Assembly (NCBI GenBank): GCA_036172665.1
Contig: CM069871.1
Location: 58,216,713-58,280,712 of the forward strand
Length of the DNA stretch: 64,000 bases
From: Prosopocoilus inquinatus
Taxonomy: Eukaryota > Arthropoda > Insecta > Coleoptera > Lucanidae
Direction: 5' to 3'
This document shows, piece after piece, positions 1-64,000 of this stretch. The notes below the pieces were generated by a model, which was given only the letters and a program-made list of their open reading frames with translations, had not been told where the DNA came from and ran no database searches. The position numbers and the translations under genes are program-made. How positions within the stretch are numbered: the stretch's first letter is position 1; every line of letters starts with the position of its first letter.

Positions 1-1489
1 TCTGTAAGAACACGGAATTCTGTTAAAAAACATATTTCAAATTAGAAAAGAAAAATGTTGCGAGGACGTACCGTATTGCACAGTAATTTGAAATTGCAAC
101 TTAAAATAATGCCAGCTTTATATTAAACCACAGATAAAGGGAAAGATAAAACACATCAGTTCAGATGGCTAACGGCTCTAAAAAAATCCCACCAGATAAC
201 TCGTTTAAGTAACCAAAAAATGAGTGGAAAGTACGGTGAGGTAACGAATTGTAGCAGATAGAGGAGTGATGACTGATAAACACAAGCAGAGACATCGCCT
301 ACGTACCATCTCGTCCTTAGTAGTGTAAAGAGTACAAAGTGATTCACGAACTTTATGTAAAAATGCAGACGACATAAAAGGAGCCGAATAAAGCTGTGCC
401 ACAGATACCAAAAATTAGTTGCATAACATCAGCTGCTCTAACATCTACTCTTCAAAAACACGCTGACCCTGATCTAGATAGCAAGGTCTAAGAGTTTTCT
501 CGGAATACATATCTCCTGTTACATAAGCGACTTCTACTTTTCATAATTAACTGTAAGGTTGAGTTTTTTATTTTGAGTCGTATTGACTCCGCGTAGAAGT
601 ATCTTCTAAAAGTACTGTGACGATCTAATGCGTGACGAATTAATCATATATGCATCAGAGCCGAGCCCGGAACTCGACGGCCGTCCTGGTGCTTCCACCG
701 ATGGAATTTTCTAGGATAGAAACTCTGAGAAAACCAGCTCGGTTATAAAAAGACACGCGCGGAGAACAGGCTTATCGCTCGGCTTAAGTTTAAGATAAAT
801 TAGTTTATAGTCTGCAGTTAGTGTTATGTTTGTTAATAAATTAGTCTTACTTTCATCTTATTTTAAAATAAATTAAAACGAACTTTTAATTCGTAACAAT
901 ATCAAAAATTTGTAGTTTGTTACTATCCTATAATATACCCTATATCAAGAAAGATTTGATAAGCCTTTTTTATTTTGCAGTGTAATGTCACGATTGATTT
1001 ACTTGGTAAAAGTAAATTAAATTCATTTCGAAATCAGCATTGCAATATTGAGTGTGAAGTCAACGCATCGGAATATAAGCGTGTCATGTTTACACACTCC
1101 AATTAAGAATGAGGCAGTTAGATGGGTTTGCATAAAACGAATTGGAGCAAGGATTAAGTTATCTTAATAAATTAAGAAATTAAATACGGTAGGAAATCGA
1201 TAGCAATCAGAAAGGAAAATCAGAAATCAGTAAATCAGTAGTTAGTAAGAGAATGAAAAGACATACAGTAAATGATAGACAGCAGTTACGTCGTGTGCTG
1301 GCCTAAGACCCGTGCCATTCGTAGTTTAAGCGTACAAAATATTATTAGGTTAATTAAGGGCCGATTTCATAATCGAACTGAAAGAGGCTTTAAAATGAAA
1401 GTCACAGTCAGATGTCAAAGCTAATGTAAAACATATTTGTTTACACATCAGAATGTTACTTTTTAAAGTCTCGTTTAATTCGGCTATGA
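1..1489. other. gene-free AT-rich DNA
   Basis: No reading frame longer than about 70 codons and no protein family recognised on either strand. A slightly more GC-rich patch around 660-790 contains a TATAAAA string near 745 and is followed by AT-rich DNA; it could be a solo LTR or promoter-like segment but nothing confirms this. Confidence 0.5.
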
Positions 1490-1740
1490 AACCGGCCCTT
1501 AATTTGAATTTTTAATTGAAATCGACTCTTGTCCGATGAGAATTGTAAATAAATGGTTTTCAAACTTCAACCGGACAGTATTAAAATAGGAAAGAGCACT
1601 CTACGTTTCACCATCGATTACTTTTTTTCACTCCTGACGAAGCTGTCAATCTATAGTGGAACGTAGAGTGCTCTTTTCTATTTTAATACTGTTCGGTTAA
1701 TTTTAAACTTTAAACTTAATTTCAATGGCTCGTAGTCTCA
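1490..1740. repeat. hairpin repeat family A, copy 1
   Basis: Two arms of about 42 bp (about 1569-1610 and 1656-1698) are near-perfect reverse complements, each starting at a CCGGACAG-type outer end, separated by a short spacer containing CTCCTGACGAAGCT. A second member at 41105-41340 shares the outer flank (TTGTCCGATGA), the CCGGACAG end, the spacer motif and the ACGTnGAGTG arm motif, so this is a dispersed family rather than a chance palindrome. It has no coding capacity. Its class (MITE or terminal part of a larger element) is unknown. Confidence 0.75.
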
Positions 1741-1844
1741 TCTCGTGATTAAAGTCGTGTATCGAATTAAAGCCGTGATTAAAACAATTATAAACGGTAT
1801 AACTTTATGCGAGATTAGTAATAAAGAAAGGGTAAATGTAAGAC

Positions 1845-1869
1845 TGTCTCTCTCTATATATATATATAA
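1845..1869. repeat. TC/TA microsatellite
   Basis: A short run of TC dinucleotides passes directly into TA dinucleotides. Confidence 0.9.
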
Positions 1870-2469
1870 AAATTATTTTAGATTTGATTTGAATTATTTT
1901 TTAATATTTTGAATTATTTTTTCTATCTAGATTTTAGATGTTTGTGCAAATTATTTTTTATTCTTTGGAATTGACTAAAAATATTCTTAATTGAGAGAAA
2001 ATTGAGCAAGAAATATTTCAAAATTACACAAAAATTCAGCAACATTCTTCTTATTCTTTTCTTCAAAATTTTGTTCAACTATCAAGGATCCAAATACACG
2101 TACCAATTCCCTTGTTTGAGCGTTTTTGGTTCGAGATTATAAATAGCCTGGAATTACTTTCAGCCCTCTTTTTAATGATAACACAATTTTGACCCTTGTC
2201 CGTCTTACTCAATATTTTCGGGTTGAATGATATAGTAAAGAAAATCAAACAAATTTTAACAACAGGTGAAATTATTTTCAGAATAAAATTAATGAGAAAG
2301 AGGAAAACACTAACAAAAATACAATTAAATTGATAAATTGATAAAAATAAAAAACTTTAAGAAAGGAAAATAAATGTACAATTTGAACAATTTCTGACAA
2401 AACGGACGCATGCATAATCAAATAACACAAAAATAATTTCATAGTTAAAGATATTAAAAAATAAGATAA
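1870..2469. other. AT-rich DNA without genes
   Basis: Low-complexity A/T-rich sequence. The only sizeable frame (2278-2487, minus) encodes a Phe/Leu/Ile-rich peptide expected from the base composition, so no gene is called. Confidence 0.6.
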
Positions 2470-2938
2470 TAAAATAAAACAAAACATTAAAAGCTTTTAT
2501 TAATCGTTGACATAAATTAGCAAGTAAAATAATTTTTAGGGCTAAAGATGGGGATTCCTAGGAGAGTCAGACGGGCTGAAACTGTCTGGGTTTTCATTAT
2601 TTTTGGTTAGAGCGAACGTCAGTCGCGGTCAGTTTCAGCCCGACTGACTCTCCTAGGAAACCGTAGCTTTACCAAAATCATGGAACTGAAATTAGACAAA
2701 GACACGAGCCAACTTAGCTTAACGCTATCGGAAGACGTGATGTGTTAATTATCTCCGATTACATCGCCTTTTTAAAAGGCTCATCAAATCGAATTTAAGG
2801 TTACCGATGTAAATAAACGAAAAAACTTGTTTAACTTATTCGTTTTAAAATATGCTTTCAAAGTAGATAAAAATTTTGAAGTTACTGAAATTTTGTAATG
2901 TACGATTTCAGGTTCTTACAATTCGTTAGTAAGTAAAG
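2470..2938. repeat. 469-bp tandem duplication, unit 1
   Basis: This unit and the next one can be read side by side with only scattered substitutions and one small length change in a T-run. The offset is 469 bp, measured from the shared AAGCTTTTATTAATCG at 2491 and 2960. The unit contains a hairpin and AT-rich DNA but no coding frame. Confidence 0.9.
2539..2673. repeat. hairpin inside duplication unit 1
   Basis: Inverted arms built around CCTAGGAGAGTCAG on the left and CTGACTCTCCTAGG on the right extend through GGGCTGAAACTG / CAGTTTCAGCCC and outward to GGCTAAAG / CTTTACC. The loop is about 45 bp. The size and terminal symmetry fit a small foldback or MITE. Confidence 0.7.
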
Positions 2939-3408
2939 TAAAATAAAACAAAACATAAAAAGCTTTTATTAATCGTTGACATAAATTAGCAAGTAAAATA
3001 ATTTTTAGGGCTAAAGATGGGGATTCCTAGGAGAGTCAGACGGGCTGAAACTGTCTGGGTTTTCATTTTTTTTTTGGTTAGAGCGAACGTCAGTCGCGGT
3101 CAGTTTCCGCCCGACTGACTATCCTAGGAAACCGTAGCTCTACCAAAATCATGGAACTGAAATTAGACAAAGACACGAGCCAACTTATCTTAACGCTATC
3201 GGATGACGTGATGTGTTAATTACCTCCGATTACATCGCCTTTTTAAAAGGCTCAGAAAATCGAATTTAAGGTTACCGATGTAAATAAACGCAAAAACTTG
3301 TTTAACTTATACGTTTTAAAATACGCTTTCAAAGCAGATAAAAATTTTGAAGCTACTAAAATTTTGTAATGTACGATCTCAGGTTCTTACCATTCGTTAG
3401 TAAGTTAT
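2939..3408. repeat. 469-bp tandem duplication, unit 2
   Basis: Second copy of the preceding unit in direct orientation, including its own hairpin (about 3008-3144). Similarity ends just after the shared TTCGTTAGTAAGT string, where unit 1 runs into unit 2 and unit 2 runs into unrelated DNA. Confidence 0.9.
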
Positions 3409-4383
3409 GCTCGGAACACTTTGATTTCGAGAAAATTTTAATTAATTCTCCTTTCAGTTTACATTCACTGGTTTGATTAAAGTAAATCTAGATCGAATCA
3501 TTATCGAAATAAAACATGCATTTCGCATAGAATTTTAGATTACAGGAAGAAATTAAACTCATCTTTCGGTAAAATTTATTTGTCAGATTAAAATACTAGA
3601 AACTAACGAAAGCTTAAAATGGGCAGAATACTGTTTCTGCCCTCTTTTCGATTATGGACATTTTTAATTGGAACTGCGCTTTTCAGAGTACATAGCGAAC
3701 CAAAAACGAAAATTAAACTTTATTAAATGTATTAGCTGTCTTAAGAGGACACTTATTGATTTTGTGCAGCCGTTAAAGATATTAAACGGGGGAGTTATAA
3801 AGCGAAACGATATTCAATATACCTTGTAATTTATGCTGACTGATGTTATCAGACCATTAAAGGAAAGGAAGCGTGCATGAGGTGCTATATTGCGCGCTAA
3901 ATGCAAAACCAATATTTGCTTTGATAAAATTTATAGTGTTCGCTTGATCCTCAACGGGAGTACATCTCAATGGCCTTTCTAAGCCGACGGGATCTGTAAG
4001 TCGGGTCCTATAATGATCAGGTTTAGCCCGGGCCCCTCGGACATCGGCCACTCTGACGCTACCCTAAGTCCTGTTGCTCCCTACTTATCGTTTCGCGACC
4101 CTTCAGTTAGCGACACAAGAGGATTAACTGGTGCGGCGGCGTTCCTGTTCGAAACTTCTTGTTGTTCATGGATGTGTGTACGTTTATAACGTTCGTAAAA
4201 TTTCTTTAGGAAAATAAAATTAAAAAAATATTTACACAGTTGATTTATTAGTTCCAAATTCTTTGGAGAAAAGTTTCAAAGAACGTTTAAAACCATGCGT
4301 AAGTTTCTATGATCAAATTAAACAATTTGTATTTTGTGAACGAAATGAATTCGAGAAACAGTAGTCGACCGACTAAATCATAT
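3409..4383. other. gene-free DNA with a GC-richer patch
   Basis: Mostly AT-rich. About 3940-4150 is distinctly more GC-rich than its surroundings and gives a 64-codon minus-strand frame, but I recognise no protein, rRNA or tRNA in it. Confidence 0.5.
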
Positions 4384-5435
4384 ACAGGGTGTTCATGGGA
4401 AGCCGCTACAATAGCTAACTTTCTTATTTGTATTTTTATAAAGTAACTTAAATTAGGAAAGTTTTAGGACCTTTCCTCTTTTATTTTATTGTACTTCCAA
4501 AAAAACAAATGATAATCAGGTTTTCGAGATTTTCAATTGTTTTCAATTTTTTTTAATGGAATGTTAGTTTTTTTATCATGGCATCGCATTCAGCAAGTCA
4601 AATTAAGTATGTCTGTGAAATAATGTCTCTTAAAACAGAATATTTCATAAATAATTCAGTCTTGATATTCGCGGGAAGAAGTGTATCGTTACGATAGTCT
4701 TTTTATTCACGAATACAATATGATGCGCGTTGAAACAAGAGAATAAAGGAAGTGTGTTCAAACTGTTAGACCTTTGTGAAGTGCCATAATTCAAAATTTG
4801 TTTAAATTTAGTTCAAACTAAAAACCCTTGTGTCAAATATTGAAAGCGCGACATGTTAAAATGTCTAATACCATTATTTACCAAATAATTTATAAAATAG
4901 TAGACTTAGGAGGGGAATATTTTAGAGAAGTACTTAATTTGGCATCCTGAACACGATACGCTGATAAAAAATATATTGTTCCATTTAAAAAAGTTGAAAA
5001 CAATTGAAGATCTCGAAAATGTGACTAATTTGTTTCTCCAAGGGTACCATAAAAACGAGCACGGAAGGTCCTGAAACTTTTCTAATTTAGGCTATTTCTT
5101 GAAAGTTCAAATAAAAAAGTTAGCTATTGTAGCCATTTTCCGTGAACACAAAGATTTTGTTACTATATTATTTCTAAAATAGTAGGCTTTGGGAGATGAT
5201 ATTTTAGAGACATAATTAATTTAATATTCTGAACGCGATGCATGATAAAAAAACTAACATTACATTAAAAAAAGTTAAAAACAATTGAAAATCTCGAAAA
5301 CCTGATTGTCATTTGTTTTTCCGAAAGCACCATAAAAACGAGGAGGAAAGGTCCTAAAACTTCTAATTTAAGTTACTTCGTAAAAACACAAATAAGAAAG
5401 TTAGCTATTGTAGCGGCTTCCCATGAACACCCTGT
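4384..5435. mobile_element. long-inverted-repeat element with duplicated right arm
   Basis: The left end CAGGGTGTTCATGGGAAGC and the right end GCTTCCCATGAACACCCTG are exact reverse complements. The similarity continues inward for roughly 250 bp (4385-4630 against 5190-5434), including the CTAACTTTCTTATTTGT and GATTTTCAATTGTTTT tracts. Between the arms, 4880-5155 is a diverged direct copy of the right arm. No transposase frame remains, so this is a non-autonomous DNA element. I see no convincing target duplication. Confidence 0.75.
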
Positions 5436-5624
5436 GTGAGGCGGTATGACGGGCAATTTAAGGGGTAGGAGCAATTCGTTTATACGTGGCCTACAAAGAG
5501 AAAACGCGATTTCAGGGGCCGTCAATGAGAAACATAAGAACAACTGTTTCGAAGATCATAGTAATTAAACGTAAACAAATTTGAAATTCATCTCAAGTAA
5601 TTACTTTTAAACAATGTAGTATAG
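5436..5624. other. spacer between repeats
   Basis: Short anonymous sequence; nothing recognised. Confidence 0.4.
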
Positions 5625-6075
5625 TACCGGCTGTTTCAAATTGGGTATGCACTGAAGAGATCTCCAAAACCGTAAGAGATACAAATTTGGTTAAATGGAA
5701 GAAAAGTTGCACGAATCAATGTCTAACTCGTATTCATTAACAGAACGATTTTTTTATTATTTCTTCTTGACATATTAATAAAAATGTAAAAAAAATCGAC
5801 TTTCTTTTTCTCTCTGTATCTATTTTATTATACATAATTTTCAAATTCTGATTTAACTTTCTACAGGGACTTATTGATTTTGCTGCGAGTAGGAGTAATG
5901 GAATTGCAGTCAAACGTTTCGTCCTTCCACGACCATCATCAGTTTCGATTTTTTAAATACAACTAACTTATGTCTTTTTATTGTTCTATTTGAATTTGAA
6001 GCTTAAATAATTCAGATTTTATATGAAAATTTTCTTTAATACATAATTTCAAATTTTTGGTTCATTTTCTTATCT
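5625..6075 (-). repeat. interspersed repeat B, minus copy
   Basis: Reads as the reverse complement of 9957-10445 over nearly its whole length, from the GCCGGCTGTTTCAAATT-like end through a CTGATGA...GAAACG motif (on the minus strand, about 5928-5962) to an AT-rich end. It has no coding potential. The two copies lie in opposite orientations about 3.9 kb apart, flanking LINE A. Confidence 0.8.
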
Positions 6076-6789
6076 TTTTATTATTCTAGTCGATAGCATT
6101 CTTTCTGGTGATTTCAGTGAGTATAATACTTAATACCTTTTATTCAAGTAAAGTTAGAATATGACAAAAAAACTGATACAGTTTCGTCGTGTTTTTCTTA
6201 ATAAGTAAATTTATTCCTATCCACTTTTTTTATTTGTTAAGTATTAGCAACCAATATTCAGTTGTCAGAAGAGGAAAAATCGATAAATATTGACTAAATG
6301 ATATTAGGTGGTTAACACAAACCAAATAACCAGCAGTATAAACATATTAAATTACAAGAACAAAATAAATAAGTTGAAGAAAAATTATAGAAGGAGAACA
6401 TGAGCTTGTGAAATAAATAAAGTGAAATAAATAAATTAAAGGAAGTCCTCGAAATGTCCTCCACTGTTTTCAAGACACGCATTCGTTCTTAATCCCATGT
6501 GTTGTCTAGCGTCTCCAACATGAATTCACGAAACATTTCTGTAAGAATCTAATATTCGTCTTCTTAGTTCCTCCTTATTATTTATCTTAATGCTAGTCAC
6601 TGTTTCAATGTCCAAAATATAAAGCCTACTTTATCCTGTTTAAATTATGGATGGTGGTCCCGATATAACGTGCCAAACTTCAACTGGTCAAAACGAGTGA
6701 CAATATTTAGTACCATTTTTGGATCACATTAATGTTGAGAGCCACTGAGCGCCAAAGAAATTTAAAAAAAATAGCATTGTTATAGAAAG
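6076..6789. other. AT-rich DNA next to LINE A
   Basis: No gene recognised. The part nearest the LINE may be its decayed 3' end, but I cannot place a tail. Confidence 0.4.
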
Positions 6790-7477
6790 TATCTTTCTAA
6801 ACGGATTTCTTAACGGACAAAACTTTAATACTTTGTGGTAAAGGATTATATATTAGCGATATGTTGTAAGTAAAGGATCTTTCGAACATGGTCGTCCTAC
6901 GCAGGGGAGGCGTTAAAAGTCCCTTATTTCGGATGTTTAAATGATGTACATCTGTCCTGAATGATATTTTATTATATAAATATTTTGGATACCCGCTTTA
7001 TATAATTTTGTGGAACAGACGTGCAGAATGCACAGTTCTCCTATCCTTCATATTTAACCAGTTCGCATCTAGTAAGTTATGTGCGATTTTTTGATTTCTA
7101 CGCACCCCAAAAATTAGCATTAAGCATGAATTTTGTACTACCTGTATTCTTCTGCTTGTATTGCTATCGATGCAAGGACCGTATATGACATCGGCATAAT
7201 TAAAATTTGAAAGAACTAAAGAGCCACAAAGCAGCAATTTAATTTTTCTGGATAGTAGATTTCTATTTGCATATATTAATTTAAGTGCCGCATACGATTT
7301 CTTAAACAATTTGAAATATGTTCCTTGAATCCGTAGATTAGTATCAATCATGAGCCCTAAATTTTTAACTACATTCACAAAAGAAAGAGAAGAATTATTA
7401 ATTTTTACAGTGAGATCATCTGAAGTACCTTTTTTACTAAATAACATGCAAGAAGACTTAAGGGGGTTTATGATCAA
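6790..7477 (-). pseudogene. LINE A C-terminal region (broken)
   Basis: Continues ORF2 after the RT: a PLKSSCMLFSKK block, NVVKNLGLMIDTNL, and the CGSLVLSNFNYADVIYGP block typical of the domain after RT in these LINEs. A stop follows LFHKII at about 6998. Beyond it the same frame remains readable as family-like sequence (YLYNKISFRTDVHHLNIRN, then RTTMFERSFTYN) to about 6790. No zinc-knuckle is visible. The domain probably helps bind the element RNA or the target, but this is inferred from position only. Confidence 0.7.
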
Positions 7478-8425
7478 CGAATGCTCACGTGAAATTTTAT
7501 TAGAGACTGCAAATCTTTATTTATTAGATTACGAGCGCATTCTCGTTCGGAATGTTTAAATGACAAGTATAATTGCGTATCATCAGCATACATATGCAAC
7601 GAACAAGAACTCAATTGCGATTCAAAATTGGCTGTATATAATGTAAACAAAAGCGACCCCATTATTGAACCTTGTGGCACACCGCTAGAAATTAAAGTTT
7701 CTTGAGACTTCCGACCATCAACCAATACTTTCTGTGTGCGATCAGTGAGATAATTTTTAAACAGGATACAAGCATTTTCAGACAAACCTATAAAATGCAA
7801 AATTGATAAGAGTACTTTATGGTTGATGCAATCAAAAGCTTTGCTGTAGTCCAATAAAACCAAAATTGTTTCTGAACCTGCATCAGTAGCTCTCAAAATA
7901 TCATACGTAATGTTAAGCACGCTGTCGTACAAGTGTGTAGCGGTCTGAAGCCTGACTGCACAAGTGGCAAAATGTTGTTCAAATGAACATATTCACCAAG
8001 TTGCATTTCCAATACCTTTTCAAAGACTTTTGACATTGCAGGTAATATACTAATTGGACGTAGGTGTTGAGGCTCAGTGGGATTTTTTATTTTTGGTGTA
8101 ATAACAGCTTCTTTCAAAGCAGAAGGAAAAACGTTATATTGTAAACAGTAGTTAATTATATGCGTGATAAATGAAATAATATAAGGGCAACAAATTTTCA
8201 ACATCGTAATGTTAATTCCATATGAACCTAAAGCTTCCGATTTCATGTTACAAATAATTTTGCGCACCGTTTCAGTATCAACAAATTGGAATTGTAATGG
8301 ACTGTCAACATTGTTTTCTGTGTTATTGTAATAAAAATTGATAATATCAGTGTTATCGACATCAGAGGTAGGAATGCTATGAATGAAATAATCGTTAGTA
8401 AGATCAGGATCGCATAATATATAAA
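7474..8425 (-). pseudogene. LINE A reverse transcriptase (broken)
   Basis: RT fingers and palm blocks appear in order on the minus strand: a LRPISILP block, QSGFRPLHTC, LLDYSKAFDCINH (first catalytic Asp), SGVPQGSIMGSLLF, and the catalytic MYADDTQLYL box. The known role is copying the element RNA into DNA at a nicked target. A frameshift near 7910 separates the SGFRPLHT block from the YDILRAT/DYSKAFD block; both sides are otherwise readable. The open frame also continues upstream of the first Met, towards 8415, where homology stops abruptly. The remaining catalytic residues look intact, but the missing 5' half and the frameshift make it dead. Confidence 0.85.
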
Positions 8426-9956
8426 TATATAAAATCTGTGCACGTAGTACGAGTTATTTTGCGCTCGAAGGGTCCATCACGGCATCTTCATTACGTGGGT
8501 AAACCGTCAAGGATATTGTTGAGTTTAGGTTACGTGTGCGTGCTTCCTGTTTGGGAGTTAACTTAGCCGCGTGGACATAACTCGAACATTGCCGACTTCA
8601 TAGAATCTTCGACGCAAGTGCATCTTGGGTGCATTATTTCAAAAGCTTGTGAAGTATTGCACAGGTTTTTCTTTTACTCTGAGCTTTTAATGTCAGTCCC
8701 ATAAGCTTGCTGATTCGTAAGTTATTATACCCCGGCGTATATAGCCGGCGACTAGGAAGATTCTTTTCAACTATTGTCTTCATTCCTCGCCCTCGTTCTG
8801 GAGTACAGGACTTCGTGGCCACCTCGCAAGCAAGAATTAGCCCGTAAGTATCACTTTATTTTCGGGAAACCTCATAGTGACTATATGCAGCTGTACCGAA
8901 ACTTCGTAAATTCCCAACTAAAGTTACAGTAAATAAATTGATATCGCAATAAATAAGTTGATATCAAGAATTCAAACACATTTTGACTTTGAACAATAAA
9001 TTGCTAGTTTTTTAGTCTTGTTGCTGAATAGTAAAAGGGAAGACGCGTTAGTGAGGCGATCCGTTCGTAGAGATAAGCGTTTTGCATTGACAAGGAATCC
9101 CGTTGGACAAGTTAGCCTCTGGCGCTTGTAAATCTATACCGTCGCAGTTCGAGTCACAACACAATTCTCCTCTGGAGCTAGGGAATTCCGCGTATAACTT
9201 GCTAGGGGTAGATAAGATTAGCATACAACAATAAAAGCCTGTCAACAGGATTTCAAATGCCGGACAGGCTTGGAAAAATGTCGGGCGACATTTATTAACG
9301 GAGTGACCGTGGAAAAAGCCGGACCAAAGCCGAAGCAGTAACTTCCCCTCGAACTGGAGCAAGTTCACAGTACCGTAAATACCACTGGAGTAACACCCAC
9401 ACCAAATAACACACGATCACTTCGGAGGGAGCAATTTCGTTCGGATTGTCGCGAAAAAAAGGAGGGCTGAAAGAAAAGAAAGAGAACAAAGCGTCGAAGC
9501 CAATCACTGTAAAATATTAGGTAAGCATCAGCCAATGAGACCAAAATGTCAGTGGTCGTCTGTCAGGCTCAAACCGATTATTAACGCGATTGTGACACAC
9601 TTTGCAATAACGAATGTTTCACAGCAAAAAAGAACGTTGCCCCATATCAAATGCGACTCGATCATCTGAGCTATAAATAGAACAAGACGAGGCAGCGGCA
9701 CAAAGGATCCGCTGGTATCTTACTTTTTGTTTTGTTGGACATGTTTAACTGCTGCAGGTTTTTAACCAACAATGCGATTCAAAATTAAAAACTAGGCTTT
9801 TTCATTCCTATACCAAAGCTGAGATACTAATCTAGCAAGTTATATTAGAACCACTAGATATTTGTGGGTAAAAATTCATTTTCGTAAATGCAGTGCATTA
9901 TTAAAATAACGATACCGAAAAACTTTAAATAGTTTATTATAATTTACACTATAACT
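8426..9956. other. gene-free DNA
   Basis: Includes a moderately GC-rich stretch around 9040-9510 with overlapping minus-strand frames of 106 and 70 codons. Neither resembles a known family, and their composition gives no reason to call a gene. Confidence 0.45.
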
Positions 9957-10445
9957 AAGGAAATGAACTAAAAATTTGAAATTATGTATTAAATAAAATT
10001 TTCATATAAAAATCTGTATTATTTAAGCTTCAGATTAATATCAACTATTAAGTGTGATGTACCGTTACAATCAGGAGAAAAAGTTCTATCGAATAGAACA
10101 ATAAAAAGGCATAAGTTGTATTTAAAAAATCAAAACTGATGATGGTCGTGGAAAGACGAAACGTTTGACTTCTATTACTACTATTCGAAACAATCAAAAA
10201 GTGCATGTAGAAAGTTAAATCAGAATTTCAAAATTATGTATAATAAAAGAGATATAGGGAGAAATAGAAAATCGATTTTTTTACAGTTTTATTAATATCT
10301 CAAGAAAAAATAAGAAAAAAATCATTCTGTTAATGAATATGCGTTAGACATTGATTCGTGGAACTTTCCTTCCATTTAACCATATCTGTATTTCTTACGG
10401 TTTTGGAGATCCCGTCAGTGCACACCTAATTTGAAATAGCCGGTA
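9957..10445 (+). repeat. interspersed repeat B, plus copy
   Basis: Plus-orientation partner of 5625-6075. Shared landmarks are the TTGAAATTATGTATTAA block, TTATTTAAGCTTCA, AACTGATGATGGTCGTGG, GACGAAACGTTTGAC, a GGTTTTGGAGATC block and the terminal GAAATAGCCGGTAC. The CTGATGA...GAAACG core spans about 10136-10166. Confidence 0.8.
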
Positions 10446-11502
10446 CACGTTCATAATTAAGAAATTTTTGAAGGTAAAAAATCTCTGTCAATACTGGATG
10501 CTGCACGTACATACATAAAATAAAACAGTAAGGGGGAAAATCATAAAGTCATAGGGGTTGCCAGATTTATTCATTTCAATAAATAAAAGATGATATGTAT
10601 CCGACGTTTATTGAATCGGATTTCTTTTTAGAGAGAAATATGTTAAGGAGACGAAAAACATCTCGGCCTACACACAAGCTTTTTCCCCTCCCTTGCAATG
10701 AAGCGAAATAATGTTTACCTAAGTCCGTGCGGAGAGACGGCGAGTAAGTCGAAAAATATACATATATCGTACCTATTTTGATATGCAAATACTTCAGTGT
10801 TATTCGCAGTCGGCTATGAAATATCACGTGTGCACTCCTCCTCCTCCTCACCGGCCTGACTCTATGCGCCGGAATCGATAGAGTTCGTAGTGCCAACTCG
10901 ACTTGGGAATGCAGTTATCTATTTTTTTGGTGACAGATACTTTTTTTGCGTTATGTGCAAAAGGCTGCTTTTTGCCGTAATAAATCCTGCGCTGTCATAA
11001 GAACGGAATTCCATCACAAGGAAGAGAGGGAGATTTGCTACTTATATTTATTACTAAACACTATAAAAAATCAATTAAGGATATGGATGGCTTTCCTCTA
11101 ACATAAAAGAAAATTATTGAAAAATTTTCAATTTATAATTGAAAAAAATCAAATCAATTAAATTAGTATAGTGGTCGATGTTTAAAAAAGGTAGAGAACT
11201 TCTGGTTTAGAATATCAGAAGATTTTACGTCTTTCCCTTTTCATCAAGCTCATCATTTTTTTTTCAAGTAAATTAAAAAAAAAATGTACCCATACCTATT
11301 TTTGCTATGTAATTTTTCTAATTACATAATTAGGAATAAAATCAATAATTTATTTAAGTCCTTTGGTACAAAGAACTTATAGGAAAAATTAGAAAATTAA
11401 ATAAAATGTTGAAGATTAATAATTAGAAGTAAACTCAAGATATCTCAAGGTCAACCCAACCCAAAGAGGTATATACACATTAACTGTAATACACATTAAC
11501 TG
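10446..11502. other. AT-rich DNA without genes
   Basis: No family recognised. A TCAAGGTCA motif at 11445 matches a set of the same motif at 13077-13345, on the other side of LINE B. Confidence 0.45.
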
Positions 11503-11739
11503 TAATAATAATAATAATATGTGTTTATTTCAATAAAAGAACAGTGATAAAAATCATTGCCAGAAATTGAAAAGAGTCAAAGCAAACAAAAATTCTGTTG
11601 AGAATAAGAACTATAAAGAATGAAATTCAACGTTATTAAATGAAGCGTAAAAAAAACAAACAAAAATTGTAATTTCAGTACAAGGAATAATTGAGAAACT
11701 ATCTGTGTTAAACTAAATTAAATTATATTGCAAATATTC

Positions 11740-12330
11740 TTCTACCGAGTACGGTTCCAAAATTAATAACAGTCGATAGATTTCTGTGCGGAAGCTTCTG
11801 CTGCCACTCTCCAATTCTATTCGTATTGGTAGTTTATTGTAGAATACCATCAGACAGTGATATTTATCATATCTGTGATATTTAATCTATGAATAGGTAA
11901 GCCGTAATTTTTATATCTTGTGGTGTATTGTGAAACATCAAAATATTTTTCAAATTTCCATTTATGTTTATATAAGAAGAGTAGACATGCTTGTATGAAT
12001 ATTGCCGGTATAGTTACGAGTTTATGTTGCCTAAACTGTCCTCTACAAGATTCTCGATACGGTATATTGTACATCACACGAAGGATCCTCTTTTGAACCA
12101 CAAATACCTTCTGAATATAAGAATTGCTTCCCAAGAAGATCATTCTATACCTCACTACGGAGCCGAAGCAGGCAAAATATACCAACCTCAAAACTGATAG
12201 GTCTACGGAATTTTTTAATACCCGGATAGTGAAGCAAGCCTTATTCAGCTTGATTACCAACTCTTCAATATGTTTATTAAAATTCAGTTGTGGATCTATA
12301 GTCAAACCGAGAAATTTGGCATTGGAGTTA
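11740..12330 (-). pseudogene. LINE B C-terminal region
   Basis: Open minus-strand frame with the post-RT signature FNKHIEELVIKLNKACF, then RLVYFACFGSVVRYRMIFLG and VQKRILRVMYN, as in other Jockey-like LINEs. After it, around 11760-11850, a decayed stretch corresponds to the last coding block that is still readable in LINE D and in the fragment at 41909-42145. No catalytic residues are expected here. Confidence 0.8.
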
Positions 12331-12473
12331 ACAGTGAGTAAACCATCATCAAGTCGTATATTCTTAGGTGGATCATAACCGGCTGGATTAGTTCTAAATA
12401 CTAAACAGGAGGTTTTAGTATTATTTAAAGTAAGTTTGTTCCTTTCAAACCATTGTTTGAATTTTGATAATAT

Positions 12474-12965
12474 TCAATTGACAGTTGTCGACAGTTCCAT
12501 GAAATCCTTCTCCCATACAAGTAGATTAGTGTCGTCCGCATAGTTTACTATTTTCATATGTTTGTGTTGGCAATCTTCAAATAAGTCATTTATATATAGG
12601 ACAAAGAGCGTTGGCTCAAGTAGACTACCTTGTGGGATCCCAGTTTTGATTGTAACGTAATTGGAATAAAATTTTGCACCGTTTGCTGTAATTCGTGTTC
12701 TGTGGCTACGGCCGGTCAAGTACGATTGGAACCATCTTAAAACATTCCCTCGGATACCATAACATTCCATTTTGTCCAACAGTAAGTTATGGTCAACGCA
12801 GTCGAAGGCCTTGGACAGGTCGAGAAAAATTCCACAAGGCATATCTCCTCGTTCCAAAGCTGTCGCAATTGTTGCTATGTAGTCAAAAATCGCAGTTTCA
12901 GTTGATCTACCAGCTATGAAACCATATTGCGAAGGGTTGATTACGTTGCATTTGCACTGGTTTTC
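12474..12965 (-). pseudogene. LINE B reverse transcriptase (partial)
   Basis: RT blocks in order: QYGFIAGRSTETAIFDYI, GIFLDLSKAFDCVDHNLLL (catalytic Asp), GIRGNVLRWFQSYLTGR, KTGIPQGSLLEPTLFVLYIND, and VNYADDTNLLV (catalytic YADD). The fingers domain and everything upstream, including the endonuclease, are missing because of 5' truncation. The GxPQGS block has LLEP where LGP is usual. The frame ends at a stop shortly after the YADD block. The C-terminal block follows downstream in a separate frame. Confidence 0.85.
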
Positions 12966-12989
12966 AGTTTATCAAGAACTACGCCCAAT

Positions 12990-13360
12990 TCGAGAAGAAT
13001 TTAAAGAATTTATAAAAAATTAAAAAATTAAAGTGGTTAAAAATTGAAAGAAGAAACAAGAAAAATCAAGTCAATCTCAAGGTCAGCTGATACCAACCTA
13101 AAACTTAAAAATTGTAAGCATTTTAAAATTATAAGAAATAAATTAAAATGTAGTTACAAATCAAGGTCAACTCAACTGAACGCAAGCAAGAAACTAAGAA
13201 TCAAAAAAGCAAAAGAAGCAAAAGTGGAAATATTTTTTAAAAACAATGAAAAGGAATGGTCCAATCCTCCTCAAGGCCAACCTAACCCAAGTAAAAAGAA
13301 ATAAAATAAAAATTACAATAAGGAAACATTTTCATTTCAAGGTCAATTCAAATTTTATTA
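12990..13360 (+). repeat. degenerate repeats carrying TCAAGGTCA motifs
   Basis: Four copies of TCAAGGYCA followed by A/G-rich sequence lie at 13077, 13161, 13271 (GGCCA variant) and 13337, with spacings of 84, 110 and 66 bp; several continue as ACCCAACCCAA-like strings. A fifth copy is at 11445. The 86-codon Lys-rich plus-strand frame here is explained by the A-rich repeat and is not called as a gene. The motif equals the monomeric half-site of FTZ-F1/SF-1-type nuclear receptors; whether anything binds is unknown. Confidence 0.6.
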
Positions 13361-13613
13361 CACTTTACTTCTTTTCTTTGCATTTCAATTCCATTATATT
13401 TCACATCATTCACCATTTCTAGACTTCACTTTGTTTTACAGTAAATTATAATACCGTTTCAAATTAATAAGAATGTAAAAATCCAGATTATTCGTACACT
13501 TAAATTAATTAGAAAATAAATCGCGATAGTATAGAATGAAGGCGTGAATCATTGATATTAGACATTCATTCAAAACGATCGAAAATGAGATCATACATTC
13601 GTATCTAATTGAA

Positions 13614-13856
13614 GGGTGACGGCTAAAAACGATCAGAATTATATTTTGCTGATTTGTGAGTATTTAAATTTTAAGATTCGTCAGCGTGTACTTTTAGCCG
13701 TTAACTCGTTTCTTTTCTCTTTATTTACTAAGAAACTGTAAGATTGTTTAGCCAAACTTAATCATACTCGTATTATATCTGTATTAAAGCAATAAAGTGG
13801 CACTAGAAACTCGTTTTTACGAAAACACGACCTTGATCGTTTTCAGCCGTCATCCC
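13614..13856. mobile_element. small MITE with GGGTGACGGC termini
   Basis: The left end GGGTGACGGCTAAAAACGAT and the right end ATCGTTTTCAGCCGTCATCC are near-perfect inverted repeats 243 bp apart overall, with a non-coding interior. No clear target duplication was found. Confidence 0.65.
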
Positions 13857-14586
13857 AAAATTTATAAACGTAAAACGTGTGAATGCATTTAATGAGTCAA
13901 GAGTGATTCATAGGAACCTCCAGCGAGTTATGTTACGGCGTGTAACGAAATGATTCAACTCCAGCTAACTTAAGCCTCCCTCCCCCACATAACATAAGAG
14001 GATGATAGCTTTAAATATCGGGAGAGTGATACGTAAGGGTCGGACATTCCTAGGATATCTGCTAAAAACCAATATAAAGATAAACAAAGCGGAAGCGTAG
14101 ATTTCAACGTCGCCGCTGAACGGCTTTTATGCCCGAGGCATTCTCACCCTCGCGCTCATTGCATCAGAAGCAACCGTTTGATGTAAATTACGTCTGTAAC
14201 ATAATTTCCTTTATAATTTCTTTCAAATTTATAATTATTAAGACATTTTAATTCTTTAATGTAACTTAAAAAAAAAACTGGCATAATACATTTAATTCAT
14301 ATCAATTATAGGGCAGTCACTGCAAAAAGAATGCGAGTTTATTTCGGAATGAATCGGTTATGTAAATAAGTTTTTATATCCAGTCACCAGAACTGTAGTG
14401 GTTACTGCGTGCCGCATATATTTCTCGGGCTTCGACTGATTTATTGTTTTGTTTTTACAGGGCACACGCGTTAAAGATTAGAACTTTTTCCGACTATGAT
14501 CGCTTCAGCATATTAGTAGTTCCTCGTATATTTAACGAAAGCTTCCGCCTAAAATGCGCCTACGCCTGGTGATACGACATCCCAAT
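13857..14586. other. gene-free DNA
   Basis: Nothing recognised on either strand. Confidence 0.4.
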
Positions 14587-14598
14587 ATAAATTCTCTC

Positions 14599-15188
14599 AG
14601 ATAAAATAGCGACATCTTACGATCGCTTTTTGACCTGACATTGCAGTAGGATAGACAAATTGAAGCGGGATTTGTTCCTAATAAGTCCCCCATGCAAGGC
14701 GGCCATGCTTGCTGTCAAAGCATAATGAAAGTTTATAGAAAAAATTTGTGCAAATCTTTTTTGATTGCAGTGAAAACCTCGAGCAGCCTCTGAACAGCTG
14801 TTTCAGCTGTTTCAGCTGTACAGAGGCTGCTCGAGGTATTCACTGCAATCAAAAACGATTTACACAAATTTTTTCTATAAACTTTCATTATGCTTTGACA
14901 GCAAGCATGGCCGCCTTGCATGGGAGACTTATTAGGAGCAAAGCCCGCTTCAATTTGTCTATCCTATTGCAATGTCAGGTCAAAAAGCGATCGTAAGATG
15001 TCGCTATTTTATCTGTTCATCACTCTTACATCGCAGTTGCGAATAAATTGGACAAGTCGTTTTTGTTTGCAGTGGAAATGTCGAGCTACGTCTCTGCTGA
15101 AGAAGCCCCAAGCAGGGCTGAAACAGCTGTACAGAGGCTGCTCGAGGTTTTCACTGCAATCAAAAACGATTTGCACACAATTTTTCTA
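14599..15188. mobile_element. foldback element FB, copy 1
   Basis: A long hairpin with arms of about 205 bp (about 14599-14805 and 14812-15015) is followed by a further 170 bp from the other end of the element, finishing at GCACACAATTTTTCTA. The insertion is flanked by the 12-bp duplication ATAAATTCTCTC (14587-14598 and 15189-15200). The same sequence family recurs at 23581, 24606 and 58955. Reading frames on both strands here are by-products of the palindrome. Confidence 0.85.
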
Positions 15189-15200
15189 ATAAATTCTCTC

Positions 15201-15359
15201 GTTAAAAAGTTCTACATTCTTTCTATCAGTCAATTGTTATAGTTTTGCATATATTTATATGTTTTATGAATAGACTTGCATCATCGGTGAGTTCAGTAAA
15301 ATAAAATTCTTGTAGCTTCAAAATTTAGAAGCTAACAGTCGCGCTAGTCCCTTCATTCA
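15201..15359. other. flank between the foldback element and the Gypsy remnant
   Basis: AT-rich, nothing recognised. Confidence 0.4.
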
Positions 15360-15391
15360 AACGATACGATACGATGGTTGGAACGACAACT

Positions 15392-16090
15392 CTACTTCCC
15401 CCACAGAAGACAACCTTCGATAGTTAATTCTGATCTTCTTCTATGAAACGGTCTCATGGCTATATCCTGTAGTTCTTCTGTCCAACCAGTACTCGTAAAC
15501 AGGTAGGCCTTGGAAAGTATAGGATCCTGTCTTATAAATCGAGCGATATCGGCGGCAGTACAGGGCAGATCTCGTATGTCTGATTTAAACAAGAACGATA
15601 CGTCATCTTCTTCCACGGATTCAGGATCTGCTTTCTCATTTGGTAATCGAGAAAGGAAATCAGTAACTTCATTTTCTTTTGATTTAACGTATTTAACTTC
15701 AAAGTCATAGGCAGATAACAGCAAAGCCCAACGTTGCATTCTAGCTGCGGCTGTACTTGGTAAACAATTTTTAGAGCCGAAAATCGACAGTAGTGGCTTA
15801 TGATCTGACCATAAAACGAATTTCTTTCCATGAAGGTATTGATGGAAGCGTTGAACTCCAAATATTATACTCAAAGCTTCTTTGTCAATTTGAGAATAAC
15901 CTAACTGCTTTATTCAAACTTTTGGATGCATATGCAACTGGCATCAGCAATCCCTTTTGATTTCGTTGAAAAATTGTAGCACCAAGACCGCACGACGAAG
16001 CATCACGTATTAATTCTGCAGTTCGATTTGGGTTCGAAGTGTGCTAGTATTGGAACTTCATTAAGTTTCTTTTTGATTCCGTTGAATGCA
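15392..16090 (-). pseudogene. Gypsy RNase H domain (broken)
   Basis: Open frame from 15874 downwards with FGVQRFHQYLHGKKF, WSDHKPLLSIFG (the SDHKPL signature) and MQRWALLLSAYDFEVKYVKS, followed by the DFLSRLP end block. The role in the family is degrading the RNA strand during reverse transcription. The first RNase H strand, which should carry the first catalytic Asp, lies in the stop-riddled 15875-16090 stretch. The frame then enters the linker before integrase and ends at about 15392. Confidence 0.85.
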
Positions 16091-16093
16091 TTT

Positions 16094-16952
16094 TCACAAT
16101 CTCGGCTCCATTTTGCATTTCGTATTTTTCTGCAGCAATTGATATAAGGGATGTAACATTGTAGATAGGTGTGGAGTAAACTTGGCGTAGAAGTTTACAA
16201 GCCCGATGAATGAACGCAACTGGTGAATGTCTGTAGGAGCAGGTGCATCGGAAATAGCTTTTAGTTTGTCTTCAGTTGGTTGTTGACCATGTCTTGAAAC
16301 GCAGTAACCCAAATAAGTTACAGAATTCAGTTTCAAGAGCCGAAAGAACTTTCTTAAGGTTTGTTAAATGCTCTGACGTTGTCTCTCCGGTGATGATAAT
16401 ATCATCCTGAAACACTCCAACTCTTGGAAAATTCCCAAACATCATATCGAGTCTCTTCTGAAAAATCTCAGGCGCTGATGCAATTCCAAATGGTAATCGT
16501 AAAACCTTGAAAATCCCCTTGTGCGTATTTATAGCACAAATATCTTGCGATTGAGAATCAAGGGGTAGATGAACGAAAGCACAGCGTATATCAAGGATGC
16601 TGAATTGTTGACCGCCGGTCAACTTAGCAACAATTTCTTCTGCAGTAGGTAACTTGTATTTATCAATATGAAGATGTGGATTCACTGTTACTCGGTAGTC
16701 TCCGCATAATCTCACGCTGCCATCCTTTTTCCTCACAGGAATGATTGGAGTAGCCCATTCGCAGCAGTCCGTAGGAAGTAGAATTCCCATCTCCACTAAT
16801 CTGTCAAGTTCTTCTTCAATTTTTGGACGAAGTGCAAATGGCACAGGCCTAGCCCTAAAGAATTTTGGAGCAACTCCTTCTTTAAGCCGTAAAGTAACTG
16901 GAGAGCCAATAAACCAGCCTATTCCAGGTTCGAAAGCCTTGTATTTCATCAA
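16094..16952 (-). pseudogene. Gypsy reverse transcriptase (broken)
   Basis: Fingers block ARPVPFALRPKIEEELDRL, EWATPIIPVRKKDGSVRLCG, then FSILDIRCAFVHLPLD (catalytic Asp), RLPFGIASAPEIFQKRL, and the catalytic box FQDDIIITG, where Phe-Gln replaces the usual Tyr-Leu before Asp-Asp. A frameshift at about 16300 separates this from the thumb block LGYCVSRHGQQPTEDKLKAI and RSFIGLVNFYAKFTPHLS. The sequence style is that of invertebrate Gypsy elements widely annotated as K02A2.6-like. Inactive because of the shift. Confidence 0.88.
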
Positions 16953-17320
16953 TGTTTATCTTGCTGTCATTTCTTTTTTCCATGTGAAATAATTCTTTCA
17001 TGTTGACTTTAAATTGCTTTACAAATGGTCTTCCAATCAACCAGTGGTGGTCCTCCGCTTTCAATGACTATAAATTTGTAAGCCTCACAAACGTTTCCTA
17101 CTTCAACTTCAGCATGTATAGCTCCCAAAGGATGAACCATACTGCCATCGTAGAGTTTCAAAGCAACTATTGACGGCTCAAGCAGTAAATGATCATGATT
17201 TTCGTATGTCGACTTGGAAATAACAGATACTGACAATCCCGAATCTACTTCAAATTCCATGGATTTACCATCTACTTGTATCTGTATCACAATGGGTTTG
17301 TCATGGAGCTGACTCTGCAT
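16953..17320 (-). pseudogene. Gypsy aspartic protease
   Basis: Retropepsin-like block: KPIVIQIQVDGKSMEFEVDSG with the active-site triplet Asp-Ser-Gly, then VSVISKSTYEN, and later WLIGRPFVKQF near 17030, the partner of the usual LGxDxL block, here with Arg-Pro. The residue after DSG is Leu where Ala is normal. A frameshift falls between the two halves at about 17010-17060. In active relatives this protease cuts Gag-Pol. Probably dead. Confidence 0.75.
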
Positions 17321-17399
17321 ATTTTATATGGCACGGAAATCAGTGAAATCCTCTTTTTCAGTTGAGTGACTCTGAAACATCTTGTTCGAAGCAATTCAA

Positions 17400-18264
17400 T
17401 CAATCTTCGGCCCAGGTCCCTTTTTCTTGTCACTTTTACACGTCCGTTTTAAATGATCCACTTTATTGCACTTCTCGCAGGTGTAGTTTTTAAATGGAGC
17501 ATCATTGGCAATGACAATTCATCAGCCCAGTGATCAAAATTATTGCAACGGAAACAGCATTTCTTGTTTTTAATCGCACTTCCCGATGTTGATTTGATTT
17601 CTCGTTGATTCTTTGGCTTGGAGTTTCTTGATTTTAATTGCATTTTATTCATAGGTAGTGCTGTCCTGGATTGTCTTAGTTCACAGGCATCCCTCTTAGC
17701 AGTCTCGAAACTTAGAGCGATATCAGTAGCCACATCCAATGTAAGATTGTCAATTGTGAGTAATTTATTTAAAAGTGTAGTGTCCCTTACTCCAAACACT
17801 ATTTGATCGCGCAGTGTTTCGTTTAGTTGATTTTCAAACTTGCAATTAGTGGATAATCTTCTTAAATCGGCCAAATAATCAGAGAAACTCTCATTTTCCA
17901 ATTGAACTCGTCTTGTGAATCGGTATCTTTCAGTTGTCACATTCGGTGTTGGATTAAAGTGTTTCTTAAGAGTAGCAACTAGATCATTATATGTTTTGGA
18001 CTTGGGAACTTCAGGTGTAAGCAGACTACGTAGTAAGGCATAGGTATCCTTACCTATCATTGTCAAAAGTATTGACTTTTTGTTATCATGACTTGAAATA
18101 TCATTCGCATCGAAGTAATTATCGAGCCTTTCTTCATATAGTAGCCAATTATCATTATTTGCATCAAAGGGCTCAATATTTCCCATAATATGAATTGTCG
18201 TAGCTGCAGCTTTTGACTGACCGTCATTTTGGCTGTCAGCTTGACCCGGATTAGTCCACGGCAT
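17400..18264 (-). pseudogene. Gypsy gag with two zinc knuckles
   Basis: Starts at an ATG giving MPWTNPGQ and runs for 271 codons. It contains the capsid-type block DNWLLYEERLDNYFDAN, LLRSLLTPEVPKSKTYNDL, LKKHFNPTPN and NESFSDYLADLRRL, typical of Gag in this Gypsy group. Near the end comes CFRCNNFDHW, the first half of a CCHC knuckle. A frameshift then breaks the frame, but in another frame CEKCNKVDHLKRTC (a complete CX2CX4HX4C knuckle) follows at about 17450-17490. The role is forming the particle and packaging the RNA. The N-terminal start just downstream of the primer-binding site supports this ATG. Confidence 0.85.
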
Positions 18265-18284
18265 CTTTACTTAATTCTTCCAAT

Positions 18285-18448
18285 TTATCTCGTCGCCAGT
18301 TGTAATGTATGTAAGTAAATGCATTGAAAATTCGTATTAGTTTTTCAGTATATAAAGTGTCAGTTTATTATTTCATTTATAACAAAACTTAATTACTATT
18401 ACAAATTCTCCTAATGCATATATAATGTACAAGAACATAGAAGTAACA
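18285..18448 (-). repeat. probable Gypsy 5' LTR and primer-binding site
   Basis: On the minus strand a sequence starting TGTTACTTC and ending CATTACA is followed by AC and then TGGCGACGAGATAAATTGGA, a TGG-initial primer-binding-site-like string just upstream of gag. The candidate LTR contains AATAAA and is only about 143 bp, so it may be shortened. The matching 3' LTR is not in the window, so the left border is inferred from the TG...CA rule alone. Confidence 0.45.
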
Positions 18449-18469
18449 AAGGGTTTTAAGAAGTGTATG

Positions 18470-19833
18470 GGTTTCTTCGTCCCTTTTTCTCTTTTCTCTC
18501 AACATGACTTAATCCCATTTGTTTCTGAAGACCCATACCATCCTGCTTTATCAATTACATTTAAGATGAGTGCGAAAAATTTTCAGATTTCATTTCCAGT
18601 CAATAACAACAACCGTTATAACTTTCGAAAAGCAAATTTCCCACTACTTTATACAAACATCTTGAATACCGTCTGGTCTGAACTTGACCATCACGATAAT
18701 GTAGATGAATGTGTTAATTCCTTTTATGAAATATTGCATTCTTCGTTTGATAAATTTGTTCCCTCTTATAAATGTTCTAAGAAAATTTATTTCCCACTTT
18801 GGTTTACTGCTGAGATAAAGCAGTATCTTAAACTTAAAGTGTACTATCATCGTAAGTCGAAATCAACCAATCGTGAGTGTTTCTTTATCGAGTTCAGTAG
18901 ACTTCGACGTCTTACTAAAGATTTAATCCAATCTGCTTATTTAACTTATGTATCTGTAGTAGAAACTCAATTAATTTCCAATCCAAAATCTTTCTGGAAT
19001 TATGTACGTCATAAAAAAGGGTACGACTCGTATTTCCTCTGCTCTGTCTCATGGTAATCTTTGTTTTAATGATCACATTGATATCGTCAATGTAATTGCC
19101 AAACAATTCTCTAGTGTTTACTCAACTCCTAATAATAATCGCGATAACGATCTTATGCCCAATATCACTTGTGATACGTTTTCCATGAATGATGTAACCG
19201 AGGAAGATATTCTGAACAGCATACTGAAAATGGATTGTAAGTTTACTTCTGGTGACGATCAAGTTCCTTCATTTGTAATCAAGGATTGTCGACAAGTAAT
19301 TGTTGTCCTCCTTAAAATTATTTTCAATCTTGCGCTTAAAACCAATACATTTCCCACGCTTTGGAAAACTGCTTGAATATGTCCAGTACTTAAAAAAAGG
19401 TGATTCTGCTGACGTACGCAACTATAGACCTATTTCTATTTTATCTAACTTTTCTAAAATTTTCGAACAAGTTATTTATACCAAAATGTATGCCGCTATG
19501 TACTCTAAGATATCACTTGCTCAGCATGGTTTCATCCAGCGGAGGTTTACTATTACTAACCTGGCTTGCATTACACATGACATCTGTGCTGCTTTAGACT
19601 CCTTAACGCAAATGGATGTTATATATACCGATTTTTCAAAGGCTTTTGACCGTATTGACCACAACATCTTACTTGAGAAACTTAAATCTTATGGGCTAAG
19701 TCATAATCTTTTGGAATTTATGGGATCTTATTTGAACGGTACTCTGGTGTACCACAAGGGGTCTAACTTAGGACCTTTATTGTTCAATTTATTTGTAAAT
19801 GATTTGTTCATATTCTTACCTGTCCTGTCTTAG
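18470..19833 (+). pseudogene. LINE C linker and reverse transcriptase N-half (broken)
   Basis: Linker block YNFRKANFPLLYTNI and ESFDKFVPSYK-like text to WFTAEIKQYLKLK and FWNYVRHKK; a frameshift at about 19017; then DDQVPSFVIKDC. Another frameshift near 19370 leads into NYRPISILSNFSKIFEQVIY, AQHGFIQRRFTITNL and YTDFSKAFDRIDHNILL (catalytic Asp). The sequence jumps from SYLNG straight to the VPQG-type block (coordinates 19736-19765), about 20-25 codons short, then GPLLFNLFVNDL. Several lesions make it dead. Confidence 0.85.
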
Positions 19834-20633
19834 CCCATGCTGACGATGTCAAACTCTATCAGCGCATAAATGACTTGCGAGATGACGAATGCCTACAGAA
19901 TAATATTAACTTGCTTAACACTTGGTATAATCAAAACAACTTGTTCTTAAATGTTGAGAAATGCTTTGTGATACGTTATACTAGAAAGAAAACTAAACTT
20001 CAGTTTCCTTACAGTGTTGATAATAACTTGCTTACCCCCTTAACTTCTGTTAAGGATGTTTGTGTCATTTTTGACGAAGAGTTAAATTTGAGAAGCCATA
20101 TTTCTTCCATCAGTTTATCCGCTTCTAAAATGTTAGGTTTCATAATGCGTAATTCGAGGCATTTTACTGATCTCAGAGCTCTAAATTCTCTATATTACTC
20201 TTTAGTACGTAGTCGGTTGGAGTATGCTTCTATAATCTGGCAGCCTATATATGTCTGTCATCAAATACAGCTAGAACGTGTTCAGAGACACTTCTTAAAG
20301 TTGTTGCATTTCAAAAAGTTTAATCGATATCCGGAACGTAACTTTGATCATTCTGCCTTATTGTTAGTTCAAGGTTATCAATCGTTGCAGGCACGTAGGG
20401 AAGGATGTAGTGCGCAATTCTTATACAGACTGCTGAATTATAAAATAGACTATCCCTACTTACATGGCCATATCTACTTTGTTGTACCACGTATTTCTTC
20501 TAGAAGCAACAATAGTTTTTACTCCTGTAGGTCTAGAACTAACATTATGATTAGAAGTCCGGTTGTGCAAATGTGCAGAAACGCAGATAAGTGCTTTGAT
20601 GATGTATTTATTGGTCTCCGGCATACAACATGA
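19834..20633 (+). pseudogene. LINE C RT C-half and C-terminal domain
   Basis: Opens with AHADDVKLYQ, the catalytic box with His in place of the usual Phe/Tyr. It continues as one 250-codon frame: NNINLLNTWYNQNNLFLNVEK, VKDVCVIFDEELNLRSHI, LNSLYYSLVRSRLEYASIIW and IQLERVQRHFLKLL. These are the standard thumb and post-RT blocks of Jockey-type ORF2. It ends at a natural-looking stop about 300 bp before the ATT tail. Confidence 0.85.
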
Positions 20634-21034
20634 TTGCTACACTGTTTATTGCTCGTTGTTGTGCACTATCTTATAAAATATTACTGTAATTTCTACTTAA
20701 TCAGGCAGCTCTTTTTACTTGTCTCTTCGTACCTCTTTCTTTTTCTTTTTACATTATTTTACACTCGCTAAGAATTGTTTTCCAGTAATCCTCAGTAACA
20801 CGTAATTTACATTTATACATATTTTACATTTATATTTATATATTTACGTCTTTAGTTAGCATTTAGTATAGTTAATGTACACGTAGTTGGTTTTGTTGTG
20901 TCTGTTTTGGCAGTACTGTTGGACACATTAAATTATTATTATTATTATTATTCTCTCCGTATCGCAGAATGTTTCGTTTATTTTTAATTACGAAAATTTT
21001 ACTTAATTTTATTTTAAAATTGCCTGTCTAAAAA

Positions 21035-21340
21035 TTGCCCGTAACGAAATTATTTTTATTTTATCTGAATATATTTTGTTATGTATTAAAGAATCGGATT
21101 TTTATTTGAACTATTATAGTAAAAGGAAAGACGATTAACCTAACAAAGAAAGAGAAAATGAGTGACCAATTTCGACAATTCCGAAAATACAAGTAGGCAT
21201 CGTCCTACAAACCATGGGAAAGAAGGTAGAGATCGATTTCTGGCTTTATTTTCGAGAACTAGGCTACAAACAAAGAAGTTTCATATTCAAGCTTTGCATG
21301 TCTTGCTGAAAGGGATTGAGGACAAAACGGGTAGGATAGT
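21035..21340 (+). repeat. repeat C, copy 1
   Basis: Shares with 52420-52715 a TGTTATGTA/TGTAATGTA block, a GAGTGAnCA block, CGACAATTCCnAAAA, ATCGATTTCTGGCTTT and a later GGACAAAA block, in the same order and spacing. Diverged; non-coding or decayed coding. Confidence 0.6.
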
Positions 21341-22799
21341 AGGATGTAGGATTTTTAAAATTTTAAACTGTCATCTTTTCAAACTCCATCCGCACGGTTA
21401 CAAGAACCTTTCAAAACCTACGATCACATTCTAATAAATGCATTTTCTACAACGAGATATTCATTGATTCATTGGATGGTTGAAGTTTTGCTGTTCAGTG
21501 GATAATTAAGAGGAAATGATAGAAGTTTGATGGATGTGTGACGGTCACCTTATTAAATTATACTATTTTCAACATGTTCTTAAACTTCGTTTTGACGATG
21601 GTAGTTTCTTTGATGGTTGACAGCAACTATTACAGAACCGATAATCATAAAATCGAGGCTTCACTGCTGAGGCAAATGTAGTACATCCAAAACATTACTC
21701 CCACGTTTTCGATGATGATGAATTTCATGAATCATGAATCAGAAAGGTGGAGAACAGTTAGCACCAATTTGTTTTTAAAATGTACAAACAACAAGCACGT
21801 AGAACTGTAAACCATTTTTAAATCGGCTAGCAATTAAGTATCGATTATGCCAACTGTTGATTCTAAATCGCATTACTATTTTAAGTGAATTTTAATACCA
21901 ATTTACTAATGTTCGTCACGAACATTTAAGTAAACATATTTCAATTACATCAGCATTAAAATATTTTATCGAAAGATTATACTGCATTGGCTTTACCTAA
22001 TGTGTATCTTAAAATAATAATTTAAATCAGTTTTTAGAAGTAATTTAAATGTTTCCTTTTTATTTTTGATCAATTTAATGTACGTCGGCCATTTACTAAA
22101 TTCGCACTTGAAGCAAACAGCTTTGTGTGTACATATTATATGCTTTCAAACATTACAAAATATCATGCATGACTGTTGCGGTGATTTTACAACTACATTT
22201 ATTTTGTCAATTCCCAACAGCGTTGTGTGGCGCCATATAATATGTAAAACGTAGTTTATTATATATATGTATTACACTTTTAATCTGCTTATGCCGTATG
22301 TGTACTCACACAATTTGCATATGCAGGTGATATGTTTACAGGATTAACAAAGTTCAAATGATTTTCTTTCCTGATTTTTACATGTAAATACGTATTTCGA
22401 CAAGTGTATCTTAAGTAGGAATAATAGTAATAACAATAATACTGTCAACAAGGAACCTGGACCGTTGAGGACTAACCGATGTGGAGTGGACTACTTCTAG
22501 TCAAAGGACTAACCCTTTCTTTCGGCAATCTTGCCTCTGATCAATTTAGGCAAGCGTAAAAAGTAAATAATAAACGCTGTTTAAAGTAAACGGAACTTGC
22601 CTATTTACAAATAATAGAACAAACGCATGAGTTTAAACTAACCATACAAACTAACCAAAACAATCCGATACAATTTACACAAACGAAAACGGTAATAGGA
22701 TCGATTGACCCAGCAATAAAATTAGCTAGTGAGTAAACATTTCAACGAGGTCTGCGTCAAACCATCTAAGCTAGGCGCAATTTGGTCCTAATTTTCCTC

Positions 22800-22925
22800 T
22801 GATCAGCGAAAGCAGACACGCCAAAGCTAATTTTATACCGACGCCAAAACGCTACTAACAAATAAAATCGAGGTTAATTTTTATACGGACTGCTAAAAGA
22901 ATTGGGGATAAGAGGGGGTGAAAAG
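22800..22925 (+). repeat. repeat C, copy 2 (3' part)
   Basis: Matches 52645-52715 through CGCTACTAACAAA, GCTAAAAGAATTGGGGA and the GATGAAAAG-like end. Confidence 0.6.
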
Positions 22926-23580
22926 TGTTGTTCACTTTTATTCTTGTCACATTTTCCACCCCCGTTCTTGCATTTCACACGTCTTGTATACCAAATAAGT
23001 TACGCGGTCAACTACACTAGCATCAAGATGCGCTTTAGGAGAGTAAAATGCCGAAAATGGATCTTTAAAGATTCGAATATTCAGTATGATTAATTATAAA
23101 AAATATTACAATTAAATTACTTCTTCTATTACAATGATTCATAATGGGTAATTATAATTAGGTCAGGGTCAGTTATTGATGGTCGCGAGTTCTTAGAATT
23201 TGCGCACGACGCAGAGAGCTCGATCGGAATCGACTTTTGGGAGTTGCTATAATTGCTCGTAATTCCTATACTTAATTGAAGATATTTTTGCATAGTAAAT
23301 GCAACATCAGAACTTCCCCGCTTCTTATAATTAGAGCTAGGATTATAAGCGTTATGCTTTTTAATGCTTTTTTTGCTTTTTTTGCTTTTTTTTTGGATTT
23401 TTTACGTTTTTGCTTATTTCGTACTTATTTTAGAAATTCCGTGCTTATTTTAGAAAGTCCGTTCTTATTTTAAGAATTTTCTTAATAATAAATGTTTGCC
23501 TGGAGAAGCTGTGAAACATAGTTTTATGACATGTTTATGAGGGTAGGAGAAATGCCTTGGGTAATAACCAACAATATAGT

Positions 23581-23804
23581 GAACATATAAAATAGCGACA
23601 TCTTACTATCGCTTTTTGACCTAACATTGCAGTAGGATAGACAAATTGAAGCGGGATTTGCTCCTAATGAGTCCCCCATGCAAGGCGGCCATGCTTGCTG
23701 TCAAAGCAAAATGAAAGATCAATCAGGGCTGAAACAGCTGTCCAGAGGCTGCTCGAGGTTCTCACTGCAATCAAAAACGATTTGCACAAAATTTTTCAAA
23801 AAAA
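23581..23804 (+). mobile_element. foldback element FB, copy 2
   Basis: Insertion in the 5' leader of hAT 1, flanked by the 12-bp duplication CAACAATATAGT (23569-23580 and 23805-23816). It begins near TATAAAATAGCGACATC and ends GCACAAAATTTTTC plus a short A run, with an internal deletion relative to copies 1 and 3, so little hairpin remains. Confidence 0.85.
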
Positions 23805-23942
23805 CAACAATATAGTATTCCGCACTTCTACGAAATGCTGAATTAGTGCCTTTACTCCCGTACTATGTATCTCGTTCCAAACAAATTTGAATGAGCTGCT
23901 GCTCATTCTGTTAAATGATGCAAAGTGTTGCAAATACATACA

Positions 23943-26028
23943 ATGCCAAAAACTAAAATGCATTTAAAAATATGGGTGAAGCCGTTCGAAAACGATTTTG
24001 AAGTAGAAGACGAAAAAGTGTTTTGCCGTCTGTGTTCTAAAATTGTAAGTCACTTATTTTTAAAAATCTATTTTTTAACTATTAAACAAAAGAGTGGTTT
24101 TTATATTTTTCTCCGAGAATGTATTTTATACTTTCCTTCAAGTTATGTGGGTTCCTAAATTTTATGGTATTGTTGAATAATAGTGTTTCTAGAAAAATTT
24201 GCAATATTGAATACAAACCAAATTGCTGGTACCTAATATAAGTACATTAATTTACATTATTTATTTCTCAGATAACAGTAACTAAGAAGTTTGATGTTGA
24301 CCAACAAGTTAAAACTGCTTTACATCAGAAAAACAGATCCAAATCAGAATCATCTAGTAAACAGCAAACTATTAAGAATAGTTTTTGTAGTGAGAAGTCG
24401 AATCAAGAACGCAAGAAAGAATTTAACCGTGACCTGTACGCTGCGTTAATTGCGTCAAATATACCTTTATATAAACTTAATAATGTGAACTTAACAAACT
24501 TCTTAAAAAAAATATTGTAAGGAAGATATACCGGAAGAGTCTACTTTACGCAAAAATTATTTGAACGACGAATATAAACAAATACTTTTAAATGTACAAA
24601 ATTATAGAAAAATTTTGTGCAAATCGTTTTTGATTGCAGTGAAAACCTCGAGCAGCCTCTGGACAGCTGTTTCAGCCCTGCTTGGGGCTTCTTCAGCAGA
24701 AACGTAGCTGGACATTCCACGTTTCTGCTGAAGAAGCCCCAAGCAGGGCTGAAACAGCTGTCCAGAGGCTGCTCGAGGTTCTCACTGCAATCAAAAACGA
24801 TTTGCACAAAATTTTTCTAAAATCTTTCATTATGCTTTGACAGCAAGCATGGCCGCCTTGCATGGGGGACTCATTAGGAGCAAATCCCGCTTCAATTTGT
24901 CTATCCTACTGCAATGTTAGGTCAAAAAGAGATAGTAAGATGACGCTATTTTATATGTACAAAATTATGTAGGAGAAAATTACTTCTATATATGCTTTGA
25001 TGAAACTACCGACGTATGTGGTCGATATATTGTAAATTTATTAATTGGACCGCTAAAATCTCATACACACTCAAAGCCAGTTTTAATCGCTAGCAAGCAG
25101 CTTGAAAAAACCAATAATATTACAATTACGCAGTTTATAAATGAAAGTTTAGCTAATTTTTCCTTGCCTCAAACTATCCCTTACAAAAAACTACTTTTAA
25201 TATTAACGGATGGAGCGCCTTATATGTTAAAAGCATGTCAAAATTTAATATTTTTTAGCAATGCAATTCATTGTAAATGCTTGGCACACGGGATTAATCG
25301 CGTGGCAGAATTTATTCGTGATCAATTTGAAGATGTTAATAAATTAATTAACAACTGTAAAAAGATTTTTTTAAAGGCACCTCTGAGAGTGCAGTTGTAT
25401 CGCCAAACATTTCCAGATTTATGTTTGCCACCAGAACCTGTTATTACAAGGTGGGGAAGGAACATGGTTAGAAGCTTCATCCTTTTATGCAGAAAATTTC
25501 GAAAAAATAAGAACTATTATTGAACAGTTTGATAATTCAGCTAATAGTATAGTTACATGTAAAGATTTGCTAAAAAATAAGGAACTTCTAGCAGATTTGT
25601 GTTTTATATACAGTAATTATAAGAATATTCCCAATATACTGAAGAATTTAGAAAAAACAGATATTACTTTAGGTGACGCAGTTAAATTAGTTATGGATTT
25701 TGAAAAGGAATTAATGACTGTTAAGAATCAGCTGGGCCGTAATATTTTAGAAAAATTTAGAAATGTATTAAGCAAAAATGTAGGTTTTAAGTCACTTCAA
25801 ACTATTTCAAATTTCATAAATGCAAACTCTCATAATATCGAGGAGTGCAATATAAAATTAAGTTTAATTGAAATTTCAAATTTCAAATATGCGCCAATAG
25901 TTTCAGTTGATGTCGAAAGAAGTTTTTCTTTATTTAAAAATATCTTAAGCGATAGAAGGAGAAGTTTTGAAGTAGAAAACTTAGAAAAATATGTAATTAT
26001 TAATTATTATTACAATTATTTTAAGTAA
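23943..26028 (+). pseudogene. hAT 1 transposase with intron (broken)
   Basis: ATG at 23943 gives MPKTKMHLKIWVKPF and a BED-type zinc finger start, VFCRLCSKI. A clear intron follows (24045-24271; GTAAGT donor, TTTCTCAG acceptor) before VTKKFDVDQQVKTALHQKN, which completes the finger. Downstream come EESTLRKNY, CFDETTDVCGRYIVNLLIG (first catalytic Asp), LTDGAPYMLKACQN (second catalytic Asp), KCLAHGINRVAEFI, EPVITRWG and the dimerisation block YAPIVSVDVERSFSLFKNIL. Lesions: a frameshift in an A-run near 24515, a 349-bp insertion after VQNY, and a frameshift after RWG near 25455. In active hATs the protein cuts and joins element ends. Confidence 0.9.
24606..24954 (-). mobile_element. foldback element FB, copy 3
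   Basis: Interrupts the hAT 1 transposase between the VQNY and ENYFYICFDETTD blocks. It is flanked by a 14-bp duplication ATGTACAAAATTAT (24592-24605 and 24955-24968); removing one copy plus the insert would rejoin the transposase frame at this point. The centre is a near-perfect palindrome of about 100-bp arms around CCTCGAGCAGCC / GGCTGCTCGAGG. One end is AGAAAAATTTTGTGC, the other CGCTATTTTAT. Confidence 0.9.
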
Positions 26029-26329
26029 TACATATAAATAGCTAGATAATTAACTTTATGTATCTGTAAATATGTATTTTGTAATTACATAGTAATAAAG
26101 TTAACTCTTTATATTCATTATAATAAAACAAGTAATAAGATTTCGTACTTTTTGCCCTTTGGAAATTATGCTTATTTTTGTTTTTTTCCTGCTTTTTAAT
26201 GGATTATTTTTGCTTTTTTTCTGCTTATTTAAGCACTTTTTTTCAGATAAATGTCGTGCTTATAATCCGTGCTCTACTTATAATCTAAACGAAGGAAGCA
26301 GTCGAAAAGCGGCTGATCAGTGCGGTTTT

Positions 26330-26592
26330 TCTTCTCTACTTAGTGCTCCTTTCCTGGCTGAAGTTATTTTTGTTATTTTAATTTTTTTCCATCAATCATT
26401 TTTTTTATTTTCTCTATTTTGTTTTTGTTCCTTTGTTGAAGGGATACAAGGAGGAACAGACAACTCTGTGGGTTAGTCTGATTGTATTCCTTTTGTCAAA
26501 AAATAGAATAATTTCTAAATTTTTTTATATACTTTTGTCATTGTATACAAATTTTTCTTTTTGCCAATAAATTCATTATTATTATTATTAAT
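26330..26592 (+). mobile_element. LINE 3' end fragment with ATT tail
   Basis: T-rich 3'-UTR-like sequence, then an AATAAA signal and an ATT microsatellite (about 26574-26592), as at the 3' ends of LINEs B and C. No coding sequence is left, so assignment rests on the tail structure. Confidence 0.45.
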
Positions 26593-27111
26593 TCCTTCAG
26601 TTTGAAATAAATTTCGCAAAGTTGTTCTACTCCGCGGATGTTTGCTTTTGTTTTTAATTTCTTGTAATTAATTTAATCGTAACTGATTTTTTCTTCTATT
26701 TTCTTAATTTTATTTAAATTCTGTGCTTCAAGAAAGTCAACGTTGCCGTTGGTAAGTTAAAAGAAAGAAAGTCATTTCAAGCATAAAAGAAAACACGGAA
26801 ATGGGCATTAGCGGGGATGTATACCCCCCTTCACCATGCTAAACGTTACAAACGCGACCATTGTAGTTTTTTTAAGTTCCTATAAAAACGATGGACGAGA
26901 CGAATTCATGATCAGTCTGGCGCTTATAAAAATAAATTTTGTCTAGCGGAATATGAAATGCTTTTAATTTTAAATGAATCCATAATCAATAGTTTACAGT
27001 ATTTTTTAAGCAAATTATTGTTACGAATTTGGGGATTCAAAAATTATAGTCTTTTAAATCTCAGAACTCTTTTATTACAAGCTGTCGCTTTACACAATTA
27101 ACAACACAATA
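26593..27111. other. spacer between hAT elements
   Basis: AT-rich, no feature recognised except a short C-run around 26822-26830. Confidence 0.4.
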
Positions 27112-27119
27112 GTTATGAG

Positions 27120-29226
27120 TAGAGAGCGGATTTATATGCGAGTAATTTTGATGAAATATGCGCATATATATGCACTAAAAAATGATGAAATATGCACATA
27201 TATATGCACTAAAAATGGCGAAATATGTGCAAGATAGGCCGAACACTTCAAATAATGCAATAACTGGTCTACTGTGTTTTATGGGCATTCTTATTCAAAT
27301 AAAAAACATTATATTTTATACAATTTATTTACATTTATTTGTAAACGCTTATATGAAGGAAGTATATATATTATGTATGTACATTATTAAGTAAATATTA
27401 TAACGACTAAAAAAATCTTCGATTATAATTTACAACAATGTGTTTTTCCAAGTTCTCTACCAGGAAATTTTGCCTTTTATCTGACAAAATATTTTTATAA
27501 ATTGAAAAACTCCTTTCAACATCCACGGAGGTAATTGGGGCATATTTAAAGTGACTCATAGCTGAAAATTCTACACTTAAGTCAATTTCAAAGTTTCCAT
27601 TCAAAATTTCGTAAATTTCCTCAAGGGTTTTGAAGCCGCTATTTTTATCTAAAACGGATAAACATTTTTTATTTACTGAACTGCCGATTTTACCTGGAAC
27701 TTTTGAAATATTCTCTTTAAATTCTTTAACAATTTTAACGGATTCTATTAAAGACATTTTCGGTTTTTCTAAATTGTTTATAGTTTGTATTACACAACTG
27801 TAATGCATTTTGATGAAGTTCAGTTGATTTGCCAATGAAGTTTTTGTTACAATATTTTGTGCCTTTGCAATAGCAGCACTATCTTGGGCATTAAACTCTA
27901 CAACCAATTCCTTAATTGCTACAAAATGTTCAGCATAAAACATTGCCGCTTCCAACCAAGTTCCCCACCTAGTCAACACTGGTTCGGGAGGTAAAGGTAC
28001 ATTCGGCAATTTTTCCCTGTACAACTGAACTCGTAGGGGACTTTTGACAAATATTTTTTTAATGGTACTAATTAGTAGATTTACATCAGAAAATTCACAT
28101 CTAATATGTTCAGCTACTCTGTTACATCCATGAGCTAAACAACTCACGTGAACTAAATTTTTATAAATTGTTTTAAATTGCTGCCCGGCTTTAACCATGT
28201 AAGGGGCAGCATCTGATACCATAAGTAAAATTTTTTCAGTAGGAACTACATTAGGTGAGAAAAATTTCATAAAACATTCACTAACAGATCTTAAAATACT
28301 TAAATGATTAGTTTTGTCTAACTGTGTACAGGCTATTAAATAAGATTCACTAGGTTTATCTTCCCGCAAAGACCCTATTAACAAATTTACAATGTAACGC
28401 CCACAAGAATCAGTAGTTTCATCCACAATAAAATAAATATATTGATTTTCTATGATTTTCTTGACTTCTTTTAGAGTATCGTTGTAGATGCGAGGCACGT
28501 AATTTTTTCTTAACGTACTTTCATCGGGAACATTTTTCTTGGTATATTTTTCCAAAAAACTTTTAAAAATAGAATTTTGCAGTATTTTCAAAGGTATGTT
28601 TGCACAAATCATCGCCTCGCATAAATCAGCATTAAATTCTTGTTGTTCATTAGATGAAGTCATCAACGACGGTCCACTGTCTAAGGGTAATTGAAATGTT
28701 TTCGATTCATTCATCTTCTTGCATTTTGACTTGTGTATTTTACTACAGGCTTTACAGAATACGCTCCCATTGGTGTAAGCAAGCTCGGGATAGCTTCTGA
28801 TCCAGGAATTAACCAGGCTCGAATTGTCTTTCGGCATATTGCACTTCTCACAAACAAAAATACTTTTACGGAAGAACTAAACGTTCGCAGCAATAACCGA
28901 CTAATAATCCGTGAAGAAGTGATGAAACAATATTGCAAATATGAACGCCCCACCGCATCGTTAAGAAAGTACTTGGAAATCCCTAATTCACTACTTGGAA
29001 AATTCTGCCTGCTTAAGCCCAAGAAGGGTGCAAACTAGACCCTAATTAATGCAACAACATGTTCTGACGAATTAAGAATTCAGGAAAAAATTTACTCACT
29101 TCGACACAAATTCTTTCAAATATGCATATATATGCACGTTTTTAAGAAATATGCGAAAATTGAACAAAATGCTCAAATATGCAAAATATGCATGCAATAT
29201 GCATTTAGCATAGAATCCGCTCTTTA
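27120..29226 (-). mobile_element. hAT transposon 2 (complete, 2.1 kb)
   Basis: Starts TAGAGAGCGGATTTATATGC and ends as the reverse of TAAAGAGCGGATTCTATGC, flanked by a perfect 8-bp duplication GTTATGAG (27112-27119 and 29227-29234). AAATATGC motifs cluster just inside both ends (27154, 27188, 29118, 29147, 29175, 29184). The single uninterrupted transposase frame makes this the only possibly autonomous element in the window. Confidence 0.95.
27407..28837 (-). CDS. hAT 2 transposase, 476 aa
   Basis: Uninterrupted frame starting MPKDNSSLVNSWIRSY. N-terminal BED-finger remnant VFCKACSKI has the first two Cys, but the following His pair expected in a BED finger is not visible: the text goes directly to HKSKCKKMNESK. 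Then ADLCEAMICANIPL, ESTLRKNYVPRIY, YFIVDETTDSCGRYIVN (first catalytic Asp, about residue 138), LMVSDAAPYMVKAG (second catalytic Asp), VSCLAHGCNRVAEHI, EPVLTRWGTWLEA (conserved RW), and the C-terminal dimerisation block YAPITSVDVERSFSIYKNILSD with the third catalytic acidic residue expected upstream of it or at its Glu. The role is excision and reinsertion of the element in the nucleus. It has no intron, unlike hAT 1 at the equivalent place. The damaged BED finger is the main doubt about activity. Confidence 0.92.
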   Translation of the reverse strand: MPKDNSSLVNSWIRSYPELAYTNGSVFCKACSKIHKSKCKKMNESKTFQLPLDSGPSLMTSSNEQQEFNADLCEAMICANIPLKILQNSIFKSFLEKYTKKNVPDESTLRKNYVPRIYNDTLKEVKKIIENQYIYFIVDETTDSCGRYIVNLLIGSLREDKPSESYLIACTQLDKTNHLSILRSVSECFMKFFSPNVVPTEKILLMVSDAAPYMVKAGQQFKTIYKNLVHVSCLAHGCNRVAEHIRCEFSDVNLLISTIKKIFVKSPLRVQLYREKLPNVPLPPEPVLTRWGTWLEAAMFYAEHFVAIKELVVEFNAQDSAAIAKAQNIVTKTSLANQLNFIKMHYSCVIQTINNLEKPKMSLIESVKIVKEFKENISKVPGKIGSSVNKKCLSVLDKNSGFKTLEEIYEILNGNFEIDLSVEFSAMSHFKYAPITSVDVERSFSIYKNILSDKRQNFLVENLEKHIVVNYNRRFF

Positions 29227-29234
29227 GTTATGAG

Positions 29235-30784
29235 CTTGTCTATCAAATACCACTTTTACAAAATGTACTTTCTATTTATTCGAGGTACGAACCCTTCGCT
29301 CGCTAACTTCATAACTCAACTCCTGTCGGATCGTACGGCTTATATAGCAGAGCCCTCTTTTGCTCGAACTTACTAGAATGACCGCGTAGCTTCGCTAACG
29401 TTCTGTGACGCAAGGTGGCGTGACTGATGCTAAAATAGATCTGTTCGCGCGTCACGGCTGTAACATTATACAACGCCGATATGAAGTAAACAACGGCCAA
29501 TTGAAACATGATACCAAAAAAGGGAAACAAATAAAATTCAGTATTATAATATGCAGTACCTTTCAATTCGTTATCTTTATTTTTGTAAAGTTGTAATACT
29601 ATAGATATATTAACGTAACTAAAATATAGAAATTCGCTTGTAAAAATTAAATTTGCAACGAGAATAAAAACAAATCTCTTTTTTTTGTTTTCGAAATTAT
29701 TTGTAGCTGCAGTTTCAACGTCCCCCAAACAAAGTAGCGGCAAAACTGAAATTATTCAAATCCTACCTTCATAAATGCGCGGATGAATATTCATGACAAA
29801 CAAATTTAGATTCGGACTTTTTGTTCCGATTATATTATTTATTTTGTTTCAAATCTAGTCGAAAAGCATTATCCGGCTTGTGTTTTTGTTTGAGATTTTG
29901 CGCGTTTAAAAATGCACTACAAACGATTTTTTCTTTTTTAAGTGCAACGCATTAAGTTTATTCGATAGAGTCTCGTGAATTCATTTTTCAAAAAAATAAT
30001 CAATTCAGCAGAAAATGTAAATAGCTACGTGAATATGTACTAAACTGGTTAGTTTGATTTTCGCCCGCGGCAGTGGTAGACGTGGATGCGAGCGCAAACT
30101 CAACAAAACCCTGCAATTCAATAAAGCGTGAAAACAAAAACGAGGCGACTACAACAAAAGAAACGGAACGGAAAAAGAGTGACTCATTAAAAATACGAAA
30201 GTGAGGCAAAAAGCAAGGGTCTGTCCACACGCTTTGATATAATGAGCGCTAACTCTTGTTACAGCGTTTCTTTCTGCCCCATGTAAAAAAGAAAACAGCG
30301 TTGCCGAGAATTTGTTGTTTTTGCTGCAAATTTTTAAAGTACTGTAGAATTCAGGTCGAGAGACTTTCAGAAACAAAAACGCACGCTGCAAGCTGCACAA
30401 TATTTTCTATTCATTTTTTCAGAAATGTTTTTCCAAAGAAACGCAGAAGACATTCGTTGTGAACGTAATTATACAACGCTAAATTTTTGTTTATACGATA
30501 GAAAAAGATTTCTTAAATATTTATTAATTTATCTTATAAATTTATTATTATTTGCTTATTAACCAAAAAATGAGGATCTCTTTGTCTTTGTTTAAATTTG
30601 TTTGCATTTATTGCAATTGATCGTTGTGATTGTTATTTCTTGGACAAGACTGTTACAGTCTAAATTTACACCTAAGTATTTTACAAAGATTTATGGAAAT
30701 TTATCGATTCCACCAGTTTCTAAAGTAGGTAAGCTCGCAAACAACTGTTGTATAGCTAAAGAGCAAGAAGCAAGAATCATAACA
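29235..30784. other. gene-free DNA
   Basis: A 144-codon minus-strand frame (29309-29743) with hydrophobic stretches is visible but matches nothing I know and has no supporting context. The rest is AT-rich. Confidence 0.4.
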
Positions 30785-31080
30785 TAATGTTACGTTAGTT
30801 TCCTAGGCATCGATTTTGCAGTCGAGTAGGCTTCCCACCATGCTTCTAGGCTCTGCGCGTTGCTGATCGCGACGGTAAGGCCTGTGACCAGTGATGGGAT
30901 TGTCTGGTTTTTGACTTCTCTGTAAGTCACGCTTGAGAACGGTCGCTGTTTAATGAAGTGAGCGTTTTTAAAGTGTTTAATTTTTGGAATTGGTGACCCG
31001 ACCGTCTTCGGAGGATTATCTCGCTTCGTCGATTGTCAGTCCGCTGTAACCGAATTTTTCGACGTAGAAATTTAGTAAGT
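30785..31080 (+). repeat. possible LTR fragment with primer-site-like string
   Basis: More GC-rich than its flanks, starts near TGTTACGTTAG and leads to AATTGGTGACCCGACCGTC, which resembles the TGG-initial primer-binding site right after an arthropod Gypsy/BEL LTR. No internal coding region follows and no second LTR was found, so a solo or truncated LTR is only a suggestion. Confidence 0.25.
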
Positions 31081-31427
31081 GACATCTGAGGTATTGGTAC
31101 GGGTTTATCTACGCATTTTCTAAGCTTGCTTGGACTTTACTTATGAAATTGTTTTTTTTTTACTACAACTACTAGTATTGAATTTGTGGTTATATGTTGC
31201 AAACTCAGATACTTACATAACTCTGCAGGCATAACACGAATATACATTAAGTTCTTCCTGAGGTTTGAAAGAAATCCATTGAGGCAAGATTCTGTCAAAA
31301 AGCACATTCCATTTGCTAAGGTATTGATTCCTTTTGACCTACAAGCAGTAATTAGCATTAATTTCTTTTAATACATCGTAAACTAGGTTGCATGTGCGAT
31401 TCAGGAATCGATATTCAGTTCTTCATA
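31081..31427. other. gene-free DNA
   Basis: Nothing recognised; overlapping short frames on both strands are not convincing. Confidence 0.4.
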
Positions 31428-31495
31428 AATATCGATTCGAATCGATTAATTAACTAGTTTTTTAATATAAATAAAATCGATTCGAATCGATTCAC
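31428..31495. repeat. repeated palindrome ATCGATTCGAATCGAT
   Basis: A perfect 16-bp palindrome occurs twice, about 47 bp apart, separated by AT-rich DNA, with a related ATCGAT half just upstream. No function is evident. Confidence 0.7.
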
Positions 31496-32142
31496 GTAGA
31501 ATCACCTGGACGTCAAGTTTCACAGATTGGAAGCGCAAACCGTTATAAAAGACAAGACGCTGAAGTGAATCGAACGGCCACTCTGCTGGTCCCCCGCTGA
31601 GTCGCAACCTAACCTCACCTGGCGAGGTCAATCCGCCGTTCCTTCCTAGCCAGCATTTCGCTGGTTAACGGCTCCACCCTGGAAAGTGCTGGTCATCCGC
31701 AGAAGATGAACCGTTCCCCTCTAGAATAGGGTGACCATACGTCCCGATTTTGCCGAGATAATCCAGATTTCTAACAATTTGTTTGTTGTGGAATTTTAAA
31801 AATGTCCTACTTTTTGGAGAGACCAGTTTACAACAAAAAAAAAACAAATTTGCTTTGCAGAATGAACTATCAAATATAAAAATACCCGATAAATTAACTT
31901 CTTTATTATTTCAATTCATGTTGCAATGTGTTAATTTTTAACGACTAATGCTTTGTTCTAATTTCTATACAAAAATATCGCCCTCCCCTCTTTCTCTCTC
32001 TTCGAAAAGTAGTTTGCTTTTTGGCATTTCGTTGGTGAGTACTCTTTACAAACAAAGTTCTTTTGTTAATTGGGTTGGGCTGACTCGACCGCCTTGCCGA
32101 AATTACATGATAATGCAAAGTATGATCACGACTGATCCGTTA
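31496..32142. other. gene-free DNA with one copy of a 35-bp repeat
   Basis: Contains CTGGTCATCCGCAGAAGATG at about 31690, followed by AACCGTTCCCCTCTA, related to copies at 32450-32580, and a GTGACCATACGTCCCG string at about 31731. No gene seen. Confidence 0.45.
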
Positions 32143-32268
32143 AGGAATAAATTCTGTAACTAGGCTGCAGTCAAAAAGGTAAATTTTTCGAAAGTTCGAT
32201 TAAACTTTAAAAGGGTATTAGTCCTATTAACCTTTTTCACTGCAACCCAGTTACAGAATGTATTTGTT
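32143..32268. repeat. small foldback
   Basis: Left arm TTCTGTAAC...CTGCAGTCAAAAAGGT and right arm ACCTTTTTCACTGCA...GTTACAGAA are inverted, with a loop of about 45 bp. Confidence 0.65.
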
Positions 32269-32444
32269 TTGATAATTATCATCATTACACCAGGTGAAAT
32301 AAAGATATTTTAATCTGCTTTTTCTTAATACCACTTTATAGCACTTAGGCCACTCTTGCACTATACGCCTTATTTTCTGCTGATCTGCTGCAATCACTAA
32401 CACACCCATTCATTACTCTGCGGCGCATTCGTCGCGAATGTATA

Positions 32445-32600
32445 TTTTCCTGGTCATCCGCAGAGTAGAAACCTTCCCCATATTCTGCTGGTCATCTGCA
32501 GAGTATGAATCGTTCCCCTCTAATTCTATAGCTCCCTCTTAATGTACTGGTCCTCCGAAGAGTATGCACCGTTGCCCTCTAGTATACGGGTTGTCCTCTT
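32445..32600 (+). repeat. degenerate CTGGTCATCCGCAGAGT repeats
   Basis: Three imperfect copies of a unit reading CTGGTCATCCGCAGAGTATG, then AACCGTTCCCCTCT, start at about 32450, 32489 and 32546; a fourth is at about 31690. Probably a decayed minisatellite or part of a dispersed repeat. Confidence 0.65.
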
Positions 32601-35600
32601 TGATTACGCATCACAGGGGTTTCAATGCAATTTTTTTTAATTGATTCTTGCTCCTCCCTTGATTTTCTTTGTTAAAAAAGCAGCGTACTGAATGCATGTA
32701 TTTTATAACCAATAGTAGCGATTCTTGTTTTGTTTCAGGCCTCATTTAAAATAAAAAACTTATCTGGCTTCTAACCGTAGTCAGAACGAATTGAAAGATA
32801 AATATATTATTCTGGAGATAAACTCCTATGATAGAATTTTGACATTATTTGGCCGTAAATAGCGAATTGAGCATTATTAAGAATATGAATTATGTTTGAT
32901 ACTTACGAAGTTCTAAAAATCAGTAAAGTTGTCAAATACAAATTTGCCTGCTCTATTCCTAGGCTTGCTTTTCTTTCTCAAGCAAGATAGGTGCCATCTT
33001 GTTTACTCAACTTGTTCCTGTCTGTTTTTCACGGGCGTTTATTGTTCGCGATTGTAATATGTTGTTAATTCCCTTCTCATAACCATGGACTCAAAAGCGT
33101 CCAGCGAGCTGACGTCGGATATAAAATATTCGAAAAAAATAACTTATAAATTGATCGCCTTGTTAAAGTAATTTGCAGCTTGAAAATAACAGTAAATATA
33201 TAAGTATACACGTATGTATTTAATTTCCCGGTAAACTGTATTGATGTTCGTACTGAGAGCGACCGAAGGGGTTAATAGGAAGGGCGGGTAATATAGCGAT
33301 GCAGCGAATTAACTCCCCACTGGTCCCGATTGTAATTACATTTAGCATATTGATGAAGATATAAATTGGAGGTTGATCAGCCCGTTCTGTGTTCCGGTGG
33401 AAGCAAAACATGCGGGCGAAGCGAACGCAATCATTAAAAAAAAAAACGCCACTTCGAATGAAAACAAGGCCGGGCTAATCAAACATAAATCTATTAAACA
33501 ATCATTTGCGTCTAACGTAAATATTATTCGCTTATTCTGTGGAAAACGCTTTTAAAACGCTTTTTATGTTGGTTGCGGTTGCGAATTATTTTTGAAGTTC
33601 AGACGTCCGTCCGCCCGGCGATTATATCGATCCGTTCCGATTCAGCGGAAAGATTGGAAATACAATCCCCATTGTCCAATAAAAGTGAAGTTATAATCCC
33701 TATAGTTTCGGCTTAGTGCAGATTTGGGGGGAGTCTTGCATCGCAGCTTTGATAAATATCTCGGCGCCGAAATGTTTACTCCTCACAAATCAAACGAGTC
33801 GTGCAATAAAACTCATAAAAAATTTCAGAATTAATCAGTACTGAGTTATTGAAATGTCTAAGTTATTCCTTTTTTGTAGTTACGGAAAACCTCACTATTT
33901 ATGTCAGTCATATAAAACAAATCTACGTGCATAAAAATCTTAATAGAAAGCCACTCTAATTTCCAACAACCGTAACGAGCACACGAGTAGCAGCAAGAAA
34001 GAATATCTCAACAGTAAACACTGTTATTCAGATACCTGCCTGTAAGTCGGAAAATTATGGCAGAGGAAATTAACTTACGTTCCAACACCGGCTGTTCAGT
34101 GGGACGGGGTGGGTTAAAGAAAGCGCCAGACAATTACATGAAATTGATAACAAAAAGAAACACTTACATCTTTATTCGCTAATGCAATAAACGGTTTCAA
34201 TAATTGTGAGTGCGTTAAGGCAATCTTACCACTTACTCAGCGTTAAAGAGTGCAAAAATCTAAACGCACAATACGCCAATGACTCGAAAGTAATTTAGAA
34301 AAACGAGCCCCGTATTTCGTTTACAGACGATTATGCCTTAAGGCCCGTTAAATATTAATAAATTACTAATTTACTGAGTTTGTCTCCGATTATGAATCGC
34401 CCGAGAAGCAATTAAATAAATTAAAGCCGACCTGTTGATGTCAAACCCTGTTTATTGACCAAGTTGTGCTTAGGTCCCGTGTTCGTCCGAGAGGTGGCAT
34501 TCTACAGTACAGGTCGAAGATCGACGGTGAAACATAACGCCCGTCCGTCCATGTGTGAACGATCCTTAATGTCCTGTGGACGTTGATTCCAAGCACCTTG
34601 TACGGGATTGTCAAAATCGCTACTTGTCCAGCGTAGGGCTGTAACGAATGCGATTTATTTTTCTACTAAATTTAGGGATGGTCAGCCTTAACACTCACCC
34701 GAAATACTTTTCATCAACACGAAAAAACACCCTGTTTTAAAGAAAACCCAACATGTTCTTCTGACCCACGAGCCGCAGTGGGAAAGCAATTTTTTGTTCG
34801 GCAATAAAAATAAATAAAGCCAAAAATGTTCCCGCACCGAAGTTTTCCTCGAAAAAGTCGAAACAGTGCCGTTTCTTGCCTGAAGATTATCAAATTTTCC
34901 ACACTCGTAGTCTCTCTCTTTATGAGGATCCCCTTTCAGGAATTCTTGGTGAAGGTAGTGAGTGAACTTAAAATTAGTAAAATAAAAGAGATTGGTGAGA
35001 ATTTTTTATAAATGTATTGAAAGAAAAAAATGAAAAGATAATACAAAAAATAACAGAATAAAAGCCAATGACGCGTAGATAGGTCAGAAAATAAATCTTT
35101 AAAATTCTAACAACATTAACATAGAAAAATGAAATTTTATAAAATGTAACAATATAAGGGAGAGAAGGAGCACAATAATTTTGTGTAAAAGGAAAAGGGA
35201 AATCAGTTCTGTCGGTTTAAATACACACAAAAATAACACTCTGCGCGGGGAGAGCTTTTGCTTTCGTTCCCGATTCCCGAACGAAAATTACTAAATTTAT
35301 ATAAAGATTGAATTTGGATTTCAACTGAGAATCGCCCGGTACGAGAAAGACGCTGAAGCTGAATCAAAGTTTGCGGATTAACTAACTCCTAATCTAAATG
35401 TTAACGTTTTTTATTACCTGTCTCACTATCTCACCCCGCCTTTCCACCGGGACGTTTTTCCAATTAAATCTTTGCCCGGTAGATGGCATGTTGATATCGT
35501 TTGGCGTTGTTTTTCTCTAGCCTTACGCGCCTTTTGCTTTAGTTTTCGAAATCACACGGAGTCTACCAAAATTTCACTAGTGTTTTGGTTGCATAGTAGC

Positions 35601-36489
35601 GAAAATTAAACATTATTGCTTATAAAAGATGCACAAGCGAAAAATTGAGAGATTTCCGCCTTATTTTCGCAACCGAAAAAACATTTGCTTTAGTAAATAC
35701 CATGCTATGCATGTATTAAGTCAGACAAACCTAGTGTACCGAAATTAATCATTTTTTTTAGCCATAGTGTACTGTGATGATGTAATATGCAAATCTGGAA
35801 ATAAGGACAACTACACCACAATGAAAATATTCATGCATTGAAAAGAATAACTAACTTTTGAATTCTCATGTTTCACTGCTTGTAATTACAGTTGGAAATT
35901 ATAAATAATTAAATTTGAGTAAGCAAGTCATAGGTTCTTTGATTTAATTTCCGGCTACTAACTAGAAGTAGCAAGGGTTCAGGTCGATGTAAGCAAACAC
36001 CGCTTCCACTACCTACTGTATTTACCTTATGCTGATGCGAAGTTATAAAACTCGGTGGAGATTTACTCCGTCAAAGTGCGTGAAGTTAGGAAGAAAACTC
36101 CCGCGGGATCCGAGAGTCATTTCCGTAATAGCGCCATTCTGGCACCCAGAACGCGTGACTTTCCTATTCTGACTTATCTCACTTATTTCAACCCCGCATG
36201 CATCACTTTTATCGAACCTTTCTATAGCATAACTAATGTAATTTTGGATAACCCTGCACAATACGCAGTTTCCAGGCTCAGATTTATTGCTCGAATTTAC
36301 TCGGATATATCGGGATAATGCAAGCAATTTATAGAAACATCTTGACTCTGCGTCTGTACGCGTAGAATTTAATGCGGCATCATAAATTCTACGCGAAGAC
36401 AAATGCTGTTATAAACGTATTCGTTTGAAAATAAATTAACAGGATAATAAACTTAGTATACTTATACTGATGTAAGAAACCGGAATTTT
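32601..36489. other. long gene-free stretch
   Basis: No protein family, RNA gene or transposon recognised over almost 4 kb. Opposed frames of 119 codons (minus) and 87 codons (plus) overlap at 36043-36402, but neither has a recognisable domain. This is the best candidate for unique host sequence (intron or intergenic) in the window. Confidence 0.5.
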
Positions 36490-36775
36490 TGGTCGCTTGA
36501 AGACCACCAAGATCATCAAATGGCGGTTTAATTTGTAAATCAAGTAATCAACTGAATTTCACCTTTACTGTGCTTTGAAAACAAAGTTATTTTATCTTTC
36601 AACCGCACGCAGGTTTTTCATTAGTATCGAGAAAATATCAAAATGTTGCAAAGTGGTTAATGAATAATCATCATTGTGCTGATTGAAATTTAGAATCATT
36701 TCGTTATTAGAGTTTGATACAATCATCGTTTTTTGTGCTGCGCAGCCGAAAGCACACCGAAGGAAACGAAAAGGC
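36490..36775 (+). repeat. dispersed repeat D, copy 1
   Basis: Closely matches 39565-39830 in direct orientation: shared TTTCACCTTTACTGTGCTTT, GAAAACAAAGT, TTTTATCTTTCAACCGCACG, TTTTCATTAGTATCGAGAAA and GCGCAGCC-AAAGCACA. The copies are about 3.05 kb apart. Non-coding. Confidence 0.85.
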
Positions 36776-39564
36776 ACGATTTTTACGTGGATTTCTGCGC
36801 AAAAAAGCACGAAACACTTGCAAACGAGTTTTACTGGTAGAAAATCAATTAAAATGCGAAGGTTTATAGTTCACCACAGACTTACGTAAGCGCCAATTCA
36901 ATGCGTGCTTCTGTTCCGCACGATATTCACTCTTGAGGCTTTCCTTTATGCCTTGTTCTTTTCGCTCCGTTTTGTATTTTAGAGTTTTGATGATAATGTC
37001 ACATTAGATTTTTAGGGAAAATAAAACAATTTAAATAATTTAAATAATGGTTTAAATAAAATAAATAATAATTTAGAATGCTTAAAAATTAGATACGCTT
37101 ACGAAACCACAAGTCAATTTAATTTTTGGTTTGATTAACATTTCAGAGGAAAGAATGAGAAGAAAGTCGTTGATTTTTTGTGTAATTTTGAAAATTCTCA
37201 CTTTCGTAGTAAGTTTTTAGGGATATAGTAGGTTGGAACTGAACTCTGTTACTCATTTAAGCACTCGTCCTTACAGTACTTGCTCGTCGTCCGGTGATGA
37301 GACGGTCGACAGGTTATTCTTATTTCCTTGCCCAAAACTTGCTCGTCGGTGAGGGAAGGGGCTGATAATCTTGTAGTCAATAGGGACTACAGAATAGCTA
37401 CGATGATAACTTGTGATGGCGATACAAAGTGGCCGAGAGCCAACAAAAGCGGAGGGGTGCTAAAAGCCGAAGGGGCGGAAAAGCCGAAGGGGCGGAAAAG
37501 CCTGAGAGAGAGAGAGAGAGAGAAAAGAACGAAATGTTAGCCGTGGTTGAATTTCAGCGCATTTCATAATTACCTTTACCTGTATATAATTTCTACAGGC
37601 TCCTTAATAATGCATCAAAATACCCTGGCGTCAAAAGCGTGGTCCATTTCAATTATATCAACACGAAGAAATAAACTCTCCAAACTCAGATTATCAATGC
37701 GAAATGAAATACAACTGCACTCTTTGACTGTTTGCCCGAGTATTGGAGAATGCTGTAAAAGACGATTCGGGCGTGCAAAACGAAAATATCACATGCGACA
37801 ACTAGCCAATCGTAAATTCGCATGCCTGTGCGTTGGGAACATACGACGATCACTAGAATAAAAAGTTAATAGGTAGAGTCGGCTTCACAGAACAGAATAT
37901 GTGAACTATCATGGGTGAAAGCAACTGTAACAAATTATAAAGTCGCCTGTATAATTATTAATTATTTTATTTTTTCAAGTTGTTTCTTGTTTAAATTAAA
38001 AGGTAGGAACCGTAATTAACTTCAGAATCACCGATGCTGACGAGGTTGGAAAAATCACATAAATGTCCGTGCCAGTGAAATTGGAATAGCAGCAATTAAC
38101 GCTCAACGTAATGGGCCAGCGTCAACGGAATTTAGTTTGAACGGAAGTCCAGGGGCTCTGCTGGCGTCACTGTTTAGAATTCCGAGTACTATATACATAA
38201 TAAAAAACAGTTTTGAGGAAGTATTTAAGTGTGTACCTCTTTATTAACAATTTTGTTACACAGGTGCACATACGTAAGTAATCAGCCAAACACACAGGAT
38301 GTCGCAAAAGTAAATTTTCAAATTAGAGCAGCTCATTCCCTTTGGAAAATAAAAAATTGCTTAAATAAGCGTCGCAAAATTTCTTCATAAGAAGGAAATG
38401 TTTTTTTAACGAAAGTCATGTGAATACTTTCATGCATTACACATTCAACGGCCTTGAAAAAGTCTACAAATCCACAAAATCAACAAAGACACACGGAGTG
38501 TGTAATGGGATCAGAATATTTTTCCAATGACGCAGCATTATTTCACAGTCATCTTTTCATTTTAAAACTGTAACAGGACCCAGTTAAGCGAGCATACATC
38601 GATAAAATTTTGTGTGTGTATTTGATGTAAACAAAATTCGTATACATAACTAGAGGCGAATCTCGGAAAGAGATTCGTAAACGATTCGCATCAGAGACCG
38701 TCGCCGTCCTTTATCTAATGACGGACGTCGTTACGGCGCCAACTCTGGATTACTAGCTCTTACGCCGCCGTCGCCACGATTCTCGCTGCCACCTTGCCGA
38801 ACATCAAACCAAGGTATCTCTGCAACCCCGAGACATCCAGCCAAGAACGACTGAAGATCCACAACGACGCTGACGCGTACTGGTACGTAAAACGATCTTG
38901 GATACGACATCTTTTGGTGGATAGATTTCTATAAGAAGCTTCGCGCGGTAGCCAAGGGTTCAAATTGCAAACAAAAATTACTTTAATTGTTCATTTTTTC
39001 TAAGCGAAATCAAATCGGGAGTTTCACTTCGATTTGATTAGGCTCGGCGAAAACCTGCATATACCATTTTGTATTGATCAAATTAACGGCAGGCATTTTT
39101 TTTTATTGAGAATATTGCCCACCCACATTGATGTGAGTTTCATTACGTGATAGCGTGATTTCATGAAACGTAATTAAACATCTGCTTTGATCTCATACAT
39201 ATACATAAAGATTAATTAGCCTAGATTTATAGTATTAGGATTGGAATAAAAGCGGAAACATTCCAAAATCTGCAGTAAGTTAATAAATTTCAGCAATTTT
39301 ATTTAAATAAAACGCAAGCGACGCCTGACGAACGACACACACATCATGTATTGAGTTAAGGCCGTGCGATTTTTTTATATACATTGAATCGAATTGGTCC
39401 AATATCGCTTTAGTAGTGGGTAAAAGCTGGCTCAGACTAATAACAGCTTTTTTATTAAGTAATTGCCGGATTCTTGCAAGGTGTGCTTAAAAATCAGTAA
39501 AGAAATTGTACTATAATTGGATTTTAGTCACCGCTTGCACAATTCCTAGAAATTTTCGGTCTAG
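36776..39564. other. gene-free DNA between the two copies of repeat D
   Basis: Contains a short GA microsatellite (below) and a more GC-rich patch around 38640-38960, but no recognised gene. Confidence 0.45.
37445..37525 (+). repeat. 18-bp repeats and GA microsatellite
   Basis: AAAGCCGAAGGGGCGG occurs twice in tandem, followed by about ten GA dinucleotides. The 70-codon frame across it is composition-driven. Confidence 0.8.
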
Positions 39565-39830
39565 ACTAGATCGTTTGAAGATCACCGTGATCAACAAATG
39601 GTGGTTTGATTTACAAATCAATTTCACCTTTACTGTGCTTTGAAAACAAAGTAAGTCATTTTATCTTTCAACCGCACGCAGGCTTTTCATTAGTATCGAG
39701 AAAATATCAGAATGTTGCAAACTGGTTAATGATTAATCATCATTGTATTGATTGGAATTCCATTTACTTATCAGAATTAGAGGTAAGCATCGCTTTTGTT
39801 GCGCAGCCAAAAGCACATTAAAAGGAACCG
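39565..39830 (+). repeat. dispersed repeat D, copy 2
   Basis: Second copy of 36490-36775, with small indels including an extra AAGTC after GAAAACAAAGT and divergence towards the right end. Confidence 0.85.
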
Positions 39831-40017
39831 GGAAGATTGATCCTCTTAAGGGAGGAAATTGTAAGACCTGTCATAAATTTAAGCGAGCTTTACGGAAATG
39901 TACAAAATTCTAAACCCAGGTGTTCGTTTCATTTAAAAATAGTTGTAAGTGTGCGTGCATTAACCAACATTATAAGATTTATATAGGTTTGTGGAAGGCA
40001 GTGGGAAGAACTTAATT

Positions 40018-40248
40018 GAATCGATGAGTGCATAATCGTGTTCCGTTCAAATTTACTGTGTAGAGAAAACAACGAATAACTCTCTCTAGATTTTTATTTT
40101 AAGTAATTATTGGCTTTAGTAAGCTTCAGATATCCTTATCTGAAAGAATTTTAAGCAAGTAATTTACTTAAAATAAAAATCTAGAGAGAGTTATTTGTTG
40201 TGTTCTCAACACAGTATATTTGCACGATTATGCGCTCATCGATTTAAT
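40018..40248. repeat. long hairpin with an inner hairpin
   Basis: Arms of about 90 bp (about 40018-40106 and 40159-40248) pair nearly throughout: ATCGATGAGTGCATAATCGTG against its partner ending GCGCTCATCGAT, then the GAATAACTCTCTCTAGATTT / AAATCTAGAGAGAGTTATTT core. The central loop itself contains a perfect small hairpin TTCAGATA-TCCT-TATCTGAA (40126-40145). A foldback element or a source of hairpin RNA are both possible. Confidence 0.85.
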
Positions 40249-41104
40249 TATTCAGGAAACATTTGCGACATGTTATGATGAAACTTTGGTTGTAGTTATT
40301 ATGGGAAAGGTTGAATTTGATATGTTTTCTATTTTTTAAACAAGGTGAACTCGCTGAAAAATATAAAAATAAAATTCGGTTAGTGGTCTACCAGGCCAAT
40401 TCAAAGCAAAACTAATAATACAAATGAAAGATGATTAAATGTAGATTAGCAATATTTAAAGCATCAATTAGATTGACCAGACATACGATTTCTAATGAGT
40501 TTCAATGAGTGTCAATAAACTTTTCATTTCATTTAAAATAAATAATTTAAGTATCGTCGTAATGTTCGTTCAAAAGGTCGAACAAATGAAGTTAATGTAG
40601 GTAGAGAGTTGAGCACACAGAGCCTCGTAATTAAATATCGGTGTGCTGACGACGGCAAGGGGGTAATGACATGTCGCTGCCAACTCTGGCAATCACACTT
40701 TTCATTCAGCGTCATCTGGCAACAGCCACGTGTAATTACAACCCTGGTTCTAATTACTAATGTAAACGACTCCCGTTATACCAATTTGTGTTAACTTTAT
40801 ACCTCCGATGCAGGTGATGCACCGAATAGCATGAATTCATCTAATTCATCATATTTATTTTGCAACTATTTCAGCGTTGATGTAATAAAGCAGGTTTGCG
40901 TTTTTAAATTCGTATTGAAAGTAAAATGAATTCTAAATTAGAATTTTTTTATTCTACTTTTAATATGCGAAAATACACGTTTCAGGTGTTTTTTGGAAAG
41001 AAAAAACCGCGCGTTCAAGCTTGAAGGGCTTCAAACGAACAGTTTTGAAAGAAAAAAAGCAAATAGAAACTTATCAGCGCATATTTTGTCCCTTGACACT
41101 TAAC
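40249..41104. other. gene-free AT-rich DNA
   Basis: Nothing recognised. Confidence 0.4.
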
Positions 41105-41340
41105 ACTTCATAACATTTATTTTAAATTGAAGTTTGTTCTTGTCCGATGAAAATAGTAAGTAGAAAATTTTTTTAATCTCAAACCGGACAGAAAAATGAA
41201 GGAAAACACACTCAACGTTTCGCTATAGATTTACTCCTGACGAAGCTATAAATCTATAGCGAAACGTTGAGTGTGTTTCCCTTCATTTTTCTGTCCGGTT
41301 TGAGATTAAAAAAACTTTCTACTTACTATTTATTTTAAAA
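41105..41340. repeat. hairpin repeat family A, copy 2
   Basis: Near-perfect arms of about 79 bp (41152-41231 and 41250-41330) around an 18-bp loop ACTCCTGACGAAGCTATA. Outer arms contain CCGGACAG and AGTAAGTAGAAA. The right part reads CTGACGA, a GCTATA/TATAGC stem, then GAAACG. Same family as 1490-1740 and better preserved. Confidence 0.85.
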
Positions 41341-41504
41341 TTTGCTACCGCCTTATTACAATTACCAGGGCCCCCGCGAGGCCAAAAGCCGCCCGCGTGC
41401 CAATCCATATTTTGGCGCCCTTTGACAGATGAGTTGGGGCAAACAAAAACGGTTAATTATCAAAATTATTAAAAATTAAAAGAAAAGGAATGGAAAAAAC
41501 AGAA

Positions 41505-41655
41505 ATATTTTTAAACATTTTCCTTCACATTTTTTAAACATTCTCCTTCACTTTTTCTAAACATTCTCCTTCACTTTTTTTAAACATTCTGCTTCGCTTT
41601 TTTAAGCATTCTCCTTCACTTTTATTTAAACATTTTCCTTCATTTTTTCAAGTTC
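41505..41655 (+). repeat. minisatellite, about 23-bp unit
   Basis: Six imperfect copies of TTTAAACATTCTCCTTCACT with a variable T-run between them. Confidence 0.9.
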
Positions 41656-41829
41656 CTAGCTGCCGCAAGCCCCCAAAAACGAAGGAAAGCGCTTTCTTCT
41701 CATCTGACCCATAAGACCTCTGTTTAGACGCCCCTCACGGCCAGAAGGCAAGTGGGCGAAGCCCGCTAGTTACTAATATTAGAAAAAAAGAAACAATATC
41801 ACAAAAGCAAAAGGAACATAAATTTATAT

Positions 41830-42441
41830 TTGTATACTATTAACTATCTGTGGTTTATACATATATAAATGTTTAATTTTCTTAAGGAAAAATAGGCATT
41901 ATTTTCAAATGCAAGAAAATGGTGAAAACAGCATCTATTCCACCCGCCAAAAGGATACTTATAATTATCCAATTCATAGGCTGGTGAAATCCGAACATGG
42001 CGCCCTTTATATGAGCATGAAAATTTATAATAATTTACCTCCACATTTTAGATTAATAGAAAACCACAGTCGATTTAAAAAAGCTGTTTACGACTTTCTG
42101 ATAGAACTAGAACCTTACTCTGTAACGGACTACTGCAGAACTTAGCTTTTTTTTTGTTATGTTTTCTGTTAGCACTTTGATTTTTTTTTTGTTTTGATGA
42201 GTATCAAGGTTTCTTGTTTTCCAATTTAATTTCAATTTCTTCTAAGAATTTTTCCATTTGTTTTAATTACTTGTGTTTCCTTGTTTTTAAGTTGAACCCT
42301 TATACTTAATATAAAAAAAACTGTTTTCTTTACACTGAACGTTAAATGTTTTTTTAATCTTTAATTTTCTTGTTTCACTTTAGTTTTAACTCGTTCTTGT
42401 TAACTTACGTTTGAAATAAAGCTTATTATTATTATTATTAT
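41830..42441 (+). mobile_element. LINE fragment F with ATT tail, nested in hAT-like element
   Basis: Last coding block of a Jockey-like LINE (about 41909-42145: STRQKDTYNYPIHRL, ALYMSMKIYNNLPPHF, FKKAVYDFLIELEPYSVTDY, natural stop), then a T-rich 3' UTR, AATAAA and an ATT microsatellite (42424-42441). Everything 5' is absent. Because it sits between the ends of the hAT-like element, it either inserted there later or was carried along. Confidence 0.8.
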
Positions 42442-42841
42442 AAAAACTTAAAAAGTGAAATATAATTTGTTTTCTTGTTAACCAAACCATAACAGCTTAA
42501 ATAATTTATTTTTTTACCTAATAAAATTATTAAATTATTATGAAAAATTTAGCAAACGAAAATTACAAAAAATAAACTTTTCTACTTTTAATTGCCGCAG
42601 TTAACTGTTCTATTTTAGTTGACGTTTTGCCGTGAGGTTGACGGTTTCATCAAAACTTGAGGCTAGTTTTTCGAATAATTTATACCAGACAAGAAACTGT
42701 TTTCCACTATTTTTCTTTTCTTGGGCGAAAAAAATGACAAAATATGTCCAGTGACCAAGAAGCTAATTGCCGCCCCTTGAACATGGCGCCCGCGTGCACT
42801 GCACGCTTTGCATTTATGGTTATGGGGGCCCTGACAATTAC

Positions 42842-45800
42842 GTTAACTCCTGGTAACTTACCGAGCTGTCCCGAGCTAGTTTCTGAAGGAGAGGGGATGA
42901 GTTTACAAACAATTAGGGCGCCATGAATAAACCCTAGCTGATACACGTACTGTGAAACCGACTTCCAAGGATCCACAGTGTGCGCTGATAATCGAAAACT
43001 TCCAGGAGATATCTTAACACTCGAACACTCAAGATAGCTTTTTGGACGCAGCAAAACACCAAAACATACTTAAATATAAATGTATTTATGCGCACGATAT
43101 CATAATATAACAACAGTAAGCACACTAGCCTTAAGAGCCTAAACTAATCTAATTAATTCGGCCTCGATACGATACTCAACTTAAACAATGAATAGGATTG
43201 ATCAAGTAGGTTCAGTACTGACCTTCACAGCAACATGAAATGGTAATTCAATCTACTTAAATCAACATTGGTTTAAAACCATGAGAAATTGTTAGCTCGT
43301 ATATACATACGTGCCGAAAATATAAATATGTAAACAATTAAAATTGCGTTAATTAGAAAACAGGAATATACGTTACAGATACGAGGTTGCAGTCGGTGTG
43401 GCTGCGTGATGGTCAGTGTCAAATGTCACCAGTGCGACGCCCTTTCTCCGGAATGTATAGGTCAATACGATCGTACCAAGCGCCATTATTACAGTTTCAA
43501 ATTCCACTATTATGTTGGGATGCCCTGTATAGTCAATTTACCGGAGTCAAGTTTCCTTTCATCGTTGGGTAATAAAATCATGTTCGAAATAAGGAGTGCC
43601 GTGTTTCTCAAGCCAAGCGAAACGTTTGTTTTTGTCGTTGCCTCAAGCTGGGAATTTACCTAATTAAATATTATCATAATTGCCTGGAGCTTTATTTATC
43701 TAAATGTTTTTCTGTATGAACTTCTCTGAGTGTTATTTCAAGGCAGAAATGCGCCCGTTTTATTTTCATAAAATTTAAGCGAATTTTACTGCGTTCCAGT
43801 TTTTTTTTCAGGAGACGCCAGTCAGTCCGTTTTCTGTTTATTATTTGTTCAGAGCGTGTTGCAACATTTCTCGTCCGTTTAGTGGACGCTCCTATAACCC
43901 TTGACATTTAGTGGGATACGTTGTTGCTTATGTGACATTTCGTCGAATTGGCTAACTTGTTTCGATTCCTCTTTCCGTATGGGTGTTTCTTTTCTCCCCG
44001 CTTCCCCGAATCAAATTAACGACACTTCATTCCCAAAGTTATTTTTTGCGCTAACCACACATGTTTTTGCGTGAATTGTGTTGTGTTGATGGAGTATTTC
44101 CCTTGGGAAGGAGAAATATAACTCACGGCCTTGGCCGATCCTGTGTGGTTAATCCCAGAGTAACCTTGGCTATTTGGTAAATCTCATCAGAAACGAAACT
44201 ACGAGCAAAAACCAGAAAGAGAAGCGGATCTTATGACGGAAACAGAGAAATTAATTACACACGTGGCCCACGCTATCTAATTACCTCTGTTTTTAATGCA
44301 GATCCGGTTTATTCGCTCGGAAAATTTACTCAAAAACAAATCAGATGACACTTAGGGCTTATAGGATTGCAAATGTACTGTATTATAGAATTTTGCAATT
44401 CAATTATACGCAAATTTACGATAGAAACAGAATATTTGTTCACCTCAGCATGTCGGCAGGCATTATCTTTGGAAACCATTGAATCGGTAATAGTTTCGGA
44501 GGATTTTTCCCGGCAGATAAATTTATCAGGAGGTGAAAAAATTGATGTCGGAAACAGTCTTCTACCAGCTATTATTATAAACGTGGCACGCCAATCCGAA
44601 CACAGGACGCGATGAACGTGGTTGCCTAAGACCAATGACAGCTTTGATTTCAAACGGGGCGGCGCGTGATTTCCGAAATATTACTACCTTAAGACATCAA
44701 GCACATACAACACGTGGTTGCCGAAATGTAACTATGAATTAACACGTAACGATACCAATTCCTTTCTACAACGATAAAAAAGGAATTGCGAAGGTTATTT
44801 AACATTGAAAGAAAATAATTTAAGGCTAAAATTTTCCAATTCGAATTAAAGTCTTCATTCTATTTTAGATGAAAATATGTGAAAAGGATGTCAGTGTGAA
44901 AATAGACAAAGAATATATCAAAAAAATATTAAACTCTTATATAGTATAAGATAGAATTGAGCATTTCTGAGCTTCAATTCATATATCACAAATCCCAGCG
45001 AGTTTAACTTGAATATTAGAAGAAGAAAAAAATCCATTTTGGTATTGAAACGTTCCGAAAGTCGGTTTCATTATCTGGCACGTCACGGTGGTTTCCGTGG
45101 TACCGAAGCGTGACATTCCTCAAGTGGACAGTAATATTGATGTGCTTCTCAAGAACCCTTCTAATTTACTGTTAAACATTATCCATTGTTCCGTTTTCAG
45201 CCTTGGAAGGACAAGAGAATTCAATTATATTGTCTTGTTGTGTAAGATTGATTCAGGGCTCCGGCATTAGCGATTCCATTACGCGTATAATTTATCAAAA
45301 ATTCATCGCGTCCGCCATCCTCAAATATTTACCGTCGTTTGCGAGCACGCCCGGATTTGAGGATCTATTAAAATATTAGCGACAATAAACATGGCCGGCG
45401 TGTTTACGGCTAATTCGAACCCGGTTACATTCAATAATAATTTATTGCCCCCATATATAACGCGGAGCATAGGTTGTTTCATATTGGATGGTTCCGGTGC
45501 AAATAACGCGAAGTGTAAAATGGAAATTTATTAACTTGTTGAAATAATTATTCTATGTGAGTAGCTGCAGAGCAAAGATGTGTTTATGATATTCAGGTTA
45601 CCACAAAATTCAATCGCCTTTTTCTCTTTGGATTGCACCATCCTACTCATACAAGAAGGTGGCGTTACGTTACACACAGATTTTTCTTGGATGATACAGA
45701 CAACTTCGGTGAAGAAGGTCGAGGGTTAGACGATCTTTGACATGGATTATACGACAATACTAGCTTGTATATGTGTTCTAGACTAGACGAGTAGCACTAG

Positions 45801-46946
45801 CAAGTGTGTGAGTGTGCTAGACCACAGGTGAACACTGGCAGGTATACGGTGCAGCTAGACTACGACCTATCTGAGTATCAGCATGATGTACTGGGGAAAC
45901 TAACTTCAGCACAAAGCCAGCAGCTCAGTCGTGACGGGCATGAAATTTGATTAAACGCGACTTAATTTTGACCAGACATTAAGAAAGAAATTGAAATACC
46001 TCAGTTTATGCCACAGTTTTATTCAACTCAAAGTGCAGGACAAATATCAGAAGAAAATACCTTACATAATAGTAAAACACCTTACTTAACAGTAAATTTA
46101 ATCGATATTAAGGACAAGTTAATTGAAAGTGGTTCGAAACCACAACATCAAACGGATCCGGTTTTACAAAGCGGCCAACAAAAAAAAAGCTATTTAATTA
46201 CCCAAAGCCCATGGATTTGGGTCAAAACCGCTGGTAGAAAAATTATGGCTAGGTCCCACCCAAATTGTGCGGCAATGCGTGGGCCTCGTACTGGTCGGTT
46301 TGTCCAAAGGGTTGCGTAATGCTGTCGCCTGAAGCGGTTACTTAGAGCTGCTACTCAAGCCCATTACCTAAGAACCAACACTTGAAGCCCATCGCCTAAG
46401 ACCGTTACGTATAACCTATTGAAGGGAAGAATATCAATAAATTATAACTTGAACCAGAAGTGCATCGTGTCCTAAACATACTTAACCAAATGAGACTCTT
46501 GCGCTTGGGTCAAGCAGACAGAAGCTACAGGAGCTTGTAGATTTTCAAAGAATTAATGATAGCCGTCGTAATACGGTACTTCCCTGAAGGCCGCGTGCTA
46601 CCTACCTGGTTGATAGGTAGTGAAGGATAGCACCGTAATGATTGACTTTGGTACCGCCGGCTGCTGCAATGGAACGGTAGTGGGTCTCACAATCAAAACG
46701 TGAAAAGTTACATCAAAGGGCGCCACTCAATCGTTTTTTGGAAATCGCGAGGAAAAATTAAGAAAACGCGGTTACGTTCAAAATATATCATAAAAGTTTT
46801 ATTATCACTAAGTAATGACTATCAACAACAACAAAATAAAGGCGTGACTAACACAGAAACGCGAGTTATCCAACGGTGAAGTTTTCACCCCACGAGAAAG
46901 TACACGGCGAAGAGCGCCAAGGGGTAAAAGCCTAGTAGTACAGCCC
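42842..46946. other. long gene-free stretch
   Basis: Overlapping frames of 60-115 codons occur on both strands (for example 42707-43054, 44330-44653, 46008-46319), but none contains a recognised domain and most have an opposing frame of similar length. The 103-codon frame at 46008 begins with ATG and is Gln/Ser/Lys-rich, of unknown significance. No transposon was recognised. Confidence 0.45.
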
Positions 46947-46949
46947 AAC

Positions 46950-47127
46950 GGCTCAATTCTCACGATCAGCGCATCGTGTCGCGTCGCGTCATATTTTACC
47001 ATGTAATTTTTGGACAGAACATGCTGCCGAATGAGAATTGCTTTATTTAAAACCATGGCAACTTTTAGAGGCAGCAAAATGACGCGACGTAATGCGACGC
47101 GACGCGCTGCCGTGTGAGAATTGAGCC
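46950..47127. mobile_element. MITE with GGCTCAATTCTCAC termini
   Basis: 178-bp element with inverted ends GGCTCAATTCTCACG / CGTGTGAGAATTGAGCC and inner GCGCATCGTGTCGCGTCGCG / GCGACGCGACGCGC tracts. Flanked by AAC on both sides (46947-46949, 47128-47130). A 3-bp duplication would fit PIF/Harbinger-type transposition, but AAC is not the usual TWA, so class is uncertain. Confidence 0.8.
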
Positions 47128-47130
47128 AAC

Positions 47131-47243
47131 AGAAGAAAGCCTAAAGGAGAGAAACGTAAAACACGAATCAAGTTAGTCGATGACAACTGAAACTCGCTTG
47201 GGGAACAGGTTAACACCTGGCTGACACAAGTGCGTGGATGCGC
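47131..47243. other. short spacer
   Basis: Nothing recognised. Confidence 0.4.
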
Positions 47244-47496
47244 GGCTTAATTTGAGGTAAGCCAGTCGAAGCGGGCTAAAGTCCGTGGAATATATTTCAC
47301 CCCCTGGGGAAATATTTCTCAAGCACCACAATAATGCACGCAGTTTACCCAGATTCTTTATAAATAATGTGGCTTAATTTCGAATAAAACAGTCAGAGCC
47401 GGCTAAAGACCGTGGAATATATTTCACCCCATAGAGAAATATTTCTCAATCACCACAATAATACAAGCGGTTTACCCGGATTCTTTATAGAGAATG
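47244..47496 (+). repeat. 127-bp tandem duplication
   Basis: Two diverged units starting GGCTTAATTT at 47244 and 47371, sharing CCGTGGAATATATTTCACCC, GAAATATTTCTCAA and CACCACAATAAT, then GGTTTACCC/CAGTTTACCC and GATTCTTTATA. Confidence 0.88.
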
Positions 47497-47582
47497 GAGT
47501 GTCGTCAACTCGATTCGGAGAAAAGGCGGAAGACAAAACAAACAAAAGGAAAGAAGGATCGAGAATGATTAGACAATCCAGC

Positions 47583-47910
47583 GAAAACGTGACATAATGA
47601 TCCACAATATCAAAGGTGATAGGAGTATTCGAATTTCGAGCGAAAAGATATGACAAAAACAAACTGGAAATATCGAAAAAAGCAGCCTGAACTGCGCTAA
47701 CCGGATCGAAAATAAAACGCAATTGAACGTGTTTAAATTCACGAAAATGTGACATAATGATCTACGAATAAGATTAAACATCAAAGCTGATGGGAGTGTT
47801 CGAAGTTCGAGCGAGAAGGGATGACAAAAACACACCGGAAATATCACAAGAGAAAGCAGCCCGAGCGGCTCCAACCGGACCGAAGATAAAACGCAATTTA
47901 ACGTATTTAA
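47583..47910 (+). repeat. 160-bp tandem duplication
   Basis: Two diverged units aligned on GTGACATAATGATC at 47589 and 47749, each containing GAGTGTTCGAA-like, ATGACAAAAACA, GGAAATATC, AACCGGA and AAAACGCAATT strings in the same order. The minus-strand frames of 101 and 115 codons here are explained by the repeat. Confidence 0.88.
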
Positions 47911-48460
47911 ATACACAAGAATAAAACGAGCTGATTTCCTGCGTTTCTATCCATACAGAAAGTCCCAGGTTAAAAAAAAAACGAAACTTTAATAATATAA
48001 ACTCCGGGGTAATTGAAGTTGTAAATCTTTACGCTTTTAACACCTAACAACAGTAAAAACGTTTTTGTACGGCCTGGGAACGAGGCGCGTCTTAAGCTCG
48101 GGCGAAATTCTTTATCGGCTGGTCAAAAAAACAGACTCTACTCCGGTAAATATATTTACAGGGTGAATTTTAAACTGTAATACGTATCGAAAAGAAAACA
48201 ATAAGGTGTTCTGTGTCCCTAAGACAGGGGCACCCGAAAACGGGGCCCCTTCTACACAGCATCAACGTGCTCTGAAGAAGTCGCAAACGACACTTGCTTT
48301 TCAAAACTCGAACTCATATTATGAAGCCAAAATGGAAAATTATTGATGATAATGATTGGTTCAAAACCATTGCGCCTAGCAACGCACCCACTCCTACATC
48401 GCACATCACGTGACAAGTGCAAGACAGAGTACAGTGTACACTGTCGAAATTCCTTTGATT
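47911..48460. other. gene-free flank of the LTR element
   Basis: No gene recognised. Confidence 0.4.
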
Positions 48461-48544
48461 TGTAAGAATCCAGATTCGTAGGATAATTATTTTCATAATT
48501 TAGTATGCTTATTTAATTCGGATATATTATTAAGTTAGAATTCG
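48461..48544 (+). repeat. 5' LTR stub (first 84 bp)
   Basis: Begins TGTAAGAATCCAGATTCG and is identical base for base to 51696-51779. At 48545 it changes abruptly into pol-type coding sequence, marking a deletion from inside the LTR to just upstream of the protease. The base content is AT-rich. No target duplication could be matched because the right LTR end is not defined. Confidence 0.9.
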
Positions 48545-49752
48545 AATTTGAAAAAGGATGCGCTACACAAAGGAGACGTCAAGCTCCAACTAGAAGCGGA
48601 ATAGGCAAACCGCAGCAACTTACAAAATCAATACGTGATCGTGGAAGGATAGCTCCCTTAACCTTTAAAGAAGTAATCGCAGACGATGAAAATGATTGTG
48701 TTATATCGGCTCAGATAAATGGCCGAACGGCTCAGCTATTAGTGGACACAGGAGCCTCAGTTTCTATTTTGAAAGAAACGTTCGTCAAAAGAATTAGAGC
48801 AAAAATCAGTCCTAGGACTGAAACTACTCTACGAGGAATTTCAGGTCAGGAATTACCTTGTCTCGGGGAAGTCTTAGTAAAGCTCCGAATATGCAAGCGA
48901 CAAATTTTTGTTCCATTCATGGTGTGCCCTGACTCAGTCAGCATTACTAGTGATGGACTAGTAGGACGAGATTTCTTTCATAAAAATGATGTAAAGATTA
49001 CATTTCAAGGAGGAAATGTCAAAATCAATTTAGGTGCTAATCAATTATGCACGCTTCATCAATTAAGGGAGCCTAAAGAAGAAAACTTTGATGACAAACC
49101 AAAAAGCTTCAAAGAAACTTCGAAAATACGGAGAAACACAAGAAGTTTCGAGAAGTATAAAAAAGATACAATTAACTCAAAATCGGGCCTAAGAAATAAA
49201 AAGGCAAATATAAGAGAAAGTTTCGAAATTAAACAAGTGGTTGGAGATGTATTTGATGCTCCAACAGATTATTGCTTGGCACACTGTGTTGCTGAAGATT
49301 TTAAAATGGAACGCGGTTTAGCGGTACAATTTAAAAGACGTTATAACAATGTTGAGAAACTGAAAAAACAACGAATCAGGACAGGTGGTATTGGTATATT
49401 GTCGGAAGCCGAAGATGGTAGAAGATTTATTTACTATCTAGTTACCAAGGAAAAAAGTTATCAAAAACCCACCTTAGATTCACTGAAGCAAGCGCTGGAG
49501 AAGCTGAAAACCCACTGTCTAAGCAACAAGGTTACAAAACTTGCAATGCCAAAATTAGGGTGTGGAGTCGATCGACTTAGGTGGGCCAAAGTGAAAAAAA
49601 TTATGGAAGAAGTATTTAACGAAACAGAAATTGAAATTTTAGTTTGTGTTCTGGACAAGACAAAGTACAAAGGTCCTCAAGAACAAAAGGTTAACATGGA
49701 GCCAATGAAACGACGAATAAGAAAGATGAACTCTAAAACAAGGAAATTGTAA
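48517..49752 (+). CDS. retroelement protease-macrodomain fusion (partial pol)
   Basis: One 411-codon open frame with no natural start: it opens at the stop inside the LTR stub and has no early ATG, as expected for an internal piece of Gag-Pol. Protease: VISAQINGRTAQ, LLVDTGASVSIL (active-site DTGA, codons at 48739-48753) and DGLVGRDFF, the block that pairs with the active site. After a basic linker comes the macrodomain at about 49225-49660: VVGDVFDAP, CLAHCVAEDFKMERGLAVQF, IYYLVTKEKSYQKPT, and KLAMPKLGCGVDRLRW. It resembles TARG1/OARD1, which removes ADP-ribose from Glu/Asp side chains and from DNA ends. The catalytic Lys (codon 49447) and Asp (codon 49570) are both present, 41 residues apart as in human TARG1. 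What it does for the element is unknown; reversing host ADP-ribosylation is an inference. Confidence 0.93.
   Translation, partial: FGYIIKLEFEFEKGCATQRRRQAPTRSGIGKPQQLTKSIRDRGRIAPLTFKEVIADDENDCVISAQINGRTAQLLVDTGASVSILKETFVKRIRAKISPRTETTLRGISGQELPCLGEVLVKLRICKRQIFVPFMVCPDSVSITSDGLVGRDFFHKNDVKITFQGGNVKINLGANQLCTLHQLREPKEENFDDKPKSFKETSKIRRNTRSFEKYKKDTINSKSGLRNKKANIRESFEIKQVVGDVFDAPTDYCLAHCVAEDFKMERGLAVQFKRRYNNVEKLKKQRIRTGGIGILSEAEDGRRFIYYLVTKEKSYQKPTLDSLKQALEKLKTHCLSNKVTKLAMPKLGCGVDRLRWAKVKKIMEEVFNETEIEILVCVLDKTKYKGPQEQKVNMEPMKRRIRKMNSKTRKL
49225..49660 (+). other. TARG1/OARD1-like macrodomain
   Basis: About 145 codons, close to the full size of stand-alone TARG1 (152 residues). Conserved landmarks are the GDVF loop binding adenosine, LAHCVAED near the substrate, the KEKS/QKPT segment, SLKQALEKLKTHC helix, and the phosphate-binding GCGVDRL loop. 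It is intronless and in frame with the protease. The segment shows no stop or frameshift even though neighbouring pol domains are deleted. Confidence 0.92.
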
Positions 49753-50135
49753 AAGAAGAGAAAACTAAGAGTAATAAGAAGAATGTGTGGGAACGAAAAG
49801 AAGATACGAAATTAAGGAAGGCGACCTCGGAGAAAGAACCAAAGTTACATTCGTCACTGCCAATGACGGAGGGTAACGCGAAGAATGTAGTTGCTAGCTA
49901 CCCAATTCGCATTAAGGAGACCGTAGATATTCCTCCGAAATGTCAATACGTATGTATAGTTAAACAGGGTCTGATCAACCCTGAGAAAATAATTTTGATG
50001 GAACCGACAGAAATGTTAATTCATGGAATAGCAATAGCGAGATCAATATCCAAGGCTAAACGGAAAATTCCAGTATGCATACTCAATGTTTCTAGAGAAA
50101 CAATTCGGTTGTCAAAGAATCAAGTTGTAGCCTAA
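49737..50135 (+). pseudogene. protease-RT linker region of pol
   Basis: The frame is offset by -1 from the protease-macro frame and open from 49737, overlapping its end by 16 bases. It contains VASYPIRIKETVDIPPKCQY, GLINPEKIILMEPTEML, GIAIARSI and VCILNVSRETIRLSKNQVVA. This is the segment that lies between protease and RT in many Gypsy elements (a 'rich in ILN, then vVA' block). It ends at a stop at 50133, where RT should begin. The offset may be programmed or a mutation; I cannot tell. No enzymatic role is known for this segment. Confidence 0.8.
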
Positions 50136-50138
50136 GGA

Positions 50139-50951
50139 AAAATAAGGATTCATGTAAATAAGCTGAAGCGTTATTACGAAGGCGTACCTGCTCAGAACAG
50201 GCGTTACAATGGAAGCTTCAAGCGAAGTGGAATTCCAGATCCTGTCGAAAAATCATCACTATCGGAAACAGATGATGATGATGAAACTGAAGAACAGTGG
50301 ATGGGTCCACGTAGTTTTCTTCACCAACAAGAAAACGAAGAGCCTGAACAGGAGGCACGGGAAGATGACAGACGTACCCGTGAACCATCCGAAACAGAAC
50401 AGGAGGAAGAGGTACAAGATGAAGAAAATCGTCTAGATCGGGATATCAGTAATGAAGAGATTGAAGAAAGAAACATAGGTCCATCAGCACTAAGTTCAGA
50501 GGAACAGGATATCAGTGAAAACTCTAATCATTCAGAAGAGAACACTCCTGTCAGTCAACCTCAACCCCAACCCAGTACATCTAGTGAGTGGAGGCGACAA
50601 ATTAGTGCTGATCTTTCGGTAGATGACAATGACAGTAACCATAACCAATCACAAGAGTTCCTAGATACTACCGAAGACTAGGAAACAGCTATTAGTGAAA
50701 TTGGCGATGATTCAACTTATGATCCCGAAGAAAGAAAATTAGAGCAAGAATCCGTTGAGGACCTAAGCGATTGCCTATCGGATTTATCCATTGATGAACC
50801 TGCAAGGAGAAGTAGAAGGGAGACCCTAGTTCCGGAAGAAGTCCAAAGACCCCAAACCAGGAGTGCAGGTCCAGTCGAGGAATACCCATGGGTGATGCAG
50901 AGACGCTTAGCCAGATTCGGTCGAGGTTCAAGTTCAGAAGAAACCGAATAA
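50139..50951 (+). pseudogene. integrase C-terminal tail with long acidic extension
   Basis: Begins in the middle of an integrase: IRIHVNKLKRYYEGVPAQN is the last block of the Gypsy integrase C-terminal domain (the LKxYY motif). It is followed by about 165 codons rich in Glu, Asp and Ser (SETDDDDETEEQW; EQEEEVQDEENRLDRDISNE). One in-frame TAG at about 50679 interrupts it; the same frame then continues, with RPQTRSAGPVEEYPWVMQRR, to a stop at 50949. The function of the acidic extension is unknown. The upstream catalytic core is deleted at the junction near 50135-50140. Confidence 0.8.
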
Positions 50952-51045
50952 ACCTTTTTCCATTCCCATAATCTCCTATGGAACACAATCCATAAACAAT
51001 TCAAATGATCAAATATCATCGATCAATATTCTGAACAATATTCTG

Positions 51046-51408
51046 TAAATCCCTCCATTTGTTAACAAAGCATATACAATAATCTTACTTCTTCCCTTAT
51101 TCTCATTTTTGGTGGCCGTATTCCTGTCCACCATGATGTTAAATATTGCCCTTCACGTATCAAACCCAAAACCGAAGTACACTGCAACAAGTCTAAGGAG
51201 ATACCGAATTTATGAATTTTTGGGAGTCTCTAATGGAACCAGATATTGGAATGGATCCAACTCAACCGAAGTCCCATCCGATCAAAAGGGTAGACAAATT
51301 GAGATAACTTCAACATCACTACTTCCGTTGCCATGGCCATTACCAAAGTTCCAGACCCAAAAGACAACAGTTTCTGATCACCACTCACCGAGCTTGGCGA
51401 TCGTTTAA
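51046..51408 (+). pseudogene. membrane-protein-like ORF remnant, possibly env-like
   Basis: Open frame after a stop at about 51045 with a hydrophobic stretch of about 20 residues (TIILLLPLFSFLVAVFLST) near its start, then a hydrophilic stretch with N-glycosylation sequons (NGT, NGS). It lies between integrase and the polypurine tract, where errantivirus-like elements keep an envelope gene. No fusion peptide or C-terminal anchor is visible and the frame ends early. An envelope origin is therefore only inferred from position and leader; it could be chance. Confidence 0.35.
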
Positions 51409-51678
51409 CAACGCCAGTGTTGGAGACTGATTGTGCAAAATCAGAGGGTGCGCCGCGTACTCTGATCCGACTTGTGCGAAGTGAAAAGGACAATTTTCCG
51501 AAAGGTAATTTTGTAAAAGTTCGTATTATATTTAATAGTTTAGGTATATGGTTAGAATTTAAGAAAAAAAAAAGGATGTTTGGTAATTTTTCTTTAATTT
51601 GTAACTAAGACATCAAATGTATATATGTTTTTTCTTATATTACTTTAAGGAAAAGAGTTGCTTGTAACAACTCTTTTA

Positions 51679-51695
51679 AAGTAAGGGGGAAGGGA
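51679..51695 (+). promoter_or_regulatory. polypurine tract
   Basis: AAGTAAGGGGGAAGGGA ends exactly where the LTR repeat TGTAAG begins. This is the expected primer site for plus-strand DNA synthesis in LTR elements and fixes the LTR start. Confidence 0.85.
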
Positions 51696-51779
51696 TGTAA
51701 GAATCCAGATTCGTAGGATAATTATTTTCATAATTTAGTATGCTTATTTAATTCGGATATATTATTAAGTTAGAATTCG
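51696..51779 (+). repeat. 3' LTR, proven first 84 bp
   Basis: Identical to 48461-48544 and preceded by the polypurine tract. The LTR continues beyond 51779 into sequence for which no partner exists. Confidence 0.9.
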
Positions 51780-52419
51780 TATTATGACTCATGAAGAATA
51801 CAAAACACGTGCAGCGTTATGCAACGAAAGCATTCGTCAAGCTTGTGATGTATGTACCGAGAAATTAGATCAAGGGCATTCATATCGCTGGAACATCGGC
51901 GATAAAAGAAATAATTATGTAAGGAGGATGAATCATGCAGAAGAACCTTGATCGAATCTCGATGCTAGAAAAATTAGAATTAGCCATCAAGGTTTATCTC
52001 ATTACCAAAGCTGACGTAGACCAAAAGGAGGTCATCTGATCCCAATAAATAGGTAGCTTTTCAGACACAAGGGGAGTTCGACAAGACAGTTGCCCGAGAG
52101 GGTTTGTCACGACAGTTGGCACGAACTCCTGTCATCTAGAAAAGTGCTTCTTCGATTCCGAATGTAATTTAGTTTGTGCGTCACGAGTCATAAAGTTTTA
52201 AATTCTTTTTTTTAATCAGTCAACTTTCTAAATTTATTTTAATTTAAAAGTGTACCTAAGAAGCATCAACGATCGGCGAGGGTGAGTTTAAATAACAAAG
52301 ATCTAACAAATGTTCTTAGATATAAACTGATTTTTGTTAATCTTTCCTTCTCTCTTTCATACTGTAGCTTTAATTTTATGTTAATTGTCAAATTTTACTT
52401 ATTAATTTAATTCACATAT
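51780..52419. other. probable remainder of the 3' LTR and flank
   Basis: No coding sequence recognised. It includes a GC-richer block (52060-52140) with inverted GGAGTTCG / CGAACTCC. The right LTR border cannot be set without another copy. Confidence 0.4.
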
Positions 52420-52715
52420 TATTTCGTTTGTAATTACTTTTTTGTTCGAATATACTTTGTAATGTAAAGTTGTATTTTTTATTTAAACGATAATAAGAAA
52501 TGACTTTTAAGAAAACATAAAAGAGATAAGGAGTGAACAGTTTTCGACAATTCCAAAAACAAATATTAGTAAACACTATTCGAGCTATTTGGGGAAAACA
52601 ATTTGGAAATCGATTTCTGGCTTTCCATGCTAAAACCAGAGCGCTACTAACAAAGAAATCGAAATTCAATATTGTACGGATTGCTAAAAGAATTGGGGAC
52701 AAAAGAGGATGAAAA
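52420..52715 (+). repeat. repeat C, copy 3
   Basis: The longest copy of the family also seen at 21035 and 22800, ending TTGCTAAAAGAATTGGGGAC...GATGAAAAG. It could lie inside the 3' LTR or just beyond it. Confidence 0.6.
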
Positions 52716-55700
52716 GCCAGTTTCCAACCTCCGTCCGACGTGCGCGTTTCTACAGATTTTTTCCGCTAAGAAAATCGATCCCTAGGTGTTCGCTTTAAAC
52801 GGAAGTAAATAAATCAATAAAACTCGAAAATAAACTTTCTGATATTCCCATACGGCGGCGGCGGGCGGTTTCTTTTTATTGCAGGTGTTATCCTAGATTG
52901 CATCATACCGGTGCAATATCTTTCGATATTAATAGTCTGCCGCAACAGAAATACATTAAAGCACGTTCTTTGATTTTCAGCCGCCTTTGTGCAGCTGTAC
53001 AAACATTGGAGATAATTGCATAGCAAGAGAAATGCGACGTAAACTCGAATTTCAAGCCATAGGTTGTTTGAAGAACTCCTTAAAGAAGCGCACGATAAGT
53101 AGTTTGTATTAAATAAATTAGTTTTTCTACAAAGTCCGAGATGTAATGAACGAAAGTTGGCACCGTAACAAGCGCCTATCCATAGCCACTCGCAAGTAAA
53201 TGCAACTGCGTTTTATTTATTCACTAAGTTTGTTACGGGCAAAACGGGGTAGTTTGTAATTTCGCGCACGTTAACAAAAAAAATTTTATAGTGTTGTTGT
53301 TGTAGCTGAAATAACAACAACACTGCTCCGGTAGTCGAGTCGAGAAGGGGTGAGTATGTTTTTTTTCTTTTCTCTCCTATTTTATTTCGCATACCATGAA
53401 AACACATCGGATCATTGCACATAAATTTTAATTAGCCCAAAAAACATGGAAATCATTACAACAAACTCCAGTGTTCAACATTTAGCGCTATGTGACTTTG
53501 ATTAGTGATTAAAATGTCGCAATTACCGCTCAGATCTGATTGGTTCACAAATTTTGCCGGTAAAATTAAGAAAGTCAAAAAAAGTTAATTACCAAAATAT
53601 TAATAAAAAAAAGATTAAATTAATGTAAAAAAAAGGAATGATTGAATTAAATTGAATTAAGTTAAACAATTATAAATTTCAGAAATAAATGCAATAAAAA
53701 AACAGGAATAACGGAAAATCTTATCTGGTGGATCGACGATCCGGGATGGGTCCAAGAAGAGTCCTTTTGATTCCTTAACGGGATCGAATGGGAGCGGCAA
53801 TAATTGGGCAAGCTCCGTGGCCCCGTAGGCAGAGTTCATCAAATTTTCGTGCCACTAACCTTGCCAGAAGTAGCCCAAAAAATATTGGAGAAAGTTTTCA
53901 ACAAACTTATAGAATTTCTTTTCCCAGACACAAAAAAAAAGAACCTGAAGTAAACGAAAACAGAATATAAGACCAAATGTACAAAGAAAAATAAAATAAA
54001 TTTAGATACCTGATGTAACGTTCTCTTCGCGTGAGACGAGTGAAAAACTTCTGAAACCTTCCGTAGAAGACGCACCAGCCCACTCAAAATGCAGAAGGTG
54101 CTGAAGAATTTTCTTTATTCAAAAACCAAAATAAAATTGTGGCGGTAAGACGGTAGCCTAAATTCCTCGGAATAGTTCAAAACTTCGGTAATTTCACCAA
54201 AAATACCGTCAGACCAGCTTGCAGAATAAAGTAAAATTTTACGAAGAAAACACCTCATTCTCAGGCGGAAACTTAGTGAATAATGAATTATTATTTTCAC
54301 CTGAACGAAAATTCGCGAAGCAGGGATAAGGATAGTTTCTCGTTACCAGCGAGAGTGCGAAGAGGATGGACGCCCTGATAAGAGAACCTGCACGACCACA
54401 ACAAAAAGAAGTTTGACGAAGAATACAGATAACAACGTTTCAACAGCCAACCGAAATTAATTTTGAAACCTTAAATGAGATTTTATTATGTACAGAAATT
54501 AATGTTAATATTTAATTGTAATAAGTTATCGACGGTCACCATGGTGATGTGGTTCCAACATTTTTTGCCATTGGACGTTGGTTCATTAGTTGATAAGTGA
54601 CATCCGAGACTTTACACATATATTTTGGATTCTTGTACAAAAGTTAATTTTGTAATGGTTTCTTTTAATAATAATTATATTAATTAAACACATTTTATTT
54701 TATACATTTACGAAAACGCTAAAGGGGGTAGGAATTCTCGAGTTGTCATCCCGTACAAAAGGGAAATGAAAAATGGATTACATTACATTAATGTTATATT
54801 CTTTTTGCTTTAGTTCACAATAATATTATGTTAAAAAATTCTTCCCCTATCAAGCTATAATGGAATGACTGGAAATACATGTTAATATAATTAAACGAAA
54901 GAAAAGTATCTATTTTGACGCTAGTGTAAATGAAATGCGAAAGAAAGTATTTTTAAGATCTAAATAAATCACTGCGACAGCGGCGTAATTCGCATTCAGA
55001 GTTTTTAATCAATCAAAGCGCCGTTAACCATTTCAATTCATTGAAAACATTCATCACACTCAGAATCATAATCCGGGCTCGTTTTTTTTCCTTCTCTCTT
55101 CCTTTTCTCGCGCGCCGCCTTTTCGAGTTAATTAAACTTTTTAAGTCACACGCAAATTGAATAATTGAATTCATAATTCACTCTAAAAATTTAATACTCA
55201 ATAAAGGACGCTCGCGCTTTGCTTTTCTCGTTCTTACAGTTGAAGTGAGATTTGAGAAAGCTACTTTAACGGAAATTATTGTTTTCGTCCAGCGAAGCAG
55301 AGGGTGCAGTCATGCATTCTTGCGTGTAGGGGCGAGACGGCCCCTTACCCTCGGGGCGATATTTCTCTAAAGCCAACGAGAGTTCTCAGGAAATACTAGT
55401 CATCTGCGTTAAAAAAGACTGAGTCGTAAAATAAAAATCACCAATAAAAAAAACTCCAAAACAGCAATCTATGACTTCATATTACACGTTTCCTTTTTTA
55501 CTTCCATGCATGAAGTAGTACGTATTAATTTGAGGTAGTGATTGACTTTAGGCAACCGTCCCTTTGGATTGAACTTCAAACACACGGTACCTATCAATCG
55601 AGACGCAAATAATTTATTTATATGTATATTCATAAAAAGCAGAGCAAATAAAAAAAGGGAAAATCACCCACACTTGTGGAGCGCTGAATGAACATTAAAT

Positions 55701-55833
55701 TGAATGTTCCTTCCTTCGGGGGTCGAAAAGTCAGGATCTTATTTCAAATACCGTCGAAATTAACCCAGGAGCTGCTACCGTATAACGTGTCCCATTTGAA
55801 ACGCAAATTTTGAGTCATTTAAGAATCGTCATA
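52716..55833. other. gene-free DNA
   Basis: No recognised gene. A small hairpin AGTGTTGTTGTT / AACAACAACACT lies at 53291-53332. Confidence 0.45.
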
Positions 55834-57127
55834 CGTGGACTGCTGGAAAAGTTTCTGGAAACGGTATGAAAAAACGCATATGAAATTTGGTAAATGGTAT
55901 CATTGTTTTTCGAAGTATTCGCCTTTGACGTCAATACACTTTTGCATACGCTCGAACCAATTTCTAAAGCACGTTTTCCACTCTAAAAATGGTACCTCAG
56001 AAACCAGTGTCCGGAATGTTTCAACCGCTGCTTCAGCCGATGAAAATCGTTCACTAGGTATTTTATTTTTGATATTTGGGAACAAAAAGAAATCATTAGG
56101 TGATAAATCAGGTGAATATGGACAATGAGTCATTAATTCAACATTTTAGTTGGACAAAAAATCAACTGTTTGACGGGCTGAGTGAGAGCTGGCGTTGTCA
56201 TGATGGAGAATAATTGGTCGATATCGATTGTTTCTTCTTATTTGATCGATGACTTTCGGCAAACAAATTGTAGTACCAATCAGCATTCACGGTTTTTCGA
56301 TCCTCTAAAGCCACGGTTGCTACATGTCCAGTTAACCCAAAGAAACAAGCAATCATTTGCTTCGCAGCACTGCGTGAACGGACAACTTTTGTTGGTTTTT
56401 GGTTAATTTTGAAATACCCAAACGATAGATTGTTTACTTTCTGGCTCGAACGAGTAGATCCACGTTTCGTCACCGGTAACGATGTTATATACTAAATTTG
56501 AACGACCTCCACTGAATTTCTTGAGCATTTTTTCGCACCGTTTGACACGACCCTGCTTTTGCTTGCGCCTCTGTTAAATTGTGTGGGGTCCAACGACTGC
56601 AAAGCTTTCGTACCTTCAAATGATCATGCAAAATCTGGTGTATTGCTTTCATGTCAATGCGTAAAGATGCTTGAATCTCACGGTATGTCACTTGTCGATC
56701 TCGCTCAAGCATTTCACGCACAGCATCTACGATACTGGCAACAACAGATGTTGATGGACGACCTTCACGAAATTCGTCACTGAGAGAGGTACGTCCACGC
56801 TGGAATTCGGCAAACCAATTATAAACATTGCTCTTTGAAGGTGCTTCATCTCCAAAAGCCAAATGAAGCGAGGCATTGTTTCGGCATTAGATTATTAGGC
56901 ACATTTGAAATCGTAAAAAATCATGGCACGAAAATTTTCACGCGAGATTTCCATGTTTACACAAAATTACTTTTTCTTAAATGCTGTACAAACAAAACTA
57001 GTTCACTTGGATAGGAACTGTCAATAGAATTATAGGCGAAAAACGTCAAATCTTTCAAATATGACAGTTGATAAACGCTAACAATTCTAGACCTACTAGA
57101 TTCCAGAAAATTTTCCAGCAGCCCACG
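55834..57127 (-). mobile_element. mariner-type transposon, 1.29 kb (dead)
   Basis: Inverted ends CGTGGACTGCTGGAAAAGTT (left) and CGTGGGCTGCTGGAAAATTT (right, reversed) are flanked by TA on both sides (55832-55833 and 57128-57129), the mariner target duplication. The length is typical for the family. The transposase inside is broken by several frameshifts. Confidence 0.93.
55900..56889 (-). pseudogene. mariner transposase (broken)
   Basis: N-terminal HTH region: LAFGDEAPSKSNVYNWFAEF, FREGRPSTSV, ERDRQVTYREIQASLRI, CSRWTPHNLTEAQ. Catalytic domain: IVTGDETWIYSFEPESKQS (first Asp of the DD34D triad), FFGLTGHVATVALEDRKTVN, and HCPYSPDLSPNDFFLFP with the third Asp. Frameshifts occur between the QTVRKNAQEI block and the VTGDETW block (about 56490), inside the region after WVFQN (about 56410), and before the C-terminal block. 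The second catalytic Asp region (about 56150-56200) is disrupted. The active protein would cut and paste the element at TA sites. Confidence 0.9.
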
Positions 57128-57129
57128 TA

Positions 57130-58539
57130 GCAATGCTGGCGTCTTACTTTTAAAAGCGATGCGTGAAGAGCAATGCATTTCTTTTGATCGCATTTCGTAT
57201 AGACTCAAAAATTTTAAAAGCTTCGTTCGAACAATGATTTAGTTAAAAAAAACACTTGTGAATAACCGAACTTTCGCTAATTTAGAATTTAATTTTTCGA
57301 GCATTAATTTGTCGTGATTTCAGAAAATCAATCAATTCTCTTTGCCACATTTTTTTTTAAATTAGAAGAATTTTAGAGTGCAACACATGCGTGGAGGCTT
57401 CTTTCATACTGGTATGGTTGCGACAAGAGCAGTGTCATGTAAAACAGTCAGCTTCAGACACTTGTAACAAAATGCATTGTTATGTTTTGCTACGGTGCGA
57501 AAACCACTCACTTTTCAGGAAACAACCAGTATATTCAATTTGACTCACATGATTTCCGACTGCACAACTGTAAGAAATTCTTTGTGTGTTTAAAATGTTT
57601 CTTGCATAAAGTTACCATACGTCGCGTTTTCAACGGGACAATATCGTTTTTGAAGACATTCCGTTGTCCCCTCGGGACGTAAAAATATCCCGTTTCGAAA
57701 ATCTTAATCGTAAATGTCCCATTATAAGTAAAGAATTTAGTTGTAATTAAACGATATTTTCAGTTTCATCCAGTGGGGATAAACCTATTTTTTTGAATAG
57801 CAGATACTGTTTTTTTTTCAAATTCCTGCCAGATTTCAGTTTAAGCTTCAAATCGACATTTTTTTTTATACAAAACGCTTTTGAGCATGACACTTCTGTT
57901 TCATAAACTGAAACATAATTGCAAAATTCTGTTTACTTTTTATACTGTAGGTAAAGGAAATCACAGGAAATATCACGGAAATGCGTATGTAATTCCTAAA
58001 AAAAAAGATAGATGGGTCTCATCACAAGTTTTTCTTTGCTTATTTTTCAAGGTGGTTCCGTTTTTGAATGAAAAATAAATGGTAACCTTATTCTTGCAGC
58101 ACTCATTTCGTCGGATTTTACTTCGATAAAAAGAGTTTTTTTTAACCATCGTCTTAGTTGCTGGAATAATTCAGTTGGTGAAACAGTTATTTCAAGTTTT
58201 GTATTGTAACTCGGACTCTTTCTATGCGATTATTTTAAAATACTCCAGCCATAAAACAGCGTAAAATTCTCGATGCATCGACACTCCTTTGTGGTTTTAA
58301 ATAAACAATATCGTTCGGAGATACTATTTTTAGATAGGATTGCCTCATCTTTTGTAAATGTTTGCAAGCGCATTTCATCTGTTTCGTGACAGCCGATCAA
58401 AATTATTGTTCCACGCGGTCAGGCAGCCATAAAATTTCCGCCGTCATCTATTTTTTTTTTAATTATTTTTATTATAATTTATTTATTAACTAAATACTAA
58501 ACAATGTCCCAACATAATGACTACTTCATCTAAACATTC
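57130..58539. other. gene-free AT-rich DNA
   Basis: No gene recognised. A string TTACCATACGTCGCG at about 57612 resembles the GTGACCATACGTCCCG motif at 31731. Confidence 0.45.
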
Positions 58540-59468
58540 AATGTATAACAAATAAAATAGAATCATTATCTCATCTAGCACAAATTCAAACCCTAGACAT
58601 AATCTGCCTAACTGAACACTGGTTAAACACTGTAAATTTTAACATGTATAATATTGAAGATTACAATTTAATAAGTATTTTTGTGCGATATATAAATCTA
58701 CATGGTGAAGCTTGCATCTATGTTAGAAAGGAAATCCATACTCGACCAGAAGAAACTGTAAATAAGATGTCTGTCGAAAATCAATGTGAATTTGCTGCTG
58801 CTTTCGTCCCAGGTTATAACTTACTTATAATTTGTATATACAGACCTCCAGATGGTGACTTCGATGCCTCCATACACACTTTAGAAAATGCTTTGCTATT
58901 TGCTTTCGAGACCTATAAACCTACTGTGAATATTGTAGTGGCTGGGGACTTTAAACAGCAAGCATGGCCGCCTTGCATGGGGGACTTATTAGGAGCAAAT
59001 CCCGCTTCAATTTGTCTATCCGACTGCAATGTCAGGTCAAAAAGCGATCGTAAGATGTCGCTATTTTATCTGTTCATAAACTTTAATGTTAATAGCTCAC
59101 CGGTGAAGAAATTTCTAGACTTATCCGAAAGCTTTGGACTAAAGCAGACTATCTTCGATACTACAAGACATGGCTCGAATTCACGTACATGCATAGATAA
59201 CATCTCCACAAATATCCAAAACTACAAATCCTACAATATCAGCCCCACAATATCAGATCATGAAGGTCAAATCCTTGAATTTCCGATCAAAGAACAACGC
59301 ACCCTAAACTTTCGATATTCTAGGAAATACCCTTTCAATAATAAACAAAATTTTGTCAAGGCCCTGTTAAATGAAGTCTGGGACCACATCCTACTTCAAT
59401 GTCAAGACCCAGATATATTGTTTGATGCCTTCCTAGATACATTGTTATTTCATTTCAATGATTGTTAG
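58540..59468 (+). pseudogene. LINE D endonuclease domain with in-frame foldback insert
   Basis: Apurinic-endonuclease-like (EEP) fold blocks: IESLSHLAQIQTLDIICLTE (catalytic Glu region), HWLNTV, GEACIYVRKEI, FVPGYNLLIICIYRPP, then VVAGDF, the Asp motif normally read as GDFN. A 132-base unit interrupts the motif; after it the family sequence resumes as NVNSSPVKKFLDLSESFGLK, then RTCIDNI and SPTISDHEGQIL (catalytic SDH). The endonuclease nicks target DNA to prime reverse transcription. The insert adds 44 codons without a stop, so the frame stays open but the active site is split. Confidence 0.88.
58955..59079 (+). mobile_element. foldback element FB, copy 4 (truncated)
   Basis: 125-bp fragment from ACAGCAAGCATGGCCGCC to CGCTATTTTATCTGTTCATA, equal to one end of the FB family, flanked by a 7-bp duplication ACTTTAA (58948-58954 and 59080-59086). 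With the duplicated target it adds exactly 132 bases to the LINE D frame. Confidence 0.88.
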
Positions 59469-59539
59469 TGAAAATAAACTTGACCAAAAAAAAAAGGCTC
59501 TAACTCCGTAGCTACACCAAATTAAAGAAACGCTGTCAT

Positions 59540-61349
59540 TCATATTTGAAACCTACAAATTAACTGGTGTTGAAGAATATTATCGACTCTATACTAATTA
59601 TAAACAATTTTATAATTATATGTCTGAACAGGAAAAGAAAAATTCTAACTGGTGTACTATTGAAACTGCTAACAATAAGCAAAAGGAAATGTGGCAAGTT
59701 ATTAATAACGAAACCGAAACCAATTATCAGCGTATCTAGCGAAGATTTCAAATTATTCTTCACGTCAATTGCGAACTGAATTGCCCAAAATTTCCCTCCA
59801 AAATCTGCAGCAGCTCAAAACAACCTATCTGAAGTTAAGAGAAGAATCATAACTCCGTCTTCCTATGGCCTACTATACCACACTAAATCAGGAGTATAAT
59901 ATCCCAGATTAAACCTACATACACTGAAGATCACTACAATATTAACACCAAACTTCTTAAGGAAATAGGTCCGTCAATATCATATGTCTTATCAGTAATA
60001 GTCAACTCGTGCTTCATAACTTGCACATTTCCCAAAAACCTAAAAATCGCTAAAGTTTTTCCCATACATAAGAGAGGCGACCCTGATGAACCATCCAATT
60101 ATCGTCCTATATCCGTCTTATCTGCTCTATCAAAAGTAGTGGAAGAAGCAATAGCCAGGAGAATTCTACATTTCGTCGCCAAACATAACCTCCTACACGA
60201 TAGACAATTTAGCTTCAGGAAAAAACTGTCTACAGCATCTGCAATCCAAAGCGTTATTGGTTTCATAATAAAGGCCCTGGAAGAACATGAATACTGCGAA
60301 GCCCTCTTCATCGACTTAACGAAAGCATTCGATTGCACGCCTCACGACTCCTTCATCGCGAAAATGGAAAACTACGGATTTAGAGGAACAGCATTAAGAT
60401 TGATCTCTTCTTACCTAACTGACCGCAACCAATATGTCGAAAACTCCGGCTCTAGAAATTCAATAATGTCAGTTACCCGCGGCATAGCATAAGGTTCGAT
60501 ACTGTCCTCTGTTTTTTATTCTTCTCATGAACGATCTCCCATCACATATGGAAAACTTCACCGTTTTGTACACGAACGATACCACCCTACTAAATAGAAA
60601 TAAGGATCTTGATATAATTGAAGAATTGTCTGCTGCCTCTCTATCGAAAATAACTGATTGGTTCACCTCTAATGAGCTTTGCTTAAATAATGAGAAAACT
60701 GTAAAAATTTTGTATACATCATCGAGGAAAATTGACCCTCTCAAAATAAATTCAGCCAAATACCTTGGAATCCATCTCGATTCACGGCTCATTTGGAAGC
60801 GCCTCACCGAAGAACTTTGTACGCAACTGGCCAGAAGCATCTACGCCATAAGAAGAATTGCTCAAATTATCGACAAAACAACAGCTATCAGCGCGTATTA
60901 TTCCCTCTTTTACTCTAGAATGTCTTAGGGTATCATCTTCTGGGGTAGATCTACGGGCAGCTCAGACATTTTCTTACTCCAGAAAAAAGCAATAAGATCT
61001 ATAGATTCTAGTTTCACAAAAAACACACTGCAAACCAATTTTTCAGAAACACAAGATACTAACACTCCCATGCGTATACATATACCATCAATTAATTGAA
61101 ACGAAAAGACACCTTTACGATATACCAGTGCAAGGAAGTCGACATCCATATCCTACTCATGAAGCAGATAACCTCCTAATTCCTTTTAACCGATTGGGCA
61201 CCTCAGATGTGAAAAATGATGGACTCAGATTATTCAATAAACTTCCAGTAGAATGGAAAACGCTACCGATGGAGAACTTCAAGAAAAAACTCAAAGACTA
61301 TCTTCTGAATGAATCCTTTTATTCAGTTGATGACTTCTTTGCCCGATGA
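59540..61349 (+). pseudogene. LINE D linker, RT and C-terminal domain (broken)
   Basis: Linker text, then ITCTFPKNLKIAKVFPIHKR-type block, SNYRPISVLSALSKVVEEAI, RQFSFRKKLSTASAIQSVI, EALFIDLTKAFDCTPHDSFI (catalytic Asp), RGTALRLISSYLTDRNQYV, and a degraded GxxGS block near 60490. VLYTNDTTLLN replaces the catalytic YADDT motif: Asn takes the place of the first Asp, which would abolish activity. It continues with NNEKTVKILYTSSRKI and IDKTTAISAYYSLFYSRMS, a stop, and after a frameshift IPFNRLGTSDVKNDGLRLFN and FKKKLKDYLLNESFYSVDDF to the natural stop. Confidence 0.85.
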
Positions 61350-61432
61350 TCTGCATTTACTTTATTATTTCTTTTTGTTTCCTTGTCACATGTACTGTAT
61401 CAATATTAGAATAAATTTTGATTTGATTTGAT

Positions 61433-61997
61433 TATTAAACAAGTCTATGTGAACTACAGTTTTTTTTTTAGAAGTTAATGTTTCGATTGAACGATTAATT
61501 TGGTTTCACTCTTGACTTTGAACGTCATTCGTTTTCCTTGACGTCATCTGAAAAGCGGTTGGTTCCTGCTGATGTCACGATGCTTTCAATTAAAACTATG
61601 GAGTGCACCAGAAGTTAACTCCTACGCCTATAAGCTGTTACTGTTAGCTGTTTCATAACGTAGGAGAAATCTTGGTAAAAAAAACATACTTGTAACGGTT
61701 CAAAATTTCGTCAACACGCAAAATGTTCCACCTTTGCGGCGATCCACTTGTATGTCGCCGTTCGTCTTCTTGCTGGATTTTTCGAGAAGAATTTTGTCGT
61801 TGATCAGGTTGGATCATGTGACTTCTCTTCGTACCTTGCAGTCCGGATTTCGCGCAAGCAAGATCAAGACAATCAAGTCAGTTGTTTCGATAATCGCATA
61901 GATTGCGGCTGGGTGCGACCATTTGTTTTGTTCACTGAGGGCCGATTGTACTAAGGAGGTTTAAACTGACGTTCAACTGAACCAAGTTCACAGTTGG
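61433..61997. other. spacer between LINEs D and E
   Basis: No gene recognised. Confidence 0.4.
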
Positions 61998-62860
61998 CAA
62001 ATCCATAATTTCCTAAGTTACATCTACGAGAGTTTAGATACAAATAAATCCGCTTTGGGCATATTCTTTGATAATAGTAGCGCCTTCGATACTGTCAATC
62101 ATAATATCCTACTAAAAAAATTAGATGCATATGGTGTTCGTGGATCTGTGTTAAAGTGGTTTCAATCCTACCTCCCCAACCGTGCTCAGATTGTCTCCGC
62201 AAATAAAGTCCTTTCTACAGCGCTTGACATTAAGTCTGGAGTTCCACAAGGATCAATCCTGGGCCCTCTTTTATATGTCATATTTGTCAATGACATAAGT
62301 CCCTCACTTCAGAATGTCCTGACATGTCAGTTTGCAGATGACACATCTTTAGTAACAACCAGCAATTCTATGAGCTGTCTTGTTGAATACGCTACTGATG
62401 CAGCTAATAATATGTCAAAATATTGTCAAAATAACTCATTGATTTTGAATCCAAATAAAACATGTATTATTCATTTTAAAGTTAGTAAATCTATGCCTGT
62501 TAGCTTACTAGTGCGTATGAACAAAGAGTCAATAAAGCAGGTTGAAGTGACAAAATATCGATGAATACCTCAAATGGAATAGTCATATAAACGATCTTGC
62601 TAAAAAATTATGCTCCCTAAACCACATCATATTTAAAATCAAAAGTGTTGTGGATTTCAATGTTATTAAACTATTTTATTTTGCTAATATTGAGTCCCGA
62701 ATCAGGTACGGTTTAATGTGCTGGGGGACTTCTTCATATGTTAATCGCATCTTTCTTATCCAAAAAAGGATAAATTATTATATTATATTATATTATATTA
62801 TAAATCCGCGTAGAATCATGCAATTAATGACAATTAATGCATTAGTAAATCAAATTTGAT
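61998..62860 (+). mobile_element. LINE E, internal RT fragment
   Basis: Truncated at both ends: begins inside RT and stops shortly after the thumb region without a tail. It contains a TATTA microsatellite (about 62777-62803). Related to LINE B by its WFQSYL, PQGSILGPLLYVIFVNDI and RIRYGLMCWG blocks. Confidence 0.8.
61998..62860 (+). pseudogene. LINE E reverse transcriptase fragment
   Basis: HNFLSYIYESLDTNKSALGI, FFDNSSAFDTVNHNILLKKL (first catalytic Asp changed in context: DNSSAFD for the usual DLSKAFD), YGVRGSVLKWFQSYLPNR, KSGVPQGSILGPLLYVIFVN, CQFADDTSLVTT (catalytic FADD intact), NSLILNPNKTCIIHFK, then after a frameshift near 62560 the FYFANIESRIRYGLMCWG block. The frame then runs into the TATTA repeat. 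Dead fragment. Confidence 0.85.
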
Positions 62861-64000
62861 GATATTTTTTTCACTTTAAACCTGATTCAACTGAACGCCC
62901 TCCTTGATACGACTAGCCCTTAGGCTGGGACGCTTTAGAAACGTCTGATAGGAAAAGAGATTTAGGTCCAGTTTTACAATTGCAGCTCAACTTTGAGCTG
63001 AGATTTAAACCCTTAGCGATAATTATTTCAACAATTGTTGTGAATGATTTAAGCTTAGGGTCAAAGTTAAACCGTCATTGCGTCATTGTAAAACTGGGCT
63101 TAACTCCTTGTTCTGGAAAAGGCACTCTATGCAAAACAACGAAACAACGCGTTCATTTATGCTTTTCACAGTCTGACAACTTAATCAGGTCTTTATGACC
63201 AACGATTTCTGTGCGTAAATTAGTCTACAAGGCCTATTTCGTTCTTCTTCAATCAGATTTTTTACATAAGCTCTTCCTGACGAATAAAAAGGTATCACTA
63301 AGCTTCCTATACGTGTGGGTGGACTGTTCCCTATTATTTACAGCGTTGCATACCATAAAGGTAAACTTATTCCAGAACACAGAGTGACGCAACATTTTAT
63401 TCATCGAGCTGCACTATGAGGAAGCCCTCCCAGAACCGAAAGCGTAACGTGGTAACCTGGTGATTGAACGAAAATGGGACACAGATAGCTTTATTTTGTT
63501 TACCTAATTTATTGTTAACATTTTGTTAATTGTTTCGCTTTTAATTTCGACGACACGTTGTGGCAATCAAATTGAAATTCATTCCCGGATGTTTTGCAAA
63601 CGAAATACGGTCCCCGTTATTCGCTTTTCATTTCAATTTAATTTGTGAGTTTAAAAACTGATTTACTTTTGATTATTTGAAGTGCTTAAGTAACCTTGAA
63701 AATACTCCTGGATGATTTTGGTGTTTGAGAATAATGTCAAGTGCAATAACTAGCTAGCGTAAGCGGGTTAGAGATAAATTTATTTCGTCTAACTTAGTTT
63801 TAAACTATTTAATCGGAGCGCTGATTTCCGAAATAGCGGTTGTATTTAATAAATTTTGATTACATCGACAGTGGAAATCCGACACATCATTTATTACAAA
63901 GACGATAGGCGACCGGCCGCATTTGCCAGTGTCGAACATCCGGTTTAGCAAATGGCAATATATTCTGAGGGTCAGCGTGCCGGACCCACCATTATCTTTT
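62861..64000. other. gene-free DNA to the window end
   Basis: Nothing recognised on either strand beyond short composition-driven frames. Confidence 0.45.

What the first reader, a model, noticed from the sequence alone, without database searches (positions are those of the whole stretch)
48517..49752. LTR retroelement that encodes a TARG1-type ADP-ribose hydrolase fused behind its protease
Directly visible: one open frame with a retropepsin (LLVDTGASVSIL ... DGLVGRDFF) followed by a full macrodomain (VVGDVFDAP, CLAHCVAED, YYLVTKEKSYQKPT, LAMPKLGCGVDRLRW), then Gypsy pol linker, integrase tail, polypurine tract and LTR. Established: TARG1/OARD1 removes ADP-ribose from Glu/Asp and from DNA; several RNA virus groups use macrodomains against host PARP responses. 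Inference: a Gypsy-like lineage captured a host TARG1 gene and placed it between protease and RT, perhaps to undo ADP-ribosylation of Gag, of cDNA ends, or of host factors around integration. I do not know of a described element with this layout.
Basis: partly seen in the sequence, partly recalled or inferred. Interest (0 to 1): 0.93.

Follow-up and report, generated by a model that had tools for sequence, protein, structure and literature searches.

The report
Retrotransposons carrying ADP-ribose eraser enzymes
In a beetle genome, many families of virus-like jumping genes carry a captured copy of the cell's TARG1 enzyme, which removes ADP-ribose tags, and some also carry a captured enzyme that removes ubiquitin, which suggests that they strip off marks the host uses against them.

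Summary
Confirmed, and much larger than reported. The window holds a deleted Ty3/Gypsy element (48461-52754, GATT target duplication, TG...CA LTRs). One open frame joins a retropepsin to a TARG1-type macrodomain (human TARG1 E 1e-38; model TM 0.90/0.98 to 4j5s; catalytic Lys and Asp kept). Reverse transcriptase and most of integrase are missing here and in two near copies, but it is no chimera: 27 of the 30 best-scoring macrodomain places in this genome have reverse transcriptase just downstream. At least 150 places match, many in open frames of 1430-2016 codons; all four gag/pol overlaps examined carry a -1 frameshift heptamer in phase. Across this genome and public proteins the macrodomain sits before protease, between protease and RT, between RNase H and integrase, or after integrase. 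Pol trees reject one clade for each of three placements, so it was placed or moved repeatedly. 46 of 47 element macrodomains keep both catalytic residues; between-family dN/dS is 0.14-0.28. One family (17 open 1764-codon frames) also ends in a USP-type deubiquitinase; four further places pair both domains. Best reading: captured erasers that strip ADP-ribose, and in one branch ubiquitin, from element or host components. Activity is inferred, not shown. My paper searches found no description.

The parts
48457..48460 (.). target site duplication GATT, left
   Evidence: read directly; matches 52755-52758
48461..48548 (+). 5' LTR, first 88 nt only; the rest plus leader and gag start deleted
   Evidence: 99% repeat of 51696-51783; alignment to C6 copy
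48517..49752 (+). 411-codon open frame: gag remnant, retropepsin, spacer, TARG1-type macrodomain
   Evidence: begins inside the LTR remnant because of the deletion
48703..48981 (+). retropepsin domain; active-site Asp codon at 48745
   Evidence: Pfam PF13975/PF13650; codon position
49216..49671 (+). TARG1-type macrodomain; Lys84-equivalent codon 49447, Asp125-equivalent codon 49570
49737..50132 (+). pol linker that precedes RT in full-length relatives (different frame here)
   Evidence: 46-48% to F2/F3 linker, 68% to C7 copy
50136..50951 (+). C-terminal pol segment after the RT-integrase deletion (two frames)
   Evidence: 100% and 91% to C6 copy; integrase-tail label from position and recalled motif
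51683..51695 (+). polypurine tract
   Evidence: AAGGGGGAAGGGA directly before the 3' LTR
51696..52754 (+). 3' LTR, 1059 nt, TGTAAG...CTACA
   Evidence: alignment to C6 LTR portions
52755..52758 (.). target site duplication GATT, right

Best explanation
The window holds a non-autonomous, deleted copy from a group of Ty3/Gypsy retrotransposons whose pol polyprotein contains a captured host TARG1 ADP-ribosyl hydrolase. Shown: the domain is part of full-length elements, it occupies several slots in pol in different lineages, and its sequence and active site are kept by selection. Inferred: it is made with pol by -1 frameshifting, works inside particles or after release by the protease, and removes ADP-ribose (from Glu/Asp, or from nucleic acid) put on element components or on host factors by cellular ADP-ribosyltransferases, so that replication or integration is not blocked. 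One branch added a USP deubiquitinase, giving a two-eraser element.
For: At least 150 genomic matches (150 of 1313 candidates scored). RT lies on the same strand downstream in 27 of the 30 best-scoring places (the window copy itself); the three without it are the window copy and its C6 and C8 near copies. Pfam order gag, PR, macro, RT, RNase H, IN in L069 and L071 and, with only a zinc knuckle found in gag, in L070. Slippery heptamer in the correct phase in 4 of 4 gag/pol overlaps tested (no shuffled control). Lys84 and Asp125 equivalents both kept in 46 of 47 element macrodomains; the exception is the second, degenerate domain of a tandem pair. Macro dN/dS 0.14-0.28 in six between-family pairs. 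AlphaFold model pLDDT 92.5, best PDB match human TARG1 with ADP-ribose. 19 public polyproteins with RT plus macro. TARG1-like folds in insect RNA viruses, which make no DNA, and PARP catalytic matches at four places in this genome fit a target among host ADP-ribosylation. USP in 17 of 17 open 1764-codon frames.
Against: No enzyme assay, transcript or protein evidence. One copy each of two related Gypsy families (RT 66% and 63% to F2) has no macrodomain between PR and RT, so it is not essential for Gypsy replication. Within families dN/dS is 0.79 (window-C6) and 0.69 (F11-L067), on few changes. The C1 copy (L005) also shows no RT in its flank, only an integrase fragment. Which host enzyme or substrate is opposed is unknown.
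Confidence: 0.62

Rival explanations
1. The macrodomain works on nucleic acid: like TARG1/DarG it removes ADP-ribose from the element's cDNA ends or from integration gaps, so that integration and repair can finish.
For: TARG1 removes ADP-ribose from DNA (passages of PMC9411070). It sits in pol beside RT and integrase. Fusions of a TARG1-type macrodomain to DNA ligase III exist in a copepod and in two unnamed proteins (P0059, P0027, P0031; P0027 scanned).
Against: TARG1-like domains in insect RNA viruses need a target other than cDNA. No residue-level test separates DNA from protein substrates here.
Confidence: 0.22
2. The domain is a binder (of ADP-ribose, RNA or PAR-marked chromatin) that guides particles or integration rather than an eraser.
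For: Some macrodomains only bind ADP-ribose (general knowledge). The C-terminal placement next to integrase, with a CCCH zinc finger in F11 and P0014, would suit targeting.
Against: 46 of 47 keep the catalytic Lys/Asp pair, which a pure reader would not need. Placement varies widely.
Confidence: 0.1
3. A chimeric accident: a host TARG1 gene joined to a protease fragment by deletion, or a passenger without function.
For: The window copy is deleted and lacks RT; within-family dN/dS is 0.69-0.79.
Against: Multi-copy full-length elements with the domain, several families and species, purifying selection between families. The host gene has an intron inside the macrodomain and is a different sequence.
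Confidence: 0.03

Closest known systems
Human TARG1/OARD1/C6orf130 (4j5s) and insect TARG1-like host genes
   Same: About 45% identity, same fold (TM 0.90/0.98, 0.9 A), catalytic Lys84 and Asp125 kept
   Different: Fused inside a retroelement polyprotein; loop MGAGIA often MS[KR]GIA; intronless where read; outside the beetle host clade
Ty3/Gypsy LTR retrotransposons (Metaviridae)
   Same: LTRs, a primer-binding-like site (C6 copy), PPT, 4-bp target duplication, gag, -1 frameshift, PR-RT-RH-IN
   Different: Extra macrodomain in one of several slots; in F4 also a USP domain; in the F11 lineage a CCCH finger
Viral macrodomains (coronavirus nsp3, alphavirus, rubella)
   Same: ADP-ribose fold inside a polyprotein with a protease; in coronaviruses a deubiquitinating protease is nearby (recalled), as USP is in family F4
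   Different: Only distant matches (TMq 0.69-0.75, 13-17% identity); the element domains are TARG1-type
TARG1-like domains of insect viruses (Kadipiro virus VP8, thrips-associated flavi- and virga-like viruses)
   Same: Closest viral folds; Kadipiro 44% identity, TMq 0.93
   Different: RNA viruses without reverse transcription
Crocodilian ERVs with captured KIT-ligand or nectin3 (PMC4299795, passages seen)
   Same: LTR retroelement with a captured host gene
   Different: Other genes; no word beginning 'macro' in the text

Membership tests
Ty3/Gypsy LTR retrotransposon | LTRs TG...CA with short target duplication | tested here: met
   48461, 51696-52754, GATT on both sides
Ty3/Gypsy LTR retrotransposon | PR-RT-RH-IN order | tested here: met
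   Relatives L069, L070, L071; the window copy itself lacks the RT-RH-IN core (deletion)
Ty3/Gypsy LTR retrotransposon | gag with zinc knuckle, frameshift to pol | tested here: met
   CCHC in L069, L070, L072; weak in L071 (E 0.0099); heptamer in correct phase in 4 of 4 overlaps
TARG1/OARD1 macrodomain hydrolase | TARG1 fold and best match among macrodomains | tested here: met
TARG1/OARD1 macrodomain hydrolase | catalytic Lys84 and Asp125 | tested here: met
   window yes; 46 of 47 element domains; residue roles from PMC9411070 passages
TARG1/OARD1 macrodomain hydrolase | hydrolysis of Glu/Asp- or DNA-ADP-ribose | not testable with these tools
   needs purified protein
coronavirus/alphavirus-type viral macrodomain | closest relatives are those viral domains | tested here: not met
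   human TARG1 and Kadipiro VP8 far closer
USP deubiquitinase (family F4 only, not in the window) | USP domain with Cys and His boxes | tested here: met
   PF00443 7e-50; USP2 2e-38, both boxes seen in the alignment; activity not testable

The most novel reading that the evidence does not exclude
Ty3/Gypsy elements have repeatedly taken up a TARG1 ADP-ribose eraser, and in one branch a USP ubiquitin eraser as well, forming a two-eraser counter-defence kit comparable in outline to the coronavirus macrodomain plus deubiquitinase. ADP-ribosylation (and ubiquitin) would then be an unrecognised restriction on retrotransposition in insects and other invertebrates.
Probability: 0.45. Interest if true: 0.94.

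Novelty: new variant of a known kind. Interest (0 to 1): 0.88.

Why it matters
ADP-ribosylation is known as an antiviral mark in vertebrates, where viral macrodomains oppose it (general knowledge); whether it restricts retroelements, and whether it matters for insect defence, is open as far as I know. Abundant, selected TARG1 domains inside mobile elements give a direct natural handle on that question and name the substrates to look for. Placement in different pol slots suggests a strong, recurrent benefit, and the added deubiquitinase points to a second host mark. The elements also show that retrotransposons can carry enzymes usually discussed for RNA viruses.

Tried and rejected
Rejected: host-gene/protease chimera. 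Judged unlikely: recent capture from this beetle's TARG1 gene. Not resolved: one or several captures from hosts. A single clade of element macrodomains is not rejected (p-AU 0.073, 24 of 36 rows; 0.286, 33 of 62 rows after dropping three long-branch rows: the second P0020 domain, P0069, P0074), nor is one clade of PR-RT-slot macrodomains (9 rows, 0.459), whereas the pol tree rejects one clade for each of three placement classes (the macro-less Gypsy at window 15 kb was left out there; the partial macro-less L078 row was kept). Tried without gain: viral contigs with the window protein (none confirmed) and with alignment A1 (one 78.8-kb contig with a macrodomain, L077; surroundings not examined). 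Divergence along F2/F3 pol is mosaic, lowest in RT; this gave no sign of a recent macrodomain swap. Other USP places (for example C2:50325289, C3:47274285, C8:29338261) have no macrodomain match beside them in the capped lists. Families F1-F13 are my labels by frame length and identity. Literature: nine searches aimed at a description listed no paper whose title or abstract start tells of a macrodomain, TARG1 or USP in an LTR retrotransposon. I saw mostly listings (one search listed 15 of 198 and 12 of 32) and opened passages of two of the listed papers. A tenth search was for the catalytic residues. Repbase/Dfam could not be consulted, and most subscription papers are not held.

Full report
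What is in the window. The frame 48517-49752 contains a retropepsin and a macrodomain; the macrodomain matches human TARG1 over its whole length at 1e-38. It belongs to an LTR element at 48461-52754: an 88-nt start of the 5' LTR, a polypurine tract, a 1059-nt 3' LTR that ends CTACA, and a GATT duplication on both sides. Alignment to a copy on contig C6 (97.7% over 3226 columns) and one on C8 (97.3% over 2716) shows that the window copy lost the rest of its 5' LTR, its leader and its gag start, and that all three copies share the loss of RT, RNase H and most of integrase. The C6 copy keeps a gag piece, a 680-codon frame with zinc knuckles, protease and macrodomain, and a primer-binding-like TGGTGGCAGCGGTGGGATT after its 5' LTR (the tRNA was not identified). 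Its LTR portions are 96.9% identical over 359 columns. This is therefore a small non-autonomous subfamily.

It is not a chimera. Against the whole assembly (649.6 Mb, 173 contigs) the window DNA finds 16 matches, the PR-macro protein 130 (111 of 1570 candidates scored), and the macrodomain alone 150 (150 of 1313 scored), so the counts are lower bounds; many matches lie in shorter, broken frames. For the 30 best-scoring macrodomain places, the 1.5-kb flanks contain RT on the same strand downstream in 27; the three without it are the window, C6 and C8 copies. Of three weaker places fetched (L005, L007, L008) none shows RT; L005 has an integrase fragment. The nearest relative with RT is on C7 (macro 78%, RT 82% to F2). 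Pfam scans in pieces give gag, PR, macro, RT, RNase H, integrase in L069 and L071, and the same in L070 except that only a zinc knuckle was found in its gag frame. Gag and pol overlap by 34-121 nt with a -1 shift, and each of the four overlaps examined holds a slippery heptamer in the proper phase (TTTAAAC, TTTAAAC, TTTAAAT, GGGAAAC; no shuffled control was run).

Several placements. In this genome F7 (L074) and F11 (L073) have the macrodomain after integrase, F11 with a CCCH finger behind it. Database searches with X-padded queries gave 7 proteins and 59 proteins. Of the proteins held, 19 have RT and macrodomain by my profile scan: ten after integrase, five between RNase H and integrase, two after RNase H with no integrase found behind, one between PR and RT (P0058), one before PR (P0061). 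A further 21 have PR and macrodomain without RT, 19 of them gene models of the longhorn beetle Molorchus minor; they may be another deleted but macro-keeping group, though gene prediction could also have skipped RT. Named sources of the RT-bearing ones are Leptinotarsa decemlineata (a tropomodulin gene model fused with the element), the sawfly Athalia rosae and the snail Nucella lapillus; the others are unnamed.

Trees. In a 30-row pol tree the PR-RT placement appears in two separate supported parts. On 29 rows, one clade is rejected for the PR-RT, after-integrase and after-RNase-H classes (p-AU 9e-73, 1.6e-138, 1.2e-49). So the domain was inserted or moved several times. The macrodomain trees are weaker: nine beetle host TARG1 genes, including this genome's own gene, form a supported clade (96/93) that excludes all element sequences (bootstrap not fully settled), but one origin of all element domains is not rejected. 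The own host gene has a GT-AG intron inside the macrodomain. Its grouping with leaf-beetle and other beetle genes is my basis for calling the genome a beetle. In a macro-less relative (L078, RT 66% to F2, grouping with F1-F3 at 93/88) PR, linker and RT follow without a macrodomain, and in another (L079, RT 63%) a long spacer lies there instead (one copy each, and only the PR-RT stretch was read). The PR-RT slot therefore tolerates inserts and the domain is accessory.

Selection and active site. The Lys84 and Asp125 equivalents, the catalytic pair of TARG1 (passages of PMC9411070), are both present in 46 of 47 distinct element macrodomains, some of them near copies; the exception is the degenerate second domain of P0020. 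Beetle host genes have a second domain in which the pair is lost in two of the three cases aligned. dN/dS of the macrodomain is 0.14-0.28 in six between-family pairs, against 0.03 for RT and integrase and 0.38 for the spacer beside it in F2-F3; two within-family pairs give 0.79 (window-C6) and 0.69 (F11-L067) on few changes. Some dS values are large, so these are rough. The AlphaFold model of the window domain (pLDDT 92.5) matches human TARG1 with ADP-ribose at TM 0.90/0.98 and 0.9 A. The nearest named viral folds are Kadipiro virus VP8, a CRESS-virus protein and proteins of thrips-associated flavi- and virga-like viruses.

A second eraser. Family F4 (L071) continues after integrase in the same frame into a USP domain (PF00443, 7e-50; USP2 2e-38 with Cys and His boxes). 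All 17 places with 1764-codon frames have the USP, at 98-100% identity, which suggests recent activity (LTRs not dated). At four further places a macrodomain and a diverged USP match (34-51%) lie about 3.3-3.5 kb apart on one strand in the same order: C2:39.59, C4:35.94, C5:52.24 and C1:33.32 Mb; I did not read these stretches.

Mechanism. Shown: location in pol, conservation, fold, active-site residues. Inferred: production by frameshifting, presence in particles, hydrolase activity, target. Since TARG1-type domains also occur in insect RNA viruses, a shared target among host ADP-ribosylation is the simplest reading (0.62); action on cDNA or integration intermediates is the main rival (0.22), encouraged by DNA ligase III fusions to the same domain in Tigriopus and two unnamed proteins. 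The genome has PARP catalytic matches at four places, one with stops inside and one weak. In mammals the PARP-family protein ZAP restricts LINE-1 (PMC4441479, passages), a precedent for PARP-family action on retroelements, although ZAP's own PARP-like domain is described there as defective.

Known or new. Host-gene capture by LTR elements is known; ADP-ribose hydrolase and deubiquitinase capture by Gypsy elements was not found in nine paper searches (listed in Tried and rejected). The fused proteins themselves already lie in public databases, some with precomputed Macro and RT domains.

Noticed in passing
L071:6637-7500 (C3:56947636-56948499) and one search places: USP-type deubiquitinase fused behind integrase in a macrodomain-bearing Gypsy family (17 open 1764-codon frames); four further places pair a macrodomain with a diverged USP match.
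   Followed up: partly
P0059 (Tigriopus californicus), P0027, P0031: DNA ligase III-type proteins with a TARG1-type macrodomain; in P0027 it lies between the ligase C-terminal domain and the BRCT domain.
   Followed up: no
P0074; BFVD hits: TARG1-like macrodomain in a protein with a viral methyltransferase domain, and in Kadipiro virus VP8 and thrips-associated RNA viruses.
   Followed up: no
P0072: Weak endonuclease/exonuclease/phosphatase match (3e-5) followed by a TARG1-type macrodomain, perhaps a non-LTR retrotransposon.
   Followed up: no
L073:2218-2790, L067:1-1044, P0014, Molorchus proteins: CCCH-type zinc finger match directly after the macrodomain in the integrase-macro lineage.
   Followed up: partly
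C5:47386741, 47398223, 47409705: Three F4 copies spaced exactly 11482 bases apart: a tandem array.
   Followed up: no
P0017, P0020: Elements with two tandem macrodomains; in P0020 the second is degenerate.
   Followed up: no
L079 (C4:19002000-19004699): Macro-less related Gypsy with a long charged insert in the same PR-RT slot.
   Followed up: no
P0055 (Erysiphe pulchra record): Integrase-macro protein filed under a plant-parasitic fungus; it groups with unnamed P0062 inside the integrase-macro lineage, so contamination or transfer.
   Followed up: no
window 15392-18270 (-), 24939-26028 (+), 27407-28876 (-): Another Gypsy element without a macrodomain seen, and two related frames that by eye look transposase-derived.
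   Followed up: no
L077 (IMG/VR contig, 78.8 kb): Viral contig with a TARG1-like macrodomain; surroundings not examined.
   Followed up: no
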